In this document: piece by piece, positions 1 through 64,000 of the stretch
Position numbering within the stretch: the first letter of the stretch is position 1
Layout: the number at the start of each line of letters is the position of its first letter
Assembly: GCF_019703855.1 (NCBI RefSeq)
Contig: NZ_AP024086.1
Span: forward strand, 3,368,501-3,432,500
Source of the DNA: Desulfomarina profundi
GTDB taxonomy: Bacteria; Desulfobacterota; Desulfobulbia; Desulfobulbales; Desulfocapsaceae
Length of the DNA stretch: 64,000 nt
Direction of reading: 5' to 3'
Program-made: the position numbers and the translations under genes
Notes under the pieces: generated by a model
The model's database searches: none
What the model was told of the DNA's origin: nothing
The model's input: the letters and a program-made list of their open reading frames with translations, nothing else

Positions 1-60
1 TGTTGCAACTTTGATGGAAAGCAAGACAGCCTGTGTATCCTGGGGAGTCAAAGATATCAT
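1..60 (-). CDS. modB: Molybdate ABC transporter permease ModB (start only)
   Basis: Only the first 20 codons are inside the window; the gene runs off the left edge. The reading begins M-I-S-L-T-P-Q-D and continues TQAVLLSIKVAT, which matches the usual ModB N terminus just before its first membrane helix. The ATG overlaps the restored modA stop codon as ATGA, which implies translational coupling in a modAB(C) operon. ModB would be the membrane subunit that passes molybdate from ModA into the cytoplasm. The identification rests on this short stretch plus the operon context. Confidence 0.7.
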   Translation of the reverse strand, partial: MISLTPQDTQAVLLSIKVAT

Positions 61-814
61 GGATCTACGACCGTAAACCCGTATTGTTTCAAAAGTTCAT
101 GGACTCTCGAAGTACTTAAAAATGAAAGGAACTGAACAGCTTCTCTCTTCTTTGACCCTCTGAACGTAAGACCTGCCGGATAGATCACCGGATCATAAAA
201 CATCAGGGGAACCGTAAAAAGTATTTCTGCACTCTTCGCCTGAAGTCCATCAGTTCGATAAACAAAAGCTCCATCAACCTCCCCCGCTCGGCATACATCA
301 GGGCCTGTCGCACATCTTTTGCCATCACCAGTTTATGGTCGGCCATAATTTTTTTATAAAAACCACTTCTCTCCATTGCCTGTACCGCATATTGTCCACC
401 CGGCACACTTTTCGGGCTGCCAATGGCAATTCGGGAAAGTTGCATGATATCATCTATTTTTCTTAGATTATCCCTTTTTCCCCCAAGAAATACCAAGCTG
501 TTTCCTGCCAGGTTCATAACGGTTTGCTTATTTATTTTCTTTTCCTCAACCAGATAATCCATCCATTTTTGATTTGCTGAGATAAAGAGATCTACAGGTG
601 CTCCCTGTTCAATCTGTTTTGCCAGGGAACCGGAGGAGGCAAGATTCAGTATGCATTCTGTTTCAGGATGAGCCTCTTCATAGGCTGCAACTATATTCTT
701 AAATACGGTTGTAAGGCTCGCAGCTACAGAAAGTCTCACCGTCTGCGCACGAAGAGGAAGTGATGACAGCAATAATACCAGGCAGACAATTCCAGGTAGG
801 ATTCTTTTTTTCAT
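57..814 (-). CDS. modA: Molybdate-binding periplasmic protein ModA, frameshifted
   Basis: Periplasmic solute-binding protein that delivers molybdate or tungstate to ModBC. The protein has a signal peptide (MKKRILPGIVCL, cleaved near LRAQT), then SVAASLTTVFKNI and the SGSLAKQIEQGAPVDLFISA oxyanion-binding region typical of ModA. The start is taken at ATG 814, behind AAAGGAG, rather than the upstream TTG at 832. The reading frame breaks at the C5 tract 281-285 (G5 on the coding strand). Adding one G restores EVDGAFVYRTDGL, then LFTVPLMFYDPVIYPAGL, and a stop at 57-59, giving about 252 residues, the normal family length. Without the extra base the protein ends early with an unrelated tail at 203. 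It lies downstream of the modE-like regulator. The identity is sure; whether the break is real is not. Confidence 0.9.
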
Positions 815-826
815 GCTGATTACTCC

Positions 827-856
827 TTTCAATATATTTTATAATATATAACGAAA
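827..856. promoter_or_regulatory. Candidate ModE-type operator before modA
   Basis: Imperfect palindrome TTTCAATATAT ... TATATAACGAAA lying directly upstream of the modA ribosome-binding site. The right half resembles the E. coli ModE half-site TATATAACGAT. The same TATATAACGAA half, inverted, precedes the modE-like gene at 1308. This suggests molybdate-dependent repression of modABC; binding is inferred from sequence only. Confidence 0.5.
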
Positions 857-910
857 GTTAAAAAAATCCCTTCCACTATATGAAATAAAAAAGTTGTCTT
901 TTTCATTTTC

Positions 911-931
911 TGAAGTGCAGGATTGAGGTTC
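911..931 (+). repeat. Short dispersed repeat, GCAGGATTNAGGTT core
   Basis: The sequence TGAAGTGCAGGATTGAGGTT sits across the 3' end of the modE-like gene. Nearly the same core occurs at 16024-16101 (inverted pair), 17161-17182, 24401-24420 and 50883-50910 (perfect palindrome). It behaves like a REP-type intergenic sequence. Confidence 0.45.
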
Positions 932-1305
932 TATTTTGTTTCCGCCTGTAAAAAAGCAGAAAAACGTTCCTGCAGTTCCCAAAAAGCAGCCACTTCTCTC
1001 TCTCCGGCTGCAGTCAACCTGGCACCTCCTCCTCCTTTTCCACCTTTACTGGTTATTACCAGGGGATCGGGTGATTTTCTGTTCATTGAATCCACCAGGT
1101 CCCATGCATGCTTATAAGACATTTTCATGGAACGGGCAGCCCTGGATATCGAACCATGTTCACGGATTCGCTCCAGAAGAACAACCCGCCCCGTCCCGAG
1201 AAAAGTGGCGCCGTCCCGCTCCAACCAAAGTCGTCCCCGGCAGACAGTTATCCCCTCCTGCCAGGGATTTTCCCTTTTTCTGTGTACATGTCGATATGGT
1301 TTCAT
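931..1305 (-). CDS. ModE-like winged-helix transcriptional regulator (N-terminal domain only)
   Basis: A 124-residue protein with the LysR-like winged helix of ModE: LLERIREHGSISRAARSMKM (helix-turn-helix, about 43-62), then SYKHAWDLVDSMN and a glycine-rich wing, KGGKGGGGARLTAAG. E. coli ModE carries two C-terminal molybdate-binding (Mop) domains. This protein ends after the DNA-binding domain, a form found in many anaerobes that must sense molybdate some other way or pair with a separate molbindin. It is upstream of modA on the same strand. No Shine-Dalgarno is visible because a ModE-box-like palindrome directly abuts the ATG, so autoregulation is likely. Start choice is moderately sure. Confidence 0.85.
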   Translation of the reverse strand: MKPYRHVHRKRENPWQEGITVCRGRLWLERDGATFLGTGRVVLLERIREHGSISRAARSMKMSYKHAWDLVDSMNRKSPDPLVITSKGGKGGGGARLTAAGEREVAAFWELQERFSAFLQAETK

Positions 1306-1307
1306 GT

Positions 1308-1335
1308 TTCGTTATATAAATAAAAATATATCGAA
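1308..1335. promoter_or_regulatory. Candidate ModE-type operator before the modE-like gene
   Basis: Inverted repeat TTCGTTATATA ... TATATCGAA, separated by an A/T-rich spacer, ending two bases from the modE-like start codon. It shares the TTCGTTATATA half with the site in front of modA and resembles the known ModE consensus halves. Autorepression is inferred. Confidence 0.5.
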
Positions 1336-1373
1336 TGACAAGAAAAAAATACGAATAAGGAAGCTATCGGTTT

Positions 1374-2000
1374 TCAGCGGCGAATCAAAACAAGTTTGAT
1401 GGCCAGACCGATAAAAACAACCCCGGCCATACGATTAAGAACTGTCTGGGCTTTTGCCGATTGCTGAAACCATTCACCGACAGTACCGGCCAGCAGACTG
1501 ATAAGCCCAAAAACCAGAATTGTAGAAAGAATAAAGAGAAACCCGAGAAAGAGGATCTGGGGAACGATTGAACCAATGGTGGGGTCAGTAAACTGGGGAA
1601 GAAAAGCAAGAAAAAAGAGGGAAACCTTGGGATTAGTTACGTTCATGATAATCCCCCTTGAGTAGAGTTTCCAGAATCCAAGGGCTTCACCGGATATTTT
1701 TCCACCTCCTGCAATTCCCGCACGAAATGAAAGAAACGCCAGATAAAAGAGGTATGCAGCACCAATGTATTTCAGCAGGCTGAAAGCCAGGGCAGAAGCC
1801 TGAAAAATCGCCGCCACCCCCAGTGCCACTGCACTGGTATGGACAAGCAGCCCCGTACACAAACCAAAGGTAACGGCAAAACCGGCCGTTCTTCCCCACT
1901 GGGCCGCCTGGGTAAGAACAAAAAGATTGTCAGGTCCCGGAGTCAGGGCCAGCAGTACGGAGGCTGTAAAAAAAAGAAACAGTGTATCAGGCGGCAACAT
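1374..2000 (-). CDS. LysE/RhtB family amino-acid exporter
   Basis: A 208-residue inner-membrane protein with about six hydrophobic segments. The N-terminal LALTPGPDNLFVLTQAA motif is the LysE/RhtB signature, and NVTNPKVSLFFLAFLPQF is the second conserved loop, with the Asn-Pro-Lys typical of the family. The family exports amino acids such as lysine, homoserine, threonine or leucine; the substrate cannot be told from sequence. Its ATG lies 12 bp after the cheY-like stop codon, so it may be co-transcribed with the chemosensory operon even though its function is unrelated. Confidence 0.88.
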   Translation of the reverse strand: MLPPDTLFLFFTASVLLALTPGPDNLFVLTQAAQWGRTAGFAVTFGLCTGLLVHTSAVALGVAAIFQASALAFSLLKYIGAAYLFYLAFLSFRAGIAGGGKISGEALGFWKLYSRGIIMNVTNPKVSLFFLAFLPQFTDPTIGSIVPQILFLGFLFILSTILVFGLISLLAGTVGEWFQQSAKAQTVLNRMAGVVFIGLAIKLVLIRR

Positions 2001-2012
2001 AATGGACTATGA

Positions 2013-2378
2013 TTATAACAGTTTTTCAATAGCATCCAGCAGAGCATCTTCTCCATAGGGTTTGGTAATATACTCGTCTGCTCCCTGCTTCATCCCCCAG
2101 AATTTATCACTCGGCTGGTCCTTGGAACTGACGATAATCACCTTTATGTCCTTTGTTTCATCATCATTTTTCAGTTGCCTGCAGACCTGAAAGCCATTTT
2201 TATTCGGCAGGATCACATCGAGAAGAATCAGATCCGGCTGCTCTTTTTTTGCGTGTTCAAATACTTTTTCACCGTCCGTTTCAGTTACCACCCTGAAACC
2301 GTTTTCCTCACAGACTGACCTGGCAAACCGCATGTCAGTAGCACTGTCCTCAACAATCATTATCAGATTTTTAGCCAT
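2013..2378 (-). CDS. CheY-like single-domain response regulator (PilH type)
   Basis: Stand-alone receiver domain of 121 residues from the preferred ATG at 2378 (AGGA about nine bases upstream; another in-frame ATG is at 2384). It has the acidic pair VEDS, the phospho-acceptor Asp in DLILLDVILP (about residue 54), the VIIVSSK Thr/Ser position and the conserved KPYGEDAL lysine. It would take phosphate from the hybrid CheA encoded upstream. With no output domain it should act by protein contact, as PilH/CheY do. It is the last chemosensory gene of the operon. Confidence 0.88.
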   Translation of the reverse strand: MAKNLIMIVEDSATDMRFARSVCEENGFRVVTETDGEKVFEHAKKEQPDLILLDVILPNKNGFQVCRQLKNDDETKDIKVIIVSSKDQPSDKFWGMKQGADEYITKPYGEDALLDAIEKLL

Positions 2379-2395
2379 TTTCATACATCCTGTTC

Positions 2396-2551
2396 TTATT
2401 TTTTCAAATATTGATCAATACCTTCTTCTTTCCATATTTTTAATGTCTTCTTATCATTTTTCTTGATCTGCACTCCAATGGCGTTCACGGGAACTTTATA
2501 TTTTTTCTGTATTTCAATCCAGTTTTTCTTAATCGCTTCGCTTATTGCCAT
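2396..2551 (-). CDS. Small conserved-looking protein in the chemosensory operon (51 aa)
   Basis: This ORF starts M-A-I-S-E-A-I-K-K-N-W and ends D-Q-Y-L-K-K. It has a good Shine-Dalgarno (GGAG) seven bases before the ATG, lies 65 bp after the CheW-like stop, and ends 12-18 bp before cheY. The protein is lysine-rich, with two tryptophans, no membrane segment and no Cys; it looks like a small helical domain (VNAIGVQIKKNDKKTLKIWK). I do not recognise the family. Its position between cheW and cheY suggests a part in the same signalling system, for example as an adaptor. Confidence 0.6.
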   Translation of the reverse strand: MAISEAIKKNWIEIQKKYKVPVNAIGVQIKKNDKKTLKIWKEEGIDQYLKK

Positions 2552-2616
2552 TATTCACTCCAGTCGTACCTGCTCTTTTCTATTCTCCAACCCTCACCGA
2601 CAATGAAAATGCTCCT

Positions 2617-3087
2617 TCAACCATCCGTAATCATCCTGCCGGCTATCCTGACAAGATCCGGTAAAATCAGTATCTTGTCCTCCGCCAGAGAATATACTCC
2701 CAGGATATCCTCCCCTCTTTTGGGAAGTGGGAGGGAAAAAGACGGAGGCATGTTTTCCGACAGTTTTAACAATTGAACATGATGGCAGGTCTGAAGAATT
2801 ATCCTCACCAGTGCTTCTTCCCTGTCTACCGCTCCAGCAACAACGTATTTATTCTTAATTTTTTCCTCTTTTTTCCGGCCCGGCAATCCATAGTACTCCT
2901 CAAGCTGAACAACTGGCAGAATCGTATCCCGGTAATGGGCCGTAAACTGCCCATTTTCAGCCGGAATCAGCTCAAGGTCATTAAGAACAAATTCTATCTG
3001 GCTCCTGCTCAACAACCAAAAAAGTTTTTCACCCGTTTTCAATGAACAGTCAGCCCTGATAACCGCAAGTTCAAGTATCTCTTTCAT
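2617..3087 (-). CDS. CheW-like coupling protein (second copy)
   Basis: A 156-residue CheW-like fold. It contains the strands FTAHYRDTILPVVQLEEYYGLP (equivalent to the CheW motif where a protein is checked for 'IN-LR--ilPv-dl') and a C-terminal GVYSLAEDKILILPDLVRIAG. CheW proteins link chemoreceptors to CheA at the inner membrane. It is divergent in its first 40 residues, so it may serve a role such as the PilI/ChpC type. The ATG at 3087 is three bases after the cheA stop codon (3091), a sign of translational coupling. Confidence 0.75.
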   Translation of the reverse strand: MKEILELAVIRADCSLKTGEKLFWLLSRSQIEFVLNDLELIPAENGQFTAHYRDTILPVVQLEEYYGLPGRKKEEKIKNKYVVAGAVDREEALVRIILQTCHHVQLLKLSENMPPSFSLPLPKRGEDILGVYSLAEDKILILPDLVRIAGRMITDG

Positions 3088-3090
3088 AAT

Positions 3091-6000
3091 TTACCGTGTC
3101 CCGATTTCTTCAAGCAGACGGATAAATGTTTCTTCCTGGTACGGTTTTGTGAGATAGTGCTCCACCCCCAGTTCTCTTGCCTTCTCCCTGTGTTTCTCGG
3201 AAGAACGGGAAGTCAGCATGACAACCGGAATATCCCGATACAGACCGTGACTGTTCAGATTACTCTTAAGTTCATAGCCGTTCATTCGCGGCATCTCAAT
3301 GTCCAGAACAATAACATCCGGCATAAACGATTCCAGCTGCGCCAGGGCGTCAAGGCCGTCAACAGCCTGACGCTGCTTCCAGGATCTGCTCTCAATCAGC
3401 CTTGCCACACTGTGCCGCACACTGATGGAATCATCTACTATCAAAACTTTCAGAGGTTCATTCAGGCTCAATTCCGTGTGAATTTCTGCTTTTGAATCAG
3501 GTTGTTCGACTACAGTTTCCACAAGTTCCGAGAGGTTAAGAATGGGAACCAGACTGCCTGATGGTGTCACGGTAACCCCGCTTATCCCGGGAACATGGGT
3601 CAAATGGCTCCCCAGGTCCTTTACAATAATCTCCCGTTGCTCAACCACACTGCCAATGGAAACACAATGGAGATCGCCCCCGGCAGCTTCGAAAATAATT
3701 GCCAGCACCCCCTCACTGCCCGTATCCGGACAAACATCCGATACACCAAGCTGCAGGTAGAAACCGAGATTTTCCACAGGAATATTTTCATCATTCCATT
3801 GAACCGATACTCCCTCTCCATTCTCCAGTTCGTCTGAAGAAAAATGCCTGACTTCAATAATCTCCTGCAGCGGTACGGCAAACAATCTCCCCGCAACGGA
3901 AATCATGATTGCCCGATTAACCGAGAGGGTAAAAGGAATCTGAAATTCAAAGACCGCACCTCCACCCGGATTATTCTCAAGCCTGACAGTCCCCCGCAGT
4001 TCCTGAATATTTCTACGGACTACATCAAGTCCCACACCCCTGCCCGAAATCTGTGAAACATCTTCTTTGGTGGTAAAACTCGGACGGAAAAGCCAGGAAA
4101 ACAGTTCTTTATCATCCAGGGCCTCAGGATCGTCCACCAATCCTTCCGCTTTCAGTTTTTTCCTGACCAGGTCAAGGTCAATACCGCTGCCGTCATCACT
4201 AATCCGCAACACCACAAACCTGCTGTGCTGCTCGGCCTCGAGAACAATGGAACCTGTTTTATCCTTACCAAGTTCCATTCTTCTATCATTCGATTCAATC
4301 CCGTGATCAACACAGTTCCGGAGGATATGCATAAGGGGGTCCATCATTTTCGCCCAGACGAACCTGTCCATATATACATCTTCACCGATGATGTTCAAAT
4401 TGACATTCTTCTTGAGCCGCCTGGCAGTATCCCTTACTGTTCGAAATAAAAAGCGGGAGATGGAAGAGAGGGGTGTCATCCTGATTCGCATGAGTTTATC
4501 CTGCATCAGGCGCATGGTGAGCTGTTGCTTTCCAACCTGTCCTCTCAGGTCGCCCGCAAGCGATGTCATGGTGGAATAGATGGAATTTACATCCACGGAA
4601 ATCTCGTTCAGGGATCTGATAATCAGATTGAGCTGGGAATATCGGTCAAGTTCGATAGGATCAAATTCATCAAGGTCTCCCCCCTGCTCGGGAATATTTT
4701 CCCCACCCGCGGCAACGGGATTGAAACCATAGAGGGACTGGACTTCAAAACCGGATTCAAGCTCCTGGGATTTGCGTCTGAGGTTATTTTTTACATTGTC
4801 CAGCTCGACCAGGGTTTCAGAAAGTTCATCGAGCATACTCTCCATTGCCCGCGGGCAACAACGAGTTCACCCTCGATGGAAACCAGTTCATCCAGTTCGT
4901 CCAGTCTTACCCGGAGAGTCCCTGTTTCTTCAGGCAGGGAAACCTCCTCATCATCGCCTTCTTCAAACCCGACCGGAACAAACTCCGGTTCGGACTCTCC
5001 GGGAAGTTCATTCTCCCCGGTAAGAAGTGAAAAATGATCCCTGATTTTTTCCTCAAAACGTACCAGGCGGGAAGACTCGGCTGCTTCCGGACTCTGGGCC
5101 AGAAATTCCATCACATCGACACCGGAGGCAAGGATATCAACATCTTCCGGGGTTATGGTCTTTGCCTCATCATGCAACCAGTCAAGCATGTCTTCAAGAA
5201 CATGCCCGGCCCTGGCCAGAAGATTGACACTGGTCATTGCCGCCGCCCCTTTAAGGGTATGCACGGCCCGCCGCATCTCGCTCACATTTGCCCGAAGTTC
5301 CGGGGTTATTTCCTTTTTCTTCGTGATTTCCCGTTCCAGATCATTCAGAGAACTGTTGATGGTTGTAAGATGCTCATCGCATTCAGCCTGAAAAACATCA
5401 AAGAGCAACTGCCGCTCTTCATCCACTTCTTCCGTGTCCGAAGATACTCTCTCATCATCACTTAAATCAGGTTCATGTAATTGCTCCATGAAAGCCAGGG
5501 TATCATCAGCACCATCCACACTGGAAAAAATATCCGCTTCAAGCTCACTCTCGAAGAAATCGTCATCCACGACTTCACCTGTTTCGGCAAGTGGCCGTGG
5601 TTGCACTGCCAGACTTTCCCGCTCCAGCATCATATCGAGAAACTGCAGGAAATCCTTTACCAGAACTGGAACCTCTCTATAATGATTTTCCGGATCAACA
5701 ATCACCTTCCGAAATAACTGGTCAAAATCATTCAAAACCCTGTATTTATCTGCAAGCCCCTCTGCTTTCACACAAGCAATAACAATGGAAACAGCCTGAC
5801 CAAGCTTTCTGAAAACATTTGTGTTGTGCTCAATGTCTCTGCTGTCGTCAGATGTGCATTCAGCCAGATCTTCAAAAAGAGGAAAAAGAGAACGAAGCGA
5901 CGCCTGCCATTGACTCTCTGTTTTTACAAAAGATTCAGCACGGATCAGGGCCTGATCTTTAAACAGTTCTGCAATCTGCCGATATATCTCTTTTTCATCA

Positions 6001-6323
6001 TTATCGTTGCTGCTGATATACATCTCAAGAAGCTGAACTGTTTTTCTCAGTCCATGAATGCAATTCTCGGGAACAGGCAGCTCGTGGAGCACCATATTTT
6101 CAAAAAACTGCTCCACCAGCCTTGCCCCTTCACTGAGGTTATCCCTGCCCACCAGGGCTGCTGATCCTTTAATATTATGGAAGAGCCGGTGCAGTTCATT
6201 TATTCTTTCAGATGAATATTCTCCCGGAACAAGACCATTTATATTTTTCACGATCTCGGGCAAATATGAAGAAACTTCCTGGGAAAACAATTCCATCAGT
6301 TCCGATTTTGCTACCTGCGACAT
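3091..6323 (-). CDS. cheA: Hybrid chemotaxis histidine kinase CheA (ChpA/PilL-like), frameshifted
   Basis: Restored length is about 1,080 residues. Domain order: Hpt1 with phospho-His 49 in LFHNIKGSAALVG; Hpt2 with His 355 in RRAVHTLKGAAAM; dimerisation helix pair near 470-560; HATPase with an N-box HILRNCVDHGIE, then DDGSGID and SGRGVGLDVV; CheW-like P5 domain; and a C-terminal receiver (LIVDDS, VIVLDIEMPRM, KPY). This two-Hpt plus receiver design matches ChpA/PilL kinases controlling pili or surface behaviour rather than enteric CheA. Shine-Dalgarno GGAGGAG precedes 6323. The frame breaks in the dimerisation domain at about 4848-4855 (coding strand GCCCGCGGGCAATGG). One extra G joins GELVVARG to AMESMLDELSETL. 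Otherwise it reads as two ORFs, 4791-6323 and 3091-4845. Confidence 0.88.
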
Positions 6324-6379
6324 CCCTGTTACTCCTCCAAAAAATTCTCTACAAATACTGCAGAGAAATAATCAAGTCC

Positions 6380-6952
6380 TTACCGGCCGACTTCAACCCT
6401 GTTGAAATCAAGTAGACGTGGTGAGGTTAAAAATTTTGCCACGTTCAGGTGGTAATACTGCTTACCCTCAAATTCAAAGGCCGACGTGAAAAATGCTTTT
6501 TCCACATTGTCCAGTTTACCATCAACCAGGGAAATTTTTTCGGAATCCCCTTTTTTTATTGTTCCCGCAATACGATCAATACGGAGCCCGACTTTTCTTT
6601 TCTTATACCTCAGAACCATAAAACGATTCCCGTCACAGCTGCCCTCACCGGGAAGCTGTAAAAAACCGACAAAATCAATAACGGAAATAATTTCACTTCG
6701 AAGATTGACAATTCCCTGAATCCAGGAAGGGAGATTGGGCAGAAACGTGACAGGGGGAAGAGGACCGACCTCGGCGAGATTATCGATGGCCACTGCCACA
6801 GTCAGCGGCCCGATACCTGCCAGCAGATATTTCTTCAATTCCTCACTTTCCGGAATAGTGACATGGTCAGTCGACTCAATTTCCTTCCGGACGTTACTGA
6901 GTTTTTCATCAACATTACTGATAACACTCGCCAAATCAGAAAAATCAGACAT
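6380..6952 (-). CDS. cheW: CheW chemotaxis coupling protein
   Basis: A 190-residue protein with an N-terminal extension of about 40 residues, then a CheW domain. Diagnostic are the strand KKYLLAGIGPLTVAVAIDNLAEV and the motif WIQGIVNLRSEIISVIDFVGFL, the region that contacts CheA P5 and receptors. It lies between the TPR/double-receiver gene and cheA in the same direction and has AGGT before its ATG. It would dock the methyl-accepting protein encoded at 8982 to the CheA hybrid. Confidence 0.92.
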   Translation of the reverse strand: MSDFSDLASVISNVDEKLSNVRKEIESTDHVTIPESEELKKYLLAGIGPLTVAVAIDNLAEVGPLPPVTFLPNLPSWIQGIVNLRSEIISVIDFVGFLQLPGEGSCDGNRFMVLRYKKRKVGLRIDRIAGTIKKGDSEKISLVDGKLDNVEKAFFTSAFEFEGKQYYHLNVAKFLTSPRLLDFNRVEVGR

Positions 6953-6992
6953 AATTACCTGCGCTTTTTAATCATTCACCGGAAAAACTCAT

Positions 6993-8887
6993 TCAACCAA
7001 CATGGTTGTCAATAACTTTCAAAAGGTTTGCCGGATTAAACGGTTTTGTCAAATAAGCCACCGAACCTGCCCGCAGGCCCCGTTCCCTGTCAACAGACCC
7101 TTTCTTTCCTGTCAACATGACAACCGGAACCGCCTTTCCATCCATAGCGTTCTGGAGTTTAGGCAGAAGTTCATACCCGGTAATATCCGGGAGTATCGCA
7201 TCCAGCAAAACAAGGTCAGGGACGGCTGCGGTCATCTTGTTCAACGCCTCGAAGCCGTCAGCGGCCTCTTCGACACCATATCCCTTTTTGGACAGCACCA
7301 TGGAAATCACTTTTCTTGATGTGGGGCTGTCTTCCACAACAAGAATCGTTTTTCCATTCTTACCGGTCTGTTTTGTCAGAACAGGTAAAGTTTTTTCTGT
7401 TTTTTGGGCAGTAAATGTCGGCTTCGATGAAACAACCGACTTTTTCCCATTTTTGACATGACTCTTTTTCTCTGAAAATTCCACTACTGAATGTCGTTTT
7501 GCAGCAGCAGAATTTTTATCAGTTTTTTGGCCCGACCGTGCAGGTTTATCAAGGTATCTGTCAACAACACCAATGAGTTTTGCTGGATCAAACGGTTTTG
7601 TCAGATACTCATTGGCTCCTGATTTCATCCCCTTCAATCGATCTGTAGAACTTGTCTTTCCGGTCAACATGACAACAGGAACATTCGCCACATCTTTTCT
7701 CAAAAGAGGCAGAATTTCGTAACCTGTCATATCTGGAAGCATGACATCAAGCAGAACCAGATCCGGAACGTTTTCAGAGACTCTGGTCAGGGCCTCTTTT
7801 CCTGTTGTTGCCTCAACAATCTCATGGCCTTTTCGCGAAAGCAGCATGGAAATCACCTTTCGTGACGTCCTGCTGTCTTCCACAACAAGTATTACCTTTC
7901 CACTTGATTTTTCTTCAGTCGCTGTCTCCACTTTGAGAGGAGGAGTTGGACTCATTTTGGGCGTTTTCCGGTTCCGACCCGTTTTTCCGGATAAAACAGA
8001 GGATGCCCGCAGCAGCAGTGGTTCTTTCGGCACCACTTTCAGGGCCAGGTTTATATACTTCTCCGCCCGCTCAATGTTTCCAAGTGAAAAATGCCCAAGA
8101 CCAAGGCAGTAAGCAATCCTGGCATTTCCAGGGTTTTTGCGAAATGCTTTTTCATAGGTAGGCAGAACTGTTTCAAGCTCACCGGAAACATCAATACGCT
8201 CAAAATCAGTTTTTGAAATACGTAAGAAACCCCCACACCGGCTGCAACGTTTTTCGCCGGAACGAACCAGCGACCAACAGAAAAAACATCGCCTTACCGT
8301 TGCAGACCGTCCACTGATCTGGGGTGTTATTTTCTCAATTTCCCTGCTGATCTCGCTATCGACATTCCCCCATTTTCCTGCCTCGTTCAACGCTTTCTGA
8401 ATATAATCCTCCCGTGTCATAAGCCTGGAATGCCATAACCAGGCGGGATAAAAAAACCGGTTTGCCCGGAGAATTTTTACCAGTTTTGTACCTGCCTCCT
8501 TACGATGAAACTGATAAAGGTGAGCAATCGCCTCATCCAGTAACTTCTTTTCATCCAGCGAAGTTTTCCCGGAAGTCGCCTTGGAAAAATGAAGAAGCAG
8601 CTGCTCGATCTGTTTGAAAAGAAAGGAAACATTTTTTTTCGGACTATCTTCATTGGCAAGAGAGGAAATTTTTGCCGATTCAAGTCCGGCAAGGGTTAAC
8701 ACGGCCCCATTACCCACCAGTTCTCCACATTTTCCCGTTACAATTTCTCCCCCCGTATCTGCAACTCACCATGACAACCGTTGTCCTTTATCTTCAAATC
8801 CAGATTACTTTGCAAAAGTTTCCGGGATTTCAAATAGTCAAGCATACTGGCGTAAGTTTCACCGGGACCAATGTGAGATTCGGTCAT
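6993..8887 (-). CDS. TPR/zinc-ribbon protein with two receiver domains, frameshifted near its N terminus
   Basis: Two complete receiver domains (each with ILVVEDS.TSRKVIS, PDLVLLD Asp, PVVMLTGK and a LTKPF lysine) follow an N-terminal part with a four-Cys zinc ribbon (CFFCW ... CSRCG) and TPR-like helices (NARIAYCLGLGHFSLGNIER). The in-frame start at 8717 is only a GTG with no clear ribosome-binding site. A properly signalled ATG at 8887 (GAGGT upstream) opens a 49-residue stretch ending in a stop at 8738. Adding one G to the C6 tract 8749-8754 joins it to VTGKCGELVGNGAVLTLAGLE. The restored N terminus looks like a DUF4388/PATAN-type domain (tentative), as in PatA/PilG-type regulators. It is the second gene of the chemosensory operon. 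Confidence 0.75.
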
Positions 8888-8981
8888 AATCAACCTCTGT
8901 AGTTAATGACTGTCCAGAAACGAGGATTGTCCTTTAATAACTCTCCAGGACAATCAACCCGCATTGTCTCCCCCCCAATGG

Positions 8982-11141
8982 TTAAGCCGCCTCTTCCTCC
9001 TCAACCTTGAATACTTCAACAGCATCCCTCAAATCGCTGGCTGTTTTACTCAAAACATTCATGGATGCCGCAGTATCCTGGGAAGAAAGAGAAGATTCTC
9101 GACTGATTTCACCAACTTCCTGCATTGCCTGTGAAATACTTTCAGATATTTCAACCTGACTGGTTGTTGCCGCAGTAATCGCCTCAATAAGCTCGGCAAG
9201 CTGCCTGGAAACCGCCTCAATTTCCTGCAACTTTTCATAGGCCCCATCTGCCAGCTGTGTACCGCCAACCACCTTGGAAATACTTTCATCCATCCTGTTT
9301 GAAACATCCGCAATCTCAGTCTGAATACTCTTAACAAGCAGGTCAATCTGTTTTGTGGAGTTTCGTGAACTGTCAGCAAGCCGCTGTACCTCATCAGCAA
9401 CAACAGCAAAACCATGTCCCGCTTCACCGGCCATGGCAGCCTGAATGGACGCGTTCAGGGCCAGAATTGAAGTCCTGTCCGCAATATCATCAATAATCTG
9501 CACAATATTTCCAATTTCCATTGAACTCTCACCAAGCCGTTTAATGGAACGGGCAGTCTCATTAATCTGTTCGCGAATCTCCGTCATGGCTCTGTTGGTC
9601 CTGCTTACAGCCTCGGCACCCTCCTGGGCATTGGAACGGGATCGTTTCGAAACCTCCGCTGATGTCTGGGCATTTCTGGCAACTTCACGAATAGACGCAA
9701 CCATATCTTCGATGGCTTCAACAGCTTCAGTGACGGATTTTACCTGCTCGATATTTTTATTTGCCAGAGCCATGGTCTGCTGTGAAACATCTTCTGTCGT
9801 CATGTCGACAGATTGTGTTGCTTTTTTAACCTTACTGATGATATCAGAGAACTGGTCAGCCATAGCGTTAAAAGAATCAGCAATAGCACCGGTCATATCT
9901 TCTGTTACCTCGGCACGGCCGGTAAAATCACCCTCGGTCAAGGCACTGATCTCCTCCAGAAGCTTCATAATGGATTCCTGGATGGCATCACGTTCTTCCT
10001 GGCTCTGAATCAGGGTAGTGATATTATCCAGCATGGCATTCAGGGTCGTTGCCATCTCTCCCAGCTCGTCATTGCTGACCACTTTGGTTCGTGCAGAGAA
10101 ATTACCCATACCAATCTCTCCGAGAAGATCCATTATGTGGTTAACCTGTCCCGTCAGTCCTCGAGACAACCTGATGGCAATCAGAATAGCCAGAAGAACC
10201 GAAATGGCACCAACCACTACCACTGCCTTCAAAACGAGATCAGCAGTTTTTTTCATATTGGCTGTCGCTTTCGCCTCATTGGCCACAGCGTTACTGAGAA
10301 ACGACTTTATAACCGGTTCCGTCCGTTTAACTGCATCCTCATATTCGGACGCCTTGGCAGCAATAACCCTGTCTGTATTTGTTACTTCTGTAAACCACTT
10401 ATCGAATTCCTTAAGCTGTTTCTGCAACGTTGCCTGAGGTGTACCTGAAAGGGCGGGAAGTTTCAGGAGTCGGTTAAATGTCTCCCTCTCCTGCTCAACT
10501 TTCTCAACAGTTTTTATATCTGAAATTCTCAGATAATCCTGCACTGCCGTTTTCAACCTGAAAAATCCATCCTGAAGAGCGGAATTGCCCAGCATTGACA
10601 CCGTTTTTTCCAGTTTCTCAACACTCTCATTCAGCTTGACCAGCTCACCGAATTCCTTGTCAACCCGAAGCTCAAGGATATTTACGATACCCATAAAATC
10701 TATCAGGTATTCATTAATGGAATTCATAACAGACTGGGCAGCCTCAGCATCTCCCGGGTTTGTTGCCAATTCTTCAATGCTGTGCAGGGTCTGATATATC
10801 TCCCCACCCTTTGCAATAAAAGGGTCAAGATATTCAGTCTTTGCCACCTGAATACCTTTTTCCTCGTAGTTGAGCAAAAAGTCCTTTTCATAATTCTGCA
10901 TAACCCGCAGGGTCTTTTCGGTCTCAAGACTTAATCTGGCAACCTTGCCGTGCACCTGAACCAGTTCTTCAATCGTTCGCTGGGCAACAGTCTGGGAAAT
11001 GACCGTTATTACAATGACAACAACAGTCAATGCAATCAGGGCCATAAACGCCATCATCAATTTGCCGCGAATTCCCATATTACCGGTCAGTTTTGAAAAA
11101 AAACTCCTTTTTACTTCAGGGTTCCTTTTGTTCTCTTCCAT
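8982..11141 (-). CDS. Methyl-accepting chemotaxis protein (PilJ-like)
   Basis: A 719-residue transducer. TM1 is at about 27-50. A long all-helical periplasmic region of about 240 residues follows (helical-bundle sensor, no PAS/Cache motifs seen), then TM2 at about 300-322, HAMP (RLSRGLTGQVNHIMDLLGEI) and possibly a second HAMP-like helix pair. The signalling hairpin has its tip at ASIQAAMAGEAGHGFAVVADEVQRLA. There is no CheR-docking pentapeptide at the C terminus (it ends VEEEEAA), and no cheR or cheB is in the operon, so classical adaptation is not evident. It is the first gene of the operon whose CheW and CheA follow. A candidate promoter lies at 11269-11297. Confidence 0.92.
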   Translation of the reverse strand: MEENKRNPEVKRSFFSKLTGNMGIRGKLMMAFMALIALTVVVIVITVISQTVAQRTIEELVQVHGKVARLSLETEKTLRVMQNYEKDFLLNYEEKGIQVAKTEYLDPFIAKGGEIYQTLHSIEELATNPGDAEAAQSVMNSINEYLIDFMGIVNILELRVDKEFGELVKLNESVEKLEKTVSMLGNSALQDGFFRLKTAVQDYLRISDIKTVEKVEQERETFNRLLKLPALSGTPQATLQKQLKEFDKWFTEVTNTDRVIAAKASEYEDAVKRTEPVIKSFLSNAVANEAKATANMKKTADLVLKAVVVVGAISVLLAILIAIRLSRGLTGQVNHIMDLLGEIGMGNFSARTKVVSNDELGEMATTLNAMLDNITTLIQSQEERDAIQESIMKLLEEISALTEGDFTGRAEVTEDMTGAIADSFNAMADQFSDIISKVKKATQSVDMTTEDVSQQTMALANKNIEQVKSVTEAVEAIEDMVASIREVARNAQTSAEVSKRSRSNAQEGAEAVSRTNRAMTEIREQINETARSIKRLGESSMEIGNIVQIIDDIADRTSILALNASIQAAMAGEAGHGFAVVADEVQRLADSSRNSTKQIDLLVKSIQTEIADVSNRMDESISKVVGGTQLADGAYEKLQEIEAVSRQLAELIEAITAATTSQVEISESISQAMQEVGEISRESSLSSQDTAASMNVLSKTASDLRDAVEVFKVEEEEAA

Positions 11142-11496
11142 TGCATCTCCATAATCTCAGTTTGAGCTCACACGAATGGGAACTCTGTTAATCCGTAGGA
11201 GCTTGTACGAGAATAGGCATTTTGTTCAAAATCAAAGATTTGTCCAAAAAAATACCACAGGCATATAATTGATATTCCGAGGATATTTTTTTGACAAATC
11301 TGAAGAGTTTGGGCGAAAGGTAATTCTCGGACAGCCTCCTGGATAATAGTGTATAATCAAGCCCATTATATAAATTACATCAGTATACCACATCTGTTAT
11401 CGACTCAACAACCTACCCTAAGCTGCCTGCTTCCTGCAACTTTTTTGATCTGCAAATAAAATTTGTGACATTGTTTTAAAGAGACCACCATTCCAT
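11142..11496. other. Intergenic region upstream of the chemosensory operon
   Basis: A/T-rich, with no supportable gene on either strand. It holds the candidate promoter at 11269-11297 for the operon to the left and a GGACAGCCTCCTGG sequence near 11333. The latter also occurs inverted at 27893 and may be a repeat fragment. Confidence 0.5.
11269..11297 (-). promoter_or_regulatory. Candidate sigma-70-type promoter for the chemosensory operon
   Basis: On the minus strand TTGTCA (11292-11297) and TATCAA (11269-11274) are separated by 17 bases. They lie about 130 bases before the ATG of the methyl-accepting protein. The -10 matches only four of six consensus bases, so this is a weak call. Confidence 0.3.
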
Positions 11497-11541
11497 AAAA
11501 AAAGGAGCTATACCTGGCCCCCCCAGATACAACTCCTTTTT
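11497..11541. terminator. Bidirectional hairpin terminator
   Basis: AAAAAAAGGAG (11497-11507) pairs with CTCCTTTTT (11533-11541), with an inner CTGG/CCAG pairing. A-runs on one side and T-runs on the other would form a Rho-independent terminator in either direction. It lies 99 bp beyond the transketolase stop codon and should end that transcript before the chemosensory operon. Confidence 0.75.
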
Positions 11542-11639
11542 CCTGTCCCCCTCCCTGATATCAGACCCGGGTCAAATGCGACTCAGACCGGACTGAAATC
11601 TTCCAGGTGAAAAGGTATGCTTTCAGCTCTTTAAATAAA

Positions 11640-13526
11640 TCAAAGCATAGTACGTATCTCCTTCTTTATGTCACTCACTGCAAGACCCTGGTGTGGAAGC
11701 TGTTCAGCAATTCCGCCATGCCCCGGTCGGCTGGTCCCCATCAGAGAATAGCGGGGACTGTACCCTCTTTCAAGCAGCCAGGTACCATAACGTGAACCCA
11801 AACCTGTTTTGGTGTTCTGACTCTCCACTACAAGAGTAAAAGGACTCTGTCCAGCCTTTCTGATCATCTCCTCATCCACACTGTTCAACGTCGGTTTATT
11901 CATCAAAGTCAGGTTGACGCCTTCATCCTTCAGCTGTTCCACTGCATCAAGACATCTGTAAACCATTTCACCATAGGTGACAATAGTACCGTCACTTCCT
12001 TCACGAATAATCTCATCACGTCCCGGAACAAATGTGTAATCATCTCCATACAGTACTTCTCCTTCTTCCGTCAAAATAAAGGGAGTCGCAGAACGGGTGG
12101 AAAAGACAAAACGCAGACCGGCATCGTTGAAAATTGCCTTGAGAAGCCCGCGCAACTGACCAGCGTCAGCCGGGAAATAAAGCCGGGTAAAATCACCCTC
12201 GATCAAGGCGTTGTCAGCAAAGAAATTATTTATTCCGAAATGACAGGTATTATCCGCCATATCATCAATCCCGGAGTGGGAGAAGTGCGCAAGGACATTG
12301 GCATCATTGAGACGTGCCATGGTAATTTCGGAAACAACCATTTCAAGAAAAGCGGAAAAAGTACCGAAAATACCCTGCCTCCCGGGCTCGGACCCAAATC
12401 CTGCGGCAACCGAATAATTATTCCTCTCCATGATACCACCGTGGACATACACCTCCGGATGGTTTTTCCGAATATGATGAAGACCGCATGATCCTTCCAG
12501 ATCAGAATCCACCACGAGCACCTGTGATGCCGGGTTTTCAAGATCATCAATCAACTCACAGACGATTTTACCGAAATCATCTCTCACCTTTGCCATCCCG
12601 GGACTTGAGCCCCGATATGAGACCTTGACCTTTTCAGCACTGTACCCGGTAAGGGCCTCCACAGCTTCAGCCCGCCCCCTGTTCTTCAGGTAGTCCAATG
12701 CCAGGTCCACGGCAATGACATCATGTCCCTTGGGAGAGCCCTCGATTCCCGGCACACCGACAGCCATGGGCCTCCTGTTTACCACGGCCACAGGACCATC
12801 GGCGACCAGTGCCCGGCGAATACGGTAAAACAGATCGTCCAGATCCTCGCCATCTCCCGCGTCAACATCCAGACCATGGCCCTGCAGGGTTTTTACGACA
12901 TCATACCCTTTCATATATTCACTGGGATGACCGGCAATTGTCACATCATTATCGTCAATAAACAGTTTTACATTAAGGTTTCTCGCTACAGCATAACGGG
13001 CTGCTTCCGCATTGTCTCCTTCCATCTGGGAACCGTCACTGCCGAACATCACGACAGTTTTTCCGGGATCGGCTTCTGCAACCCCGTTCACATAACTCCA
13101 CAGATGCCCCAGTCTGCCGGATGAAAAAAAGACACCGTTCTTCTCGTCACGCTCAGGATGGCCATAATATCCCTTATCATACTCCCTGTAATGCAGAAGC
13201 GATTCAGCCTCCCGATAACCATTGAGTACAGCCATAATATACTGGATTGCCACACGGTGACCGGCTTCATCAAAATAAACGGGATGAACAGATTCATTTC
13301 CCTTCATGAAACCATCGACAATGAGCAGTTCCGGTACGATATCAAAAGCACCACCAGTATGCCCTCCCAGCCCTTTGACATTGGCAAGAGCAGTAAAAAA
13401 GACAAGGCTGTCCCGAACAAGCCCAATATTGCCCCGAAGCACCAGTTTCTGTTCATCGGTAAGTTTTTCCTGATTCAGGTCGAATTTCAGGGAAACATAA
13501 TCACCCAGATTTATTGGGAAATCCAT
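11640..13526 (-). CDS. Divergent transketolase family protein
   Basis: Full-length two-domain TPP enzyme of 628 residues. The TPP/metal motif is GSDGSQMEGDN ... DDNDVTIAG in the first domain. In the second, the Pyr domain has the expected catalytic Glu in IMERNNYSVAAGFG. The usual transketolase stretch 'HDSIG.GEDGPTHQP' is replaced by HSGIDDMADNTCHFG, and the N-terminal 'GHPG' region reads GGHTGGAFD, so it sits outside mainstream TktA. The reaction is presumably C2-ketol transfer between sugar phosphates, but the substrate is uncertain. It follows uraA by 66 bp on the same strand. A GGAG precedes the ATG at some distance. Confidence 0.75.
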   Translation of the reverse strand: MDFPINLGDYVSLKFDLNQEKLTDEQKLVLRGNIGLVRDSLVFFTALANVKGLGGHTGGAFDIVPELLIVDGFMKGNESVHPVYFDEAGHRVAIQYIMAVLNGYREAESLLHYREYDKGYYGHPERDEKNGVFFSSGRLGHLWSYVNGVAEADPGKTVVMFGSDGSQMEGDNAEAARYAVARNLNVKLFIDDNDVTIAGHPSEYMKGYDVVKTLQGHGLDVDAGDGEDLDDLFYRIRRALVADGPVAVVNRRPMAVGVPGIEGSPKGHDVIAVDLALDYLKNRGRAEAVEALTGYSAEKVKVSYRGSSPGMAKVRDDFGKIVCELIDDLENPASQVLVVDSDLEGSCGLHHIRKNHPEVYVHGGIMERNNYSVAAGFGSEPGRQGIFGTFSAFLEMVVSEITMARLNDANVLAHFSHSGIDDMADNTCHFGINNFFADNALIEGDFTRLYFPADAGQLRGLLKAIFNDAGLRFVFSTRSATPFILTEEGEVLYGDDYTFVPGRDEIIREGSDGTIVTYGEMVYRCLDAVEQLKDEGVNLTLMNKPTLNSVDEEMIRKAGQSPFTLVVESQNTKTGLGSRYGTWLLERGYSPRYSLMGTSRPGHGGIAEQLPHQGLAVSDIKKEIRTML

Positions 13527-13592
13527 TTTTCTTCAAGCTCCATTTTTATAGCTGCCAAAAGGCAGTTTTTCACATTTATCAGAATATACAGT

Positions 13593-14911
13593 TTATTCTC
13601 TTTCCACTGGCAAAACAAGATTCAGAACCAGCCCCAGAATTCCGGCAAGACCTATTTTTTCAATGGCAAAGGAGCCGGCACTGAACTTCATGCCGCCGAT
13701 TCCACAAACCAGAACAACCGCGACAATAATCAGGTTACGGGGAGTAGTCAGGTCTTCCCCGGATTTCACCAGAGTATTGATTCCCACCACTGTTATCATA
13801 CCAAAGAGAAGGATCATTATCCCTCCCATAACCGGAGTGGGAATAGTGGCAAGCAACGCACCAACCTTTCCCACCATTGAAAGGAGGATTGCAGCAATAG
13901 CCGCCCATGTCATAATCGCCGGATTGTACGCTTTTGTCAATGCCACAGCACCACTCACCTCAGAATAAGTGGTATTCGGTGGACCGCCCAAAAGGGACGC
14001 AACGGTTGTCGCAATACCGTCACCAAGCATGGTGTTTTCGATACCGGGATCTTTAACATAATCTTTTCCGGTAATTGAGCTTATTGCCAGAACATCACCC
14101 ACGTGTTCAATAGCCGGGGCAATGGCGACAGGTACTATAAAAAGAACCGCCTCCCATTTCCACTCAGGCAAAACAAAGGCAGGCATGGCGAGCCAGGCCT
14201 TTTCTGCCAGGGGCTTGAAGGAAACAAGCACAGGTCCTGTCCAGTTCTTGAGATTTCCGGGATCAAATGATGCCTGAATTGAAGCAGTAATGCCGCTGAA
14301 ATCCAGAAAAAGAGAGGTTACATATCCTGCGATGATGCCACAGAGAATTGGAATGAGTTTCAACCACCCTTTACCCAGCAGTGAAACAAGGGCTGTTGTA
14401 ACAAGTGAGACACCGGCTATAATCATGGCCGTTTTTCCGGGAACCAGCCAGGCGGAACCGTCTCCGGTCCTTCCTGATGCCATATGTACTGCCACTGGAG
14501 CGAGTACCAGGCCGATAACCATGATGACCGGGCCGGTAACCACGGGGGAAGGATCTTTTTCAGTACATTCGAACCAAAAAAACGGATGGCAAAACTCAAA
14601 ACCACATAAAGACCACCCGCCGCCGCCAGACCGCACATGGTCGCCGGTACGCCCCAGGTCTGGACGCCATAAATGATCGGAGCGATAAAGGCAAAGGAGG
14701 ATGCCAGAAATACCGGAACTTTCCCCCTTGTGATAACCTGAAAGATAAGGGTTCCAACCCCGGCTGTAAACAGGGCAACATTGGGATCGAGACCAGTCAA
14801 TATCGGTACCAGCACCAGTGCACCGAATGCCACAAAAAGCATCTGTGCACCCAGCAGACTGTCACTCAGTTTAAATTTATAATCACTCTTTGCCGAATCA
14901 CCGGACGCCAT
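13593..14911 (-). CDS. uraA: Uracil permease UraA (NCS2 family), frameshifted
   Basis: NCS2 nucleobase:proton symporter of about 439 residues when restored. The N-terminal half ends at FGSNVLKKILPP. The C-terminal half contains the UraA-type stretch EHVGDVLAISSITGKDYVKD and GGPPNTTYSEVSGAVALTKAY, close to E. coli UraA, with 12-14 hydrophobic segments overall. The frame breaks at the G5 tract 14544-14548 (C5 on the coding strand); one more C gives LPPVVTGPVIMVIGL. As sequenced it reads as two overlapping ORFs (14423-14911 and 13593-14636). It lies downstream of upp, the partner that converts imported uracil to UMP, but has its own intergenic space and probably its own promoter. Confidence 0.88.
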
Positions 14912-15021
14912 AATAACAACCTCCTCAATAAAAATTTAAATATTCATATCCTGAAAATACGTTTAAAATATTACCAAAATTCTGCACTTCGAAAATGAAG
15001 AAAATAATTTTTCATTATCTG

Positions 15022-15062
15022 GTGTCTGTCCAGAAATGTCCAGAAATGAGATTTTTTTGTTC
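15022..15062 (+). repeat. Partial copy of the TGTCTGTCCAGAAATGAG repeat
   Basis: GTGTCTGTCCAGAAATG, with an internal duplication of CCAGAAATG, then AGATTTTTTTGTTC. It matches the first 40 bp of the longer repeats at 33169 and 34891, and a fragment at 54175. It lies in the upp-uraA gap. Confidence 0.6.
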
Positions 15063-15181
15063 ATTTTCTTGCCCTGCGGGATTGTCAATTATGGGTAATC
15101 AAAAAAATCACTTTCCGTCCCGCGAAACACCCGCTCACGGATTCGGATGCCATCTATTTGCAAAACACATCACCCAAAAAA

Positions 15182-15210
15182 AAAGTCATTACAGAAACTG
15201 TAATGACTTT
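15182..15210 (-). terminator. Rho-independent terminator of upp
   Basis: Perfect 13-bp stem AAAGTCATTACAG / CTGTAATGACTTT with a three-base loop, directly downstream of the upp stop codon. On the minus strand it continues into a T-run. This is a strong intrinsic terminator and separates upp from uraA. Confidence 0.9.
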
Positions 15211-15215
15211 CAGGA

Positions 15216-15842
15216 TTACTTTGTCCCGAAGATCTTATCCCCGGCATCACCAAGGCCGGGTAATATGTACCCCACCTCGTTCAACCGGTCATCCACCGCG
15301 GCGACATAAATTTCCACATCAGGATGTGCCTCGGTCACTTTTTTAATTCCTTCCGGTGCCGCAACAAGAAAAAGACCTTTAATTCTTCTACACCCTGCTT
15401 TTTTCAGGGTATCAATCGTTGCCAGCAGTGTTCCGCCTGTCGCCAGCATTGGATCTAAAATGAGGGCAATTCGTTCTTCAATGTCATTGGCTGTTTTCAC
15501 ATAATATTCCACCGGCATAAGGGTTTCCTCATTGCGGTAATATCCCACTACACTCACCTTGGCTGACGGAATGAGATCGATTACACCATTCATCATCCCC
15601 AATCCGGCCCTTAATATTGGAACAATCGTAATTTTTTTTCCTTTAAGCTCATCAACCTCAACAGACCCGGCCCAGCCCTGGATTGTTTTCTTCTGGGTTG
15701 GAAGATCCTTGGCGGCTTCATAGGTCAGAAGACGGGCAACTTCGGAAGAAAGATCCCGAAAATCCTTGGTCGAGATATCATGTTTTCGCATAAGACCGAG
15801 CTTATGCTTGATAAGTGGATGATCCGCTACATGTACGGTCAT
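15216..15842 (-). CDS. upp: Uracil phosphoribosyltransferase
   Basis: A 208-residue cytoplasmic pyrimidine-salvage enzyme (uracil + PRPP to UMP + PPi). It starts [19 protein letters not shown] and holds the uracil-side motifs [10 protein letters not shown] and the PRPP loop [14 protein letters not shown]. The C-terminal [18 protein letters not shown] is the family's uracil-binding end. Length is the same as E. coli Upp. It is followed at once by a strong terminator, and uraA lies 305 bp downstream on the same strand, so the two form a salvage pair though not necessarily one transcript. Confidence 0.97.
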
Positions 15843-16023
15843 AATTTCCTCCGGGGATAAAGAATATAGACGTGACGGTGCCCATGGTCCCGCACCGGGT
15901 GACAGACGAATTATCAGAGAACACTGTCTCGATTTTTGAGCAGTGGCTTTCTGTTAAATAATTAATGGAAAAAAAGCAAGGTATTTTCGACCTGAATCAA
16001 CGACAACTTTGTGATTTTGTTTC
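15843..16023. other. upp upstream region
   Basis: About 180 bp without a gene, before the inverted repeat element at 16024-16101. It should carry the upp promoter, but I cannot pick one with confidence. Confidence 0.4.
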
Positions 16024-16101
16024 CACCTCAATCCTGCAAACACATCAGCGCCGTTGCTACCCTGCAGATTCGGAAAAAATGCTGATTGCATGATTGAGGT
16101 G
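16024..16101. repeat. Inverted-repeat element of the GCAGGATTNAGGTT family
   Basis: CACCTCAATCCTGCA (16024-16038) and TGCATGATTGAGGTG (16087-16101) are inverted copies with one offset mismatch, enclosing 48 bp. The arms contain the same core as the single repeats at 911, 17161 and 24401, so this looks like the two-armed form of the family. Confidence 0.6.
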
Positions 16102-16169
16102 ATCTGGAAAAACAGTGAAAACTTTTAATCGTAAGTGATCAGTTACTTTCAATCAGGCAGAGTTAAAAA

Positions 16170-17072
16170 TCAATCCAGAGCTCTTGCCTTTCCGGTAGCA
16201 AACTGGGGCACCACTTCCACGGCTATAATACTGACAAAAATAAGTGCACCACCCATAAACTGCAACAGAGAAAGGTGCTCACCCAGAAATACCATTCCTC
16301 CAATGGCCGCAAAAACTGTTTCCGAACTGAGAATAATTGCCGCATCAGCGGCCGGAGTATATCGTTGGCCGACCACCTGAAGAGTAAAGGCCATACCGAC
16401 AGAAAAAATACCGATATAACAAATACCCCAGACAGCTCCAACATAGTCAGCCATAACGGGAGACTCAATAACAGCCCCCAGCACCAACCCCAGAGTACCA
16501 CATACAGCAAACTGCGTTGCCGCCACGACCAGCGGCGCTCTTGTCCTGGAAGCAAGAGCGCCCACAAGCATAACATGAGTGGCCCAGAAAATCGTACTGG
16601 AAATAACCCAGAAATCACCATCAACCAGCTCGACTTCGTGGGCCCCACTCATAATATAAGTACCGATAAAGCAGCAGATTGATGCGGGCCAGACCACAAA
16701 ATGAACTTTTCTTCGTAAAAACAGAAATCCGAGAAAAGGCACCATGGGTACATAAAGAGCAGTCAGGAAACCGGAATTAGTAACCGTTGTCCGAAGAATA
16801 CCATGCTGTTGCAGTACCGCTGCGGTGAGCAGAACAGTTCCCGTCAGTGCCAGGGCCAGCCAGTCTTTCTGCTGAAAGCGTCTTTCCCGAAGATGAACTC
16901 TCCTGAACTGTTTGAGTGCAAAAGGAAATACCATACAGGCTCCCACGAGAAAGCGGGCTCCCGTAAAACTTATGGTACCCAGATTTCCCGTACCTACCTG
17001 CTGGACCACAAAACTGCTGCCCCAGATAATTGCAGCCAGCATGAGAAGCAGATTTGCCCTGAGTCTTGTCAT
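16170..17072 (-). CDS. EamA/DMT family transporter
   Basis: A 300-residue inner-membrane protein with ten predicted hydrophobic helices arranged as two EamA repeats. The first begins LLLMLAAIIWGSSFVVQQ, and the second has SSETVFAAIGGMVFLGEHLS near the C terminus; both are hallmark EamA motifs. Such proteins export metabolites, often amino acids or nucleobase-like compounds; the substrate is not predictable. The gene stands alone between upp and the glycerol regulon and ends in a long Lys/Arg tail. No convincing Shine-Dalgarno precedes the ATG at 17072. Confidence 0.88.
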   Translation of the reverse strand: MTRLRANLLLMLAAIIWGSSFVVQQVGTGNLGTISFTGARFLVGACMVFPFALKQFRRVHLRERRFQQKDWLALALTGTVLLTAAVLQQHGILRTTVTNSGFLTALYVPMVPFLGFLFLRRKVHFVVWPASICCFIGTYIMSGAHEVELVDGDFWVISSTIFWATHVMLVGALASRTRAPLVVAATQFAVCGTLGLVLGAVIESPVMADYVGAVWGICYIGIFSVGMAFTLQVVGQRYTPAADAAIILSSETVFAAIGGMVFLGEHLSLLQFMGGALIFVSIIAVEVVPQFATGKARALD

Positions 17073-17160
17073 AGATTTTTACTCGAATAGTGAGTAGTAC
17101 AGCCCTTGCTGCGATATGATAATTACCTGTTTATACCGTATAAATATTTTTCTTTATTCC

Positions 17161-17182
17161 CGAAGTGCAGGATTTAGGTTCA
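17161..17182 (+). repeat. Short dispersed repeat, GCAGGATTTAGGTT variant
   Basis: CGAAGTGCAGGATTTAGGTT, differing by one base from the copy at 911. It lies in the gap between the DMT exporter and glpR. Confidence 0.5.
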
Positions 17183-17356
17183 AGATGATGTTTGAAGCAA
17201 ATCGCTCAATATACACTTAAACTTCCTGTTTGCCACTCTTTCAATACATTGAACTATACACAGGTGACAACAAAAGAAACCATTTCTTTGGTCGAATACA
17301 CATACCCCTGTTTCATTTGAAATACAGATTGACTTTTTTGAAGCTACAAATCATTA

Positions 17357-17522
17357 TTGATGATCCCGTAAAAAGTCGTTCAACGTTCTCAGATGGACTC
17401 TGGAAAAACTTCGATATACAAGGCGTGGCGGTGTCATGTAAGCGCAGGCGTACATATGGTACGTCGAGCATTACACGATCACCCCACAACGCAGTAGATC
17501 GGAGTTTTTACGAGTCCATCAT
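17357..17522. repeat. 166-bp element A, copy 1 (MITE/REP-like)
   Basis: Near-identical to 38842-39007, and exactly the same length. The ends form terminal inverted repeats: GATGATCCCGTAAAAAG at the left against TTTTTACGAGTCCATCAT at the right. The centre is a long hairpin (GTGTAAGC ... GCATTACAC around GCGTAC/GTACG). It has no coding capacity. It lies between the DMT exporter and glpR. Confidence 0.85.
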
Positions 17523-17616
17523 TATTACTTCGTCTGGTACCACAAGCTTACGCAGGATCTGATCATATCAGTATCAATGACAGTACTGACTTTCATAATT
17601 ACAAGGCAGAATTCTT

Positions 17617-18387
17617 ATGGATGTTCTTTCACCCCGCCAAAACAGCATACTGGGCCTGGCCGGAAAAAACGGTAAAGTTGAAGTTGAAGAACTGTCCATC
17701 ACTTTCGAGGTTTCACCGCAGACTATTCGTAAAGATCTCAACGTCCTTTGCGATAAACAATTACTGCAGCGGGTACACGGAGGAGCCATTGTAGGCTCGG
17801 GTATAGAAAACGTCAGTTATGAAGCCCGCAGACTTCTGGCTCCTGAGGCAAAAATAGCCATCGGGCACAAAGCCGCAGAACTGATCCCTGACAACAGTTC
17901 CCTGCTCATCAATATCGGCACGACAACGGAACAGGTGGCCCACGCCTTGAAAAATCACAGGGGTCTTCTGGTTATTTCAAATAATATAAATGCTGTAAAT
18001 ATCATGAAGAACTTCCCGGGAATAGAACTGATTATCGCCGGGGGGCAGGTCCGCCGTTCAGACGGTGGAATTGTTGGTGTTGCAGCTGTCGATTTTATCA
18101 ACCAATTCAAAGTGGATTACGCGGTAATCGGTGTTTCCGCTCTGGATGAAGATGGCTCTCTGCTCGATTACGACTTCAGTGAAGTCCGTGTAGCACAGAC
18201 CATCATCAATAACGCCCGCCATGTCATTCTGGTAACTGACAGCATGAAATTTGAACGGAATGCCCCAATCCGCATCAGCCACGTTTCCAAAATCGATACA
18301 ATAGTAACAAATAGCAGCTTACCGGAAAAACTCATGAAAACGTGCAGAGAACACGGTACACGGATAGTTGTTGCCGGTGAAGGATAA
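17617..18387 (+). CDS. glpR: DeoR-family repressor of the glycerol regulon, GlpR-like
   Basis: A 256-residue DeoR-type regulator. The N-terminal helix-turn-helix (VEVEELSITFEVSPQTIRKDL, residues 20-40) has the Arg-Lys-Asp of the DeoR signature. It is followed by an isomerase-like effector domain with the phosphosugar loop NIGTTTEQVAHAL, GGQVRRSDGGIVG and a C-terminal IVTNSSLP. It sits directly upstream of glpD and the glycerol transporter in the same direction. By analogy to E. coli GlpR it would be released by glycerol-3-phosphate. Candidate operators with the core TTTTCACTTGAA lie at 18473-18530 and 27793-27826. Confidence 0.88.
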   Translation: MDVLSPRQNSILGLAGKNGKVEVEELSITFEVSPQTIRKDLNVLCDKQLLQRVHGGAIVGSGIENVSYEARRLLAPEAKIAIGHKAAELIPDNSSLLINIGTTTEQVAHALKNHRGLLVISNNINAVNIMKNFPGIELIIAGGQVRRSDGGIVGVAAVDFINQFKVDYAVIGVSALDEDGSLLDYDFSEVRVAQTIINNARHVILVTDSMKFERNAPIRISHVSKIDTIVTNSSLPEKLMKTCREHGTRIVVAGEG

Positions 18388-18472
18388 ATTCCCGAAAACT
18401 GCATTTCCATCAGACTTGAATTTCCACCGCCAAATAGAAAACCCGGCAACCAGGAAAACATTCCCCTTTTCA

Positions 18473-18530
18473 TTTTCACTTGAATTAGCATTTGATTTCA
18501 GTTAAACATGGTATAAATTTTCACTTGAAA
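18473..18530. promoter_or_regulatory. Two candidate GlpR operators upstream of glpD
   Basis: TTTTCACTTGAA occurs at 18473-18484 and ATTTTCACTTGAAA at 18517-18530, with their starts 45 bp apart. The palindromic TTTCANNTGAAA form is found again only before glpA within this regulon. Looping or cooperative repression by the GlpR-like protein is inferred. Confidence 0.6.
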
Positions 18531-18592
18531 GTCGGATAGTCATAATTCGAAACAATCATTCTCAAAAAAGAGTTTTATCGTGAGGGTCGACC

Positions 18593-20116
18593 ATGAAAAC
18601 AATCGTTTTCGATCTGGTTATTATCGGTGGCGGCATAAACGGTTGTGGCATTGCCAGGGACGCTGCCGGACGTGGCCTGTCCGTCTTCCTCTGTGAAAAA
18701 AACGATCTTGCCTCGGGCACCTCTTCGGCAAGTACCAAATTAATTCATGGCGGACTGCGCTATCTGGAGTATTATGAGTTTCGCCTTGTGAAAGAAGCGT
18801 TGCGGGAACGGGAAATACTGCTCACCCATGCGCCACATATCGTCTGGCCCCTTCGTTTCATCCTCCCCCATCACAAAGGATTGCGCCCATCATGGCTGAT
18901 CCGACTGGGGCTGTTTCTCTATGATCACATGGGACACAGGAAGTTACTGCCACCCACTTCCACCGTCAACCTGGCCACCGATGAGGCTGGTATCGTACTT
19001 AAAAAAAATTACAGGAAAGGGTTTGAATATTCTGACTGCAGGGTTCTGGATTCACGCCTGACAATCCTCAATGCCCTTGACGCGGCCGATCTTGGTGCCG
19101 AAATCCATACCGGAACTTCCTTTGTTTCCGCAAAGCGAGTGGAAGACACCTGGCATATTGAGCTGTTCAACAGCAACAGGAAAGAAAAACAGATAATACG
19201 ATCAAAAGTGCTGATCAATGCTACAGGTCCCTGGCTTGATTCCGTGCTGGACACACTGCCCCACAGCGAAAATGGAGAGCATATCCGCATGGTCAAGGGA
19301 AGCCATATTGTTGTGAAAAGCCTGTTCAACCATGACCGCGCTTATATTTTCCAGAATGATGACGGACGTATTATCTTTGCCATCCCGTACGAAGACAGGT
19401 TCACCCTGATCGGAACCACTGATGTGGACTACCACGGAAACCCCGACGATGTGGAGATATCCCCGGAAGAGATCCGATATCTCTGTGAATCGGCGGGAGA
19501 ATACTTCACAACTCCCATCACTCCAGAGGATATCGTCTCCTCTTTTTCCGGTATCCGTCCACTGTTTGATGATGGAAGGAATGAGGCAAAAGCAGCCACC
19601 CGTGATTATGTACTCAAGCTGGACGCCCCAGACAACAGGACTCCACTGCTTTCCATCTACGGAGGAAAAATAACAACATACCGGAAACTGGCTGAATCGG
19701 TATTGAAAAAACTGGAACCTTTTCTGCCCCCGATGAAACAGCCCTGGACAGCAACAGCAGATCTACCGGGTGGCAATTTCCCTCCCGATGGATTCATGGA
19801 AGAGGTGCGTAAACTGCTGGCAACCTGCCCGGATCTTTCCAGAGAAACGGCAACAAGGCTCATGAGGACTTATGGCACCCTCGCAAAAAACATGTGCAGA
19901 AACCTTGCAAATGAAGCGACTTTCGGCCCCCACTTCGGCCATGGACTGTACGGTTTTGAAGTTGATTATCTCATTGACCGTGAATGGGCAAGGAGTGCTG
20001 AAGATATTTTATGGCGGCGTACCCGTCTCGGTCTCCTGTTCAGCCCGGCAGAAACGAAGCTGCTTGACGAATATATAAGAACACACTCACCAAAGGAAGA
20101 GATTTATGCAACTTGA
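18593..20116 (+). CDS. glpD: FAD-dependent glycerol-3-phosphate dehydrogenase GlpD
   Basis: A 507-residue membrane-peripheral flavoenzyme oxidising sn-glycerol-3-phosphate to DHAP and passing electrons to quinone. It has the FAD-binding VIIGGGINGCGIARDAAGRG (residues 10-29), SSASTKLIHGGLRYLEYYEF, GTTDVDYHGNPDDVE and SGIRPLFDDG, all typical of GlpD. Length agrees with E. coli GlpD (501). Shine-Dalgarno GAGGG precedes the ATG. Its stop overlaps the glpS start by 11 bp, so dehydrogenase and transporter are coupled. A second, GlpAB-type dehydrogenase is encoded at 27994-30858. Confidence 0.96.
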   Translation: MKTIVFDLVIIGGGINGCGIARDAAGRGLSVFLCEKNDLASGTSSASTKLIHGGLRYLEYYEFRLVKEALREREILLTHAPHIVWPLRFILPHHKGLRPSWLIRLGLFLYDHMGHRKLLPPTSTVNLATDEAGIVLKKNYRKGFEYSDCRVLDSRLTILNALDAADLGAEIHTGTSFVSAKRVEDTWHIELFNSNRKEKQIIRSKVLINATGPWLDSVLDTLPHSENGEHIRMVKGSHIVVKSLFNHDRAYIFQNDDGRIIFAIPYEDRFTLIGTTDVDYHGNPDDVEISPEEIRYLCESAGEYFTTPITPEDIVSSFSGIRPLFDDGRNEAKAATRDYVLKLDAPDNRTPLLSIYGGKITTYRKLAESVLKKLEPFLPPMKQPWTATADLPGGNFPPDGFMEEVRKLLATCPDLSRETATRLMRTYGTLAKNMCRNLANEATFGPHFGHGLYGFEVDYLIDREWARSAEDILWRRTRLGLLFSPAETKLLDEYIRTHSPKEEIYAT

Positions 20117-21200
20117 GTTACAGAATATTTCCAAAAAGGTCGGAAACGAATTTCATATTTCCGATGTTTCTCTCACCTTTAACGCCGGGACACTCAATAT
20201 TCTTCTGGGCCCGACTCTTTCAGGCAAGACCTCCCTCATGCGCCTTATGGCCGGTCTTGACCAGCCCAGTTCCGGCCGTATCCTTGTGAAAGGTCAGGAT
20301 GTCACCGGTGTTGCCGTACAGAAGCGCAATGTAGCCATGGTCTATCAACAGTTTATCAACTACCCCAATCTCACCGTTTATGAAAATATAGCGTCCCCTT
20401 TGCGGATAGCGAAAACCGAACAGAAGCGTATTGAAGAAAAGGTGCAGAAAGTCGCAAAACTGTTAAAACTGGAAGACATGCTCAGTCGCAGTCCACAGGA
20501 ACTTTCGGGGGGCCAACAGCAGCGAACGGCACTGGCTCGGGCTCTTGTGAAAGGTGCGGAACTCGTACTGCTGGATGAACCACTGGCCAACCTCGATTAT
20601 AAATTGAGGGAAGAGCTGCGCGAAGAACTGCCACTTATTTTTGCTGAAACAGGGTCAATTTTCGTCTACGCCACAACGGAACCCTCCGAAGCCCTGCTCC
20701 TGGGCGGCAATACCGCCACGCTCCACGAGGGAAGGGTAACCCAGTTCGGGAAAACCCTGGAGGTCTTCAACAGGCCTGGGAATCTTGTCACAGCGAAGAC
20801 CATTTCCGATCCTCCCCTGAACTGTCTGCCGGTAACCAAGCTCAACAACACTATGCTTTATAAAAGCCATGTGGAGATTCCCCTTATCGACAAGCTGCCG
20901 CAACTCCCGGATGACGACTATACCATCGCCTTCAGACCTCACCACCTCTTTCTGAAAAAGAACCCGGCAGCAGCAGATATGATTCAGGTCAGAGCCAAGG
21001 TTGTTGTGGCCGAGATTACCGGATCCGAATCCTATATCCATATAGATGTAGCCGGAGTCCGCTGGGTTGTCCTGACCAAGGGAATTCATAATTTTGATGT
21101 CCATGATACCATTGAGGTCTTTCTTGATCCGGCAACATTTTATGTCTTTGACAGAAACGAACAACTTGTAGTTACTCCGGAAAAACTTCCGTTAGCATAG
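20106..21200 (+). CDS. glpS: Glycerol ABC transporter ATP-binding protein GlpS
   Basis: A 364-residue ATPase of the UgpC/MalK class. The order is Walker A LGPTLSGKTSLM, signature LSGGQQQRTALARAL, Walker B LVLLDEPLANLD, then a C-terminal TOBE-like domain. The usual switch histidine (VTHD) is replaced by ATTEP, so the H-loop is lost, while the signature motif is intact. In GlpT the reverse holds, so the pair should form one good and one poor ATP site. It is part of the glpSTPQV glycerol uptake system described in Rhizobium. An AGGAAGAG ribosome site lies inside the end of glpD. Confidence 0.92.
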   Translation: MQLELQNISKKVGNEFHISDVSLTFNAGTLNILLGPTLSGKTSLMRLMAGLDQPSSGRILVKGQDVTGVAVQKRNVAMVYQQFINYPNLTVYENIASPLRIAKTEQKRIEEKVQKVAKLLKLEDMLSRSPQELSGGQQQRTALARALVKGAELVLLDEPLANLDYKLREELREELPLIFAETGSIFVYATTEPSEALLLGGNTATLHEGRVTQFGKTLEVFNRPGNLVTAKTISDPPLNCLPVTKLNNTMLYKSHVEIPLIDKLPQLPDDDYTIAFRPHHLFLKKNPAAADMIQVRAKVVVAEITGSESYIHIDVAGVRWVVLTKGIHNFDVHDTIEVFLDPATFYVFDRNEQLVVTPEKLPLA

Positions 21201-21212
21201 AAGGAGATTGTC

Positions 21213-22304
21213 ATGGCCAGCATAACCCTGAAAGATATTGCCCATTCCTATACGGGTGAATCGGAAAACCCCGATGATTTCGCCCTGAAAAAACTCAATC
21301 TCACCTGGCGGGATGGTGGAGCATATGCCCTTCTCGGACCTTCCGGTTGCGGAAAAACAACCCTGCTGAATATCATCTCCGGCCTGCTCACCCCAACACG
21401 GGGCCAGGTTCTCTTTAATGACAAGGATGTTACCGGACTACCAACACAGGAAAGAAATATTGCCCAGATTTTCCAGTTTCCCGTCATCTACGATACCATG
21501 ACGGTTTTTGAAAACCTGGCCTTTCCACTGAAGAACCGAGGTCGAAAAAAAACGGAAATAGAACCCAGAGTCATTGAGCTGGCAACAATGCTGGGCCTTG
21601 AAAACGAACTGCATACCAAGGCCCAGCATCTGACTGCCGATGCCAAACAGAAAATTTCTCTGGGCCGGGGCCTTATCCGCAAGAGCGTCAACGCCATTCT
21701 CTTTGATGAACCGTTGACAGTCATTGACCCACAGCTCAAATGGGAACTCCGCTCCCAGTTGAAATTCCTTCATAAACAGTTTGCCTTCACCATGATCTAC
21801 GTCACCCATGATCAGACGGAAGCCCTGACCTTTGCGGACGAGGTAATCGTCATGTATGAAGGCGAAATTGTTCAGGTCGGTACTCCGGAGGCTCTTTTTG
21901 AGCGCCCGGAACACACATTTGTCGGCTACTTCATCGGTTCCCCGGGTATGAATATCCTGCCCTGCAAGCTCCAGGAAAAAAACAACATCCAGGTCGAGGG
22001 ACAGACTATTACTCTTGATAAAAAATACGCCCGTATCGATCCCACGGCCAAAATAGAACTGGGTATCAGACCTGAATATCTCGACCTGGCTCCGCCGGGG
22101 AAGGGCGGGTTGCCTGCCAGAATTCTGAGGGTAGACGATATCGGTCGACATAAGATTGTCCGGGTTGCCCTGGGAAGCAGAGAACTCAACGTTGTGGTTT
22201 CCGAGCTTACCGGCATGACAGGAGATGAAACCAGCCTCCTTGTCGACACCAGTCATGCAAACCTGTACATCAACGACCATCTCATTTCAGGAGAAGAACT
22301 GTGA
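21213..22304 (+). CDS. glpT: Glycerol ABC transporter ATP-binding protein GlpT
   Basis: A 363-residue ATPase paralogous to GlpS. Walker A GPSGCGKTTLL, Q-loop IFQFPVIYD, Walker B AILFDEPLTVID and the switch region VTHDQTEALTFAD are intact. The ABC signature is degenerate: LTADAKQKISL in place of LSGGQ. The C-terminal regulatory domain is of the MalK type. It follows glpS by 12 bp with a strong AAGGAG. Its stop overlaps the glpP GTG start. 'GlpT' here is the ABC subunit of GlpSTPQV, not the E. coli glycerol-3-phosphate antiporter of the same name. Confidence 0.92.
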   Translation: MASITLKDIAHSYTGESENPDDFALKKLNLTWRDGGAYALLGPSGCGKTTLLNIISGLLTPTRGQVLFNDKDVTGLPTQERNIAQIFQFPVIYDTMTVFENLAFPLKNRGRKKTEIEPRVIELATMLGLENELHTKAQHLTADAKQKISLGRGLIRKSVNAILFDEPLTVIDPQLKWELRSQLKFLHKQFAFTMIYVTHDQTEALTFADEVIVMYEGEIVQVGTPEALFERPEHTFVGYFIGSPGMNILPCKLQEKNNIQVEGQTITLDKKYARIDPTAKIELGIRPEYLDLAPPGKGGLPARILRVDDIGRHKIVRVALGSRELNVVVSELTGMTGDETSLLVDTSHANLYINDHLISGEEL

Positions 22305-23185
22305 TAGAAAAACAAGTCAACCAGAAGGCATGGTTCATGGTGCTGCCTGTCTTTCTGCTGGTCGCTTTCAGTGCCATTATCCCATTGATGACCGTGGTCA
22401 ATTATTCGGTCCAGGACACCTTCGGCAACAACCAGTTTTTCTGGGTCGGTATGGACTGGTTCCGCGATCTGATTCATTCGGAGCGTTTTCACGATGCCTT
22501 TCTGCGCCAGCTGCTCTTTTCCGGCATAATTCTGCTGATCGAAATCCCCCTGGGAATCAGTATTGCCCTGGCCATGCCGAAAAAAGGCTGGGGTGTTCCT
22601 GTCTGTCTGATCGCCATGGCCCTGCCACTTCTGATCCCCTGGAATGTCGTTGGTACCATCTGGCAGATTTTCGGCCGTGTGGATATAGGCCTTCTCGGCC
22701 ACAGCCTCGACTCCCTGGGCGTTGACTACAACTATACCCAGGATCCACTTGCCGCCTGGGTTACTATTATTGTCATGGATGTCTGGCACTGGACCAGTCT
22801 TGTCGTTCTCCTCTGTTACGCAGGTCTCTGCTCCATCCCGGATGCTTATTACCAGGCGGCCCAGATTGACGGAGCGTCCCGCTTTTCGGTCTTTCGCTAT
22901 ATCCAGCTTCCCAAGATGCAGAGGGTTCTGTTGATTGCTGTCCTCCTGCGCTTCATGGACAGCTTTATGATCTACACTGAGCCCTTTGTCATTACCGGCG
23001 GCGGCCCCGGCAACTCCACAACCTTCATGTCCATTGATCTTGTAAAAATGGCCATCGGTCAATTTGATCTCGGCCCTGCCGCGGCCATGTCTCTTATCTA
23101 TTTTTTAGTAATTCTTCTGCTTTCCTGGGTGTTCTATACGGTGATGAGTAACATCGGAGAAGAAAGTTCAAACGGAGGTTCCTGA
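22301..23185 (+). CDS. glpP: Glycerol ABC transporter permease GlpP
   Basis: A 294-residue inner-membrane permease of the MalF type. It has about six transmembrane helices, and the coupling-helix EAA motif reads YYQAAQIDGASRFSVFRYIQLPKM. It starts with GTG at 22301, overlapping the glpT stop. It pairs with GlpQ to form the glycerol channel energised by GlpS/GlpT. WMGT-like loops and the 'FVITGGGPGNSTTF' stretch near the C terminus are typical of carbohydrate permeases. Confidence 0.93.
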   Translation: MIEKQVNQKAWFMVLPVFLLVAFSAIIPLMTVVNYSVQDTFGNNQFFWVGMDWFRDLIHSERFHDAFLRQLLFSGIILLIEIPLGISIALAMPKKGWGVPVCLIAMALPLLIPWNVVGTIWQIFGRVDIGLLGHSLDSLGVDYNYTQDPLAAWVTIIVMDVWHWTSLVVLLCYAGLCSIPDAYYQAAQIDGASRFSVFRYIQLPKMQRVLLIAVLLRFMDSFMIYTEPFVITGGGPGNSTTFMSIDLVKMAIGQFDLGPAAAMSLIYFLVILLLSWVFYTVMSNIGEESSNGGS

Positions 23186-23186
23186 T

Positions 23187-23984
23187 ATGCGCTGGAAATG
23201 GCTGATACCCGTAGTTTATATTCTTTTTCTGCTCCTGCCCATCTACTGGCTGGTCAATATGAGCCTGAAAACCAATGAAGAAATTCTCTCGGTCTTCAGC
23301 CTCTGGCCACAGAACCTGACCTTTGCCAATTACCGGGTTATCTTTACCGACGCGTCCTGGTATTCAGGCTATATCAATTCGATGATCTATGTTTCCATCA
23401 ATGTGGTCATCTCCGTCTGCTTTGCTCTGCCGGCAGCTTACGCCTTTTCCCGCTACAGTTTCGTGGGCGACAAACACCTTTTTTTCTGGCTGCTCTCCAA
23501 CCGGATGGCACCACCGGCGGTTTTTGCCCTGCCCTTTTTTCAACTCTACTCGTCCATCGGCCTCTTTGATACTCATATCGCGGTGGCCCTGGCCCATTGT
23601 CTCTTCAACCTGCCCCTTTCCGTCTGGATTCTGGAAGGGTTTATGTCGGGAATTCCAAAGGAAATTGATGAAACGGCCTTTGTGGACGGTTATTCATGGC
23701 CCAGGTTTTTCATTAAGATTTTCATCCCCAATATTGCTTCCGGTATTGGTGTCACTGCCTTTTTCTGCTTTATGTTTTCCTGGGTGGAGCTGCTGCTGGC
23801 CAGAACCCTTACGGCCGTCAATGCCAAACCTATTTCGGCTATCATGACCCGTACTGTTTCCGCATCGGGACTTGACTGGGGTGTTCTCGCCGCAGCCGGC
23901 GTCCTCACTATCCTGCCGGGTGCGCTGGTTATCTGGTTTGTACGTAACCATATTGCCAAGGGTTTCGCCCTTGGACGAGTTTAA
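23187..23984 (+). CDS. glpQ: Glycerol ABC transporter permease GlpQ
   Basis: A 265-residue MalG-type permease with six hydrophobic helices. The coupling motif, KEIDETAFVDGYSWPRFFIKIFIP, binds the nucleotide-binding subunits. The ATG directly follows the glpP stop (TGATATG) and has GGAGG upstream. It belongs to the glpSTPQV operon and should not be confused with the phosphodiesterase also called GlpQ. Confidence 0.93.
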   Translation: MRWKWLIPVVYILFLLLPIYWLVNMSLKTNEEILSVFSLWPQNLTFANYRVIFTDASWYSGYINSMIYVSINVVISVCFALPAAYAFSRYSFVGDKHLFFWLLSNRMAPPAVFALPFFQLYSSIGLFDTHIAVALAHCLFNLPLSVWILEGFMSGIPKEIDETAFVDGYSWPRFFIKIFIPNIASGIGVTAFFCFMFSWVELLLARTLTAVNAKPISAIMTRTVSASGLDWGVLAAAGVLTILPGALVIWFVRNHIAKGFALGRV

Positions 23985-23999
23985 GAGAGGGGGAATACA

Positions 24000-24281
24000 A
24001 TGAATCTCAACTGGATGGCCTGGACCAAACCAACTGCCGCTTTTTTTATAATAATATTCTGCCTGCTCGTAGCCATGACTATCTGGGAAATTAAAAGTCC
24101 CGGTGGTGCGCCCAGAGTCGGCATTCTCAGGTTTGAAACCACACGGGGAGACCGGCTCTTTGTATCACTGCTCGGTTCCGCTTTTATCCATATATTCTGG
24201 CTGGCCTTTTTCAGTGCCAGCCTCTGGTGGGGATTTGCAATAGCCTGTGTGTACGCAATTTGTGTTTTTTTATGGGTATAA
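24000..24281 (+). CDS. DUF2160 small membrane protein of the glycerol transporter
   Basis: A 93-residue protein with three hydrophobic segments. The central GDRLFVSLLGSAFIHIFWLAFF and the preceding KSPGG ... PRVGILRFETTRGD are the family's characteristic sequence. DUF2160 proteins are encoded between permease and binding-protein genes of GlpSTPQV-type systems and are thought to be accessory membrane subunits, though no function has been assigned as far as I know. It has a good AGAGGGGG ribosome site and lies 15 bp after glpQ. Confidence 0.9.
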   Translation: MNLNWMAWTKPTAAFFIIIFCLLVAMTIWEIKSPGGAPRVGILRFETTRGDRLFVSLLGSAFIHIFWLAFFSASLWWGFAIACVYAICVFLWV

Positions 24282-24400
24282 CGCCTGTATTTTTTCCAGT
24301 TCCGTCCCGGACTGATTCCGCCGGCGGAATAATCGTACCTGAATCCTGTACTTTTTTATGCCTCGTATTCCTGAGAGGCAAGCAAAGACGCCGAATTTGC

Positions 24401-24420
24401 CAATTGCGGGATTGAGGTAA
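24401..24420 (+). repeat. Short dispersed repeat, GCGGGATTGAGGTA variant
   Basis: CAATTGCGGGATTGAGGTAA in the 165-bp gap before glpV. It shares the GG(G)ATTGAGGT core with the copies at 911 and 16087. Confidence 0.4.
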
Positions 24421-24446
24421 ACGTAAAACAACAGAGGAGGAAATCG

Positions 24447-26168
<1,722 letters not shown>

Positions 26169-26190
26169 ATAATTCATTTATCTTCGGCCT

Positions 26191-26222
26191 GTGCGGTTCC
26201 CTCTCTTCAGGGGGAGCCGCAT
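26191..26222 (+). terminator. Stem-loop between glpV and glpK
   Basis: TGCGGTTCCC (26192-26201) can pair with the complementary GGGGAGCCGCA (26211-26221). There is no T-run after the stem, so it is more likely an mRNA-stabilising or attenuating hairpin after the binding-protein gene than a full terminator. Confidence 0.5.
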
Positions 26223-26249
26223 TCCATTCCTTCTTCCGGGAGAATTATC

Positions 26250-27740
26250 ATGTCAGCACATATCCTCGCCATAGATCAGGGAACCACTTCAAGCAGGGCG
26301 ATTATTTTCAATGATAAGCTTGAAACAGCAGGACTTGCCCAAGAAGAGTTTGAACAGTTTTTTCCCCGGTCCGGCTGGGTCGAGCATGACCCGGAAGAAA
26401 TATGGAGTACTACTCTCGCCACTTGCCGACAGGCACTTGAAAATGCAGACCTTTCCGCCACAGATATTGCGGCAATAGGTATTACCAACCAGCGGGAAAC
26501 TACCATTGTCTGGGAACGGGAGACAGGGAAACCAATCCACCGCGCCATTGTCTGGCAGGACAGAAGAACGGCCGATTTCTGTAGAAAGCTCCGTGATTCC
26601 GGACATGAACCAATGGTTACCAGGAAAACCGGACTCCTCCTGGACGCTTATTTTTCCGGAACAAAAATCAACTGGATCCTTGAAAACATCCCCGGTGCCA
26701 GGCGGATGGCAAATGAAGGAAGGCTGGCCTTCGGTACTGTAGACACCTTTCTGCTCTGGAGGCTGACAGAGGGCAGAGTCCATGCGACGGATGCCACCAA
26801 TGCCTCCCGCACCATGCTGTACAATATCCACGACAACTGCTGGGATACAGAACTGCTTCAGCTCTTTGATATCCCCGATTCAATGCTGCCGAAAGTCAAA
26901 AACTGTTCCGACGACTTTGGTATGTGCGCACCCGCACTTTTAGGTTCTTCCATTCCAGTACGGGGAATTGCGGGGGATCAGCAGGCTGCCCTGGTAGGCC
27001 AGGCCTGTTTTCAACCAGGCATGATTAAATCAACTTACGGCACTGGATGTTTTATTGTTCTCAATACAGGAGAGCAGGCGGTCAGTTCAGGCAACAAATT
27101 GCTCACCACCATTGGTTACAGACTGGGTGACAAAACGACCTACGCTCTTGAAGGTTCCATCTTTGTCGCCGGAGCTGCAGTTCAATGGATGAGGGATGCC
27201 ATGGGCCTGATAGAAACCGCCTCTGAAACAGGTAAACTCGCACGGGAAGCTGATATTAACCAGGATGTTTACCTCGTGCCCGCCTTTACCGGTCTTGGAG
27301 CACCTCACTGGGATCCGGATGCAAGGGGTGCGATTTTCGGTATCACCCGTGCCACCGGCCCTGCGGAACTGTCCCGGGCTGCCCTGGAATCAGTCTGTTA
27401 CCAGACCAGAGACCTTCTTGAAGCGATGGCGGGAGACTGGAACGGTATGAAAACAACCGTACTCCGGGTAGATGGCGGCATGGTAGCTTCCAATTATACC
27501 ATGCAATTCCTGGCTGATATCCTCAGTGCACCGGTTGATCGACCATCAATTCTCGAAACAACGGCGGTCGGTGCCGCCTACCTTGCCGGACTCCATGAAT
27601 CCATCTTTCCTGACCCGTCTGAATTCGCTGCGACATGGAAGCAGGACAAACGATTTGAACCATCCCTTGATGGAGAGATACGGGAAAGAAAATACAGTGG
27701 CTGGAAAGATGCTGTCTCCAGGACATTGACCAGGCCATAG
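26250..27740 (+). CDS. glpK: Glycerol kinase
   Basis: A 496-residue FGGY kinase that phosphorylates glycerol to sn-glycerol-3-phosphate. Diagnostic are the N-terminal ATP motif [38 protein letters not shown]-like [22 protein letters not shown], and the FGGY-type C-terminal motif [20 protein letters not shown]. Length equals E. coli GlpK (502). It lies 82 bp after glpV, in the glycerol operon. It links uptake (GlpSTPQV) to oxidation (GlpD, GlpAB). Confidence 0.97.
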
Positions 27741-27792
27741 CCCACATTTCCTGTTGTCCTACGCGCTTAAATTTCGATTAACAGACTAAATA

Positions 27793-27826
27793 CTTTCATG
27801 TGAAATTTATTTTATTTTCACTTGAA
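27793..27826. promoter_or_regulatory. Tandem candidate GlpR operators before glpA
   Basis: CTTTCATGTGAAA (27793-27805, an almost perfect palindrome) is followed by ATTTTCACTTGAA (27814-27826). The two centres are about 21 bp apart, two helical turns. The second is identical to the site before glpD, linking glpAB to the same repressor. Confidence 0.6.
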
Positions 27827-27993
27827 CTATTTCTGGACGCTGTTTATATACATATAGACTTTTTTTACGGTGAAAGTTGGAATCAATAGCCAGGAGGCTG
27901 TCCGGAAACAGGAACTATCTTTCCGGATTCTTTTAAAACGGCCAAAATCCGATAAAAGGTCATTTCTTGACAGACACAAACAAGGAACCCGGA

Positions 27994-29571
27994 ATGCACA
28001 TTGAAACAGAAGTGCTGATAATCGGTGGCGGTGTGACCGGCACCGGAGTCATGCGCGACCTCGCTTTGCGCGGTATCAACTGCTGCCTGATCGACAGAGC
28101 TGACCTCTGCTCGGGTGCCTCTGGAGGCAACCATGGGCTGCTCCACTCCGGCTGCCGATATGTCTCAAATGATCTCCATTCCGCCATGGAATGCAGAAAG
28201 GAAAGTGCGATTCTCAAAACAATCGTCCCCCAATGCATTGAAGACACCGGTGGACTCTTCGTGGCAGTTAAGGGTGATGATCTTCTTTTTGCGGAAAAAT
28301 TCCCTGAATATTGTGAGACTGCTTCCATTCTCTGCGAGTCTCTCACGCCGCGCCAAGCCCGGGAACTCGAACCATTATTAAGCAAAGATATTATTCAGGC
28401 TTTCAGGGTACCTGACGCCACCATCGACCCCTTTCGTCTTGCCCTTCTGAATGTCGCTGATGCCGGCCGCAACAGTGATAGCAGCTATTACCCCCACACG
28501 GAACTACTCAACTTTTCTCTCGAGAAAGGCACAATAACAACAGCAGTCTGTCGAGATAATAAAACGGGTAAGAAGACAACTATTCACGCAAAACAATTTA
28601 TCAATGCGGGTGGGGCCTGGGCCATGGAAATAGCCTGTCTTGCCGGCTGTGAAGATGTCAGCCTGCTCTATTCAAAAGGTTCGCTCCTGATCAGCCATGA
28701 CAGGTTGACCAACCACGTTATAAACCGGCTGCGCCCTCCAGGAGATGGGGATATCCTGGTCCCTGGCGGTACTGTTTCAGTACTCGGCACAACCTCTGTC
28801 CGTACTGACAACCTCAACGATATCAGACCAACAGTACCGGAAATTGACAAAAACGTCCTTGAAGGTGCGGCAATGATCCCTGCCCTTGCCACTACACGTT
28901 ATATCCGGGCCTTCTCCGGAGTTCGCCCCCTGCTGCAATCCGGTGGATCGGGAGATGACCGGGAGGCCACACGGGGATTTGCCCTTTTTGATCATGAAGG
29001 TCAGAATATATCAAACTTCTGTACCATTACCGGGGGGAAACTCACTACCTACAGGTTGATGGCTGAAAAAACAGCAGACCTTGTCGCCCGTCGTCTCAAC
29101 AACTCAACCCCCTGCAGAACCCATCTGAACCTTCTGGTAGATGATGAAAGCTGCAGATGGACAGAACCTGGTGCTTCACCCAAATACTGGTATCAGTCGA
29201 ACGACCCGGATAACATGATACTCTGCGAATGTGAAATGGTTCCCCAGTCCGCCATTGATGAGATTATCTCCGGTGCTCCAGGATATGAAAAGGAAATGAC
29301 CCTGGAAGCCATCGCTCTCAGGTCCAGGGCGGGGAAAGGACCGTGCCAGGGATCATTTTGCGGGATCCGAATAGCTTCACATCTTTACGATCGGGATTTT
29401 TATACAGACCAGACAGGTCTCACCCATATGAGGAACTTCTTTGACGAACGATTCAAGGGAACGCGCACTATTACCTGGGGCGCCCAGGCCGCACAGATGG
29501 AGCTTGCAGAAGCAATGCATTGCGGTCTACTTGGCCTGGACATGATTGATGAACCATCTGGAGAGAAGTAA
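27994..29571 (+). CDS. glpA: Anaerobic glycerol-3-phosphate dehydrogenase subunit A
   Basis: FAD- and Fe-S-containing catalytic subunit. The start at ATG 27994 has AAGGA upstream; a longer form from TTG 27967 is less likely. It is 525 residues long. The FAD loop is LIIGGGVTGTGVMRDLALRG. The C terminus carries a Bfd-like [2Fe-2S] domain with ILCECEM and GPCQGSFCG cysteines. These features separate GlpA from the aerobic GlpD encoded at 18593. glpB starts directly after the stop codon. No glpC (membrane anchor) follows; the next gene is on the other strand. Confidence 0.94.
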   Translation: MHIETEVLIIGGGVTGTGVMRDLALRGINCCLIDRADLCSGASGGNHGLLHSGCRYVSNDLHSAMECRKESAILKTIVPQCIEDTGGLFVAVKGDDLLFAEKFPEYCETASILCESLTPRQARELEPLLSKDIIQAFRVPDATIDPFRLALLNVADAGRNSDSSYYPHTELLNFSLEKGTITTAVCRDNKTGKKTTIHAKQFINAGGAWAMEIACLAGCEDVSLLYSKGSLLISHDRLTNHVINRLRPPGDGDILVPGGTVSVLGTTSVRTDNLNDIRPTVPEIDKNVLEGAAMIPALATTRYIRAFSGVRPLLQSGGSGDDREATRGFALFDHEGQNISNFCTITGGKLTTYRLMAEKTADLVARRLNNSTPCRTHLNLLVDDESCRWTEPGASPKYWYQSNDPDNMILCECEMVPQSAIDEIISGAPGYEKEMTLEAIALRSRAGKGPCQGSFCGIRIASHLYDRDFYTDQTGLTHMRNFFDERFKGTRTITWGAQAAQMELAEAMHCGLLGLDMIDEPSGEK

Positions 29572-30858
29572 ATGGTTGAACGGACACGGAACATCTCAAC
29601 TGATCTGGCAGTTATCGGCTCCGGCCTGGCCGGCTTTGCCGCATCAATCTTTGCCCTGAACAGAAATATCAGAACAACCCAGGTAGGCGACAGCGGGGCG
29701 GTCACGTATACTACAGGCTACCTGGATCTTTTAGGTTATCATTTTCCCGAACCCATGGATCTTCTGGATGATCCATGGCGTGGTTTGCAGCAACTCAAAG
29801 AGTTGCACCCCAGCCATCCTCTCAGCAGAATATCTGGAAACGATATTCGTGATGCTTTCGGGCAGGTCACTGACTTCCTCAATGAGTGTGGCATTCATTA
29901 CAGCAGTCCCGGTGGAAAAAACCTGCAGGCCCTGACCCCTGCCGGAACAGTGAAACCCACCCTCTGCATGCCAGAAACAATGCTGCCGGGTGTAAATGCA
30001 TTTCATAACAAAAAATCTGCAGTTATTGTTGATTTCAAGGGATTGAAAGGATTCAGCGGAAAACAGGTTGTCGCCAATCTTAAAAACAGATGGCCGGGCC
30101 TCACAACATGCCGGATTGAATTTCCGGATGCTCGCCCCGGAGAACTCTATCCGGAACCGATGGCACGTGCTCTGGAAACCCCCTATAACAGGGAAAAACT
30201 GGCGACACGACTTATTGAAGCTGCAGGGGGATGTAACTATTTAGGATTACCAGCAATTCTTGGTATACATAAACCAGACAAGGTGAGAAGGGAACTTGAA
30301 CGCCTCACCGGTCTAACAATTTTTGAAATACCTACGATGCCGCCGGCCGTACCAGGTATTCGGTTGCGCGAAATGTTTCAGCAGATTTTTCCGCAGAAAG
30401 GATTGACCCTGATCCCCCAGCAGAAAGTAAAAAAACTCATTCTGCACAAAACCAGGGCAACCCTGGAACTGACTGATAACCTGGGTCCCGTCATGATTGA
30501 AACCAAATGTGTTCTACTTGCCACGGGCAGGTTCCTGAGTGGTGGACTGCAGGCTGGATTCCACGGTATACGGGAATCACTTCTTGATCTGCCGGTAGCT
30601 CAACCGGAATCAAGGAGTAACTGGTATAAAAAAAGATATACGGACCGTAACGGGCACCCAATCAATCAGGCCGGTATAGAAGTTGATTCTTCCTTCCGCC
30701 CTTTGGATGATCAGAAAAAAGTGTTCAGTAAAAACCTCTTTGCTGCAGGCTCTCTTCTTGCTCACCAAGATTGGATTCGAGGTCGATGCGGAGCTGGGAT
30801 TGCCCTGGGCACGGCGTTCAAGGCTGTCGAGGCGGCAGCACAATATCTTCGGAAGTAA
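29572..30858 (+). CDS. glpB: Anaerobic glycerol-3-phosphate dehydrogenase subunit B
   Basis: A 428-residue flavin-binding subunit with an N-terminal dinucleotide motif, LAVIGSGLAGFAASIFAL, and the GlpB-type VTYTTGYLDLLG and C-terminal GRCGAGIALGTAFKAVE. GlpB normally works with GlpA and the cubane-containing GlpC to pass electrons to menaquinone. GlpC is absent here, so electrons must leave through another protein or a glpC elsewhere. Start ATG abuts the glpA stop. It ends 44 bp before the convergent tetR gene. Confidence 0.92.
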   Translation: MVERTRNISTDLAVIGSGLAGFAASIFALNRNIRTTQVGDSGAVTYTTGYLDLLGYHFPEPMDLLDDPWRGLQQLKELHPSHPLSRISGNDIRDAFGQVTDFLNECGIHYSSPGGKNLQALTPAGTVKPTLCMPETMLPGVNAFHNKKSAVIVDFKGLKGFSGKQVVANLKNRWPGLTTCRIEFPDARPGELYPEPMARALETPYNREKLATRLIEAAGGCNYLGLPAILGIHKPDKVRRELERLTGLTIFEIPTMPPAVPGIRLREMFQQIFPQKGLTLIPQQKVKKLILHKTRATLELTDNLGPVMIETKCVLLATGRFLSGGLQAGFHGIRESLLDLPVAQPESRSNWYKKRYTDRNGHPINQAGIEVDSSFRPLDDQKKVFSKNLFAAGSLLAHQDWIRGRCGAGIALGTAFKAVEAAAQYLRK

Positions 30859-30902
30859 TTTCAAGTATCCCGACCTACCTGAAAAAAATAACGACGCCAG
30901 GC

Positions 30903-31535
30903 TTATCCAAGAAAACTCATAATAAATTCGGTCTGTCGTTCAATATACTCGTCAATAGTCATGTACTTGGCAAAATACCATCGACGAAAGGCCCAGGTAT
31001 GGCCCATAATTGAAATATTATGACCAATCAGGGTAATGGTATTATCATCAAGATCCGGTAACTTCCCCATTTCCCGCAGGGATTTCATGGCCTCGATAAA
31101 CAAATTGGTTATACGCAGTTCTGCGCCCAATACCTTCTTTTGCCATTTTTCCGGCAGAAAATGCGTGACCTGGTACATCAAAAGCACATGATCGCTCATG
31201 CGGTCACAAACGAGAAAAAATTCCCTTATCACCTCAGCCAGGGCATCCTTGCTCTCGGTGGGACGTGCCAGGGCATCCTTTACTCCCTGTTCAACCTCAG
31301 AATGAATTGCAATTCCCACGAGATACAGAACATCATCCTTCGTGGTGATATATTCGTATATTGAACCGATTGAAAGACCGGTCTCCTTAGCCAGAGCCCT
31401 GGTCGTCGTCTTATGGTATCCATGCCGGATAAACAGTTTGACCGCGGCATCAACAATCTGTCTCCTTCTCTCTTTTACCAGTTTCTTATTCTTTATATGT
31501 GTCGCGATTTCATGTTCATCGATATTATCCGGCAT
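30903..31535 (-). CDS. TetR-family transcriptional regulator
   Basis: A 210-residue protein with an N-terminal helix-turn-helix (HGYHKTTTRALAKETGLSIGSIYEYITTKDD, the TetR signature, residues 38-68) and an all-helical ligand domain ending DEYIERQTEFIMSFLG. The closest general types are regulators of fatty-acid or acyl-CoA metabolism. This fits the neighbouring phospholipase A and AMP-ligase, but it is only an inference. It is convergent with glpB. Confidence 0.88.
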   Translation of the reverse strand: MPDNIDEHEIATHIKNKKLVKERRRQIVDAAVKLFIRHGYHKTTTRALAKETGLSIGSIYEYITTKDDVLYLVGIAIHSEVEQGVKDALARPTESKDALAEVIREFFLVCDRMSDHVLLMYQVTHFLPEKWQKKVLGAELRITNLFIEAMKSLREMGKLPDLDDNTITLIGHNISIMGHTWAFRRWYFAKYMTIDEYIERQTEFIMSFLG

Positions 31536-31748
31536 CCACTCTCCCCTTATTTTCGATTCACATCAATTTCCAATCCACATTTCTCATGAAACTCGACCAG
31601 ATTACAGACATGTCTTCTTTCTCAGTCCGGCCTGCGGCAAAAACCCCGAAAATGCCGATTGTCAGGAATTATTAACCGCCAACAAAAGTATACAAAAAAT
31701 CAAAAGAACAAAAGGTAAAAATTTCAACCAGTTTCATTTCACCTTCAT

Positions 31749-32798
31749 TTACAGCCAGTCGGTAAGGGAAAAACCGATTCCGATAGCATTGGTATAGCGA
31801 TTATAATCGAGAAGGCTCTCACCGTAACCATTAAAATACTGCACATAGCCCCGCAGAAACGGCCAGTGCCACAAGGGAAAACTCCAGCTTAACTCAACGG
31901 CACCACTATGAAAACCGGATTCAAGATTATTTCTCGACATGACACTGAAAACATGCTCCTGCCATTTATAGGAAGCACTCAGCTCATAGTGCCCCATGTA
32001 GTCGGTAATACCGGGATTTTCATCTTTACCGTCAGAAGGAATACGATACCAGGGTTTGAAACTCATGGCCAGATTTCCTCTTTCGACGGTAAACCAGGCA
32101 AACAAACGGTTCCAGCTGCGGGAGAGAACACCATCCCGTCCATTGGACTGATGATTTATACCGAAGGAATTCCAGACATTGGTAAAGCCGAAAAATTCCC
32201 ACCTGGGATGAAACTGGACCCAGATCTCCGGCTCATGATTGGTTTCGCGAAAAGGTGCCGATTCCGTATTGTTATACACCTGCCAGAATGATCTGTTCGT
32301 ATATGCCGCATAGATATCAAAAGTATCATTCCCCAGGTTGACCAGAAGAGGAAATTTGATACTCAGCTGGAATTTCGCTTCCACATCATCACATTCCAGA
32401 TCAGGATTATTATACTGTTCCTGAAAAGGAGTTGCATCATAGGAGCTGCTGTTATAAGAAGCAAACAGCACATAATTGGGTTTATGGGCCATCAGGGTAA
32501 ACGGCTCAAGTACATGCTTTCTGTCCTGATAAATACGACGCTCCACCAGGGGCAGGTTCTTTTCCCGACCGACACGGGCAACTTTATCCTCCTCCAGATC
32601 TTTTTGACACTGGAGACGCAGCTCGCCTATGGTTATAGAATCCTCAGCTGTCTGCATGGCCCGTACCATGCACTCTTCAACATCCCCTGCATAACATTTT
32701 TGTCCAATTCCTCCAGAAGAAAAGCAGAAGAAAAAGAAAAAGAGGGAGACCACGCTTACCTGAGAGTATATCGGGACATCCCAGAGTTGTGCCTTCAT
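31749..32798 (-). CDS. pldA: Outer-membrane phospholipase A (PldA)
   Basis: A 349-residue outer-membrane beta-barrel esterase that cleaves acyl chains from phospholipids. The N-terminal export sequence is hydrophobic to about residue 36. The catalytic motif is FGINHQSNGRDGVLSRSWNR, with nucleophile Ser 218, His 216 and the supporting Asn 230, equivalent to OmpLA His142/Ser144/Asn156. Alternating strands end in the aromatic GFSLTDWL, as barrel proteins do. Shine-Dalgarno GAGGTG precedes the ATG. It lies between the TetR regulator and the AMP-ligase. Confidence 0.92.
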   Translation of the reverse strand: MKAQLWDVPIYSQVSVVSLFFFFFCFSSGGIGQKCYAGDVEECMVRAMQTAEDSITIGELRLQCQKDLEEDKVARVGREKNLPLVERRIYQDRKHVLEPFTLMAHKPNYVLFASYNSSSYDATPFQEQYNNPDLECDDVEAKFQLSIKFPLLVNLGNDTFDIYAAYTNRSFWQVYNNTESAPFRETNHEPEIWVQFHPRWEFFGFTNVWNSFGINHQSNGRDGVLSRSWNRLFAWFTVERGNLAMSFKPWYRIPSDGKDENPGITDYMGHYELSASYKWQEHVFSVMSRNNLESGFHSGAVELSWSFPLWHWPFLRGYVQYFNGYGESLLDYNRYTNAIGIGFSLTDWL

Positions 32799-33168
32799 GT
32801 TTCACCTCATGCTGTTTGAATAATACCTCGCTCCTGCAGTCGGCAAGTTCAGAATCTGCACTTTACTTCCGGAAATGCAAAACATCAACGGCGCGAACGT
32901 ATTTACATACCTCAAGCCATTGATAACGAAACAGATTCGATGAAATTGCCAACCTCGCAAGGCAATAAAAAGAAAAAACTTCCCCATGCAAACGCCGGAA
33001 AAAATAATTCAATAAAAAGAAAAATAAACCCGCCACCACTAGAGATTGAGCAATTTTATTCCTGTCCGGAAGAAACAGCAAATCAACTGATAGTTTATTA
33101 TAATTGTATTGATATCGGGGTAGTTTTAGTTTAGGTTTTATTGAGATGAATTGCAATGGATTTCACTA
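32799..33168. other. Divergent intergenic region between pldA and the AMP-ligase
   Basis: 370 bp with no supportable gene. It contains A/T-rich stretches that could hold divergent promoters. The phrase GCAAAACATCAACGGC (near 32875) resembles GAACATCAACGGC near 61555, which may be a degenerate repeat. Confidence 0.4.
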
Positions 33169-33326
33169 GTTAGTGTCTGTCCAGAAATGAGATTTTTTGT
33201 TCGAGTTCGGGTAAGCGAAGACTCCGAGGAGCATAGGAAAATAAAAAGCGCAGCATATTAGGCATATGTGAGCATTTTTCATTTTCCTGTGACGCAGACA
33301 GAGATCGGGCGAAAAGGCAATTTTTC
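33169..33326 (+). repeat. Repeat C, copy 1
   Basis: About 158 bp beginning GTTAGTGTCTGTCCAGAAATG and ending in GGGCGAAAAGGCAATTTTT. It is near-identical to 34891-35040 in the same orientation. Inside is a hairpin AGGAAAATAAAAAGC / GCATTTTTCATTTTCCT. The two copies bracket the AMP-ligase gene 33365-34858. Confidence 0.85.
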
Positions 33327-33364
33327 AAAGTGGCTTTATATTTACTTTCAGGGAGACAAATACC

Positions 33365-34858
33365 ATGAACAGCCTTCGCAACCTGACCTGTTATAATATT
33401 TATGAAAAAAATGCTTTATTCAGGGCTGACTCCACTGCGATACACTGGAATGACCAGGATACAAGCCATGCTGAACTGTTTGACCAGACCAAGCGACTGG
33501 CAAACGGTCTACAGAACCTGAACCTCCCTGCCGGCAGCAGAATTGGTATTCTCTGTAAAAACCATCCGGCCTTTTTCCACATCTTCGGCGCTGCTTCCGC
33601 CCTGAATCTGGTACTTGTACTCATCAATAGACGGTTGAGCAGTGAGGAAATTTCATATATCATTGAGGATACAACCCCGGCACTTCTCATCTGCGACGGG
33701 GAAATGGAAGAGCAGGGAAAAAAACTACAGGAATCGTTTTCCTTTGTTGAGAACCTGTTTGTTGTGAATCGGGAACCGTTTAACAATCTCTACCAGGAAC
33801 CGGCTTGTGAGGTGGTCGATTGTAACCGTCACGATCCCTACATCATTATCCATACTGCCGCTGTAATGGGAAAACCCAGGGGAGCGGTTCTCAGTCAGGA
33901 AAATATAATTCTCGCCAACCAGCAGATAGTTGAGGCATTCAATCTCGACTACAACAGAACGTACCTCAACATCCTGCCACTTTTCCATATCATGGGTGTC
34001 AATCTGGGGCTTGCTACTCTTCAGGCTGGCGGCCGGAACATAATAATAGACAAATTTGATCCCCAACAGGTGGTAAAACTGGTGGATGAACAGAAGGTCA
34101 GCATTTTCGGATCATTCCCTCCAATTCTCTCCAATATTCTGGAAGTGCTGGAAAACGGGGAAACGACCCTGCCGAGCCTGGAAAGTGTGGTGGGTCTTGA
34201 AACACCGGAAACTGTGAAAAAATGGGAAGAAGCTACGAATTCTTCATTCTGGACGATGTACGGGCAGACAGAGACCTCGGGTCTGATCACCTTTGCAGAA
34301 TATTTTACAAAGCCGGGTTCCGCCGGGAAAATTTCCACCCTTGCCAATATCAGAATCGCTGACGATTTCGACACCCTGCTTCCCTGTGGATCAACCGGGG
34401 AAATCCTTGTTCGCGGCCCCTTGGTTTTCCAGGGATACTGGAACAGTGAAGAACTGAACACCCACACTTTCCGTGAAGGCTGGCATCACACCGGAGACCT
34501 GGGAATGATAGACCAGGACGGCTATCTCTTTTTCAAAGGGAGAAAGGCGGAAAAAGAACTCATAAAACCCGGTGGGGAAAATGTCTTTCCCGCCGAAGTT
34601 GAAAAAGTGATCCTGGAACATGAAGCGGTACGGGAAGTATGTGTTTTCGGCGTACCCGATCCAAAATTCGGAGAAGGAATCAAGGCGCTATGTTCCCTGC
34701 ATGAAGGACATACCCTGACAAAAGAAAAACTGGTCAGTTTCTGTGCAACCCGTATTGCCGGCTACAAGAAACCGCGGTACGTGGAATTCATATCGGAACT
34801 GCCGAAAACAGAAGACGGCTCAATTGATCGGGCAACCATTAAATCTCAATTCGCTTGA
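33365..34858 (+). CDS. Divergent AMP-dependent acyl-CoA ligase-like protein
   Basis: A 497-residue ANL-superfamily protein. The usual phosphate-loop 'TSGTTGxPKG' is replaced by IHTAAVMGKPRGAVLSQ. The C-terminal hinge and catalytic-lysine region 'LPKTxxGKIxR' reads LPKTEDGSIDR, with Ser where the adenylation lysine is expected. Other core motifs are kept (MYGQTETSG, the GEILVRGP loop, GWHHTGDLGMIDQDGYLFFKGR). A CoA ligase is plausible by family, but the missing lysine makes adenylation doubtful. It lies between two direct copies of repeat C and is divergent from pldA. Confidence 0.78.
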   Translation: MNSLRNLTCYNIYEKNALFRADSTAIHWNDQDTSHAELFDQTKRLANGLQNLNLPAGSRIGILCKNHPAFFHIFGAASALNLVLVLINRRLSSEEISYIIEDTTPALLICDGEMEEQGKKLQESFSFVENLFVVNREPFNNLYQEPACEVVDCNRHDPYIIIHTAAVMGKPRGAVLSQENIILANQQIVEAFNLDYNRTYLNILPLFHIMGVNLGLATLQAGGRNIIIDKFDPQQVVKLVDEQKVSIFGSFPPILSNILEVLENGETTLPSLESVVGLETPETVKKWEEATNSSFWTMYGQTETSGLITFAEYFTKPGSAGKISTLANIRIADDFDTLLPCGSTGEILVRGPLVFQGYWNSEELNTHTFREGWHHTGDLGMIDQDGYLFFKGRKAEKELIKPGGENVFPAEVEKVILEHEAVREVCVFGVPDPKFGEGIKALCSLHEGHTLTKEKLVSFCATRIAGYKKPRYVEFISELPKTEDGSIDRATIKSQFA

Positions 34859-34890
34859 CCATTTCCGCCTCAACCTCACAAGAAAAGAAG

Positions 34891-35040
34891 GTTAGTGTCT
34901 GTCCAGAAATGAGATTTTTTTCGAGTTCAGGCAAGCGAAGACTCCGAGGAGCATAGAAAAATAAAAAGCGCAGCATATTAGGCATATGTGAATATTTTTA
35001 TTTTTCGTAGTGACGCAGAAATCGGGCAAAAAAGCCATTT
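34891..35040 (+). repeat. Repeat C, copy 2
   Basis: Same sequence as 33169-33326 with small changes; begins GTTAGTGTCTGTCCAGAAATG, ends AAATCGGGCAAAAAAGCC. It has the same orientation as copy 1 and lies 33 bp after the AMP-ligase stop codon. Confidence 0.85.
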
Positions 35041-35112
35041 ATGGGCAGATACTATGACATACCCTGAAAAAGAGGGCTAAAACCTCCCTTCGTCTCCAGC
35101 CTACTTCGGAAA

Positions 35113-35985
35113 TTACATGCTCACCTTTTTCTTCGAGTTGCTCTCTTCAACAGATGAATATTTTGAATACGAATTATACGATCCAAGTATTTTCTGTTTC
35201 AGATAGCTGCTTTTCATACCGTTAAAGACAATACCAATTATTTTTTCCTGACCGATCTGCTCAATCATAGTCTTTACTTTCGTCCTGTCCGACTTTCCAT
35301 AACCAACAACCAGTACAACTGCATCTACTTCCTTCGCCAGAACATTTGATTCGGATGCCAACAGGTACGGAGGACTGTCAAAAATGACAAATCTGTCACT
35401 GTATCGTCCTGAAAGTTCATCTACCAGGTCGGACATTCTGGCTGAAGCCAGTAATTCTGCAGGATTAACAGGACAATCACCACTTGGAATAATTGAAAGC
35501 TTATCAACCGTGGTTTTGAAAATAAGCTCAGCCAGATCGACACCATCCCTGAGATAATCTGTCAACCCATTCCGACATACCGAAGAAAGACCAAACAGGG
35601 ATGCCACAGATGGTCTTCGAAGATCACAATCCACAAGCAATGAATATTGGTCAAGCCCCCTTGCCATGGTTATGGCAAGATTCGCTGAGACAAAACTCTT
35701 TCCTTCCTCGGGGGCATTGGATGTCACCATAATGGTTTGTGGCCGTTTCTGGCCTTCCCCGGGATAAAGAATACGGGAACGTAAAATACGAAAAGATTCT
35801 GACGCCTCTTTGTTTTCGTTGGTTACTTTTAGTAACCGCTCATCCCAGGCGCCGGCAGAATAAAACGAATCTTTTTCAGCAGCTTTTTTTCCACTGGAAG
35901 CCTTTCCCGGACGGGAAGGGTCCTGTTTCTCTCCCCCTCCCAGATCTACTCCGGATTTTTCAAGAATATCTGACATGTTTCCCAT
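35113..35985 (-). CDS. CpsD/CapB-type P-loop tyrosine kinase-like ATPase
   Basis: A 290-residue bacterial tyrosine kinase cytoplasmic domain. Walker A is SNAPEEGKSFVSANLAITMA, A' LLVDCDLRRPS, Walker B RFVIFDSPPYL. The C terminus carries a Tyr cluster, GSYNSYSKYSSVEESN, as BY-kinases do for autophosphorylation. Such proteins pace polysaccharide polymerisation and export with a Wzc/CapA-like membrane partner. It sits 258 bp downstream of an ExeA-type ATPase; the pair is typical of exopolysaccharide/exosortase loci, but no other polysaccharide gene is present here. Confidence 0.88.
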   Translation of the reverse strand: MGNMSDILEKSGVDLGGGEKQDPSRPGKASSGKKAAEKDSFYSAGAWDERLLKVTNENKEASESFRILRSRILYPGEGQKRPQTIMVTSNAPEEGKSFVSANLAITMARGLDQYSLLVDCDLRRPSVASLFGLSSVCRNGLTDYLRDGVDLAELIFKTTVDKLSIIPSGDCPVNPAELLASARMSDLVDELSGRYSDRFVIFDSPPYLLASESNVLAKEVDAVVLVVGYGKSDRTKVKTMIEQIGQEKIIGIVFNGMKSSYLKQKILGSYNSYSKYSSVEESNSKKKVSM

Positions 35986-36243
35986 AGATAACCTAACCTG
36001 TACCTGATCACGAAGTTTTTAACTGCCTGTTTTCATGAATTTAAAATTTTTTTTGGAAGTGGCCCTGACTTATCCTGAATTATACCATCAACGAACATTC
36101 ACAGCTTCATGATAGTGTTACGATCCTTAAAATAATCAAAAGTTGCCCGTGCTGAAAAAAACCATCTGTTTTCCTATGGAACCCAGCACATATGGGGATG
36201 TGACATAATTGTCAGGCCGGGTTTTGTACGTAATCAGAAAAAA

Positions 36244-37224
36244 TTATGACATCATATTGAAATAATAACTTTTCACAAAATTCCAGAATCCATCCAAAAG
36301 ACCTGACTGATATGCAAACCAGACACCGGCACTTTCAACACACAGTAAAATGAGCAGTAACCAGAAAAGACCATTCTCCACAAATGATTTATTTCGTTGC
36401 CCGGCACTGTCCCCCATCTCACCCGGAAGTTGTTGCCGGGCAGTGCATTCACGAACAGTCTTTTTATCTATCTGAAGAGAATTCTTACCATAACCGTCCA
36501 AAAGAGCGCTGTCGCATATAATGTTGATAACTCGGGGATTTCCGTTTGAGACTCGATGAATTTCATCAATAGCCTGGTCCGTAAAAAGACCTGTCTGCTG
36601 CGCTTCAGCCAGATTAAGCCTGAAGAGGATATACTGTAACGTATCCTCCCTTGACAGAGCGTCCAGGTGAAAACGGAGAGAAATTCTCTGTCTTAACGGA
36701 CGAAGCCTGTCATCCTCCAAACGTTCAATAAGTTCAGGTTGCCCCACAAGAAAGACACTCATACCACCGGGATAACCAGCAGAAATATTTGTAAGTAAAC
36801 GAATTTCCTCCAGCATTGATACTTCAAGAACATGAGCCTCATCAATTATCAAAAGGATTTTCTTCCCTGATTTTTGATTTCTCTTCAAAAGATCTTCAAA
36901 CGCCAGAAAAAATTTGGATTTGTTCCCCTCAAAACTCAAACCAATTTTATTGGCAAAAAAGTGGTAAAATTCTGCAATTTCCAGATTAGGATTTGAAATC
37001 AGACAAAGATCCTCTGTCATTCCCAGGGAAGTCGCAAGACAATTTATAAGTGTAGTCTTGCCGGTTCCAACACCACCGGTCAGAAGCAGAAAGCCCTTGT
37101 CAGACATTACGCCGTATTTTAAAACAGCCAGACCCTCTTTGTGACTTTCACCCAGAAATAAATTATTTACTTTTGGTGTCAGCTCAAAAGGCCTCTTTTT
37201 GAGACCATAAAATTTCAAATACAT
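36244..37224 (-). CDS. ExeA-like AAA ATPase with C-terminal membrane segment
   Basis: A 326-residue protein starting MYLKFYGLKKRPFELTP, the GspA/ExeA N terminus. Walker A is LLTGGVGTGKTTLIN and Walker B KILLIIDEAHVLEVS; sensor and arginine-finger regions follow (RLRPLRQRISLRF). One transmembrane helix is near 290-310. The homologues assist assembly of secretin or polysaccharide-export complexes. It is upstream of the CpsD-like gene on the same strand, a usual pair in exopolysaccharide (PEP-CTERM/XrtA) regions. Confidence 0.88.
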   Translation of the reverse strand: MYLKFYGLKKRPFELTPKVNNLFLGESHKEGLAVLKYGVMSDKGFLLLTGGVGTGKTTLINCLATSLGMTEDLCLISNPNLEIAEFYHFFANKIGLSFEGNKSKFFLAFEDLLKRNQKSGKKILLIIDEAHVLEVSMLEEIRLLTNISAGYPGGMSVFLVGQPELIERLEDDRLRPLRQRISLRFHLDALSREDTLQYILFRLNLAEAQQTGLFTDQAIDEIHRVSNGNPRVINIICDSALLDGYGKNSLQIDKKTVRECTARQQLPGEMGDSAGQRNKSFVENGLFWLLLILLCVESAGVWFAYQSGLLDGFWNFVKSYYFNMMS

Positions 37225-37475
37225 AATAGTTTGCTGATACCCTCAAAAAGCAATATAATTGTGCAGTTAATGAATGTAACCGTTGATTGTTTCTTTCATC
37301 AATTCTGAAGAAAAAATACTTCTCGTTGTGCAGGCCTTCCTGATAATTATCTTATCCTGTTCATCAATCAGGTTCAACACCTTTTCAAAAAACACAGATT
37401 TCAACCTTTAACCCGCATTTCATTGAACAGAAAATACCAAATTTTTGACAGGAATTTTTATTCTATCTACCGAAA
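37225..37475. other. Intergenic region upstream of the exeA-like gene
   Basis: 250 bp without a supportable gene. Only A/T-rich sequence and short ORF shadows are seen. Confidence 0.4.
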
Positions 37476-37513
37476 AGAGTCTGTCGGAAAATGGGAAATT
37501 TCCGGCAGACTCT
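37476..37513 (-). terminator. Candidate terminator downstream of the liv/usp unit
   Basis: AGAGTCTGTCGGAAA pairs with TTTCCGGCAGACTCT (a 15-bp stem with one mismatch). On the minus strand the stem is followed by TTTTCGG. It lies 107 bp beyond the stop of the universal stress protein gene, the last gene of the minus-strand Liv unit. Confidence 0.55.
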
Positions 37514-37620
37514 GGAGTATAACACCACTTCAATGTTATAAAATTTCCAATGCGACAGAAACACCTCCTGAACTGCGAATACCCTTCGGGCGGCGAATAC
37601 CAAATGTCACATTCAGAAAA

Positions 37621-38013
37621 CTATTTGGTGGTGGTAACAGGACAGGGTGCCTTGAGAATCACATAACGGGATGTGGAGCCGAGAATAATCTTTTCAACCC
37701 TGGATTTCTTTTTAATACCGAGAAAAATATGATCAATATCATTTTCCTCGGCAAAACGAACCAGGTCCTCCCCTGCGGAAAGCCCTCGTACACTTTGCTG
37801 GGCATCGCACTCAAGCCCGGCTTCTTCCATCAATTTCCGGGCCAGAGCAAGTTCCCTGTCCACCTTTTCAATATCGGATTCCTTTTCCGAAGTCCCCCCG
37901 CCCATGGATGTAACGATATAGACAACCGCGTTAAATTTCAGTGCAAAGTCCCTGGCAAGGGCCAGAGCCTTGTCCCCCACCGCACCACCATTGTATCCAA
38001 CCAGTATTTTCAT
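37621..38013 (-). CDS. Universal stress protein (UspA family)
   Basis: A 130-residue single-domain USP. It starts MKILVGYNGGAVGDKALALA and has the nucleotide-binding C-terminal loop GSTSRYVILKAPCPV, close to the G-2X-G-9X-G-S/T pattern (here GSTSR), plus the conserved HIFLGIKKKSRVEK. It is the last gene of the minus-strand Liv transporter block, 19 bp after livF, with AGGAG before the ATG. USPs near transport genes often act as small ATP- or AMP-binding regulators of the transporter; here that is only suggested by position. Confidence 0.85.
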   Translation of the reverse strand: MKILVGYNGGAVGDKALALARDFALKFNAVVYIVTSMGGGTSEKESDIEKVDRELALARKLMEEAGLECDAQQSVRGLSAGEDLVRFAEENDIDHIFLGIKKKSRVEKIILGSTSRYVILKAPCPVTTTK

Positions 38014-38032
38014 AAGCTGCTCCTGTAAGTAC

Positions 38033-38839
38033 CTACATCCATCGTTTACGTCGTTTATATGATTTCACATTCTTGAATGATTTTCTCCCGCCCCCCTGGG
38101 TAATTCCCATATAGAACTCCTTCACATCCGGATTATCCTGCAGTTCCGCCGAGGGTCCTTCGAGGACTATTTTACCCGACTCCATTATATATGCATAGTC
38201 AGAAACTGCCAGTGCAACCTTGGCATTCTGCTCGACAACCAGGATAGTGGTGTCAAGCTCTCTGTTAATAACCTTTATATTATCAAATATTTCTTTTACC
38301 AGTAAAGGCGCAAGGCCAAGGGAAGGCTCGTCGAGCATCAGCATTTTCGGTGCTGCCATCATCGCCCGGGCAATGGCGATCATCTGCTGCTCTCCGCCTG
38401 AACTGTATCCCGCCATTCTGTTTGTCACTTTGGACAACCTGGGGAAATGTCTGTACATCAGCTCATTATCTTCCCGGATTTTTTTGGAACCGTCTTTTCT
38501 GGTGATTGAACCCACGAGAATATTTTCATTCACGGTCAAGTGCTTGAAGATACGGCGGCCCTCCGGTACCATGACGGAACCAAGTTTAACCACATCGGTT
38601 CCCATCAGCCTGGTTGTATCGGTCCCGTCAAATTTGATATACCCTTCCTTGATTGCACCGTTTTCAGGTTTCAAAAGCCCGCTGATGGCCCTCAGTGTCG
38701 TAGTCTTTCCCGCACCATTGGTTCCCAGAAGTGCGACAATGCTGCCCCGTGGCACGGTCAGGCTGACTCCACGCAACACCTGTATGATGTCATTGTAAAC
38801 AACTTCAATATTATTGACTTCCAGCAGATTATTTTCCAT
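38033..38839 (-). CDS. livF: Branched-chain-type ABC transporter ATP-binding protein LivF
   Basis: A 268-residue ATPase with Walker A LLGTNGAGKTTTLRAISG, ABC signature YSSGGEQQMIAIARAM, Walker B MLMLDEPSLGLAP and switch VVEQNAKVA (the LivF-type Glu-Gln in place of Thr-His). The end KNVKSYKRRKRWM is shared by the subgroup that serves organic-acid/aromatic transport. The correct start is ATG 38839 (MENNLLEVNN). Further upstream the ORF only reads into a 166-bp repeat element that ends three bases before the ATG and replaces any normal ribosome site. Confidence 0.9.
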   Translation of the reverse strand: MENNLLEVNNIEVVYNDIIQVLRGVSLTVPRGSIVALLGTNGAGKTTTLRAISGLLKPENGAIKEGYIKFDGTDTTRLMGTDVVKLGSVMVPEGRRIFKHLTVNENILVGSITRKDGSKKIREDNELMYRHFPRLSKVTNRMAGYSSGGEQQMIAIARAMMAAPKMLMLDEPSLGLAPLLVKEIFDNIKVINRELDTTILVVEQNAKVALAVSDYAYIMESGKIVLEGPSAELQDNPDVKEFYMGITQGGGRKSFKNVKSYKRRKRWM

Positions 38840-38841
38840 AA

Positions 38842-39007
38842 ATGATGATCTCGTAAAAAGTCGTTCAACGTTCTCAGATGGACTCTGGAAAAACTTCGAT
38901 ATACAAGGCGTGGCGGTGTCGTGTAAGCGCAGGCGTACATAGAGTACGTCGAGCATTACACGATCACCCCACAACGCAGTAGATCGGAGTTTTTACGAGT
39001 CCATCAT
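38842..39007. repeat. 166-bp element A, copy 2, abutting livF
   Basis: Same 166-bp element as 17357-17522, with the right and left terminal repeats ATGATG.TCTCGTAAAAA / TTTTTACGAGTCCATCAT. It fills the gap between livK and livF and ends three bases before the livF start codon. The central hairpin (GTGTCGTGTAA ... TTACACGATCAC) is intact. Confidence 0.85.
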
Positions 39008-39099
39008 AAATATGTTCTTTCAAGTTCGGCTTTACTATACCGACAGCCGGAAGGACCAACTGTCGGCTTTGAGATTGAAAAAGCCAGGTAATTAAACAA

Positions 39100-40328
39100 T
39101 TACTTGATCTTCTTCATAAATTCAGACTGGATCGGAGTACCGACTTTCTTAAAAGATCCGCTCTGAACAGTATAAATCTGCAACATGTCAACTCCCGCAC
39201 GATCAGTCTTTGAATAGGTTACAGGACCGATCGTGGTGTAGGGGAAATAAGCATTCTTGCCATTCATCTCATTCAGGGTTTTATAAAGATTCGCTCTCGT
39301 CACCTCGAGTCCTGCCGCCTTGGTACGCTTAATCGCCTCGGTCGCAACCTGAGCAACCATGATGCCGGCCGCATAGTTGTGAGAGTTGGCCGCCTTCTCG
39401 TCGCGACCGTATCGCTTGGCCAGGGCCAGCTGCTTTTCAGTGCCTTCATTTTTTTCGGAAGTCAGATTGAACGAACAACTCCAGACATAACCTTCACAGG
39501 CATCCCCCGCCAGGGCAATAAGATCGTTACCACCGGTATAATGAACACCAAGAAAGGTCAGTTTTCCTTTCTCACCGTATGTCTTGGCGGTCAAACCGAG
39601 ACGGGCTGCATCCTTGAGCATTGTTGCGACAGGAGATTGAACCGTATGGCAGAGAACATACTGAACACCTTTGGACATGAGTCTTTTCAACATGGCAGAA
39701 TTATCCAGATCCTTACCGTGTTCCACAACTTCAACAATTTCCATGTTGAGTCCAGCGGCGACAGCTTTCTTTGCATCATCAACCGGTCCTCTTCCGAAAG
39801 CGGAAGGATGAATAAACATGGCGACTTTTGCTTTCCCACCCTTGTGGTTTTTCACAACATATTCAGACAGGGCAACAAGCTGCTCAGAATAGGATGCCAC
39901 AGGCAGGAAAATATAATTGGAACCGTCCAGGTTTCCAGCATGATAGGATGCGGGGAGAACAGGAATTTTTTCCTCTTCAAAATCCCTCTTTAGACCGAGA
40001 GTACTCCCTGTTGAATAGTTGAGGTACATGACAATACCCTCGTCAAGATACTCTTCAAAATTTCTCTTGGTAATATCAGTTTTATACTGATCATCCCTGA
40101 TGGTGCAGTCGATGGTATCGTCACCCAGCATCTTTGTTTCATTGACAAACTTGAAATAATCTTCAGTTCCTTTGGAATAAGGGTTACCTGCATCTGATGT
40201 CGGTCCTGTTATAGCCAGGGACATCCCGAGTTTATAGACTTTCCCCCCGCATTTGCCACGGTGGTCAATGCAAAGAATGCTGCAAGGATCATGAGTGTAT
40301 TGAAAAATAAGGTTTTCCTGTTTACCAT
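39100..40328 (-). CDS. livK: Branched-chain-type periplasmic binding protein LivK, frameshifted
   Basis: Type I periplasmic-binding protein (Leu/Ile/Val-binding, receptor family). From ATG 40328 (AGGAGGAG upstream) it has a signal peptide, MVNRKTLFFNTLMILAAFFA, ending in ANA. The frame then breaks at the C6 tract 40243-40248. One added G gives ANAGGKVYKLGMSLAITGPTSDAG, joining to the main ORF that otherwise begins internally at 40224. The mature part has the typical GNPYSKGTEDYFKFVNE and SKTDRAGVDMLQIYTVQSGSF. It lies in the Liv operon between livM and livF. The ligand is probably an organic acid, given the acyl-CoA ligase in the operon. Confidence 0.85.
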
Positions 40329-40432
40329 GTTCTCCTCCTGTTTTGTTTTTTTACTTCTACCTACTACTTCTCCTCGCTTTCAGGCGAAACAAGTTCGCCT
40401 GATCTTCTGAACCGACAACATCCGTTCACTAC

Positions 40433-40464
40433 AATTGACACAATGTTCATGAGAAATTCAGGGC
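40433..40464. repeat. Remnant right end of 225-bp element B
   Basis: AATTGACACAATGTTCATGAG with GAAATTCAGGGC following matches the right end of the 225-bp element (ends at 40689 and 57981). It directly abuts a full copy, so a tandem or earlier insertion decayed here. Confidence 0.55.
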
Positions 40465-40689
40465 TAACCCGCATTTTTCATCAGTTCAGGCGGCGTCAGC
40501 TACAAAATTTTCAAGAGTAAATAATAGTAGCCTATATTTACTGTTGAAATATTGCAGAAGATGGCGTCGCCTGGGCTGACCTTGGGTGACCATTGTGTCA
40601 ATTTTGTTCGACTACTGATAGTTGGCTAATTATTTGTATTCTACAGCTCATCTCAAAATTGACACAATGTTCATGAGAAATGCGGGTTA
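40465..40689. repeat. 225-bp element B, copy 1 (TA-flanked MITE)
   Basis: Exactly 225 bp, like the copy at 57757-57981, about 93-95% alike by eye. Terminal inverted repeats TAACCCGCATTTTTCATCA / CATGAGAAATGCGGGTTA. TA at both outer ends suits a TA target duplication. There is no ORF. Its right end includes the TTA that is the livM stop codon (40687-40689). It separates livM from livK. Confidence 0.85.
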
Positions 40690-41781
40690 ATACCTGAATG
40701 GCCATAATTTGGTGTAGGATTTTACAATCCTCCACCAGTTGGAAATCCCCCTGGGCTCAAACATCAAAAACAACACAATCACCAGGCCGAAAGTAAACGG
40801 TTTGAGTGCAGTGGCCAGGTTCATACTCGACGGCAGGTACTGACCGGCAAATTCTGCAAGGGCCCCCACCTTGAGATCGAGATATTTAATGGCAACGGGT
40901 CCCCAGAAAGATCCGTTTAAAGTTCCAAGGCCTCCGACAATGGCCATGGCAAGATAGGAAATTGATTCATGCAGGGTAAACGACTCAAAGCCAACACCCC
41001 TGTACAGATACGCGTGCAGGGCACCGGCAACCCCTGCAAAAAAACCGGACAGGGCAAAGGCATATACCTTTGTAAGACCGGGATTCATACCCATGGCGTC
41101 AGCCGCCCTGTCATTGTCCCTTACTGCCACAAGGCTCCTCCCGTACCTCGTTTTCAGCAGGTTTCGAATCCCGAATCCCAACAGGACCACAACTGTCAGG
41201 ATAACAAAATACCAGAACACGTAATGGTCTCTTCTCCCCACTTTACCGGTGAACCAGAAGACCCTGCCAACGAAAATCGTCTGTCCCTGGTTGAAAAATG
41301 ACATGAAATTGATAACCCATTGGAAAATCATCTGAAACGAAAGAGTAGCAATAGCAAGATAGAGATGTTTCAACCGCAGAGCCGGCAGACCGACAATTGC
41401 GCCGAAAACCGCCCCCATGAAACCACTGACCAGGATAAGCAGTGGCCAGAAATGGGTAACCAGCACATGGGTATCCCCGATAACCCTGCAGAATGAAGCC
41501 ACTGTATAGGCACCTATACCCACAAAAGCAGCATGGCCGATGGAGATAAGGCCGGCAAATCCGGTGACCAGGTTCAATCCCATAACGGCAACAATAGCGA
41601 TCAGTATATTATCAATCACCAGCATGATTTTATTGCTGAGATGGAAAAAAAGAGGCCAGACAAAGAGCAGAACAAGAAAGAAAAGAAAGATCGACCTGTC
41701 GAGGCTGGTGAGAAAATTCCTCTGTTCCTCTTTATAAGAAGTAAAGAAATTACCTGTAGCTAACCATTTATTTGCTGACAT
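40687..41781 (-). CDS. livM: Branched-chain-type ABC transporter permease LivM
   Basis: A 364-residue permease with about nine to ten hydrophobic helices. The LivM motifs are GLNLVTGFAGLISIGHAAFVGIGAY and, near the C terminus, AMAIVGGLGTLNGSFWGPV, plus the cytoplasmic loop VAVRDNDRAADAMGMN that meets the ATPases. It follows livH by three bases. Its C terminus reads KLWPFRY and the stop codon is supplied by the inserted 225-bp element, so the original end may have been a little different. Confidence 0.92.
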   Translation of the reverse strand: MSANKWLATGNFFTSYKEEQRNFLTSLDRSIFLFFLVLLFVWPLFFHLSNKIMLVIDNILIAIVAVMGLNLVTGFAGLISIGHAAFVGIGAYTVASFCRVIGDTHVLVTHFWPLLILVSGFMGAVFGAIVGLPALRLKHLYLAIATLSFQMIFQWVINFMSFFNQGQTIFVGRVFWFTGKVGRRDHYVFWYFVILTVVVLLGFGIRNLLKTRYGRSLVAVRDNDRAADAMGMNPGLTKVYAFALSGFFAGVAGALHAYLYRGVGFESFTLHESISYLAMAIVGGLGTLNGSFWGPVAIKYLDLKVGALAEFAGQYLPSSMNLATALKPFTFGLVIVLFLMFEPRGISNWWRIVKSYTKLWPFRY

Positions 41782-41784
41782 AGA

Positions 41785-42678
41785 TTACACCCGCTCAATT
41801 TCGTGAATTCCAAATAAACCATGAGGTTTAAAAAGAAGAATGATCAGTAGAATAACATAGGGCATGACATCCCCCGTACCGTTCAGTCCCCAGTTGCCAT
41901 CCAGGTAACCGCTGGCAAACTGCTGAATAAGCCCCATGATAATCCCTGCCACCACAGCTCCGAGTATCGAATCCAGTCCACCGAGTATAACAACTGGAAA
42001 AACGATGATTCCAAAAGAATGAAGTGTATCAAAATTGAGTCCGGTAATATTACCGATAATACACCCGGCGGCGGCAGCGGAAAGACCGGCAGTCGCCCAG
42101 GCAAGTCCGAAAACCTTCGGCACGGAAATTCCTACCGACATTGAGGCAAACTGGTCATCAGATACGGCCCGCATGGAAATTCCAACAGTTGATTTCTTAA
42201 AAAACCAGGAAAAACCACCTATGAGAATAAAGGTCAGTATCACCCCCACCAGCTGGGTCCAGGAAATAGAGACACCACCGAAAACCAGGGGATCCTGGGG
42301 CAGAAAAGCCGGAAAAGAATAGTTTTCGGTACCAAACGGAGTCAGGTAAATCAGACCGTCCAGGATCGATCCAAGACCAATTGTCACCATAATAACAGAA
42401 ATAATCGGTTCTCCGATCAACCGACGCAAGAAAACCCTTTCCACGCTCATGGCGAGAAAAAAGGTTATGGCCATACTTCCCAGAAATGAAAAGAAAATAG
42501 GAATACCGACTGTGACGGTGAGAAAATAGGTAATAAAAGCACCAATGGCAATCAGCTGGCCATGGGCAAAGTTGGCAACTCTGCTCGATTTATACACCAG
42601 AACCAGTCCAAGGGCAGCCAGGGCATATATCGATCCCACCACAATTCCACTGACAACAATTTGAAAGAAATAGCTCAT
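41785..42678 (-). CDS. livH: Branched-chain-type ABC transporter permease LivH
   Basis: A 297-residue permease beginning MSYFFQIVVSGIVVGSIYALAALGLVLVYK, with LivH-type NFAHGQLIAIGAFI, then RAVSDDQFASMSVGIS in the loop contacting ATPases and FPVVILGGLDSILGAVVAG in the C-terminal half. Its ATG overlaps the stop codon of the acyl-CoA ligase gene by one base, so transporter and ligase are co-translated. A substrate pathway from outside to acyl-CoA is implied by this order. Confidence 0.92.
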   Translation of the reverse strand: MSYFFQIVVSGIVVGSIYALAALGLVLVYKSSRVANFAHGQLIAIGAFITYFLTVTVGIPIFFSFLGSMAITFFLAMSVERVFLRRLIGEPIISVIMVTIGLGSILDGLIYLTPFGTENYSFPAFLPQDPLVFGGVSISWTQLVGVILTFILIGGFSWFFKKSTVGISMRAVSDDQFASMSVGISVPKVFGLAWATAGLSAAAAGCIIGNITGLNFDTLHSFGIIVFPVVILGGLDSILGAVVAGIIMGLIQQFASGYLDGNWGLNGTGDVMPYVILLIILLFKPHGLFGIHEIERV

Positions 42679-44602
42679 CAGACTCCTTCCACCGTGTAGA
42701 ATTTAATACTTGCCGTAACCGTTGTTGATTGCCCGTCCTGGTACTGGAAGGACGCCTCAACATCTTTTGTAGTTACGGATTCATCGTACAGCGCATCGTA
42801 CAGATGCTGGTATTTTTCCTGGACAAATTTTCGACGGATCTTGCCGGTCTTTGTCAGCTCCCCGTCATCCACATCAAGCAGTTTATAGAGTAGAGCAAAG
42901 CGCTTGATCCGAAAATGTTCCTTTTCGGCCCTCGCGTTGACATCGAGAACCTCCTTCATGATCAGCTCAGCCACTTCCGTTTTTGCCGACAGATCCATAT
43001 ACGTTGTATAGGATATACCATGGTCTTCAGCCCACTTACCCATAACTACGGGGTCGATATTGATCAGGCAGCTGACAAAATCCTCGTTGTTCCCGAAAAT
43101 AATGGCCTCTTTAATATAGGGACTGAATTTCAGTGAATTCTCCAGAAACATGGGTGAAAACATTTCACCCTTGTTACTGTGCATGACATCGGACAACCGG
43201 TCGATGACAATAAGGTGACCGTGCTCATCTATATAGCCGGCATCACCAGAATGGAGCCAGCCACCTTCAAGGGCCTCGGCCGTTTTCTCGGGCAATCCAT
43301 AATAACCGGGAGAAACGGAAGGGGAACGTGAGAGGATTTCACCATCCTCGGCGATCTTGCACTCGGTTCCGGGAAGAGGTTTTCCGACAGTATCAGGCCT
43401 GACATCACCATCCCTGTGCATATAGGCAATACCGGTGATCTCCGTCTGTCCATAAATCTGTTTCAGGTTCACACCGATGGCCTGGTAAAAGGTGAACAGC
43501 TCAGGCCCGAGGGCTGCTCCACCGGTATAGGCACGCCTCAGCCGCAACAGTCCCATCTGGTTGATCAGGGGCCGGAACATCATCAGGGTACCCAACCAGG
43601 ATTTTATTTTCAGGCCCACAGGCATATTTCCCCCTCGCATACGGTATTCCGCCGCCTCCAGTCCCACCTTGATAAAATAGTTATAAAGCAGCTTGTTCAG
43701 CCAATAGGACTGATCGATCTTCAGCCAGATTTCCGAACGGATCGTTTCGTAGATTCTCGGAGCACCGAACATGAAATGGGGACCGATCTCCTTCAGATCC
43801 GACATCGCTGTCTCAACAGATTCAGGGAAGTTGATGGTAATTCCCGTTGCCATGGCAACCCCGAAAGAGTTCATCTGCTCTCCAATCCAGGCAAAGGGGA
43901 GAAAGGAAACGTATTCATCCGTTGGCTCCAGGGGATCAACCTCGGTTATCCTGACACCCATATTGATATAGTTGCGGTGAGTCATCATGGTCCCCTTGGG
44001 AAGGCCGGTGGTACCAGATGTAAGGCAGAGATGACAGACATCATCAGGTTTGCCCCGATCCACCAGCGACTCGAAGAGATCCGGATTCTTATTATGTTCC
44101 TCTTCCCCCATTTTATACAGGTCACTGATATCAATGAACCAGTCATCCGACATATATTCCCGCATCCCCGGGGATCTTCAAAAATAACCTTCTTGACACC
44201 CGGTATCCTGTCCCGCACCTCCAGCACCTTGTCCACCTGCTCCTGGTTATCACAGAAAACGGCACTGACTTTCAGGTAATCAATGATCTGGGCAATTTCA
44301 TCGGGCATACTGGTCTGGTAAATTCCTGCGGAAATAGCACCAAGGGAATGGCCACCAATAGCGATAAAAAGCAACTCCGGAATATTGTCACTGATGATGG
44401 CAATGGTATCATTTTTTCCAAGGCCAATGGCCCTGAGTCCAAGGGCGGTCCTGCGGACATAACTGTAATAATCCTCCCAGCTGTAAGTATTCCAGATACC
44501 GAAATCCTTTTCCCGCAGTGCCGGGCGTTTCGGTGTGCTTCTGACCCGCCAGCGCAGCAGCTGTGGGATAGAATATTCAACCAGTTCTTCACGTGTAGTC
44601 AT
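42678..44602 (-). CDS. Long-chain-type acyl-CoA ligase within the Liv operon, frameshifted
   Basis: AMP-forming CoA ligase of about 640 residues when restored. It has the P-loop CLTSGTTGLPKGTMMTHRNY, then YGQTEITG, SGDAGYIDEHGHLIVIDR and the C-terminal LTKTGKIRRKFVQEKY with the catalytic Lys; it is closest to the FAA1-like long-chain class. The frame breaks at the CCCCGGGG run 44166-44173. One extra base joins KKVIFEDPRG to MREYMSDDWFIDISDLY; without it there are two ORFs (43985-44602 and 42678-44165). Between livG and livH, it probably activates the acid imported by the transporter. Confidence 0.87.
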
Positions 44603-44607
44603 CTTGT

Positions 44608-45368
44608 TTATTCCTCCCCGATATAGGCTTCAATTACCTTCGGATTCTGCGCAACCTCTTCCGGGGTACCGGAACCTATGACCTCCCCAAAATCAAGGAC
44701 ATAAATCCGGTCAGAAATATCCATGACCACACCAAGATCGTGCTCAACCAGAACCACGGTAATATTTCGCTCCTTCTGAATATCCATGACAAAGCGGACG
44801 ATATCTTCTTTTTCCTCCTGATTCATCCCCGCCATGGGTTCGTCCAGGAGGAGGATATCAGGGGCAAGTGTCAATGCCCGCGCGACCTCAACTTTTTTCT
44901 GGACCCCGTAACTCAGATTCCCCACCAGGCTTTTCCGATAGGGTTCCAGTTCCATGAAGTCGATGACACTCTCCACATAGGCCCTGTTTTCCGCCTCAAT
45001 CCTCGAGGCTTTACCGTAAAAGAAAACAGCATGCAAAAAGCTGTATTGCAGCTTCGAATGACGGGCAAGAAGAAGATTATCGAGAACAGAAAGCCCGGAA
45101 AACAGCTCCAGATTCTGAAACGCTCTGGCTATCCCCATATTTGAAACCTCGTGGGGGAAGCGTTTGTCAATTTCTTCTCTCCATAGAAAATATCACCCAA
45201 GGTCGGATGATAGAATCCGGAGATACAGTTCAACATACTGGTCTTACCGGCTCCATTGGGACCGATAATGGAGGTTATCAGTCCCTCTTCTATTTTCATA
45301 TTAACATTTGACAGAGCCTTCAAACCGCCAAAAGAAAGAGTAACGTCCGAGATATTTAAATATGGCAT
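44608..45368 (-). CDS. livG: Branched-chain-type ABC transporter ATP-binding protein LivG, frameshifted
   Basis: ATPase of about 254 residues with Walker A IIGPNGAGKTSMLNCISG, signature LSYGVQKKVEVARAL, Walker B ILLLDEPMAGM and VLVEHDLGVVMDISD. The frame breaks at the G5 tract 45153-45157 (C5 on the coding strand). One C more gives LTNASPHEVSNMGIARAFQNLELF, linking the two ORFs 45129-45368 and 44608-45138. It begins the Liv transporter block, 480 bp after the fatty-acyl ligase gene. No clear Shine-Dalgarno is seen before the ATG at 45368. Confidence 0.88.
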
Positions 45369-45596
45369 ATCGACATAAGAATTATATTAAATAAGCAACA
45401 TTGAGTTAATAAATCATTAATATTGATGAAAAAATGGTACAGCTATCCCTTTAAATATTACCCCCTTACATATTCCCGTAATGCTATTTATAGCATATAG
45501 TATTCATCTCAGCGACCCCCAAAGAGAAAATATCTTCATACCTTCATCCCCGGCAAGTCGCTTTCCCCACTCTTATGGGATACCAGCAGGCTTCCT
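45369..45596. other. livG upstream region
   Basis: 228 bp with no gene. A/T-rich; the promoter of the Liv block is likely here, but no clear motif can be fixed. Confidence 0.4.
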
Positions 45597-45636
45597 TTAG
45601 CCTGCATTTTTCATGGACACTGTGTAAATTTTGATA
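45597..45636. repeat. Degenerate end of element B
   Basis: TTAGCCTGCATTTTTCAT, then GTGTAAATTTTGAT resembles joined left and right end segments of the 225-bp element (TTAGCCCGCATTTCTCAT and ATTGTGTCAATTTTG). It is probably an internally deleted relic. Confidence 0.4.
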
Positions 45637-45650
45637 CAAGATTCCCTATA

Positions 45651-45810
45651 AAACTCAGCCAGGCTGGAGATGTTGTCGCTTTATCAAGCTGACCTGCTGT
45701 CCAAAAATCACCGAAAACCCAAATTGACAGGGAGACCGAGTGTAAAAATGTCCATTCAAATTTTTTTTAAACAGGCACATCTCCAGACTCATAAGCGTTT
45801 AGCTGAGTTT
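45651..45810. repeat. Element D, copy 1 (AAACTCAGC inverted ends)
   Basis: 160 bp bounded by AAACTCAGCC and AGCTGAGTTT. The same ends recur at 57699 and 58093, where the element is split by a 225-bp insertion. Shared internal words include GTCCATTCAAATTTTTTTTAA and ATCCATTCAAATCC. Confidence 0.5.
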
Positions 45811-45848
45811 CATGAACAGTGAAAAAAACCTGTCATCCGGAAATACCG

Positions 45849-47534
45849 TCATGCCGTAGCTATGTCAGCAGCATCCTGACGCCCCAAAAGACAGGTCCCT
45901 TGTTCGCGTAGCTTATATTTCTGAATTTTCCCAGAGGCAGTTGCCGGATATTCGTCCACAACAAAAAAGAATTCAGGAATCTTGTGAAAGGCTATTTTAT
46001 CCGTACAGAACTGCCTGAACTCTTCACTTTCCGCTGTTTCACCTTCCCTGAGAATGATAAAAGCAGCAACCTCCTCCCCATACTTTTCACTGGGAATACC
46101 GACAACCTGAACATCAAGAATTTTCGGATGTGTATAGAGAAATTCTTCAATCTCCCTCGGATAAATATTTTCACCACCCCTGATTATCATATCTTTCATC
46201 CGACCGGTAATCTTGCAGTACCCGTTTTCATCCATGACGGCAAGATCACCCGTATGCAGCCAACCATCTCGGTCAATGGCCGCCGCAGTTGCTTCGTCCA
46301 TTTTATAATATCCTTTCATGACATGATATCCGCGGGTACACAATTCTCCCTGGGTTCCACGTGCCACCTCTTCACCTGTGACAATATCCGCAATTTTTAC
46401 TTCGATATTGGGCAGGGCTCTGCCCACGGTACTGACCCTCAGCTCCAGGCTGTCTTCCGGTCGAGTCTGGGTTATAACAGGAGAAGCTTCTGTCTGACCA
46501 TAGGCAATTGTCATCTCGGAGGCGCCCATTTTATCCACAACCCTTTTCATCACTTCAATGGGGCAGGGTGAACCTGCCATAATCCCCGTACGCAAACTGG
46601 AAGTGTCATAATTTTTCTTTTCCATTTCCTCCAGTTCCGCAATAAACATAGTGGGAACACCGTGGAGGGCCGTACATTTATTGGCCTGAACCGTCTCCAG
46701 AACCTTGTCGGTCACAAACTGGGTCACAGGTGACATGGTCGCCGCAGAAACCACACAGGTAAGCGTTCCCAGCACACACCCGAAACAGTGGAAAAACGGT
46801 ACAGGAATACACAGATTATCCTCACTTGACAGATTCATGCATTCACCGATACTCTTTGCATTTCCAATAATATTGGTATGGGTCAACATTACTCCTTTCG
46901 GAAAACCAGTAGTACCGGAGGTATACTGCATGTTGATCACGTCATCCGGTGACAGGGACTGCTGACGCTGTTGCAGGTCTTCATCCGAAACCGTCCTGCC
47001 CATTGCGATTACTTCATCCCAGCCATACATACCTTTCATACGGTCCTCCTCCGGACCGATGTACACGACATTTTTTAACAGGGGCAGTTTTTTACACTCG
47101 AGTTTTCCCGGTTCACACTCATCCAGCTCCGGACAGACCTCCCTGATGATTTTCAGATATTCATCAGATTCACGGACTCCACCAATAAAAACCAGGGTTG
47201 TAGAATCGGACTGTGACATCAGGTATTCCAACTCAAAGCTTCGATAACTGGTATTGACCGTCACCAGCACAGCACCCATTTTCCCTGTTCCAAACTGCGA
47301 ATAGAGCCATTCGGGAACATTGTTCGCCCATATTGCAACCTTCTCACCCTTTTCCACGCCAAGAGCCATAAAACCTTTTGCCACATCATTGCACACGTCT
47401 CTGAACTGTTTCCAGGTGTGGCTGATACCGTATTCATAATAGTCAACCGCCTTTTTTTCAGCGAACTGATCAGCCACAAGGTCAACAAGCTGTCCCAAAG
47501 TTGTATTGCCCACTTCGTATACTGGCCTCTGCAT
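45849..47534 (-). CDS. Fatty-acyl-CoA ligase (AMP-forming, FadD-like)
   Basis: A 561-residue ANL enzyme from ATG 47534 (GGAGGAG upstream), activating a carboxylic acid to its CoA thioester. It has the P-loop QYTSGTTGFPKGVMLTHTN, YGQTEASPVITQTR, GWLHTGDLAVMDENGYCKITGRMKDMIIRGGENIYP, and PATASGKIQKYKLRE with the adenylation lysine. It resembles medium/short-chain acyl-CoA ligases found beside acyl-CoA dehydrogenases. It follows the isovaleryl-CoA dehydrogenase gene on the same strand, so branched or short-chain fatty acids are a likely substrate. Confidence 0.92.
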   Translation of the reverse strand: MQRPVYEVGNTTLGQLVDLVADQFAEKKAVDYYEYGISHTWKQFRDVCNDVAKGFMALGVEKGEKVAIWANNVPEWLYSQFGTGKMGAVLVTVNTSYRSFELEYLMSQSDSTTLVFIGGVRESDEYLKIIREVCPELDECEPGKLECKKLPLLKNVVYIGPEEDRMKGMYGWDEVIAMGRTVSDEDLQQRQQSLSPDDVINMQYTSGTTGFPKGVMLTHTNIIGNAKSIGECMNLSSEDNLCIPVPFFHCFGCVLGTLTCVVSAATMSPVTQFVTDKVLETVQANKCTALHGVPTMFIAELEEMEKKNYDTSSLRTGIMAGSPCPIEVMKRVVDKMGASEMTIAYGQTEASPVITQTRPEDSLELRVSTVGRALPNIEVKIADIVTGEEVARGTQGELCTRGYHVMKGYYKMDEATAAAIDRDGWLHTGDLAVMDENGYCKITGRMKDMIIRGGENIYPREIEEFLYTHPKILDVQVVGIPSEKYGEEVAAFIILREGETAESEEFRQFCTDKIAFHKIPEFFFVVDEYPATASGKIQKYKLREQGTCLLGRQDAADIATA

Positions 47535-47582
47535 ATTTACTCCTCCGGTTTTATGTATGTTTTCGAAACATTCCACATGGTT

Positions 47583-48749
47583 CTATTCGGTATCTCGAAA
47601 CAGCTCCCTGCCAATCAGCATTCTTCGAATTTCGCTGGTTCCGGCTCCTATTTCATACAGTTTGGCATCACGCAGCAGGCGTCCGGTGGGAAATTCGTTG
47701 ATATATCCATTTCCTCCCAGGCACTGGATTGCCTCCAGTGCCATCCAGGTGGCTTTTTCAGCAGTAAACAGAATGACAGCCGCGGCATCCTTACGGATAT
47801 TCGAGCTTTGATCAGCTGCTCTGGCGACCATATACACATAAGATTTACAGGCATTCCAGGTGGCATACATATCCGCCAGCTTACCCTGCATCAGTTCAAA
47901 TTCTCCAATAGCGCGACCGAACTGTCTCCGGGTATGAATATAGGGCAGCACAACGTCCATGCAGGCATTCATAATGCCCAGGGGGCCGCCGGACAACACA
48001 AGACGTTCATAATTCAGCCCACTCATCAGAACCTGAACACCCTGGTTGAGCTGACCGAGAATATTCTCCTTCGGAACCCGGCAATTTTCAAAAACCAGCT
48101 CACAGGTGGGAGACCCACGCATACCGAGCTTATCCAGCTTGGGACTGGTGGAAAACCCTGGGAAGGTTTTTTCCACCAGAAATGCGGTAATCCCCTTGTG
48201 CTGTCTCTCCGGAGCCGTTTTGGCGTACACGACAAGTACATTGGCATGGGGACCATTGGTGATCCACATTTTTGAACCGTTCAGCAGATACCCGTCACCA
48301 TCCTCCGTTGCACGCAGACGCATGGAAACAACATCGGACCCGGCTTCGGCTTCACTCATGGCCAGTGCGCCGATATGTTTGCCGCTGATCAGATCGGGAA
48401 GATATTTCTTCTTCTGTTCCTCTGTACCATTTATTTTGATCTGATTAATACAGAGATTGGAATGGGCGCCATAGGCCAGACCGACAGAGGCAGAGCCCCT
48501 GCTTATTTCTTCCATGGCAATGACATGTTCGAGGTACCCCATTCCGGCTCCTCCATATTCCTCGGATACTGTAATACCGAGAAGCCCGAGGGCACCCATT
48601 TTCTGCCAGAGTTCGGGAGGAAACACGTCATTTCGGTCAATTTCCTCCGCTAAAGGAGCAATCTCCTCGCTGACAAAATCATGTACGGTTTCCCGCAAAA
48701 GATTTGCAGTCTCTCCCAGACCAAAATTCAAGAGGGGATACGATCTCAT
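47583..48749 (-). CDS. ivd: Isovaleryl-CoA dehydrogenase
   Basis: A 388-residue FAD-dependent acyl-CoA dehydrogenase. IVD-specific hallmarks are [35 protein letters not shown] and [20 protein letters not shown]. The last carries the IVD catalytic Glu, placed in this helix instead of the MCAD position, where the sequence reads [12 protein letters not shown]. It oxidises isovaleryl-CoA to 3-methylcrotonyl-CoA, passing electrons to ETF. GGGAGG precedes the ATG. It lies between the acetoacetyl-CoA synthetase gene and the acyl-CoA ligase gene. Confidence 0.93.
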
Positions 48750-48845
48750 GGAACCTCCCAGTTATGATTTCAATTTCTTCACAAATCCTGCATTTCAAAA
48801 ACTGCAACAACAGGATTCAGGGTAAATAATAGTCTCCCGGAAACG

Positions 48846-50794
48846 CTACGATTTCAGTTCCTCAATATCTGTAAAAAAATCAAGTGCCTCCGGATTTTTC
48901 AAGGCATCCTTATTCTTCACTTCACGGCCATGAATCATTTTTTTGACCGCCAGTTCAACTTTTTTCATATTCAGGGTATAAGGGATATCCGGTGCCTCAA
49001 TAATCTTTGCGGGAACATGTCTCGGAGAAGCGTTGGTGCGGATATTCTTTCTGATCTCATTTTTCAGTTCATCATTTAATGCATACTCTGGGCGCATTTT
49101 CACGAAAAGAATGACACGGATATCATTCTGCCATTCCTGACCAACGACTACGCTGTCCTCAATGCCTTCCATTCTTTCCAGGATTCGGTAGATTTCAGCC
49201 GTACCGATCCTGACTCCTCCCGGATTCAACGTGGCATCAGAGCGACCATACATAATGACACCACCCCGCTCGGTAACTTCAATAAAATCCCCATGAGTCC
49301 AGATTCCGGGATATTCATCGAAATAGGCTGAATGGTACTTGCTGCCGTCTTCATCATCCCAGAAATAGATGGGCATTGACGGAAAAGGTGCAGTACAGAC
49401 CAGTTCACCCTGTCTGCCGATGACCGGATTTCCCGATTCATCATAGGCAAAGACCTTCATGGCAAGTCCCCTGCACTGCAGCTCACCACTGTACACCGGC
49501 CCCATGGGGTTACCCAGGGCAAAGCAACCGTTGAGATCTGAACCTCCAGAAATGGAAGCCAGCTGCAGGTCCGATTTTACTTCGGCATAAATAAATTCAA
49601 AATCTTCTTCGGAAAGAGGTGACCCGGTTGACAGCAGGGCTTTCATAGCTGCAAGGTCAAAATCCTTACCCGGTCTGACCCCGGTGTTTTTCAGGGCTGC
49701 TATATAGCCGGCACTGGTACCGAAAACCGTGATCTTCTCGTCCCTGGCCATCTGCCACAGTGTTTCCGGACCGGGATGGAAAGGATTGCCGTCGTAAAGC
49801 ACCAGGGTCGCTCCCACTGCCAGAGAGCTTGTGAGCCAGTTCCACATCATCCAGCCACAGGTGGTAAAATAGAAAATGGTATCCTCTCTCTTCAGATCCG
49901 TGTGCAGTATCAGTTCCTTGAGATGATGGACGAGAACACCACCTGCACTCTGCACCATGCATTTCGGCAAACCGGTAGTACCAGAGGAATACATGATGTA
50001 CAGGGGATGATCAAAGGGCAGCTGAACAAATTCTATCTCTTGCGCTTTTTTTTCAATGAAATCTTCAAATAGAATGGCTGCGGGAAGTGTTGTCAGATCA
50101 GGCTGTTCACTGACGTATGGCACAACAACCAGTTTTTCAATAGACGGAATTTTCTGCAGTATTTCTCCTGCCCGCACAAGACTGTCGATAGGTTTTCCTT
50201 TGAAAAAATAACCGTCAGCCGTGAAAAGCACTTTCGGTTGCGTCTGCCCGAACCTGTCGAGAATCCCTTTGATTCCAAAATCCGGAGAACAGGAGGACCA
50301 GATTGCCCCGATACTTGTCGCCGCAAGCATACCGATAATCGACTCCGGCATATTGGGTACAAACCCCACAACCCTGTCACCTTTCGTAACACCCGCATTT
50401 TTCAATGCAGCGGCGACCCCGGCCACCTGGTGGTAGAGTTCACTATAGGTCAATGTTCTCCTGACCCTGTCCTCCCCCTGAAAACAAGTGCTGTTTTATC
50501 GTCCCGGTATCGAAGAAGATTTTCCGCGAAATTCAGCCGGGCTCCAGAAAACCACTTTGCCCCCGGCATTTTGCCCGGATCATCTATAACTTCGGTATAT
50601 GGTGTGGAAAAACGGATCTCTGCAAAATCCCAGAACTCCGCCCAGAACTGTTCCAGATTGTCCACAGACCACTGGTAGAGAGCGTCATAGTCGGCAAAAT
50701 CCGTCCCGAACTTCCCGTTAACAGTCTGCATGAACCGATACATATTGGAACTCTTTACCCGTTGTTCCGATGGTTCCCATAATAATTTCGACAT
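48846..50794 (-). CDS. aacS: Acetoacetyl-CoA synthetase, frameshifted
   Basis: ANL enzyme activating acetoacetate to acetoacetyl-CoA, about 650 residues when restored. It starts at ATG 50794 (AAGGAG six bases upstream); the ATG at 50821 is badly spaced. Hallmarks: MSKLLWEPSEQRVKSSNMYRF, WFSGARLNFAENLLR, YSSGTTGLPKCMVQSAGG, TTCGWMMWNW, and the C-terminal IPYTLNMKKVELAVKKMIHG. The break is at the C5 tract 50474-50478; one more G gives FRGEDRVRRTLTYSELYHQ. It fits leucine/isovalerate breakdown with the adjacent isovaleryl-CoA dehydrogenase and thiolase. Confidence 0.9.
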
Positions 50795-50882
50795 GACAAA
50801 CTCCTTGATCACGTTACGCATTCTCCTGAATCCGCTCCAGAAATCCTCCTATCCACTGCTCACCGGGGGAACTTTTTCTTCA

Positions 50883-50910
50883 CCTGAATCCTGCAATTGC
50901 AGGATTCAGG
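50883..50910. repeat. Perfect 28-bp palindrome, dispersed repeat family
   Basis: CCTGAATCCTGCAA and its exact inverse TTGCAGGATTCAGG, in the gap between the DUF35 gene and aacS. It is the clean two-armed form of the GCAGGATTNAGG repeat; a looser pair (AATCCTGCA ... CAGGATTCAGG) is at 48784-48823. It could also act as a stem in the mRNA between the genes. Confidence 0.65.
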
Positions 50911-50946
50911 TTTCACGGATTCAGGTTCTGTTTCACACAGGTCTTT

Positions 50947-51537
50947 TCAGAAAGAAAATCCTTCCGGCAGTTCTTCCGCTTTCGTTCCTTCCGCTACCCA
51001 GGCAAGATCAAGAATGGTATAGGTCGGACCCGTTGTTTTGAAAATAGGCACGACTTTCATCCCTATCGCAGGTTCACCAACACTGAGATAACTCATGAGA
51101 ATTGTGGTCACTCCGTCAAACTCAATATTTATAAACCGGATCGGTTTATCCAGAAGATTAAAAGCCCCCGACCTGGCACATTCCATAAAGGTGTGAACTC
51201 TGGCCGTTTTTTTGGCAATATCGGTCAGATCAACAACACTCATCCTGGCCAGACAATCGGGACAGTGAATGCGAAATGGAATATAGATGGACCCTTTTCC
51301 TTCGCAGTCATTATTGTCACACCGGGTTGCCAGCAGTTTTCCCTTGCTGAGAGACTCAAAAAAAACAGCCTCCCCTCCGTAGGAATGGATATAGGTCATA
51401 TCCCGCGGATTGGTTACCCCAAGCAGCTTCCAGTTATCATCAGCATCGCGAATAGGCATATTAGGCGTCAGATGATGGAAGTTCCCTTTGAGTTTATACT
51501 GATTATTTTTTACAAATACCTGCCCGAACATACTCAT
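50947..51537 (-). CDS. DUF35 OB-fold / zinc-ribbon protein, partner of thiolase
   Basis: A 196-residue protein with a rubredoxin-like zinc ribbon (RCDNNDCEGKGSIYIPFRIHCPDC: Cys-x4-Cys ... Cys-x2-Cys, around residues 73-95) and a C-terminal OB fold (VHTFMECARSGAFNL ... INIEFDGVTTILMSYL). Proteins of this type form complexes with non-decarboxylating thiolases, stabilising or channelling the CoA substrate (known from archaeal acetoacetyl-CoA thiolase/HMG-CoA synthase and from benzylsuccinate thiolase). It is encoded 65 bp downstream of the thiolase-like gene, in the same unit. Confidence 0.9.
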   Translation of the reverse strand: MSMFGQVFVKNNQYKLKGNFHHLTPNMPIRDADDNWKLLGVTNPRDMTYIHSYGGEAVFFESLSKGKLLATRCDNNDCEGKGSIYIPFRIHCPDCLARMSVVDLTDIAKKTARVHTFMECARSGAFNLLDKPIRFINIEFDGVTTILMSYLSVGEPAIGMKVVPIFKTTGPTYTILDLAWVAEGTKAEELPEGFSF

Positions 51538-51602
51538 GGTGATTCTCCATTATTTTGAAATCGGCAGCAGCTCCACCAATTCAACTTTTTTATTTTGGCC
51601 CT

Positions 51603-53039
51603 TTACACGTCTTGTTTTAACAGATGATCCGGATCCATGAGGATAGTTGAAGTAACATGGGATCCGACACCTGCATGACTGATAGCCATACCTCTTTTGG
51701 CTCCCTTGACCTGCAGATTTGTCCAATCTTCCGGCTTTTCCCTGTCAAACGCTTTCCAGACCTGTTCATCGCCATGGAGTTCTTCCCACCTGTTCCAGAG
51801 ATGGGAGGCAATCTCAAATGTCTGCATGATACCGGTTGCGCCCACGGCATGCATGCAACCGATCAGTCCACCGGAAAGATTCGATGGCAGTTTTCCGGGT
51901 TCTCCCGTATTTGGATTGATGTGATAGCAGTCACCCGATTCCACGTAATCTCTTCCTTCACCGTAGGGACGAATACCGATATCCTCATAGGTCTGCACAT
52001 CACTGATGGTAAACGCATCATGGAGTTCAACCACATCGAGGTCCTCTGTGGGATCAGTGATACCAGCCATACCGTAACCATAGTATGCAGCAATACGGGC
52101 AGCGAGAAATCCGGTAAAACCGGGATACCTGTCTCCACCCGGAAAACGTTCACCCAGATCTTTGTACTGATCGGGTGTTTCATTGGGCAGAAGTGGAATA
52201 TCCATGTCACGCCTATCCGCTGGCCGCAGGGTATGGGAACCGGCAGCACACCAGATCCTGAGCGGTTTATTCTTCGAATTTGCCGTCAACTTCATTGCTG
52301 TGTCTTCATCACAGAGAATGGTACAAGCGGCTCCCACACTCATGAGACAGCAGTCAAGGGCCCGGAGTGGATAAGCTACAACCGGTGAATTGAGAACATC
52401 ATCCACGGTAATATCCATAGGTGACTGAGCATAGGGGTTGAATCTGGCATAACCATGATGCTTCACAGCAATTTCGGCCAGGGTTTTTCTGAAAGATTCC
52501 TCAGACTTACCGAATATCTGCCAGTAACGCTGGGCCATAACTGCATAATATCCCGTGTAAATATGACCAAGAGGAGATTCCCAGTCCTTGTCTGCTGCAC
52601 AGGATATGAGAAAATTACCCTCATCGGTAGGAACCTCATCCATCCGTTCCCAACCCATGACAAGAACACAGTCTGAATAGCCGGAGGCTACCGCTTTCAA
52701 ACCTTCCCAGATTGTTGAACCGCCGGTTGCTCCACCGGTTTTGACGCCGACATTGCCCAGAGGATCAAGACCGAGTCGATCATGGATGACTGACTCGCCA
52801 AGCAACTGATCTCCAAAATGATCGGCAAAATGGCCGTAATAACAACTGTGGATATAGGTTTTCAACTCTGCCGCCGACATATCAAGCAGGTTGGATGCCA
52901 TGACAAAAGCATCGACACACAGCTCTTCCGTTCTTTTGTCCGGAAAGGCACGGTCGAATTTAGACTGACCTGCAGTCACCAGGTATACGGGTCTCTGCAG
53001 TTTCGGGATTTTTAACTGTTGTTCGCTGAATGTAATCAT
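51603..53039 (-). CDS. Thiolase-superfamily protein (SCP2-like), lacking the expected nucleophilic Cys
   Basis: A 478-residue thiolase-fold protein with VVELHDAFTISDVQTYEDIG (SCP-x/ACAT-type His region) and GGLIGCMHAVGATGIMQTFE, holding the catalytic His of 'GGHPxGATG' here in CMHAVGATG. Where SCP2 thiolases have 'CASGGxA' as nucleophile, the aligned segment is VKTGGATGGSTIWEG, so the Cys seems replaced by Gly. Activity is therefore uncertain; it may work with the DUF35 partner encoded next, or with a different Cys. It is expected to act on acetoacetyl-CoA or a related beta-ketoacyl-CoA. AAAGGGG precedes the ATG. Confidence 0.82.
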   Translation of the reverse strand: MITFSEQQLKIPKLQRPVYLVTAGQSKFDRAFPDKRTEELCVDAFVMASNLLDMSAAELKTYIHSCYYGHFADHFGDQLLGESVIHDRLGLDPLGNVGVKTGGATGGSTIWEGLKAVASGYSDCVLVMGWERMDEVPTDEGNFLISCAADKDWESPLGHIYTGYYAVMAQRYWQIFGKSEESFRKTLAEIAVKHHGYARFNPYAQSPMDITVDDVLNSPVVAYPLRALDCCLMSVGAACTILCDEDTAMKLTANSKNKPLRIWCAAGSHTLRPADRRDMDIPLLPNETPDQYKDLGERFPGGDRYPGFTGFLAARIAAYYGYGMAGITDPTEDLDVVELHDAFTISDVQTYEDIGIRPYGEGRDYVESGDCYHINPNTGEPGKLPSNLSGGLIGCMHAVGATGIMQTFEIASHLWNRWEELHGDEQVWKAFDREKPEDWTNLQVKGAKRGMAISHAGVGSHVTSTILMDPDHLLKQDV

Positions 53040-53173
53040 ACTTTCATCCCCTTTAAAATGATTATGAAAGTCTGCAGTGCCTCAGATATTTTCCGGCCCG
53101 ATTCAAACTTTCATTGTGTATTGTACCCCAAGGGCATAAATGGCTGAACCTGCAGGCCCAACCATGCTTTGTG

Positions 53174-53716
53174 TTAAAGCGTCCCCACCCACAGCACAAA
53201 ACTTCGCCTACCGCTGTTATTGGTTATTTTCTGATTTTCCGGCTTTGACCAGAAATGCACGGCATCTCCCTCAACCATATGAAGAATCTCACCGCATAAA
53301 ATAAAATCAATTGAACCTTTCAGCACACAGAGTACTTCCTGGCTGTTCTTTATATTTTTCCTGGCCGGAATCGATTTTCCCGGCTCAATAACAAGCACCG
53401 ATGAATCGATCACCGACCTGTATTCCGGTGGAAAAAACCTGCGGGTGACAAAACCGGTATGGGACAGGTCTATATCATCCCATTCCGATCTTTTAATCAG
53501 CACAACATTCTGTTGTTCACTCACCTGGGAAATAATATCTCCCGCATTGACACCGATTGCCTGGCAGATACGGATAAGAGTATCCACCGACGGCGAGCTG
53601 ACATCATTCTCCACCTGACTCAGAAAACCTTCTGAAATCAATGCCTTTTCAGCAACTTTTTTCAAAGTCAGTTTTCGGTCTTTTCTACATTTCCTTATTA
53701 ACGTACCGATATTCAT
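53174..53716 (-). CDS. XRE-family regulator with cupin domain
   Basis: A 180-residue protein with an N-terminal helix-turn-helix (LTLKKVAEKALISEGFLSQVENDVSSPSVDTLIRI, residues 17-51) and a C-terminal cupin barrel (KNSQEVLCVLKGSIDFILCGEILHMVEGDAVHFW), the type represented by SutR/PuuR-like regulators. It heads the catabolic block running leftward to the Liv genes and probably controls it. A palindrome, TAAGTTAAATCTTAACCTAT, lies at 53781-53800 upstream. Confidence 0.88.
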   Translation of the reverse strand: MNIGTLIRKCRKDRKLTLKKVAEKALISEGFLSQVENDVSSPSVDTLIRICQAIGVNAGDIISQVSEQQNVVLIKRSEWDDIDLSHTGFVTRRFFPPEYRSVIDSSVLVIEPGKSIPARKNIKNSQEVLCVLKGSIDFILCGEILHMVEGDAVHFWSKPENQKITNNSGRRSFVLWVGTL

Positions 53717-53780
53717 ACAGCGCTGTTGCCCGTATTATCTGGAAGTGATGACAAACACATCACTCGATTAATATTCCGTA

Positions 53781-53800
53781 TAAGTTAAATCTTAACCTAT
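53781..53800. promoter_or_regulatory. Candidate operator upstream of the XRE-cupin gene
   Basis: TAAGTTAAATCTTAACCTAT reads as inverted AGGTTAA / TTAACTT halves around ATC. It lies about 65-85 bp before the start codon and is a candidate autoregulatory site. It is unsupported by a second copy. Confidence 0.4.
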
Positions 53801-54174
53801 ATCAAATATTAATAAAGAGTCAACAGTAATCTGCGCTGAAGTGTGAATTCCTCCATGTCACCAAATAGGAATAACTGTCAGGCCCGGTATAAAGAAAGCC
53901 GGGTATGAAGTGAAAATTATCATTTCAGGAGATAAAACCAGACCTCATCGACACTGAAAAAACATGACAAACGGACGTGACAACAAAATCACACTGACGT
54001 TGACAACAACAGGAGCTTGCTTAACTTCTTTTTATAGAACCCTCCATCTCGGCGCAAATCGCCACGATTTTTCCGTTCTATGGGCATCATTTGCAGTGAT
54101 TCTCTAATTATCATCATGAACACAGCGGAGGGTCCGGCTCTGGGTTGAAAAACTCAGCCCAATCCAGGAAAGTA
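53801..54174. other. Intergenic region upstream of the small Cys-rich protein
   Basis: About 370 bp with no supportable gene. It holds a short hairpin near 53889-53908 (GCCCGG ... CCGGGT). Confidence 0.4.
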
Positions 54175-54206
54175 CCTGTCCAGAAATGAGATTTTTTGTT
54201 CGAGGT
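54175..54206 (+). repeat. Fragment of repeat C
   Basis: CCTGTCCAGAAATGAGATTT, then TTTGTTCGAGG. It matches the first 32 bp of the elements at 33169 and 34891. It sits immediately upstream of the gene for the small Cys-rich protein, possibly in its leader. Confidence 0.55.
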
Positions 54207-54237
54207 CAAGAAATACGAAACAATAAGGAGACCAGCT

Positions 54238-54459
54238 ATGGCTCATACCTGTAAAAGTTGTGGTGCAAAAGCGGATGACCCCGGTCATCTCTGCAATCCG
54301 ACTGTTCAAATACTTACCTGTTCATATTGTGGAGCAACTGATGTTGGGGCAACCCATGTGTGTCAGCAGAAACTTGCTGCCATGAAATATTCCTGCCAAT
54401 CCTGCGGCAGGGTTGCTGCGGAAAGCTCAGATCTATGTAAACCCGATGAAATCACATGA
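54238..54459 (+). CDS. Small triple CxxC zinc-ribbon-like protein (73 aa)
   Basis: Starting at ATG 54238 (AAGGAG upstream), MAHTCKSCGAKADDPGHLC opens the first of three similar units: CKSCG...HLC, CSYCGATDVGATHVC and CQSCGRVAAESSDLC. Each has Cys-x2-Cys-Gly, then 8-9 residues to His/Asp-x-Cys. Each could bind one zinc or iron, so the protein may hold three metals or an Fe-S/zinc scaffold. I do not recognise a function. It is followed by a clear terminator at 54488, and so is a single-gene transcript. Confidence 0.75.
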   Translation: MAHTCKSCGAKADDPGHLCNPTVQILTCSYCGATDVGATHVCQQKLAAMKYSCQSCGRVAAESSDLCKPDEIT

Positions 54460-54487
54460 TTAAAAAATAAACTACCGCAATATCCGG

Positions 54488-54525
54488 AAAAGGTCGGTCC
54501 TGTAAAGGGATCGACCTTTTTCTTT
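54488..54525 (+). terminator. Rho-independent terminator
   Basis: AAAAGGTCG (54488-54496) pairs with CGACCTTTT (54512-54520), followed by TCTTTTC. It ends the transcript of the triple-CxxC gene. Confidence 0.8.
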
Positions 54526-54637
54526 TCCGACTAGGATTCTGCATTTGACAATCTTGCCAGGCATCTTTCATCTGGACCCGCAATCGTTCAATGGGAATGA
54601 TTTTTTCAAGATCACGAAACTGTAACGAATTCTGGTT

Positions 54638-55207
54638 TCAGAAATCAATACCCGGCTGGGGTTCGATATCATTTCTGTAAGCGTGTTTAATTTCCCGTAT
54701 TTCACTCACCGTATCGGCCAGGCAAATAATATCAGGATGCGCATCTCTGCCAGTGAGTATCAAATGCATACGGGGTGGACGAATGGCTATGATTTCCTTC
54801 ACCTGTTCCAGATCGACCAGCTTCAGCTGCAGGCTGTTGTTAATTTCATCTAAAATCAGGATATCACAATCACCGGACCTGATAATTTCCCCGGCGAGTT
54901 CAATGGCCTCCTGGGCATTCCTTCGATGCTCAGGATGGGGGTAGGGATTTCCTTCAATACCACAGAACCCTTTGCCCGTGTGATACAGTTTTACCAGAGG
55001 TGCCAGCAGCCTGACACCGTCCCACTCTCCCGAGTAGAGATCACCTTTCATAAATTGAACAACAGTGGTTTTCATTTCATGCCCGCATCCACGCAGGGCC
55101 ATACCTAGGGCCGAAGTTGTCTTTCCCTTACCGTTACCTGTGATTACAACGATAAGACCCTGTTTTTTTACGGGTTCAAATTTTGTGACTGTAATTTGCT
55201 CATCCAT
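54638..55207 (-). CDS. cobO: Cob(I)yrinic acid a,c-diamide adenosyltransferase (BtuR/CobO)
   Basis: A 189-residue ATP:corrinoid adenosyltransferase. The P-loop is GNGKGKTTSALGMALRGCGH, then VVQFMKGDLYSGEWDG, DCDILILDEINNSLQLKLVD and PPRMHLILTGRDAHPDIICLAD, all CobA/CobO family motifs. It attaches the adenosyl group to cobalamin precursors and completes coenzyme B12. Start: ATG 55207 with AAAGGAG ahead; a longer form from TTG 55225 is unlikely. It is a single gene here, downstream of the MFS transporter on the same strand. Confidence 0.94.
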   Translation of the reverse strand: MDEQITVTKFEPVKKQGLIVVITGNGKGKTTSALGMALRGCGHEMKTTVVQFMKGDLYSGEWDGVRLLAPLVKLYHTGKGFCGIEGNPYPHPEHRRNAQEAIELAGEIIRSGDCDILILDEINNSLQLKLVDLEQVKEIIAIRPPRMHLILTGRDAHPDIICLADTVSEIREIKHAYRNDIEPQPGIDF

Positions 55208-55295
55208 GGGGGTCTCCTTTCCCAACTCAGGATATTTTCAAGCCAGCATGGCTGGCCCGTAAGACTTGGCAAAATAACCTTCAGCAACTGGATTT

Positions 55296-56549
55296 TCAGA
55301 TAAAAGGGTGCTGCTTATTATTTTTACAACAATTCTGGTCTCCCCAGGAATACAGCCCAAAAAAAAGGCAAAGCAGACCGATGCAGGTAAAACCGGCAGC
55401 ACTCCATGTCACAGCAAAAATACCCCCTGTTTTCCACATAAAAGCACCAATAAAAACCCCAATCATCCGCCCGACTCCGGCCGTGGCGTAGAACCCGGCC
55501 ATCATAGTGGCCCTGGCATGGGGTAACACCTCGGTACAGAGGGAAAAACCACAGATCATGGTAAATTCAAAGCACAGGAAAACCATAAACATACCGGCCA
55601 GTGCAAAGGGCAGTTTTCCCCCCACTATCGGCAGTAAAAAATAGAACAGAATTGCAAGAACCAGAGCAATAACAGTCGCCCGTTTCAGACCGATCCGGTC
55701 GGCAAACAGGGCCGCGAGGGATTCGCCGCACAGTTCAGCTGCCCCAATCGCGGCTGTACTGAATCCGAGAGCAACTAAAGAAATATGAAAAGCATGTTCA
55801 AACCAGGCCCCATAGGTTACAAAAAGAGCATCATTGGCAATGGAAATCCAGAAACCAAAACCAATCATTCCAAGGGCCGGTCGAATCCGAACAAGCTGTC
55901 TAAGTGAAGAAATCAGGGTTACTTGTCCAGCATATCTCCCATTGTTTTCATCCGGCGGAATAAATCGCATCATACCAATCCACGCCAATGCCCCAAAACC
56001 GGCAAAACAGTAAAAGGAAACACTGATTCCCCACCGGTCCAAAACAAATCCAACCAGTGGAATACCTGCCAACGCTGCCCCCGACCAGGACATTTCCACG
56101 ATACCTATTGCCCTCCCTCTCTTGCCAAATGGGATATTACGACCGATAAGAGCCTGAATTGCCGGGTCAAAAATTGTCTTGCCAAAACTGGCTGTCAAAA
56201 AACCGATAAAGACAATCCAATAGACCGGAAAAATACCGGAAACCAACATGCCGACAACCAGAAAGATAAGACCATACCCCATTGTTGTTCTGTATCCCAG
56301 TCGATCAGCAACAGGGCCGGAAAAGATACCAAGAATCGAATTAAACTGGCTGGCAGCAATAAGCGATGTGATGGCAGAAAGAGGGACATCAAGCCCCCGG
56401 CCGAGGGCCGGTGCAAACGGATAAATAAATCTGCGGGCAGTATTGAGCAGGAGTTTTACCAGGGCCATCACCAGTATCTGGTGACCGACAGAGATTTCTC
56501 TATTTTTCAGGTTTTCCGACAATTCATCTTTTTCCAATGGTTCTCTCAA
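55296..56549 (-). CDS. Major facilitator superfamily transporter
   Basis: About 12 hydrophobic helices; 417 residues if read from the TTG at 56549 (AAAGGA seven bases upstream), or 436 from ATG 56606, for which I see no ribosome site. MFS features are FSGPVADRLGYRTTMGYGLI in the first half and IGRNIPFGKRGRAIGIVEMSW, with Arg-rich loops of the second. It ends near KNNKQHPFI. It resembles efflux or small-molecule MFS carriers with no clear substrate. It is 89 bp upstream of the cobalamin adenosyltransferase, so a corrinoid or cobalt role is possible but unproven. Confidence 0.78.
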   Translation of the reverse strand: MREPLEKDELSENLKNREISVGHQILVMALVKLLLNTARRFIYPFAPALGRGLDVPLSAITSLIAASQFNSILGIFSGPVADRLGYRTTMGYGLIFLVVGMLVSGIFPVYWIVFIGFLTASFGKTIFDPAIQALIGRNIPFGKRGRAIGIVEMSWSGAALAGIPLVGFVLDRWGISVSFYCFAGFGALAWIGMMRFIPPDENNGRYAGQVTLISSLRQLVRIRPALGMIGFGFWISIANDALFVTYGAWFEHAFHISLVALGFSTAAIGAAELCGESLAALFADRIGLKRATVIALVLAILFYFLLPIVGGKLPFALAGMFMVFLCFEFTMICGFSLCTEVLPHARATMMAGFYATAGVGRMIGVFIGAFMWKTGGIFAVTWSAAGFTCIGLLCLFFGLYSWGDQNCCKNNKQHPFI

Positions 56550-56722
56550 TATAAATCCTTTTAACCACAAAAAAATAACTTGATCACTTACAAGGTTAAA
56601 ATACATGAAAACACAGAGTTACAAATCCTGTGACCAGTTACGATAAAGCAGGTACCCTTGCACTCTGTCTGAGTCTCATGACTACCTGGAATAAAAATAA
56701 ATGTTCCGGACCGAAGCCATTA

Positions 56723-57355
56723 TCAGGCCAGACGTTCCTTCAACCATTTCCAGGGGAAAAACATGGACACCTTCTGCTGATAAACCCGAAACTCCTCCCC
56801 GTATTGGGTCAGGAGTTTTTTTTCCTCAAGAAAAGTGCCGACTATCAGATAAAAGGTTAAAATAACAGCCACAAAAGTTGTCGCGACACTGTACACCTGT
56901 GCTCCTGACCAGACAAGGAGAATTGAGCCCCCATACCAGGGATGACGGATAATACCGAATATCCCGCTCCTTGAAAAAGTTTCCTGTCCATTCAGCAGAA
57001 CATCACGCTTTCCTGTTCTCAATTGATCAAGTCCGAGAAAAGAGGTCAATCTGTATCTCCTCGCTCCCTCTCTGAAGAGAACAAAAGCAAGCAGGAGCAT
57101 AAAAAAGCGGATAAAGAACCAGCCTCCCTGCCACTTGAAGAGAGCAGGGCTGTGAAGTGACTTCAGGTAGAAAACGGGAACAATGAGAGTGACAAGAGAA
57201 AAGATATTATAGAAAATTCTGTACCACCGGTCATAACCACTGAATTGCTGTTCCATAAACGAAATAATCGTCGATGAAATAAGAAAACTGTGCATGACGC
57301 ACCAGCCGCTCCATATCACAATTAAAAACAAATACTCCCGAGAACCTGCCATCAT
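56723..57355 (-). CDS. Isoprenylcysteine carboxyl methyltransferase-like membrane protein
   Basis: A 210-residue protein with four to five hydrophobic helices and the ICMT/PEMT C-terminal motifs SGIFGIIRHPWYGGSILLVW and LEEKKLLTQYGEEFRVYQQKVSMFFPWKW (SAM-binding 'RHPxYxG' and 'EExxLxxxFGxxYxxY' patterns). A methyltransferase of the inner membrane is expected; the methylated substrate is unknown. It is followed on the same strand by the MFS gene, 117 bp beyond. Confidence 0.85.
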   Translation of the reverse strand: MMAGSREYLFLIVIWSGWCVMHSFLISSTIISFMEQQFSGYDRWYRIFYNIFSLVTLIVPVFYLKSLHSPALFKWQGGWFFIRFFMLLLAFVLFREGARRYRLTSFLGLDQLRTGKRDVLLNGQETFSRSGIFGIIRHPWYGGSILLVWSGAQVYSVATTFVAVILTFYLIVGTFLEEKKLLTQYGEEFRVYQQKVSMFFPWKWLKERLA

Positions 57356-57698
57356 ACTTTTATCACCTGTCTGTAATCTATTGTTTTCTCAGCTGCTCAA
57401 AGATGAGCCCTGAATCCGTGAACAGATGTCCCACGGAGATGCAAGTGGTTTATACAAATCAGTTATGTTATTATTTTAGTTGTATTTTCAATGGACTATT
57501 CAAGAACAAAATCATAATTTCGTCGCAGATTCTAAGAATCCGTGCATAATACAATACTGTATGTATAGACATGCAGGAAGCAACAGTTTTCCAGATTTTG
57601 TAAAAATAGTGGACAAAAGAGTATATTGACACCCCCACCTCCTTGTAATACACTCAAAAACAGACCGGAGCAGTCTGATTGAAATCCGATTACCCATG
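57356..57698. other. Intergenic region downstream of the repeat cluster
   Basis: 340 bp without a gene that I can support. It forms part of the 785-bp gap before nhaA, the rest of which is occupied by nested elements D and B. Confidence 0.45.
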
Positions 57699-58103
57699 AA
57701 ACTCAGCCGAACTGAAAATGTATCTGGTGTCAGAAATCACTGAAAATCCAGATCATTAGCCCGCATTTCTCATCAGTTCAGGCGGCGTCAGCTTCAAAAT
57801 TTTCAACAGTAAATAATAGTAACCTATATTTACTGTTGAAATATTGCAGAAGATGGCGTCGCCTGGGCTGACCTTGGGTGAACATTGTGTGAATTTTGTT
57901 CGATTACTGATAGTTGGCTAATTATTTGTATTCTACAACTATTCTCAAAATTGACACAATGTTCATGAGAAATGTGGGTTAGATGATCTATCAAGAACAC
58001 AATATCCATTCAAATCCTTTTTTGAATCGTCAAAACATGTTTTCTGAAATACACCTGATAAGGAAGGCACATCCAAGGTTCATAAATGTCATGCTGAATT
58101 TCG
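57699..58103. repeat. Element D, copy 2, interrupted by element B
   Basis: Left end AAACTCAGCC (57699) and right end GCTGAATTTCG (58093-58103) match the ends of 45651-45810. A 225-bp element B (57757-57981) lies within it. Apart from the insert, the element is about 180 bp. Confidence 0.5.
57757..57981. repeat. 225-bp element B, copy 2 (TA-flanked MITE)
   Basis: Same length as copy 1 at 40465-40689. Ends TAGCCCGCATTTCTCATCA / CATGAGAAATGTGGGTTA are terminal inverted repeats, with TA at each end. The interior has a hairpin TTTCAACAGTAAATA / TATTTACTGTTGAAA. It lies inside element D, so it moved there after D. Confidence 0.85.
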
Positions 58104-58140
58104 TATGTAATCATGAATTGAAAACTCCAAAAACCTTTTC

Positions 58141-59346
58141 ATGAAAAACGGGACCTATCGCATTGCCGAATTTTTAAAGTCTGAATCTGCCGGAGGAATA
58201 GTGCTGATACTTGCAGCTTTTCTGGCCATGCTTCTGGCAAACAGCCCTCTTGGGTTTCTTTATGATCGTATTATAACCACTCCGGTACATATCCGGATAG
58301 GCCCCCTGGAAATAGCCAAACCCCTGCTCCTCTGGGTCAACGACGGACTGATGGCCGGCTTCTTTTTCCTGGTCGGCCTGGAACTCAAACGTGAGCTGCT
58401 CATTGGAGAATTATCGGACAAATCCAAAATCATTCTCCCGGCATTCGGAGCCATTGGCGGCATGCTTGTGCCCTCGCTCATCTATGTCTTTTTTAACTAT
58501 AACGATCCCCAGACTATAAAAGGATGGGCAATACCCGCTGCAACAGATATTGCCTTCGCCCTGGGTGTCCTTTCACTGCTTGGTTCCGGAGTTCCCGCCA
58601 GCCTGAAAATTCTGCTGACCTCCCTTGCCATTTTTGATGATATTGGGGCAATTCTTATCATTGCCGTTTTTTACACCGATAACATCTCCTTTATTTCCCT
58701 GCTGATCGCCGCAGCATGCATAATTGTTCTCTGGCTCATGAACAGAAAAGGAGAGGAAAGAGTCGGCATGTATTTTTTTATCGGCTCCATCATGTGGGTT
58801 GCCCTTTTGAAATCCGGCGTACACGCCACACTTGCCGGTGTCATCCTGGCTATGTTCATTCCCATGGAATCAACTGAAAAAGAGAACCATTCACCTCTCA
58901 TGCAGCTTGAACATGATCTCCATTCAACTGTGGCCTTTTTCATCCTGCCCATCTTTGCATTTTGCAATGCCGGTATTGATATTACAGACGCCACTCCTGA
59001 TTTCTTCACGCACAGCGTTCCCCTGGGAATCACTTTCGGGCTTTTTTTCGGCAAACAGGTGGGTATTTTTTCTTTTATCCGGCTGGCAATTTCTCTGACA
59101 ACAGCTGAAATGCCGATGGGAATGAACTGGCGGTCTCTTTATGGTATGTCAGCCCTCTGTGGAATAGGTTTCACCATGAGTTTATTTATCGGCTCACTTG
59201 CATTTAACCAGACTGTTGAAAAAATGGTATTTGACGAGCGGCTTGGCATTATCGTCGGCTCACTCCTCTCGGGTATCGTCGGATATTTCATTCTTAAAAA
59301 TTCTCTGGAAAAACCAGGGGACAAAACCCTCAGTGTTCAGGAATAA
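58141..59346 (+). CDS. nhaA: Na+/H+ antiporter NhaA
   Basis: A 401-residue, about 12-helix inner-membrane antiporter exporting Na+ for H+. The ion-binding Asp pair is in LAIFDDIGA (166/167, E. coli Asp163/164), and ATDIAFALG holds the Asp136 equivalent of Asp133. The N-terminal SESAGGIVLILAAFLAMLLANSPL is typical. The start codon is just 38 bp after element D and has no clear Shine-Dalgarno, so expression may have been altered by the insertions. Sodium export fits a marine or alkaline habitat. Confidence 0.94.
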   Translation: MKNGTYRIAEFLKSESAGGIVLILAAFLAMLLANSPLGFLYDRIITTPVHIRIGPLEIAKPLLLWVNDGLMAGFFFLVGLELKRELLIGELSDKSKIILPAFGAIGGMLVPSLIYVFFNYNDPQTIKGWAIPAATDIAFALGVLSLLGSGVPASLKILLTSLAIFDDIGAILIIAVFYTDNISFISLLIAAACIIVLWLMNRKGEERVGMYFFIGSIMWVALLKSGVHATLAGVILAMFIPMESTEKENHSPLMQLEHDLHSTVAFFILPIFAFCNAGIDITDATPDFFTHSVPLGITFGLFFGKQVGIFSFIRLAISLTTAEMPMGMNWRSLYGMSALCGIGFTMSLFIGSLAFNQTVEKMVFDERLGIIVGSLLSGIVGYFILKNSLEKPGDKTLSVQE

Positions 59347-59442
59347 ACTTTTTTGCAGGTTTGACATGCAATATTTTTGCGAACATAATATACTATTTCA
59401 TCTTTTCATAAATTATTTTTAAAAAATTCTGCCTGTAATTAC

Positions 59443-60888
59443 ATGATGAACTCTCCTACACGTCATCTGAACATTTTAGTCTTTATCCTTTTCCTCTCCT
59501 CCCTTTTTATCGGTATCACTCCCCGAAATTCATCTGCTGATTTCCAAAAGACCAAAATTGCAGTACTTGATTTTGTTCTCCATGGAGACAAGCTGAACAC
59601 CCAGGGAATGGGGGCTATTATTTCCGAGTGGTTTATTACATCCATTGTTAAAAGTGGCCGTTTTGATGTCGTGGAAAGGGCCATGCTGCAGAAAATAATC
59701 TCTGAACAGAAACTTGCCACAACCGGACTGATCGACGAAAACAGTGCCAGTGAACTGGGAAAGATCCTGGGAGTTAAGGTCATTATTACTGGATCTGTCC
59801 TCAAATTGAAAAACTCCATTGAAATCAATTCCCGTGTCATCAGTGTGGAATCCGGATCCATTATCGCCGCAGAAAATATTCGAGGCAGCACTTCTGATGA
59901 CCTGCAGTCTCTGGTGGAGCTTCTGACTAAAAGAATCATACGCAATTTCCCGCTCACCGGATACATAGTAAAAAGAGACGGCAAATCAGTGATCATTGAC
60001 CTGGGCCTCACGGCAGGGCTTGATTATGGAACGGAGTTTATTGTCTTCAAAGAGGGCGAAGTGATCAAGCACCCGAAAACAGGAGAAGTTCTCGATGTCG
60101 AACAAATTCACACCGGAAAAATTCGAATCACCAAGGTAAGAAGAAATGTTGCGGAAGGTCTTATCCTTCAGGAAAATAAAATCGGGATTGCCTATGGCCA
60201 GATGGTGCAGAGTATCCAGAAAACTCCTTCAGCTGTACCGGCACAACCCCCACGACAACTGAAAATGGAAGAACCATTTGTACCGGCACCTGCTCCGGCT
60301 CCTCCTTCAATGGGAAAAATTGTCCTGAAACGAGATAAGCAGAAAATTATTCCTCCCAGAAAAGTCAACCGAAGCAAACAACCCCGCCGGAAAGAACAAC
60401 CTCCAGTAGTAGAAGTTGTTGCAGAAAAGAGACCGGAAATCCTCAACGTAGGTATCTTTCCCTGGGTTTTTGATGACGAAGGAATTTCGTTTCTTTCCTA
60501 CCTCAAAGATAACCTGAAATACCGGATAGAAGATTCAGAGAAACTGAAGTTAAAAAAGTCCTATTACAAAATTAAAAAAATATCCAAACTCAAAACATCA
60601 GGCTCTTCAAAGAAATACTATACCAGAACAAACCTGAAACTTTCAGCCATAAAAGCAACGGCAAAAGAACAGAATATTCACCTCGCCGTCCTTGGCAGAT
60701 TAAATATCCACTGTCGCTGGTCTGACAATTGCCAGGTCAGACATATGAAAGTTATTCTCCTGGACCTGACAACAGGAAAAAGTATTGTCAAGAGCGGTTC
60801 TTCCTGGGATGTGGACGCCCGTGATTTCGTTGACTCCGTACTGGCCAAAGCCTTCAAGGAGCTTAACAGAACATTGGACAGAAACTGA
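59443..60888 (+). CDS. CsgG/FlgT-like secreted or outer-membrane-associated protein
   Basis: A 481-residue protein with an N-terminal export signal (about residues 1-33, hydrophobic LVFILFLSSLFIGI). A CsgG/TolB-like domain follows (KIAVLDFVLHGDKL ... ISEWFITSIVKSGRFDVVERAMLQKIISEQ), then a region like FlgT C-terminal (VDLGLTAGLDYGTEFIVF ...), a proline-rich linker (PAPAPAPPS) and a second alpha/beta domain ending in FKELNRTLDRN. The N-terminal domain resembles proteins that assemble curli or flagellar/outer-membrane complexes. The exact role is unknown. Confidence 0.65.
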   Translation: MMNSPTRHLNILVFILFLSSLFIGITPRNSSADFQKTKIAVLDFVLHGDKLNTQGMGAIISEWFITSIVKSGRFDVVERAMLQKIISEQKLATTGLIDENSASELGKILGVKVIITGSVLKLKNSIEINSRVISVESGSIIAAENIRGSTSDDLQSLVELLTKRIIRNFPLTGYIVKRDGKSVIIDLGLTAGLDYGTEFIVFKEGEVIKHPKTGEVLDVEQIHTGKIRITKVRRNVAEGLILQENKIGIAYGQMVQSIQKTPSAVPAQPPRQLKMEEPFVPAPAPAPPSMGKIVLKRDKQKIIPPRKVNRSKQPRRKEQPPVVEVVAEKRPEILNVGIFPWVFDDEGISFLSYLKDNLKYRIEDSEKLKLKKSYYKIKKISKLKTSGSSKKYYTRTNLKLSAIKATAKEQNIHLAVLGRLNIHCRWSDNCQVRHMKVILLDLTTGKSIVKSGSSWDVDARDFVDSVLAKAFKELNRTLDRN

Positions 60889-60894
60889 AAAATA

Positions 60895-60917
60895 CCCCGT
60901 ATTTCTACAATACGGGG
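60895..60917 (-). terminator. Intrinsic terminator of the rubrerythrin gene
   Basis: CCCCGTATT (60895-60903) pairs with AATACGGGG (60909-60917); on the minus strand the stem is followed by TATTTTTC. It lies just beyond the rubrerythrin stop codon and faces the convergent gene to the left. Confidence 0.8.
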
Positions 60918-60934
60918 CATGAGCTGAAAGCTCT

Positions 60935-61510
60935 CTACCAGTTTTCTCCCAGGATTTCAAAATGGGCTTTGGGATGTGCGCATGCGGGACACATCTCCAG
61001 TGCTTCTTTTCCTTCATGGAGATATCCACAGTTTCTGCATCGCCAGGTCACCGTATCAGACCGACTGAATACTTGGTTTTTTTCTATATTTTCTGCCAGA
61101 TCTTTATATCGTTTTTCATGCTGTTTTTCTGCTACGGCTATTGCCTCAAAAATTGCCGCAATGGCGGCAAAACCTTCCTCTTTCGCTTTTGCTGCGAATT
61201 CCGGATACATGGTTGTGTGTTCATAATTTTCACCGGCAGCAGCTTCTCCTAAGTTTTCCAGAGTTGTACCGATAACTCCAGCAGGGAACGCAGCAGCAAT
61301 CTCGACTTCTCCTCCTTCAAGGAGTTTGAATAATCGTTTTGCATGTTCTTTTTCCTGGTTGGCGGTCTCCTCAAAAATATGTTGGATCTGCACATATCCC
61401 TCCTTTTTTGCCTGGGATGCAAAATAGGTATACCGGTTACGAGCCTGTGATTCTCCACAGAATGCGGTCAGGATATTTTTTTCAGTTTGCGTTCCTTTCA
61501 GACTTGGCAT
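60935..61510 (-). CDS. rbr: Rubrerythrin
   Basis: A 191-residue peroxide-detoxifying non-heme diiron protein of anaerobes. The diiron ligands come from ESQARNRYTYFASQAKKEG and EETANQEKEHAKRL in the first half and GENYEHTTMYPEF and AIAVAEKQHEKRY in the second (ExxH motifs). The C-terminal rubredoxin-type iron site is CRNCGYLHEG and CPACAHP. The start is ATG 61510, with AGGAGG. A longer ORF from 61591 lacks a signal. It is a single gene with its own terminator. Confidence 0.97.
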   Translation of the reverse strand: MPSLKGTQTEKNILTAFCGESQARNRYTYFASQAKKEGYVQIQHIFEETANQEKEHAKRLFKLLEGGEVEIAAAFPAGVIGTTLENLGEAAAGENYEHTTMYPEFAAKAKEEGFAAIAAIFEAIAVAEKQHEKRYKDLAENIEKNQVFSRSDTVTWRCRNCGYLHEGKEALEMCPACAHPKAHFEILGENW

Positions 61511-61678
61511 AACAACCTCCTGTAAAAAATGAGCAAGTTCACCGAAGATGCTGAACATCAACGGCACAGACGTATACTGATAAACCGGCATTGCCGAACC
61601 AAATGGCTCAACCGTTTATACCCTTTTGTGCAAAAAACTTCTGGTCGCGGAATTTCCAGATAAACATGGCAGGGAGAC

Positions 61679-62365
61679 TTAATCCGGCTCCTTTATCAGT
61701 TCAACCACAGTCTCCTCCGTTCCGGGCAGACCATGAACACTCCTGTACCTGAGAAACAGATTGTCTTCCTTTCTGAACCAGTAAGATCCATGCCAGAAGG
61801 GAGACAGTATTCCCGCAGGCCTGACCTCGATCTTCCACGAGTCCATTGGCCGATTGCAGACAGTTATCGTTTCTCCGCCCATCTTCACTGCCTGCAGTGC
61901 TATTGTTTCAATGGTATCGGCCCTGATTGTCCAGAAGGTTATTTTTGTCTGACTGGAATCAAGAAAATTTCCAAGAGAAAAAGACAGCGGCTGAAACCAG
62001 GGCCGACTATCAATGGTTACTGTTTTTTCGTACGGTTTACCGTTTCTGATTCCTGAAATATACAGGTTGTCACCTTTCCGTTCAGCATTGATATCATGTC
62101 TTTTCCTGTTTTTTATCTTCCACTTCAGTGTTGCTCCATCGCTTTTGCAGATATTGAAAAACGATTTTCCCTTTTCAAAAACATGCACAAGCACCTGATC
62201 ATTCTTGACAACAGCCTTCCAGTAAAACTCTATTTTCCTGTCTCCGGTTCTCTCAATATAGGTATACAACCCGGCAGCCGGTAATCCCCCGGCCATTGCC
62301 GGCAGAACCGTTTCCCAGAAAAAAAGACAGAAAAACAAAAACCTGAATAACAACTCTCTACTCAT
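61679..62365 (-). CDS. Secreted hypothetical protein
   Basis: A 228-residue protein with a signal peptide (FRFLFFCLFFWETVLPAMAGG; cleavage near AMA). The mature part is mostly beta-strands with the conserved-looking phrases KNDQVLVHVFEKGKSF, ERKGDNLYISGIRNGKPYEKTVTIDS and TETVVELIKEP. It looks like a lipocalin- or DUF3108-like periplasmic beta-barrel; no catalytic motif was identified. It overlaps the preceding CoA-transferase gene end (62358) by a few bases on the same strand, so the two are probably co-translated. Confidence 0.55.
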   Translation of the reverse strand: MSRELLFRFLFFCLFFWETVLPAMAGGLPAAGLYTYIERTGDRKIEFYWKAVVKNDQVLVHVFEKGKSFFNICKSDGATLKWKIKNRKRHDINAERKGDNLYISGIRNGKPYEKTVTIDSRPWFQPLSFSLGNFLDSSQTKITFWTIRADTIETIALQAVKMGGETITVCNRPMDSWKIEVRPAGILSPFWHGSYWFRKEDNLFLRYRSVHGLPGTEETVVELIKEPD

Positions 62366-64000
62366 TTTCTTTCTGGAATTTACAGGTCAGACTTATCATA
62401 TTGTCTTCTGTTTTGACACTCACTTCATAGTCAAGAAGATTGAACAGTTTTACCATCCCCTTATTGGATGTTGAGGTATAGGCGGTCAGCCCGGCAATAC
62501 CACTTTCTCTTGCGGCTTCGGCCAGTTTTTTTATCACGATGGTGGACAGTCCCCTGCCCTGCCATTTTTTAACAACAGAAAAGGCAATCTCTGCCATATT
62601 GGAATCAGGATCCAGGTAATATTCACCCACAGCCAGGATACGCTCGAAACCGGGCTCACCCTCCACCGCTACAATGGTCAGATCCCGGTGATAATCAATA
62701 ATAAATGTGTTTTCAATCTGTTTACTGACAAAACTGGTCCGTTCATTAAAAAACCTGGACACAACGTCCACCTTGTCGAGACTGTAATAGTGCTCCTGGA
62801 TAAATCTCTCGTCCGTCAGCTTCACCGGTCTGAAGGTTATCTTTTTATTGTCAATGACATGGATTTCCTCCAGCTTCAGGGGATAAATTGAATGCATCTC
62901 CTCTTTCAACGACCTCTCCGGGCCAAGAAGTCCCATCTCCTTTGCCTCGTCAAACAGCATGTCTCTGAAATCCGGATGAGCGATACTGATCAGGGCAATA
63001 GCCCTTTCCTGGAAGCTTTTGCCGAACAGATTGACAGAACCGTATTCGGTAACCACATATTGCACTTCACTCCTGGGAACAACCACTGCTGAATCTGTCA
63101 GTCTCGGGACAATTCGACTCTCCCTGATGTTTGACTTGGTTGAGGTCAGCATGAGAATGGATTTCCCGCCTTTTGACATTGCCGCACCCCGGAAAAAATC
63201 GAGCATCCCGGTTATCCCGGAAAAATTGTTAAAGGGCAGGGCATCGGCCGCAACCTGACCGGTCAGGTCAATCTCCCGGCCCACGTTCATCGCCACCATT
63301 TTATTATTACGGGAAATGACCCGCGGATCATTAACATATTTGGAAGGATGAAACTCTATGGCGGCATTATTGTCCAGCAGGTCATAGAGGTCTTTATTAC
63401 CAATGGCATTACTGGCGATAAGCTTACCCTCATTATACCCTTTTTTCTTATTTGTAATAACTCCCATCGAAACAAGTTTCATGATAGTGTTCGTCAGGAA
63501 CTGAGTATGAATTCCCAGATCATTCTTCTGCATCATTGCCCGAAGGTTCGCCTCAGAAGTTGTTCCCAGGGACATTTGCATGGTAGAACCGTCATCAATA
63601 AGCCTGGAAACATACCTGGCGATCATATCCGCCATTTCCACATCCGGATATTTTTTTGCCTCAATAAGCGGTTCATCATGCTCAACAAAATAGTCAATAT
63701 CATTAACGTGAATATAACTTCTGCCAAGAACCCTGGGCATATTCCTGTTCACCTGGGCAATCACTATATCCGCCGCCTTTGCAGCAGATTCTGTAATATC
63801 AACCGAAATACCAAGACTCATCCAGCCGAAATCATCGGGAGGAGTAACCTGTATAAGGGCCACCTGAATGGGGAGCAATCGTGATTTTATCAGCCTGTGT
63901 ACATCTGAAATATTAATCGGAGTAATAAAGCGCCTGTCACCCTGGAAACTTTGCGAATTTGCGGAACCCAGGTAAAAGGAACGGATGTTCAGATTCTGAG
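62358..64000 (-). CDS. Acetyl-CoA hydrolase/CoA-transferase family protein fused to a GNAT domain (5' end missing)
   Basis: The open frame continues to the window edge, so the start is missing; about 547 residues are visible. The N-terminal two thirds is the acetyl-CoA hydrolase/transferase fold, with NLNIRSFYLGSAN, SLGTTSEANL, the VTEYGSVNLFGKSFQERA region carrying the catalytic Glu, and GITGMLDFFRGAAMSKGGKSI. The C-terminal 160 residues form a GNAT fold with KKWQGRGLSTIVIKKL (acetyl-CoA phosphate loop) and GLTAYTSTSNKG. The fusion is known in Desulfobacterota and is thought to couple CoA transfer to acetylation-type regulation. An in-frame TTG at 63878 is not the likely start. Confidence 0.88.
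   Translation of the reverse strand, partial: QNLNIRSFYLGSANSQSFQGDRRFITPINISDVHRLIKSRLLPIQVALIQVTPPDDFGWMSLGISVDITESAAKAADIVIAQVNRNMPRVLGRSYIHVNDIDYFVEHDEPLIEAKKYPDVEMADMIARYVSRLIDDGSTMQMSLGTTSEANLRAMMQKNDLGIHTQFLTNTIMKLVSMGVITNKKKGYNEGKLIASNAIGNKDLYDLLDNNAAIEFHPSKYVNDPRVISRNNKMVAMNVGREIDLTGQVAADALPFNNFSGITGMLDFFRGAAMSKGGKSILMLTSTKSNIRESRIVPRLTDSAVVVPRSEVQYVVTEYGSVNLFGKSFQERAIALISIAHPDFRDMLFDEAKEMGLLGPERSLKEEMHSIYPLKLEEIHVIDNKKITFRPVKLTDERFIQEHYYSLDKVDVVSRFFNERTSFVSKQIENTFIIDYHRDLTIVAVEGEPGFERILAVGEYYLDPDSNMAEIAFSVVKKWQGRGLSTIVIKKLAEAARESGIAGLTAYTSTSNKGMVKLFNLLDYEVSVKTEDNMISLTCKFQKENE

Follow-up and report, generated by a model that had tools for sequence, protein, structure and literature searches.

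Thiolase-fold aldolases that have lost the catalytic cysteine and work with a DUF35 partner are a known kind. Two described systems are the bile acid side-chain aldolase Sal with its DUF35 partner Shy (PDB 9myr) and Ltp2 with its DUF35 partner ChsH2 (6ok1). According to the excerpted text of PMC12329534 and PMC11321319, both are linked to a hydratase and have beta-hydroxyacyl-CoA substrates, and Sal, which cleaves them, has a glycine at the nucleophile position (PMC12329534). A DUF35-type partner is also found in the archaeal thiolase/HMG-CoA synthase/DUF35 complex (6esq, 6et9) and, in the excerpts of PMC12329534, in the benzoylsuccinyl-CoA thiolase BbsAB (7pxp). Here, we describe a thiolase-like protein from Desulfomarina profundi that shares the thiolase fold, the DUF35 partner, and the lost cysteine with Sal and Ltp2; the separate DUF35 subunit, the HDxF motif, and the second-half histidine with the archaeal complex; and the HDAF motif with BbsB. 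Unlike Sal and Ltp2, it has no fused MaoC and sits in a leucine/isovalerate rather than a steroid setting. The archaeal acetoacetyl-CoA thiolase (6esq) and BbsB (aligned QSACSAG) both keep the nucleophile cysteine, whereas the protein described here has Gly103. What is new is a clade of its own that combines HDAF with the thiolase histidine pair, its wide spread, and its leucine/isovalerate operons without 3-methylcrotonyl-CoA carboxylase (MCC).

The window is the whole 64,000-nt stretch of DNA analyzed, which lies at 3.37–3.43 Mb of a 4.3 Mb single-contig genome; all coordinates are positions within it. The initial annotation placed a thiolase-like open reading frame at 51603–53039 without giving its strand, and we find it there on the minus strand. 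The operon and its regulator consist of the following features:

53174..53716, minus strand: HTH-cupin regulator upstream of the operon (PF01381 above cut-off, Cupin_2 below)
51603..53039, minus strand: thiolase-like protein without the catalytic cysteine, 478 aa, member of NF004982 (PRK06365)
50947..51537, minus strand: DUF35 partner, zinc ribbon plus OB fold, 196 aa, zinc cysteines 73, 78, 92, and 95
50450..50821, minus strand: N-terminal part of acetoacetyl-CoA synthetase (AACS) in another frame (PF16177 and TIGR01217)
48846..50453, minus strand: main part of AACS (TIGR01217, 793 bits against a cut-off of 520.9)
47583..48749, minus strand: isovaleryl-CoA dehydrogenase (IVD; phmmer)
45849..47576, minus strand: AMP-forming acyl-CoA ligase, PRK12583-like but below that model's cut-off

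The thiolase-like protein scores 709.7 bits against the NF004982 profile, above the curated cut-off of 695, and so belongs to that family. The family name carries no function beyond "thiolase domain-containing protein," and we found no paper on PRK06365 or NF004982 in the open-licence PMC literature. These thiolase look-alikes are a widespread, unstudied family.

The AlphaFold model of the thiolase-like protein has a mean pLDDT of 88.6 and a pTM of 0.92, with one weak loop at residues 151–159. We compared it with solved structures using VIA-align. The top match is a P. furiosus thiolase (7yvy is among the closest thiolases), with a Z score of 47.6 and an R.M.S.D. of 1.7 over 358 aligned residues. 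It is followed by the archaeal thiolase 6esq (Z score 47.5, R.M.S.D. 2.0, 389 residues, 32% identity), ST0096 (47.3, 1.7, 346 residues), and BbsB (44.6, 2.1, 372 residues). Ltp2 (41.2, 2.6, 367 residues) is level with the trypanosomatid SCP2 thiolases, and Sal is more distant (38.7, 2.8, 377 residues). The fold is thus nearer to the archaeal thiolases and BbsB (Z scores 44–48) than to Ltp2 or Sal, an observation that speaks against reading the protein as a retro-aldolase.

The DUF35 partner falls below the Pfam cut-offs for zf-ChsH2 (14.6 vs 27.1 bits) and OB_ChsH2_C (13.5 vs 23.2 bits). Among other partners in the family, that of locus L094 passes for the OB domain, and those of L061 and L087 are below cut-off. 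The AlphaFold model of the partner (pLDDT 86.9, pTM 0.68) finds 3irb as its best Foldseek match (E 5e-8) and also matches the DUF35 chains E/F of 6esq (3e-4). Zinc cysteines 73 and 78 are present in 75/75 partners, and cysteines 92 and 95 in 74/75, with one gap. Because the fold matches and the four cysteines are conserved, we accept the partner as real despite its Pfam scores, as first annotated. Of the 80 loci retained (the best 80 of at least 517 relatives), 75 have a DUF35 gene 3' of the thiolase-like gene: 74 by a scripted rule (73 within 0.4 kb and L110 at 1.6 kb) plus the overlapping pair of L069. Three of the remaining loci (L085, L086, and L088) end at contig ends, and no DUF35 gene was found in the L048 and L101 stretches. 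We infer that the two proteins form a physical complex.

The translated window protein contains VKTGGATGGSTIWEG, in which the initial annotation had noticed glycines where thiolases carry their nucleophile. The residues relevant to the active site are encoded as follows:

52719..52736, minus strand: GGATGG, G102–G107, with Gly103 at the nucleophile cysteine position (profile alignment)
52011..52022, minus strand: H340-D-A-F343, in place of the HDCF of SCP2 thiolases (alignment)
51849..51851, minus strand: His397, within CMHAVGATG, conserved in 43/43
51855–51857, minus strand: Cys395, not conserved (27/43)

In both the phmmer and the family-profile alignments, GGATGG falls on ACASG in 6esq (archaeal acetoacetyl-CoA thiolase) and on NCSTG in 6hsj (SCP2 thiolase), and Gly103 therefore takes the place of the nucleophile cysteine. 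This overlay rests on the sequence profile because the structure comparison printed no residue pairs. We then used an alignment (A2) of the window protein and 42 relatives from 110 loci, hand-picked for full length and spread and 37–90% identical to the window protein. Gly103 is present in all 43 sequences, so a sequencing error, a pseudogene, or a decayed copy is ruled out. The missing catalytic cysteine claimed at the outset is borne out, and the profile alignment finds no cysteine at the nucleophile position, the finding that had been named as telling against that claim. A protein with G[AG]TGG and HDA[FY] is encoded at 30/30 loci of the phylum search; HDAF is found in the window protein and its relatives in groups A and C, and HDAY in groups B and D (the four groups are our own sequence-based sorting).

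SCP2-type and archaeal thiolases combine the thiolase fold with two histidines and a nucleophilic cysteine in the N-terminal half. The window protein has the fold and both histidines (H340 and H397 are invariant, 43/43) and lacks that cysteine. We take His397 to be the histidine of the thiolase GHP motif. SCP2-type thiolases have a second cysteine in HDCF, for which the window protein, with HDAF, has alanine (Ala342, 43/43). This cysteine is not a strict thiolase mark, because BbsB and 7yvy also carry HDAF, and BbsB keeps the first cysteine. The window protein shares with Ltp2 and Sal the loss of the nucleophile cysteine and the DUF35 partner, and lacks their tyrosine base; it keeps H340 and H397 with HDAF, whereas the motif is YDHF in Ltp2, YDCY in Sal, and HDCF in SCP2 thiolases (excerpts of PMC12329534). 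That the tyrosine base of Ltp2 and Sal is a histidine here is a second observation against a retro-aldolase reading.

Next, we examined the genes around the pair. On the minus strand, they run in the order thiolase-like, DUF35 (65 bp gap), AACS (125 bp), IVD (96 bp), and AMP-forming ligase (6 bp). The operon has no hydratase gene, a point against the hydration-dependent route proposed below. Promoter and terminator scans gave chance-level results only. The two neighbors named by the initial annotation stand, with AACS split over two frames and the IVD genuine, and the AMP-forming ligase is a further member. The intact AACS homolog of L031 aligns across both window frames. The five best solved matches of the acyl-CoA dehydrogenase are all IVDs (4kto, 4o5m, 1ivh, 8sgr, and 9jq4; 526–595 bits, with the next kind at 315), by which it is a true IVD. 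The ligase is probably an isovalerate-CoA ligase; a gene 60% identical to it sits within the classical leucine operon of genome G025.

Similar arrangements recur in relatives. Loci L031–L035 keep the regulator, thiolase-like protein, DUF35 partner, AMP ligase, AACS, and IVD; L040 is missing the AMP ligase at the locus, and L036 both AACS and the ligase. The HTH-cupin regulator precedes the thiolase-like gene in L031–L036, among other close relatives. A true IVD is found at the locus in the window operon, seven close relatives, and the gammaproteobacterial MAG L079, where branched-chain oxoacid dehydrogenase (BCKDH) E1 alpha (with the 2-oxoisovalerate dehydrogenase N-terminal domain, PF12573), E1 beta, E2, IVD, thiolase-like, and DUF35 genes stand in a row. 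In L101, the upstream genes include E1 alpha, E1 beta, and a member of the E2 cluster. L055 has an enoyl-CoA hydratase and an acyl-CoA dehydrogenase nearby, with 2-oxoacid:ferredoxin oxidoreductase genes on the opposite strand. In L057 and L089, the gene immediately before the thiolase-like gene encodes an enoyl-CoA hydratase. Glutaconate-CoA-transferase-like genes suspected in Spirochaetes (c44) turned out to be short-chain dehydrogenases. The gene context points to leucine/isovalerate breakdown. Across the family, IVD is found in just 8 of 40 genomes, which speaks against the leucine reading; in all eight, it lies within the thiolase-like operon.

The problem posed by tertiary 3-hydroxyisovaleryl-CoA is usually bypassed by MCC and then HMG-CoA lyase. 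The isovalerate route of Desulfococcus multivorans shares the acyl-CoA synthetase and the step from isovaleryl-CoA to methylcrotonyl-CoA with the window operon, and MCC, a hydratase, and HmgL come next, with proteomic support, in the excerpts of PMC5109826. In contrast, neither MCC nor a canonical HMG-CoA lyase was found in the window genome (no MCC beta at E ≤ 1e-100 and no NF004283 match at E ≤ 1e-30). The window operon joins the first half of the classical route to the thiolase-like complex without the usual second half. The two carboxyltransferases of this genome (four pieces), 30–35% identical to MCC beta, sit among transcarboxylase-like, methylmalonyl-CoA mutase, and sodium-pump-decarboxylase-like genes, as labeled from open reading frames. 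In the flanks of the 80 loci (the best 80 of at least 517), many of which are short, neither MCC subunit, alpha or beta, nor HMG-CoA lyase was found at the limits used, and suspected MCC genes in L087 and L090 (c83/c84) were rejected as HdrA-like and mutase-like.

MCC beta adjoins 0/9 IVD genes that neighbor a thiolase-like gene vs 6/6 IVD genes elsewhere (IVD called at E ≤ 1e-130, plus L079; Fisher p = 0.0002, kinship ignored). In the phylum searches for IVD and MCC, which scored the best few candidates per genome, IVD at this threshold is present in 6 of 297 genomes: the window genome and G088, G002, G025, G225, and G267. The last five have MCC beta (72–75% identity) directly beside IVD, and none of them carries the thiolase-like family, which was found in 31 genomes. 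MCC was not found in 8/9 IVD-bearing operon genomes, including the window genome and that of L079. Desulfopila aestuarii (G299; strain DSM 18488, locus L033, is a cultured close relative) is the sole one of the eight IVD-bearing family genomes with MCC, in a separate operon that also holds another IVD gene, a hydratase gene, and an HMG-CoA lyase gene. Desulfopila sp. IMCC35006 and Desulforhopalus singaporensis carry the thiolase-like operon, and no MCC was found in them. MCC beta occurs in 13 of 85 family genomes searched (7/40 and 6/45). In the phylum draw, MCC is present in 1/18 group A and C genomes vs 60/279 others, which is not significant (p = 0.14, kinship ignored).

With about even confidence, we favor the reading that the thiolase-DUF35 pair acts as a cysteine-less retro-aldolase on a tertiary 3-hydroxy-3-methylacyl-CoA in leucine/isovalerate breakdown. 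A non-Claisen reaction by the complex was among the options first annotated and, with the nucleophile lost, is the best reading. Its substrate is tentatively 3-hydroxyisovaleryl-CoA, which would give acetone and acetyl-CoA without biotin. The AMP ligase or a 2-oxoacid dehydrogenase would yield isovaleryl-CoA, IVD would turn it into 3-methylcrotonyl-CoA, and an enoyl-CoA hydratase would convert this to 3-hydroxyisovaleryl-CoA. A tertiary alcohol cannot be oxidized to a ketone, and 3-hydroxyisovaleryl-CoA is therefore not oxidizable; the thiolase-like/DUF35 complex would split it instead. Gly103 would free space for the ketone half and supply a backbone NH, while H340 and H397 would hold the acetyl-CoA enolate and serve as base and acid. 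There is a precedent in the steroid pathway, where hydration gives a tertiary product and cleavage by Ltp2 pulls its unfavorable equilibrium (excerpts of PMC11321319); 3-hydroxyisovaleryl-CoA poses the same problem.

A biotin-independent leucine/isovalerate route, with hydration of 3-methylcrotonyl-CoA and then an acetone-forming split by the cysteine-less thiolase/DUF35 complex, is thus a possible but doubtful outcome. If true, sulfate reducers, and perhaps also Marinimicrobia, Spirochaetes, and Lokiarchaea, would use it instead of MCC and HMG-CoA lyase; amino-acid oxidation would then yield acetone, and the gap of IVD without MCC in sulfate reducer genomes would be filled, with a new source of acetone (or acetoacetate). 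A widespread "thiolase domain" family would then be lyases, thiolase-type annotations would mislead in uncultured anaerobes and Asgard archaea, and thiolases would have become aldolases outside steroid metabolism with their histidines retained. In the open-licence PMC literature, we found no paper linking 3-hydroxyisovaleryl-CoA to acetone and acetyl-CoA and none on an acetone-forming retro-aldol thiolase acting on an acyl-CoA.

Within the confidence that we give to the retro-aldolase class, a smaller part goes to a second substrate, itself unlikely: the complex may split HMG-CoA to acetoacetate and acetyl-CoA, with AACS activating the acetoacetate. A thiolase-fold aldolase would here stand in for the usual lyase at the final step of the classical leucine pathway. 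HMG-CoA lyase (NF004283) would make the same kind of cut, and its fold is unrelated to the thiolase fold. AACS argues for this substrate. It lies within the operon of the window and of 6/7 close IVD-bearing relatives, and adjoins the thiolase-like gene in L037 and L044, where the acyl-CoA dehydrogenases fall outside the close IVD type. Genome-wide, AACS tracks groups A and C (15/18 genomes vs 94/279 others; p = 0.00004, Fisher, kinship ignored); it is found in 2/13 genomes of groups B and D and in 0/5 classical-operon genomes. Its presence suggests acetoacetate metabolism. A beta-keto acid cleavage enzyme near the thiolase-like gene in 8 of 12 Lokiarchaeal loci also fits HMG-CoA, as do the hydratases of L057 and L089, which match PRK07468 best and the gamma-carboxygeranoyl-CoA hydratase model next, both below cut-off. 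Invariant R272 and R276 could bind a carboxylate. NF004283 matches 8 of 36 family genomes and none in the other 28, in keeping with a lyase of another fold; judged from open reading frames, the matches in G301 and G305 and one of the two G302 matches are located outside leucine operons. However, HMG-CoA from isovaleryl-CoA requires MCC, which few of these genomes have, and that of G299 already stands in its own operon with an HMG-CoA lyase. HMG-CoA as substrate thus explains AACS and leaves the source of HMG-CoA unexplained; 3-hydroxyisovaleryl-CoA explains the missing MCC and leaves AACS unexplained, unless an unrecognized enzyme carboxylates acetone. We place the acetone-forming substrate slightly ahead and keep both.

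We therefore looked at acetone handling. The acetone carboxylase gamma subunit was not found in the window genome or its seven IVD-bearing relatives; five of the 40 family genomes have it, with strong matches in G184 and the Lokiarchaeal G320 and G322. The one HyuB-type gene of the window genome is a long frame with the look of the fused kind, presumably a 5-oxoprolinase, and acetone carboxylase was rejected as the link to AACS there. The one HcmA match of this genome, 47% identical, lies in methylmalonyl-CoA mutase. Acetone activation in sulfate reducers was termed undefined in 2014, in the excerpted text of PMC4103992.

It is improbable, though less so than the readings that follow, that the pair is a (retro-)aldolase whose beta-hydroxyacyl-CoA substrate differs from group to group and has nothing to do with leucine except in the IVD-bearing operons. 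A 2-hydroxyisobutyryl-CoA-mutase-like gene lies upstream in the group C loci L087 and L090 and adjoins the thiolase-like gene in G279, and many loci have other acyl-CoA dehydrogenases or none within the stretch. Against this, groups A and C have identical GGATGG and HDAF motifs, a match that points to a common chemistry but not to a common substrate.

The retro-aldolase reading also has to be set against a protein that is still a thiolase, working through another cysteine or by direct attack of CoA. The closest solved structures are indeed thiolases (7yvy, Z score 47.6; 6esq, 47.5; BbsB, 44.6), and the initial annotation pointed to a cysteine two residues from the histidine in CMHAVGATG. That motif is present and its histidine invariant, but Cys395 is kept in only 27/43 sequences. 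No cysteine is invariant in the 43; the best kept, C231 (42/43), belongs to an LDCC segment in which cysteine is also found in SCP2 thiolase and BbsB. Catalysis through another cysteine, as first proposed, is therefore rejected, and with glycine and alanine fixed at both thiolase cysteine positions, a thiolase is very unlikely. The other option first raised, a non-catalytic scaffold or channeling subunit that binds CoA esters for neighboring enzymes, is marginally less credible still, since H340, D341, H397, Y161, Y164, Y165, R272, and R276 are invariant down to 37% identity (as are G102, T105, G106, and G107), and a scaffold hardly needs these residues.

Matches to the thiolase-like protein at E ≤ 1e-100 occur in 31/297 phylum genomes, and 8/297 are above the family cut-off; the counts come partly from MAGs of varied completeness, and G237 and G328 are one genome under two handles. 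The family was found in 0/14 control genomes, and PHROGs gave no match. In the genome collection, at least 517 of at least 592 stretches encode a relative, and the best 80, which we retained, span Thermodesulfobacteriota, Spirochaetes, Marinimicrobia, Lokiarchaea, Thermoplasmata, Actinomycetota, Planctomycetes, and others. Plasmid records gave 487 matches, none at 60% identity or more. We built a tree from 24 rows of A2 and 15 outsiders, all hand-picked and without Sal and Ltp2 sequences, in which the NF004982-type family forms one side of a branch with support of 100/98. Two plasmid proteins outside the family clade also have glycine for the cysteine. That of a Halococcus plasmid (L153) adjoins DUF35 and enoyl-CoA hydratase genes. 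That of a Rhodococcus plasmid (L156) has GGATGG, EVYAPF, and ANPIGATG, adjoins MaoC-type hydratase and DUF35 genes, and may be read as Ltp2-like; it counts as a further precedent for the retro-aldolase reading. Loss of the cysteine thus seems to occur in more than one lineage, although several outsiders sit on long branches.

Besides the 478-residue thiolase-like protein of the window, other thiolase-like proteins lack the nucleophilic Cys. The solved thiolase-like protein ST0096 from Sulfolobus (PDB 4yzo) carries Ser at this position in the profile alignment and is a close fold match to the predicted model of the window protein, with a Z score of 47.3. A further Cys-less protein, with an HDAF motif, is encoded next to DUF35 and enoyl-CoA hydratase genes on a Halococcus dombrowskii plasmid (locus L153), and places outside the family clade:

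637-1806 of L153, Cys-less HDAF thiolase-like protein

Among the 12 Lokiarchaeal loci, eight encode a beta-keto acid cleavage enzyme (L061, L063, L067, L068, L071, L072, L076, and L077), and seven of these eight also contain additional thiolase-like genes. Six of these additional proteins, encoded in L061, L063, and L067, were inspected; each carries Gly or a gap where the nucleophile would be.

In group C of the family, a stand-alone mutase large subunit gene adjoins the thiolase-like gene (L087, L090, and contig C49 of genome G279). The closest match of the L087 subunit, the one compared, is 2-hydroxyisobutyryl-CoA mutase (PDB 4r3u). We speculate that the group C mutase could channel acetone carbon to 3-hydroxybutyryl-CoA. 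Proteins found in Desulfococcus biacutus grown on acetone include an acetyl-CoA acetyltransferase and B12 mutase subunits (PMC4103992).

Downstream of the window operon, on the same strand, lies a transporter cluster with an interspersed AMP-binding gene:

38033-45138, minus strand, ABC transporter of the branched-chain amino acid type (BPD_transp_2 permeases and ABC_tran proteins, two of each, with Peripla_BP_6)

Transporters of this type have many different substrates; this one may supply the proposed pathway of leucine/isovalerate breakdown.

Acetoacetyl-CoA synthetase occupies two frames in the window (50450-50821 and 48846-50453) and a single frame in relatives. Splits also affect the AMP-binding gene (42678-44602) and the two carboxyltransferases of this genome, a pattern that suggests assembly indels.
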